A stretch of 5,465 nucleotides of DNA, taken from a bacterium (GTDB lineage: Bacteria; B130-G9). How positions within the stretch are numbered: the first letter of the stretch is position 1; every line of letters begins with the position of its first letter. The DNA lies in contig JAGHCW010000193.1 of the NCBI GenBank assembly GCA_021160245.1, positions 1 to 5,465 of the forward strand. Reading direction: 5' to 3'. The notes under the pieces were generated by a model. That model was not told the origin of the DNA and did not search any database. It saw only the letters and a list, made by a program, of their open reading frames with translations. Positions 1 through 5,465 of the stretch are shown here, piece after piece. The translations under genes were made by a program, and so were the position numbers.

Positions 1-1
1 G

Positions 2-1990
2 TCTCGAGCCGCTCGGACTTATGAGGTCTTCAGGACGACGGAGGGGCTTCCATGCAATATGATCAAGGCGCTCCTTGTTGCGACGGATGGCACGCTCTGG
101 ATTGGCATCGGCGGCTGGGGTGTCATCCGTTACGACGGGCGGCATTTCTGGGTAGAGGCCGACCGCATTCGGCTCGGCTCCGATTGGGTCTATTCCCTGG
201 CGCAAGACCATGAGGGAAGAATCTGGGCCGGAACGACGAATGGCGCATCGGTCTTTGAGAACGGGGAATGGACCACGTACACAACCGATCACGGGCTTGC
301 CGGGAACTGGGTCACCTCGATTGCGGCCGACAATGAGGGCGCCGTTTGGTTTGCGACATATCAGGGAGGCGTTGGCAAGTTCGAGGATAATGAGTGGAAA
401 AAAATCAGGCTATTCGATGGACTGGCGGACAACTGCGTCTTTGCCGTCGGGGCCTCGGATGATGGCCTCAAGTGGTTCGGGACGCTCTATGGTCTGACCA
501 AGATGGATAGCTGGGGCATGAAGACGTACCGGAACAAGTCCTATATACCCGATCCCAAGGTTACTCTTGTGAAATGCGATAGGCTAGGTCGCAGCTGGTT
601 CGGCACTCGCCGGGGGCTATCCTATCTCGATCAGGGCCGATGGCGGGTGCTTACAACAGATGACGGTCTGCCCGGCAATGACGTTACGGCGGTCGAGCTC
701 GATGATGACGACAACGTCTGGATCAGCACGAAAGACGGGGGCATCTGTGTCTGGGACGGGACGCATTTTACCTATCTTAAAGTAGAGAACGCGCTGAGAG
801 AGCAGAGCATCTTGTCCATCGCTATAGACGATGAGGACAGTAAGTGGCTCGGAACAACTAATGGGCTGTGCCGATTGAAGGACCACAATACGCTATGGCT
901 TGGGAATGAGAACGGGATGATGAACACCGAGGTTAAGGACGTCCTACTTGCTCACGACGGCTCAGTCTGGGTGGGAACTGCCGGGGGCGCCGGGCGCCTT
1001 TCATCCGACGAATGGGTGTGGTTCACCAGCGACGACGGTCTCGCCAGCAACTGGGTCCTATGCGTCGCCGAAAGCCCCGAAGGGAGCATCTGGGCCGGCA
1101 CCAGATTTGGCGCAAGCAGGCTGGACGGCGAGACCTGGACGAGCTTTGATAAGACGAATGGCCTGGCAGGGGACATAGTCTTTGATGTGGCCTTTGGCCC
1201 CGACGGCGGGGTCTGGTTCGCAACATCACACGGCGCCTCGCGTCTTCAAGATGGCAGATTCGAGACATTCGATCAGAAGGACGGCCTCATGGACGATCAG
1301 ATATTCGATATTCACTTCTCCCAGAACGGGTGGTGGTTCTTCGGCGGCGGTCTCGGGTGCAACTTCTTCGATGGCTCAGTCATCAGACACCTTCGCCCCT
1401 TTAATGGGCTTGCCTTCAACTTCGTCAATACGATAGCACAAGAAAGCGAGACGGTCTTCTTCTTAGGAACAATGGTCGGAATGAGCCGGTTTGACGGACG
1501 GAATCTCATCACATACTACTCTGTTGACGGCCTGTGCGACGACTCCGTGCAGGACATCGCCATTGACAGCCTGGGCCAGAAATGGGTTGCTACCAAGAGA
1601 GGGCTATCAAGTCTGGTCGATGAGGAGATCGACAGCCAGCCAAGCGTTCATCTTCGAACCTGGGAACCGTCATATAACGCCGGCGACGAAATAGTGCTTC
1701 TCGGCGGACTAGTTAATCAATCCACCGACTGCACAATCGACATCTATGTGGCCATTGCGACTCCGGACCACTCCATATTTTATCTACCGGACTTCGTTAC
1801 CGAGGCCGCTCCATTCGTTGAGAATCACCTGCTGATGTCCCATTCTCGGGCGTTTTTCCATCCCATCTTCGAGCTCGAGGCGCCGGACGGCGCCCCAACT
1901 GGAGAGTACCTCTTCCTGGGTGCAGTCATGGACTCCTTCACCGGGCGCGTCTTTGATACGATAGCGGTTGAACATTGGAGCCTGGAGTGA
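2..1990 (+). CDS. Reg_prop-type beta-propeller protein, 5' end missing
   Basis: The product is a repeat protein of the 'two-component regulator propeller' (Reg_prop) type. The frame has no stop from base 2, and the 19 codons before the ATG at 59 already encode blade sequence (TTEGLPCN), so that ATG is internal and the true start lies left of the window. Numbering from that Met, 13 repeats carry the pattern DGLxxNxV...DxxGxxWxGTxxGxxRxDG. Their key aromatic residues fall at 14, 56, 97, 139, 180, 221, 263, 304, 345, 386, 427, 468 and 509, a spacing of 41-42. Residues about 525-643 form a different, probably beta-rich domain (YNAGDEI, DIYVAI, YLPDF, PTGEY). No kinase, Y_Y_Y or DNA-binding domain follows, unlike hybrid sensor proteins that carry these propellers. 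Such propellers usually lie outside the cytoplasm and bind ligands or partners; this one's role is unknown. Any signal peptide would be upstream of the window. The gene ends with TGA and converges on the next gene. Confidence 0.9.
   Translation, partial: SRAARTYEVFRTTEGLPCNMIKALLVATDGTLWIGIGGWGVIRYDGRHFWVEADRIRLGSDWVYSLAQDHEGRIWAGTTNGASVFENGEWTTYTTDHGLAGNWVTSIAADNEGAVWFATYQGGVGKFEDNEWKKIRLFDGLADNCVFAVGASDDGLKWFGTLYGLTKMDSWGMKTYRNKSYIPDPKVTLVKCDRLGRSWFGTRRGLSYLDQGRWRVLTTDDGLPGNDVTAVELDDDDNVWISTKDGGICVWDGTHFTYLKVENALREQSILSIAIDDEDSKWLGTTNGLCRLKDHNTLWLGNENGMMNTEVKDVLLAHDGSVWVGTAGGAGRLSSDEWVWFTSDDGLASNWVLCVAESPEGSIWAGTRFGASRLDGETWTSFDKTNGLAGDIVFDVAFGPDGGVWFATSHGASRLQDGRFETFDQKDGLMDDQIFDIHFSQNGWWFFGGGLGCNFFDGSVIRHLRPFNGLAFNFVNTIAQESETVFFLGTMVGMSRFDGRNLITYYSVDGLCDDSVQDIAIDSLGQKWVATKRGLSSLVDEEIDSQPSVHLRTWEPSYNAGDEIVLLGGLVNQSTDCTIDIYVAIATPDHSIFYLPDFVTEAAPFVENHLLMSHSRAFFHPIFELEAPDGAPTGEYLFLGAVMDSFTGRVFDTIAVEHWSLE
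59..1615 (+). repeat. Array of 13 propeller-blade repeats (41-42 residues each)
   Basis: Within the propeller gene the coding sequence is a tandem array with a period of 123-126 bases. Each unit has a DGL-type turn, a V..I core strand, a D..G turn and a WxGT strand. Units 5 and 7 have lost the DGL motif, and units 11 and 12 have Phe in place of the key Trp. The repeat is clear at the protein level but diverged at the DNA level, so it is an old duplication rather than a recent DNA repeat. Unit 1 begins a few codons before base 59. Confidence 0.88.
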
Positions 1991-2033
1991 ATCGTCCCGA
2001 GATGCCGCTTGAAGGCCCGGTTGATCAGCCCGT

Positions 2034-4451
2034 CTAGCGCCGGGGCTTTCTGCTTAAGAAGATCGAAGGCAGCGTCCTGATCAAAATAGAGAGGTCCAGA
2101 AGCAGCGAGCGGTTCCGCACGTAATAAAAGTCGTATTCCATGTTCTTGTAGAGTGGGACGATGTCTGACCCGACGAGCTGCCACAGGCCGGTGAGGCCCG
2201 GTTTGGCATCGAATCTGCGCCTCTGCCAGGGCTCATATTTCTTCGCGATCAGCGGTATCTCAGGGCGCGGCCCGACGAGGCTCATTTCGCCTCTTAGGAC
2301 ATTAATCAGTTGAGGCAACTCGTCCAGGTGAAACCTCTCCAGAAACCGCCCGACCTTAGTATATTGGACGGAAAGCGGCACGGGTCTGCCCTCAAGCTTA
2401 GAAGGCTCCGGAAGATGAAACGTCCTGAACCGATGAAGCAAGAACGGGCGCTCACGCAATCCGAGTCGCTCAAACCTAAGAATTGTGGGACCTTTTGATT
2501 CGATCTTGATGGCGACCGAGATAATCGCCGTCAAAGGAAGCGTCAAGATGACAAATAACAAACTGAGCGTCCTGTCCATCGCCGCCTTTGCGGAGAGGTA
2601 TAGCGCGGAGGTCTGGCCGGGGCCAAGGTCTATCAGCGGGAGGTCCCCCACACTGTCCATATCGACCTTACCGGTCATAATAATGAACGCGTCCGAGACG
2701 ACATGGAATCCCACGTTTGCGCTCTCACAACGAGCAATTAGATTCAGAACTTCATTATGAGAAAGGCCGGGCTTTGAGATGTAAATCTCGTCTGCTCTAT
2801 GCTCCTCGATCAACGACTCGAGCTTCGAGATAGACCCGAGTACCGGCAGCGAGACCTCACGACCACCCATTTCCTTCCATTTGAGCGATTCAAGGGGAGA
2901 ATCGTCCACGAATCCCACAACGTCGTAGCCGAGCTTCGGCACAGAATGAAGCTTGTGACCGACTAGTCTTGCGGATTCTCCCGTTCCAACCACGATTGCG
3001 CGCAGCCTGTCGTAGCCTTTGCCCAAGAGAAATGCCTGCAGGGCGTAAATGAGGGACCTTACAACGCTTGCGAGCACAAGACTCACCGCCCAAAAGAGCG
3101 GAACAATCGAACGAGAATACTCAATCCTGAAGAAATAAAGGGCAGCCATAATAATGATCGTCAACTGAGACACAGCGAGAAACACCTTCACCAATTGGTA
3201 CGGCTTGAACGTCCCCCTAGCTTGATGATAGAGACCAAATGACCCGAAAACAGCAAGCCATGCAACCGTCACGACAGGAAGCGCCATAAGATATACCGAT
3301 TGAGGCAAAAGTCCCGGCCGAAAATACCCGGCAAGATCGCCAAGCCCAGAGAAATCCAAGACCTCACCTATGTTGCTCCTCAGCCAATAGAGAAAAACCA
3401 GCGAGATGTTGCAAACGACAATGTCGCTCGCCATCTGTATCGTCGGGAACAGCAACTTGCGCTTCTTTTGCGAGGCGAGGCCCGCAAGAAGGCCAAAGCC
3501 AAATGCTGATGATCGAATGAATAGAAAGATGGGGGAAAGAAGCCCAAGCAACTTGTTTCCCTTGAATGTCGCCACCGCAAAAGGAAGGCTGAGAAGCACG
3601 AATACTGCCGCCCCCAAAAACAGCAGCCAGGCCGAGAACTCCTGAAACAGAGCCGAGCCAAGGAGCGCTCCGATAAGGTAAAACGCCACAAGAATCTGAA
3701 TCTTAAGCGTCTGAGGTGTATAGGAATCCCTGACGACCTTGCGCGGAAACCTGTCATAGACGAATGTCCGCCAGTAGGCCCGGCCGAACTTGAGCTTCGC
3801 ATATTTCAGCACCGTGTCCGGATGCGTATGATAGACGATTGCCCGGGGATTGAAGACCATCTTATGCTTCCTCTGCGCGACAAGAAAGGAGAGCTCCACG
3901 TCCTCGTTGTTGGCCTTCGGATACCTCGGATTAAAGCCTCCTACCGCCTCGAACACTTCCTTCCGGAACGCGGCGGAGTAGGTGTCAACAAAATCTATGT
4001 ATCGTCGCCTAGCTAGCCGCTTGAAACGCTCCTCAAACTCCGCCTGCGCAAACACCGCCGTGAAGCTCTTCTGCCTCGTTCGATAGGCTCCTTTTACGGC
4101 CGCGACGTCGTGGTCCTGGACGAGCGGATTGACCATCTCTCGCAGCCAATTCGGCTCCGGCACACAATCAGCGTCGGTAAAGAGAATTATCTCTCCACGC
4201 GCATGGGCAACGCCGTTGTTGCGAGCGACAGCCGGTCCCCGATTGCTCTGATATATGTACCTAACGTCGAATCGCTCCACAATGCGACTCGTGTCATCGG
4301 TGGAGCCATCGTCAACGATGATTACTTCAAACTCGTGATGAGGCACGTCTTGCGAGGCCAACGCCTCAAGACATTCGGCTATGGTCGCCTCACCGTTATA
4401 GACTGGTACTATAATTGAGAATTTGGGCCATCTTGGGGCGGTCGGGCTCAA
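2034..4451 (-). CDS. GT2 glycosyltransferase fused to polyprenyl phosphoglycosyltransferase
   Basis: This membrane protein (805 residues from the chosen start) joins two normally separate enzymes. Residues about 10-235 are a GT2 GT-A transferase: SIIVPVYN, VDDGSTDDT (46-54), a DxD-like TDAD (92-95) and the likely catalytic-base ED (183-184). Three membrane segments follow (about 250-268, 273-295, 302-326). The rest is a full WbaP/WcaJ-type enzyme: four membrane segments (about 337-358, 382-405, 417-441, 448-472), a Rossmann domain with VVGTGESA (from about 487), then the bac_transf catalytic domain (about 622-805) with the Asp-Glu dyad in HLDELPQ (D710, E711), GPRPE (727-731) and KPGLTGLWQ (750-758). 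By family, the C-terminal half moves a sugar-1-phosphate from a nucleotide sugar to undecaprenyl phosphate, starting a surface glycan; the GT2 half could add a later sugar. Neither substrate can be read from sequence. I chose TTG at 4451 because GGAGG sits 7 bases upstream and the GT2 fold begins about 9 residues later. An upstream TTG at 4544 would overlap aroQ by 65 bases and add 31 residues outside the fold. The stop is TAG. Confidence 0.9.
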   Translation of the reverse strand: MSPTAPRWPKFSIIVPVYNGEATIAECLEALASQDVPHHEFEVIIVDDGSTDDTSRIVERFDVRYIYQSNRGPAVARNNGVAHARGEIILFTDADCVPEPNWLREMVNPLVQDHDVAAVKGAYRTRQKSFTAVFAQAEFEERFKRLARRRYIDFVDTYSAAFRKEVFEAVGGFNPRYPKANNEDVELSFLVAQRKHKMVFNPRAIVYHTHPDTVLKYAKLKFGRAYWRTFVYDRFPRKVVRDSYTPQTLKIQILVAFYLIGALLGSALFQEFSAWLLFLGAAVFVLLSLPFAVATFKGNKLLGLLSPIFLFIRSSAFGFGLLAGLASQKKRKLLFPTIQMASDIVVCNISLVFLYWLRSNIGEVLDFSGLGDLAGYFRPGLLPQSVYLMALPVVTVAWLAVFGSFGLYHQARGTFKPYQLVKVFLAVSQLTIIIMAALYFFRIEYSRSIVPLFWAVSLVLASVVRSLIYALQAFLLGKGYDRLRAIVVGTGESARLVGHKLHSVPKLGYDVVGFVDDSPLESLKWKEMGGREVSLPVLGSISKLESLIEEHRADEIYISKPGLSHNEVLNLIARCESANVGFHVVSDAFIIMTGKVDMDSVGDLPLIDLGPGQTSALYLSAKAAMDRTLSLLFVILTLPLTAIISVAIKIESKGPTILRFERLGLRERPFLLHRFRTFHLPEPSKLEGRPVPLSVQYTKVGRFLERFHLDELPQLINVLRGEMSLVGPRPEIPLIAKKYEPWQRRRFDAKPGLTGLWQLVGSDIVPLYKNMEYDFYYVRNRSLLLDLSILIRTLPSIFLSRKPRR

Positions 4452-4458
4452 CCGGCGC

Positions 4459-4463
4459 CCTCC
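4459..4463 (-). promoter_or_regulatory. Ribosome binding site (GGAGG) for the fusion gene
   Basis: On the minus strand a perfect GGAGG stands 7 bases before the TTG at 4451 and inside the 28-base gap after the aroQ stop. The other in-frame starts (TTG 4544, GTG 4541, ATG 4529) have no comparable site. This decides the proposed start, but it is a reading of sequence only. Confidence 0.6.
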
Positions 4464-4479
4464 GGGAAAATCGGCCAGG

Positions 4480-4935
4480 TCATTCGTTTCCGCCCAGGGC
4501 AGAAGATACGGCACGCAATGCGATGGCATAAGACCCAACACCAAATCCGCAGACCATTCCCGTGCAGGCGCCCGTCGTCATCATCGTCTGCCGGAATTGC
4601 TCACGGGCAAAAACGTTTGTGATGTGGACTTCAACCGCAGGCAATGTGGCGCCCGCGATGGCGTCGCGTATCGCAATGCTCGTATTGGTATAACCGGCGG
4701 GGTTGATTATTATCGCCGAGAAGCCATTGAGCTCGGCCGATTGAATGCTGTCGATGATCTCCCCCTCGCTGTTGGATTGGATAGTCGAGACATTAAGTCC
4801 AAGCCGCTGGCCAAGCTCCATCAGCTCTTGATTCACATCCGGCAGGCGCTTGGTCCCGTAAAGCTCAGGTTCCCGTCTGCCAAGCTGATTGATATTTGGG
4901 CCATGAATGACCATGACCTTCTTGCTCTCTGGCAT
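4480..4935 (-). CDS. aroQ: 3-dehydroquinate dehydratase, type II
   Basis: AroQ converts 3-dehydroquinate to 3-dehydroshikimate in the cytosolic shikimate pathway; the type II enzyme is a small flavodoxin-like protein that forms dodecamers. The 151 residues match the usual 140-155. Visible signatures are HGPNINQLGRREPELYG (11-27) with the likely catalytic Arg21 and Tyr26, QSNSEGE (53-59), NPAGYTNTS (78-86), VEVHITN (101-107) with Glu102 and His104, and AREQFR (110-115). The ATG at 4935 is preferred over the GTG at 4983: it has GAGGTG 8 bases upstream, and the 16 extra residues from the GTG look unrelated to the fold. One oddity is Asn84, where the family normally has a substrate-contacting His (YTHTS). 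The gene ends 28 bases before the GT2-phosphoglycosyltransferase gene on the same strand, so the two are probably co-transcribed, although no functional link is obvious. Confidence 0.96.
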   Translation of the reverse strand: MPESKKVMVIHGPNINQLGRREPELYGTKRLPDVNQELMELGQRLGLNVSTIQSNSEGEIIDSIQSAELNGFSAIIINPAGYTNTSIAIRDAIAGATLPAVEVHITNVFAREQFRQTMMTTGACTGMVCGFGVGSYAIALRAVSSALGGNE

Positions 4936-4943
4936 GTCGTTCA

Positions 4944-4949
4944 CACCTC
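4944..4949 (-). promoter_or_regulatory. Ribosome binding site (GAGGTG) for aroQ
   Basis: On the minus strand GAGGTG lies 8 bases before the ATG at 4935. It supports that start over the GTG at 4983, which has only a weak AAGG close to it. Confidence 0.55.
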
Positions 4950-5090
4950 TATTGAATGCGCCGTTCGCCTCGAAAGCAACCACTTTGCCTTGCTAGCTAA
5001 AAGAGCTGTGGCTTGCCGGGCGCCCGCCCTCGATTGCAGAACCTAACAGCCCACGCCAAGACCTTGCTCACCTCTTTGGGACGGGTCTGT

Positions 5091-5109
5091 AATCCCTAAT
5101 TTAGAGATT
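5091..5109. repeat. 19-base near-perfect AT-rich dyad
   Basis: The bases AATCCCTAA-T-TTAGAGATT form an inverted repeat of two 9-base arms around one central base, with one mismatched pair. Read as minus-strand RNA, that pair becomes a G-U wobble. It begins 10 bases after the stop of the right-hand gene, in the 184-base gap before aroQ. It could be an operator or a weak hairpin; no U-run follows, so it is not a standard terminator. Confidence 0.35.
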
Positions 5110-5119
5110 ATGCAGTGGA

Positions 5120-5464
5120 TTACTCGCCGGATTCGGACTCTTCCGCCTCCTCGTCTTTCTCATCAGTCTTGTCGCTCTTCTCGACTTTCTTCTCTTCCTT
5201 TACTTCCTTTTTCTGCTCAGGGGCATCCTTCGACTTGGCCTCGCTCTTAGCCTCTGGGGCCTTTACCTCGTCCGTCGGCTTCGCCGCCGGCGACTCGCCT
5301 ACCTGTTTATCCAGAAGCGCCTTCTCTTCCTTCTTGGCCTCTTGAGCATTTTTCTCCGCCTGGGCAAATTCCTCAGCCGTCTTGAGAATCCTGAACTTAA
5401 AGGACTTGAGTTCAGATGTGGCCCACCTCGCAGCTCCGCTGTACGCGGAGACCTGGACGTAATG
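5120..5464 (-). CDS. C-terminal end of an unrecognised protein with a Lys/Glu-rich tail
   Basis: On the minus strand one frame is open from the right edge to a TAA at 5122-5120, giving 114 residues. It has no ATG, GTG or TTG, so the gene starts outside the window. The first 27 or so visible residues (YVQVSAYSGAARW, then KSFKFRIL) look like the last two strands of a fibronectin type III-like domain; this is a weak inference from pattern alone. The next stretch (AEEFAQAEKNAQEAKKEEKALLDK) could be a charged helix. The final 60 or so residues are Lys, Glu, Asp, Ala and Ser with almost no hydrophobics, so they are probably disordered, and the last ones (EEAEESESGE) are strongly acidic. The biased composition argues for real coding on this strand. 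An ORF on the other strand (5115-5345) is rich in Ser and Phe because it reads the complement of Lys and Glu codons. The gene lies 184 bases upstream of aroQ in the same direction. I do not recognise the family. Confidence 0.7.
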   Translation of the reverse strand, partial: HYVQVSAYSGAARWATSELKSFKFRILKTAEEFAQAEKNAQEAKKEEKALLDKQVGESPAAKPTDEVKAPEAKSEAKSKDAPEQKKEVKEEKKVEKSDKTDEKDEEAEESESGE

Positions 5465-5465
5465 A

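Follow-up and report, generated by a model that had tools for sequence, protein, structure and literature searches.

Phosphoglycosyltransferases (PGTs) are the enzymes with which the assembly of sugar chains normally begins. Glycosyltransferase fusions, and fusions to polytopic PGTs, are reportedly among those in the survey by O'Toole et al. in 2021. Bi-PGTs, in which a further functional domain is fused to the monotopic PGT (monoPGT) catalytic domain, are an established class (PMC10942596). In PglC, Arg88 and Arg145 are both assigned to the binding of undecaprenyl phosphate (UndP); R88Q leaves minimal activity, and changes of Arg145 cost 100–200-fold (PMC10519829). A literature search by name for a fusion of a GT2 glycosyltransferase to a sugar transferase found nothing. 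Here we analyzed such a gene from Candidatus Coatesbacteria, a little-known phylum. The window, meaning the whole stretch of DNA under analysis, is one complete contig of 5465 bases from an assembly of 244 contigs.

A GT2–large PGT fusion gene in Coatesbacteria

A stop-free open frame runs from 2034 to 4544 on the minus strand, the strand of every feature of the fusion gene given below. Within this frame, the gene occupies 2034–4451 and encodes 805 aa from a TTG start, as judged by the open frame, Pfam and NCBIfam matches, and orthologue alignment. The start at 4451, proposed in an earlier note on this DNA, holds up well: a GGAGG ribosome-binding site (4459–4463) lies 7 bases upstream, and the TTG coincides with the ATG of the full-length orthologue. 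Pfam matches, numbered here on an 836-aa frame rather than on the 805-aa product, were Glycos_transf_2 (43–201, 1.4e-39), CoA_binding_3 (435–613, 1.9e-20) and Bac_transf (653–829, 2.4e-48). These matches, and the score for NCBIfam model TIGR03025 (327 bits, cut-off 295.6), are far above chance. The curated cut-offs of TIGR03022 (WbaP; 208.7 versus 403 bits) and TIGR03023 (WcaJ; 295.6 versus 410.8 bits) were not reached, so the description of the PGT half as WbaP-type is right for its architecture but not as a substrate assignment. Upstream of the fusion gene lies a type II dehydroquinase gene (aroQ; 4480–4983, minus strand), which is also upstream in G003, one of the other Coatesbacteria genomes. 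Convergent with the fusion gene is a gene (2–1990, plus strand) for an incomplete protein, truncated by the contig start, that contains Reg_prop two-component-regulator propeller repeats.

Because the contig is short (5465 bases) and the assembly fragmented, one may suspect that two neighboring genes were joined through a missed stop or an error of sequencing or assembly. We therefore consulted all Coatesbacteria genomes in the genome collection, four in total. The fusion gene was present in each, with 72% identity. The G003 orthologue is fused and full length (804 aa), the G002 orthologue (707 aa) is fused and truncated where its contig stops, and the G001 orthologue comprises the PGT half and the end of the GT2 tail, in frame until the contig edge. 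Thus, orthologues from three other assemblies keep the reading frame into the join or across it, with no missed stop or frameshift at 3350–3500, and no split version of the gene was found among the four genomes. Two of the relatives are known as Candidatus Coatesbacteria records (L056 and L057), and the same fusion occurs in independent phyla. The thought that orthologues might always be two separate genes is not borne out, as they are fused both in other Coatesbacteria and in other phyla. An artefact is accordingly of negligible probability, a hidden frameshift being ruled out by the in-frame orthologues, and the single chain of a GT2 and a complete large monotopic PGT is genuine.

Among the Coatesbacteria orthologues, dN/dS was ∼0.03–0.15 in each segment where it could be computed, in both halves; these values are rough, as dS was saturated in several pairs. 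The PGT half is under purifying selection, with its catalytic domain constrained about as strongly as the GT2. The join is long-lived.

Domains, junction and membrane topology

The GT2 catalytic domain (residues 8–245; 3717–4430) was defined by Pfam, alignment, and structural similarity to hyaluronan synthase (Z 27.8 for residues 10–327). Sequence and fold comparison identified a GT-A fold with DDGS, DxD (DAD) and ED (NNED) motifs, and the domain carries the subfamily signature FAQ.EFEERF / ID.VDTYS. QxxRW is absent from the sequence of the GT2 half, with GRAYWR in its place, and YWR or YWK predominates at this position across the subfamily alignment. Lacking QxxRW, the hyaluronan-synthase-like GT2 half is probably non-processive. 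Its join to the PGT is a clean end-to-end one, the GT2 tail leading through a short basic linker (SQKKRKLL) into the helix that opens the PGT bundle. Alignment of the junction (SQKKRKLLFP; 3444–3473) with a stand-alone GT2 of genome G044 (L010; 50% identity, stopping at ...GLVF) showed that the latter ends exactly at the PGT start of the fusion. A PGT partner was sought beside this stand-alone gene, and the nearest PGT match on the same contig is 24 kb away.

An AlphaFold2 model of the fusion had a mean pLDDT of 89.8 and a pTM of 0.71; PGT-only rows of the underlying alignment (A3) were partly smeared over the GT2 region, yet the model was still good. Residues 8–329 (GT2 plus tail) match hyaluronan synthase (Z 27.8, 304 residues), and also cellulose synthase and PcManGT. 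The C-terminal half aligns with WbaP 8t53 over residues 331–799 (Z 22.4), with a large rmsd that probably reflects domain placement in the model. Residues 614–801 match PglC 8e37 more closely (Z 21.5, rmsd 2.6 over 183 residues). The C-terminal half has the hallmarks of a large PGT: a Bac_transf catalytic domain with an Asp-Glu dyad (2058–2588; Pfam, profile match), an N-terminal four-helix membrane bundle (residues 337–477; 3021–3443; hydropathy, model, 8t53 alignment), the accessory domain CoA_binding_3 (PF13727; 2706–3242; Pfam) and a re-entrant membrane helix in the core (residues 616–651; 2499–2606), which is a single helix in the model and lies within the region matching PglC.

Hydropathy analysis gave nine hydrophobic segments, of which three belong to the GT2 tail and four to the bundle. 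The earlier note spoke of seven membrane segments, which is probably an overcount. With 3+4 spans, the GT2 and PGT would lie on opposite sides of the membrane. Hydropathy, model helices and loop charges point to two spans in the GT2 tail (residues 247–265 and 270–296; 3564–3713). The third segment, helix 300–327 (3471–3554), is probably an interface helix, because K/R-rich loops flank it on both sides and the hyaluronan synthase match ends near it, at residue 327; span parity points the same way. Based on the model and loop charges, the topology is probably 2+4 spans plus the re-entrant helix, with both enzymes cytoplasmic.

The PGT active site and relatives in other phyla

For comparison, we aligned the PGT site with those of PglC and 55 other PGTs, including four large PGTs of the same genome. 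The catalytic dyad, D710-E711 (2319–2324), corresponds to PglC D93-E94 and is kept in the orthologue and residue alignments, as are R47, R112 and D169 (PglC numbers). Indeed, the Coatesbacteria fusions show no variation at the dyad, R112, D169 or most core residues. The two UndP-binding arginines are not: Glu705 (2337–2339) replaces Arg88, with Glu in 4/4 Coatesbacteria and Arg in 55/55 comparison PGTs, and Ser762 (2166–2168) replaces Arg145, with Ser in 4/4 and Arg in 46/55. All four Coatesbacteria fusions also carry His for Ser91, Ser or Ala for Asp77, Gln for Arg79 and Phe for Met63, and the DPR motif preceding the dyad is lost. Arg88 is no formal part of the definition of a large PGT, but it bears on activity, and the fusion does without it. 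Hence the statement that both halves keep their core motifs stands for DDGS, DAD and NED of the GT2 and for the Asp-Glu dyad, but fails for Arg88, Arg145, Asp77, Arg79 and Met63. Since the two arginines that grip the lipid carrier are gone, activity of the starter half is not to be assumed. Arg89, present in the fusion, might partly compensate.

When 84,980 species were scanned with the GT2 half, 139 relatives emerged; the best 80 of these, together with rows from other searches, gave a tree of 82 non-redundant GT2s. A large PGT is fused to 9 of them (Coatesbacteria, CSSED10-310, Kiritimatiellota, Eisenbacteria, Fermentibacteria) and a small PGT to 8 (Chloroflexota, UBP4), the other 65 being stand-alone proteins. 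Some stand-alone members adjoin a PGT gene. The domain order had been thought less common; that is true in a narrow sense only, as GT2-then-large-PGT is found in the four phyla besides Coatesbacteria, and PGT fusions of this GT2 subfamily span seven phylum-level groups. Two candidates were discarded: L082, whose match length had suggested a fusion, is a GT2 on its own with unrelated sequence after it, and in L086 the PGT lies in another frame.

The GT2 tree places the fusions of Coatesbacteria and CSSED10-310 as sister groups (SH-aLRT 85). Its fusion-state labels require seven changes, indicating that joining or splitting occurred several times. In the PGT tree, whose deep branches are weak, the fused halves group with an unfused Coatesbacteria paralogue (84). 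The GT2-neighboring PGTs L125, L097, L099, L113, L086, L123 and L127 fall in the same wider half as the fused ones, with L107 as the exception. At L125, genes for GT9, GT2 and large PGT abut, an arrangement that looks like the unfused state; at L097, a radical SAM gene, GT2, oxidoreductase and large PGT form one row.

The PGT site varies among the fusions. Two from CSSED10-310 have Gln88/His91 and Pro145, and a third from this group has Glu-Asp instead of Asp-Glu. The dyad Glu is lost from the fusions of Eisenbacteria and Fermentibacteria, whereas the site of the Kiritimatiellota fusion is fully canonical. Thus, PGT-site change accompanies most, but not all, large-PGT fusions. Arg88 is lost in 6/9 fused large PGTs of the residue alignment (a tenth, L131, was read separately) versus 0/55 others; a Fisher test on this loss ignores shared ancestry and used a fused set one row too many, and so does not give a probability. 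This pattern could mean that the PGT half no longer initiates and serves as a membrane scaffold, lipid-binding or regulatory module, leaving the GT2 as the sole working enzyme. Such a role would also suit L101 and L131, which lack the dyad Glu and have GPRG for GPRP, and L088, which has Glu-Asp for Asp-Glu. Moreover, the genome of the window retains four other large PGTs, all canonical, so initiation need not depend on the fusion. Yet the near-invariant core of the Coatesbacteria PGT half and the purifying selection on its catalytic domain speak against a non-initiating role, as does L087, which is fused and canonical, and we consider this role unlikely. A broader version, at best tentative, is that a lineage of GT2–large PGT fusions is re-purposing its PGT site, through arginine replacement in Coatesbacteria and CSSED10-310 and through a broken dyad in Eisenbacteria and Fermentibacteria, to give a pseudo-PGT module that might serve the GT2 or handle a different lipid phosphate.

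Several other arrangements were observed around these loci. Genes for DAHP synthase and an AMP-binding enzyme lie downstream of the fusion in both Eisenbacteria (L101:5553-6374) and Fermentibacteria (L131:7082-9708), with a chorismate mutase domain in L131. Shikimate-pathway genes adjoin the fusion in three phyla, which may be coincidence. An 850-aa frame at L039:2254-4803 (minus strand), its translation read by eye, holds two unrelated PGT folds in a single chain, namely a polytopic WecA/MraY-like PGT and a large monotopic PGT. One frame at L041:2407-4500, also read by eye, combines a small PGT with a CapD-like nucleotide-sugar dehydratase that has a membrane bundle.

Stand-alone GT2s recur in a cluster of GT9, DUF362/ferredoxin protein, B12-binding radical SAM, GT2 and molybdopterin oxidoreductase genes (L055:4958-13135, L060, L068, L074, L079 and many others), with hosts in Deltaproteobacteria, Nitrospirae and other groups. 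Radical SAM genes neighbor the stand-alone GT2 at 41 loci, GT9 at 24, DUF362 at 22 and oxidoreductase at 19. A literature search found no description of this cluster, which may represent an uncharacterized anaerobic glycan pathway. Its B12 radical SAM protein has a close orthologue in 4/4 Coatesbacteria (53–54% identity; next paralogue 32–34%), encoded at L152:1572-3056 (contig C97 of G000) and L153–L155 and, within the limits of the contigs, not near the fusion gene. In Fermentibacteria (L131), a B12 radical SAM gene lies directly upstream of the fusion. A parallel DUF362 link was sought in Coatesbacteria, and no close orthologue was found.

Proposed function and comparison with known systems

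With moderate confidence, we infer from these data that the fusion is a two-step membrane enzyme for consecutive steps of undecaprenyl-PP-linked glycan assembly, with an altered lipid-phosphate site; its activities, their order, the topology and the substrates are all part of this inference. The C-terminal large monotopic PGT would transfer sugar-1-phosphate to polyprenyl phosphate, and the N-terminal GT2, anchored by two spans and the interface helix, would add the next sugar. Both steps would occur at the cytoplasmic face of the membrane, where the fusion would hold the two enzymes together. The Und-PP-sugar may be handed over directly between the halves. We favor a two-step enzyme because the frame is continuous and present in 4/4 genomes, dN/dS is low, the dyad, R47, R112 and D169 are kept, and the folds match. 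Selection on the dyad-bearing domain likewise favors PGT activity. Further reasons are the repeated ties of this GT2 subfamily to PGTs, in fusions and in neighbors such as L125 and L097, and the Wzy_C polymerase-like gene that follows the fusion orthologue in G002. The case is weakened by the replacement of Arg88 and Arg145, the loss of the DPR motif, and the further changes in the CSSED10-310, Eisenbacteria and Fermentibacteria PGT sites, including dyad Glu loss. The lost arginines suggest an altered lipid-phosphate site or, less likely, a non-initiating role; through Arg88→Glu and Arg145→Ser, the PGT half probably differs from PglC and WbaP in affinity or substrate.

Alternatively, the GT2 might work in another step, making a polyprenyl-P-sugar or acting on a later intermediate, with the fusion providing only shared location or dosage. 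In many genomes the subfamily GT2 sits in the GT9–DUF362–B12 radical SAM–GT2 cluster, whose 5-kb flanks contain no PGT, and in the PDB the GT2 also matches PcManGT and, with lower scores, DPMS/ArnC-type enzymes. The repeated fusion or adjacency of this subfamily to PGTs argues otherwise, making a separate step improbable.

Fusions show which enzymes act together. That one GT2 subfamily has been joined to large as well as small PGTs suggests a shared two-step unit early in glycan assembly. The two-step enzyme proposed here offers a compact target for testing direct hand-over of the Und-PP-sugar, and its replaced UndP arginines provide a clear instance in which an altered or lost PGT activity can be tested.

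The fusion resembles several known systems and differs from each. Like the Bi-PGTs (PMC10942596), it joins another functional domain to a monoPGT catalytic domain, but here a hyaluronan-synthase-like GT2 precedes a complete large PGT in which the UndP arginines are replaced. This order may figure in the 2021 survey. With Salmonella WbaP (8t53) and the EPS_sugtrans family (TIGR03025) it shares the four-helix bundle, CoA_binding_3, re-entrant helix and Asp-Glu dyad, but has a shorter pre-dyad loop, replacements of Arg88 and Arg145, and a GT2 in front. Campylobacter PglC (8e37, 8g1n) has the same catalytic core and a similar short mobile loop, whereas the fusion lacks equivalents of its Arg88, Arg145, Asp77 and Arg79. 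CvHAS (8sne) and PcManGT (6yv7) share the GT2 fold with tail helices (Z 27.8 and 24.1, respectively); in the fusion, however, a conserved YWR replaces QxxRW, and the tail ends in the PGT bundle. The Chloroflexota GT2–small PGT fusions (L106, L115, L121, L126, L130, L132, L135) have the same GT2 subfamily and order, but their small PGT has no bundle or accessory domain and keeps both Arg88 and Arg145. Glycosyltransferase–PGT fusions are known as a class, of which this one is a variant with a GT2 joined to a large PGT whose UndP arginines are replaced.
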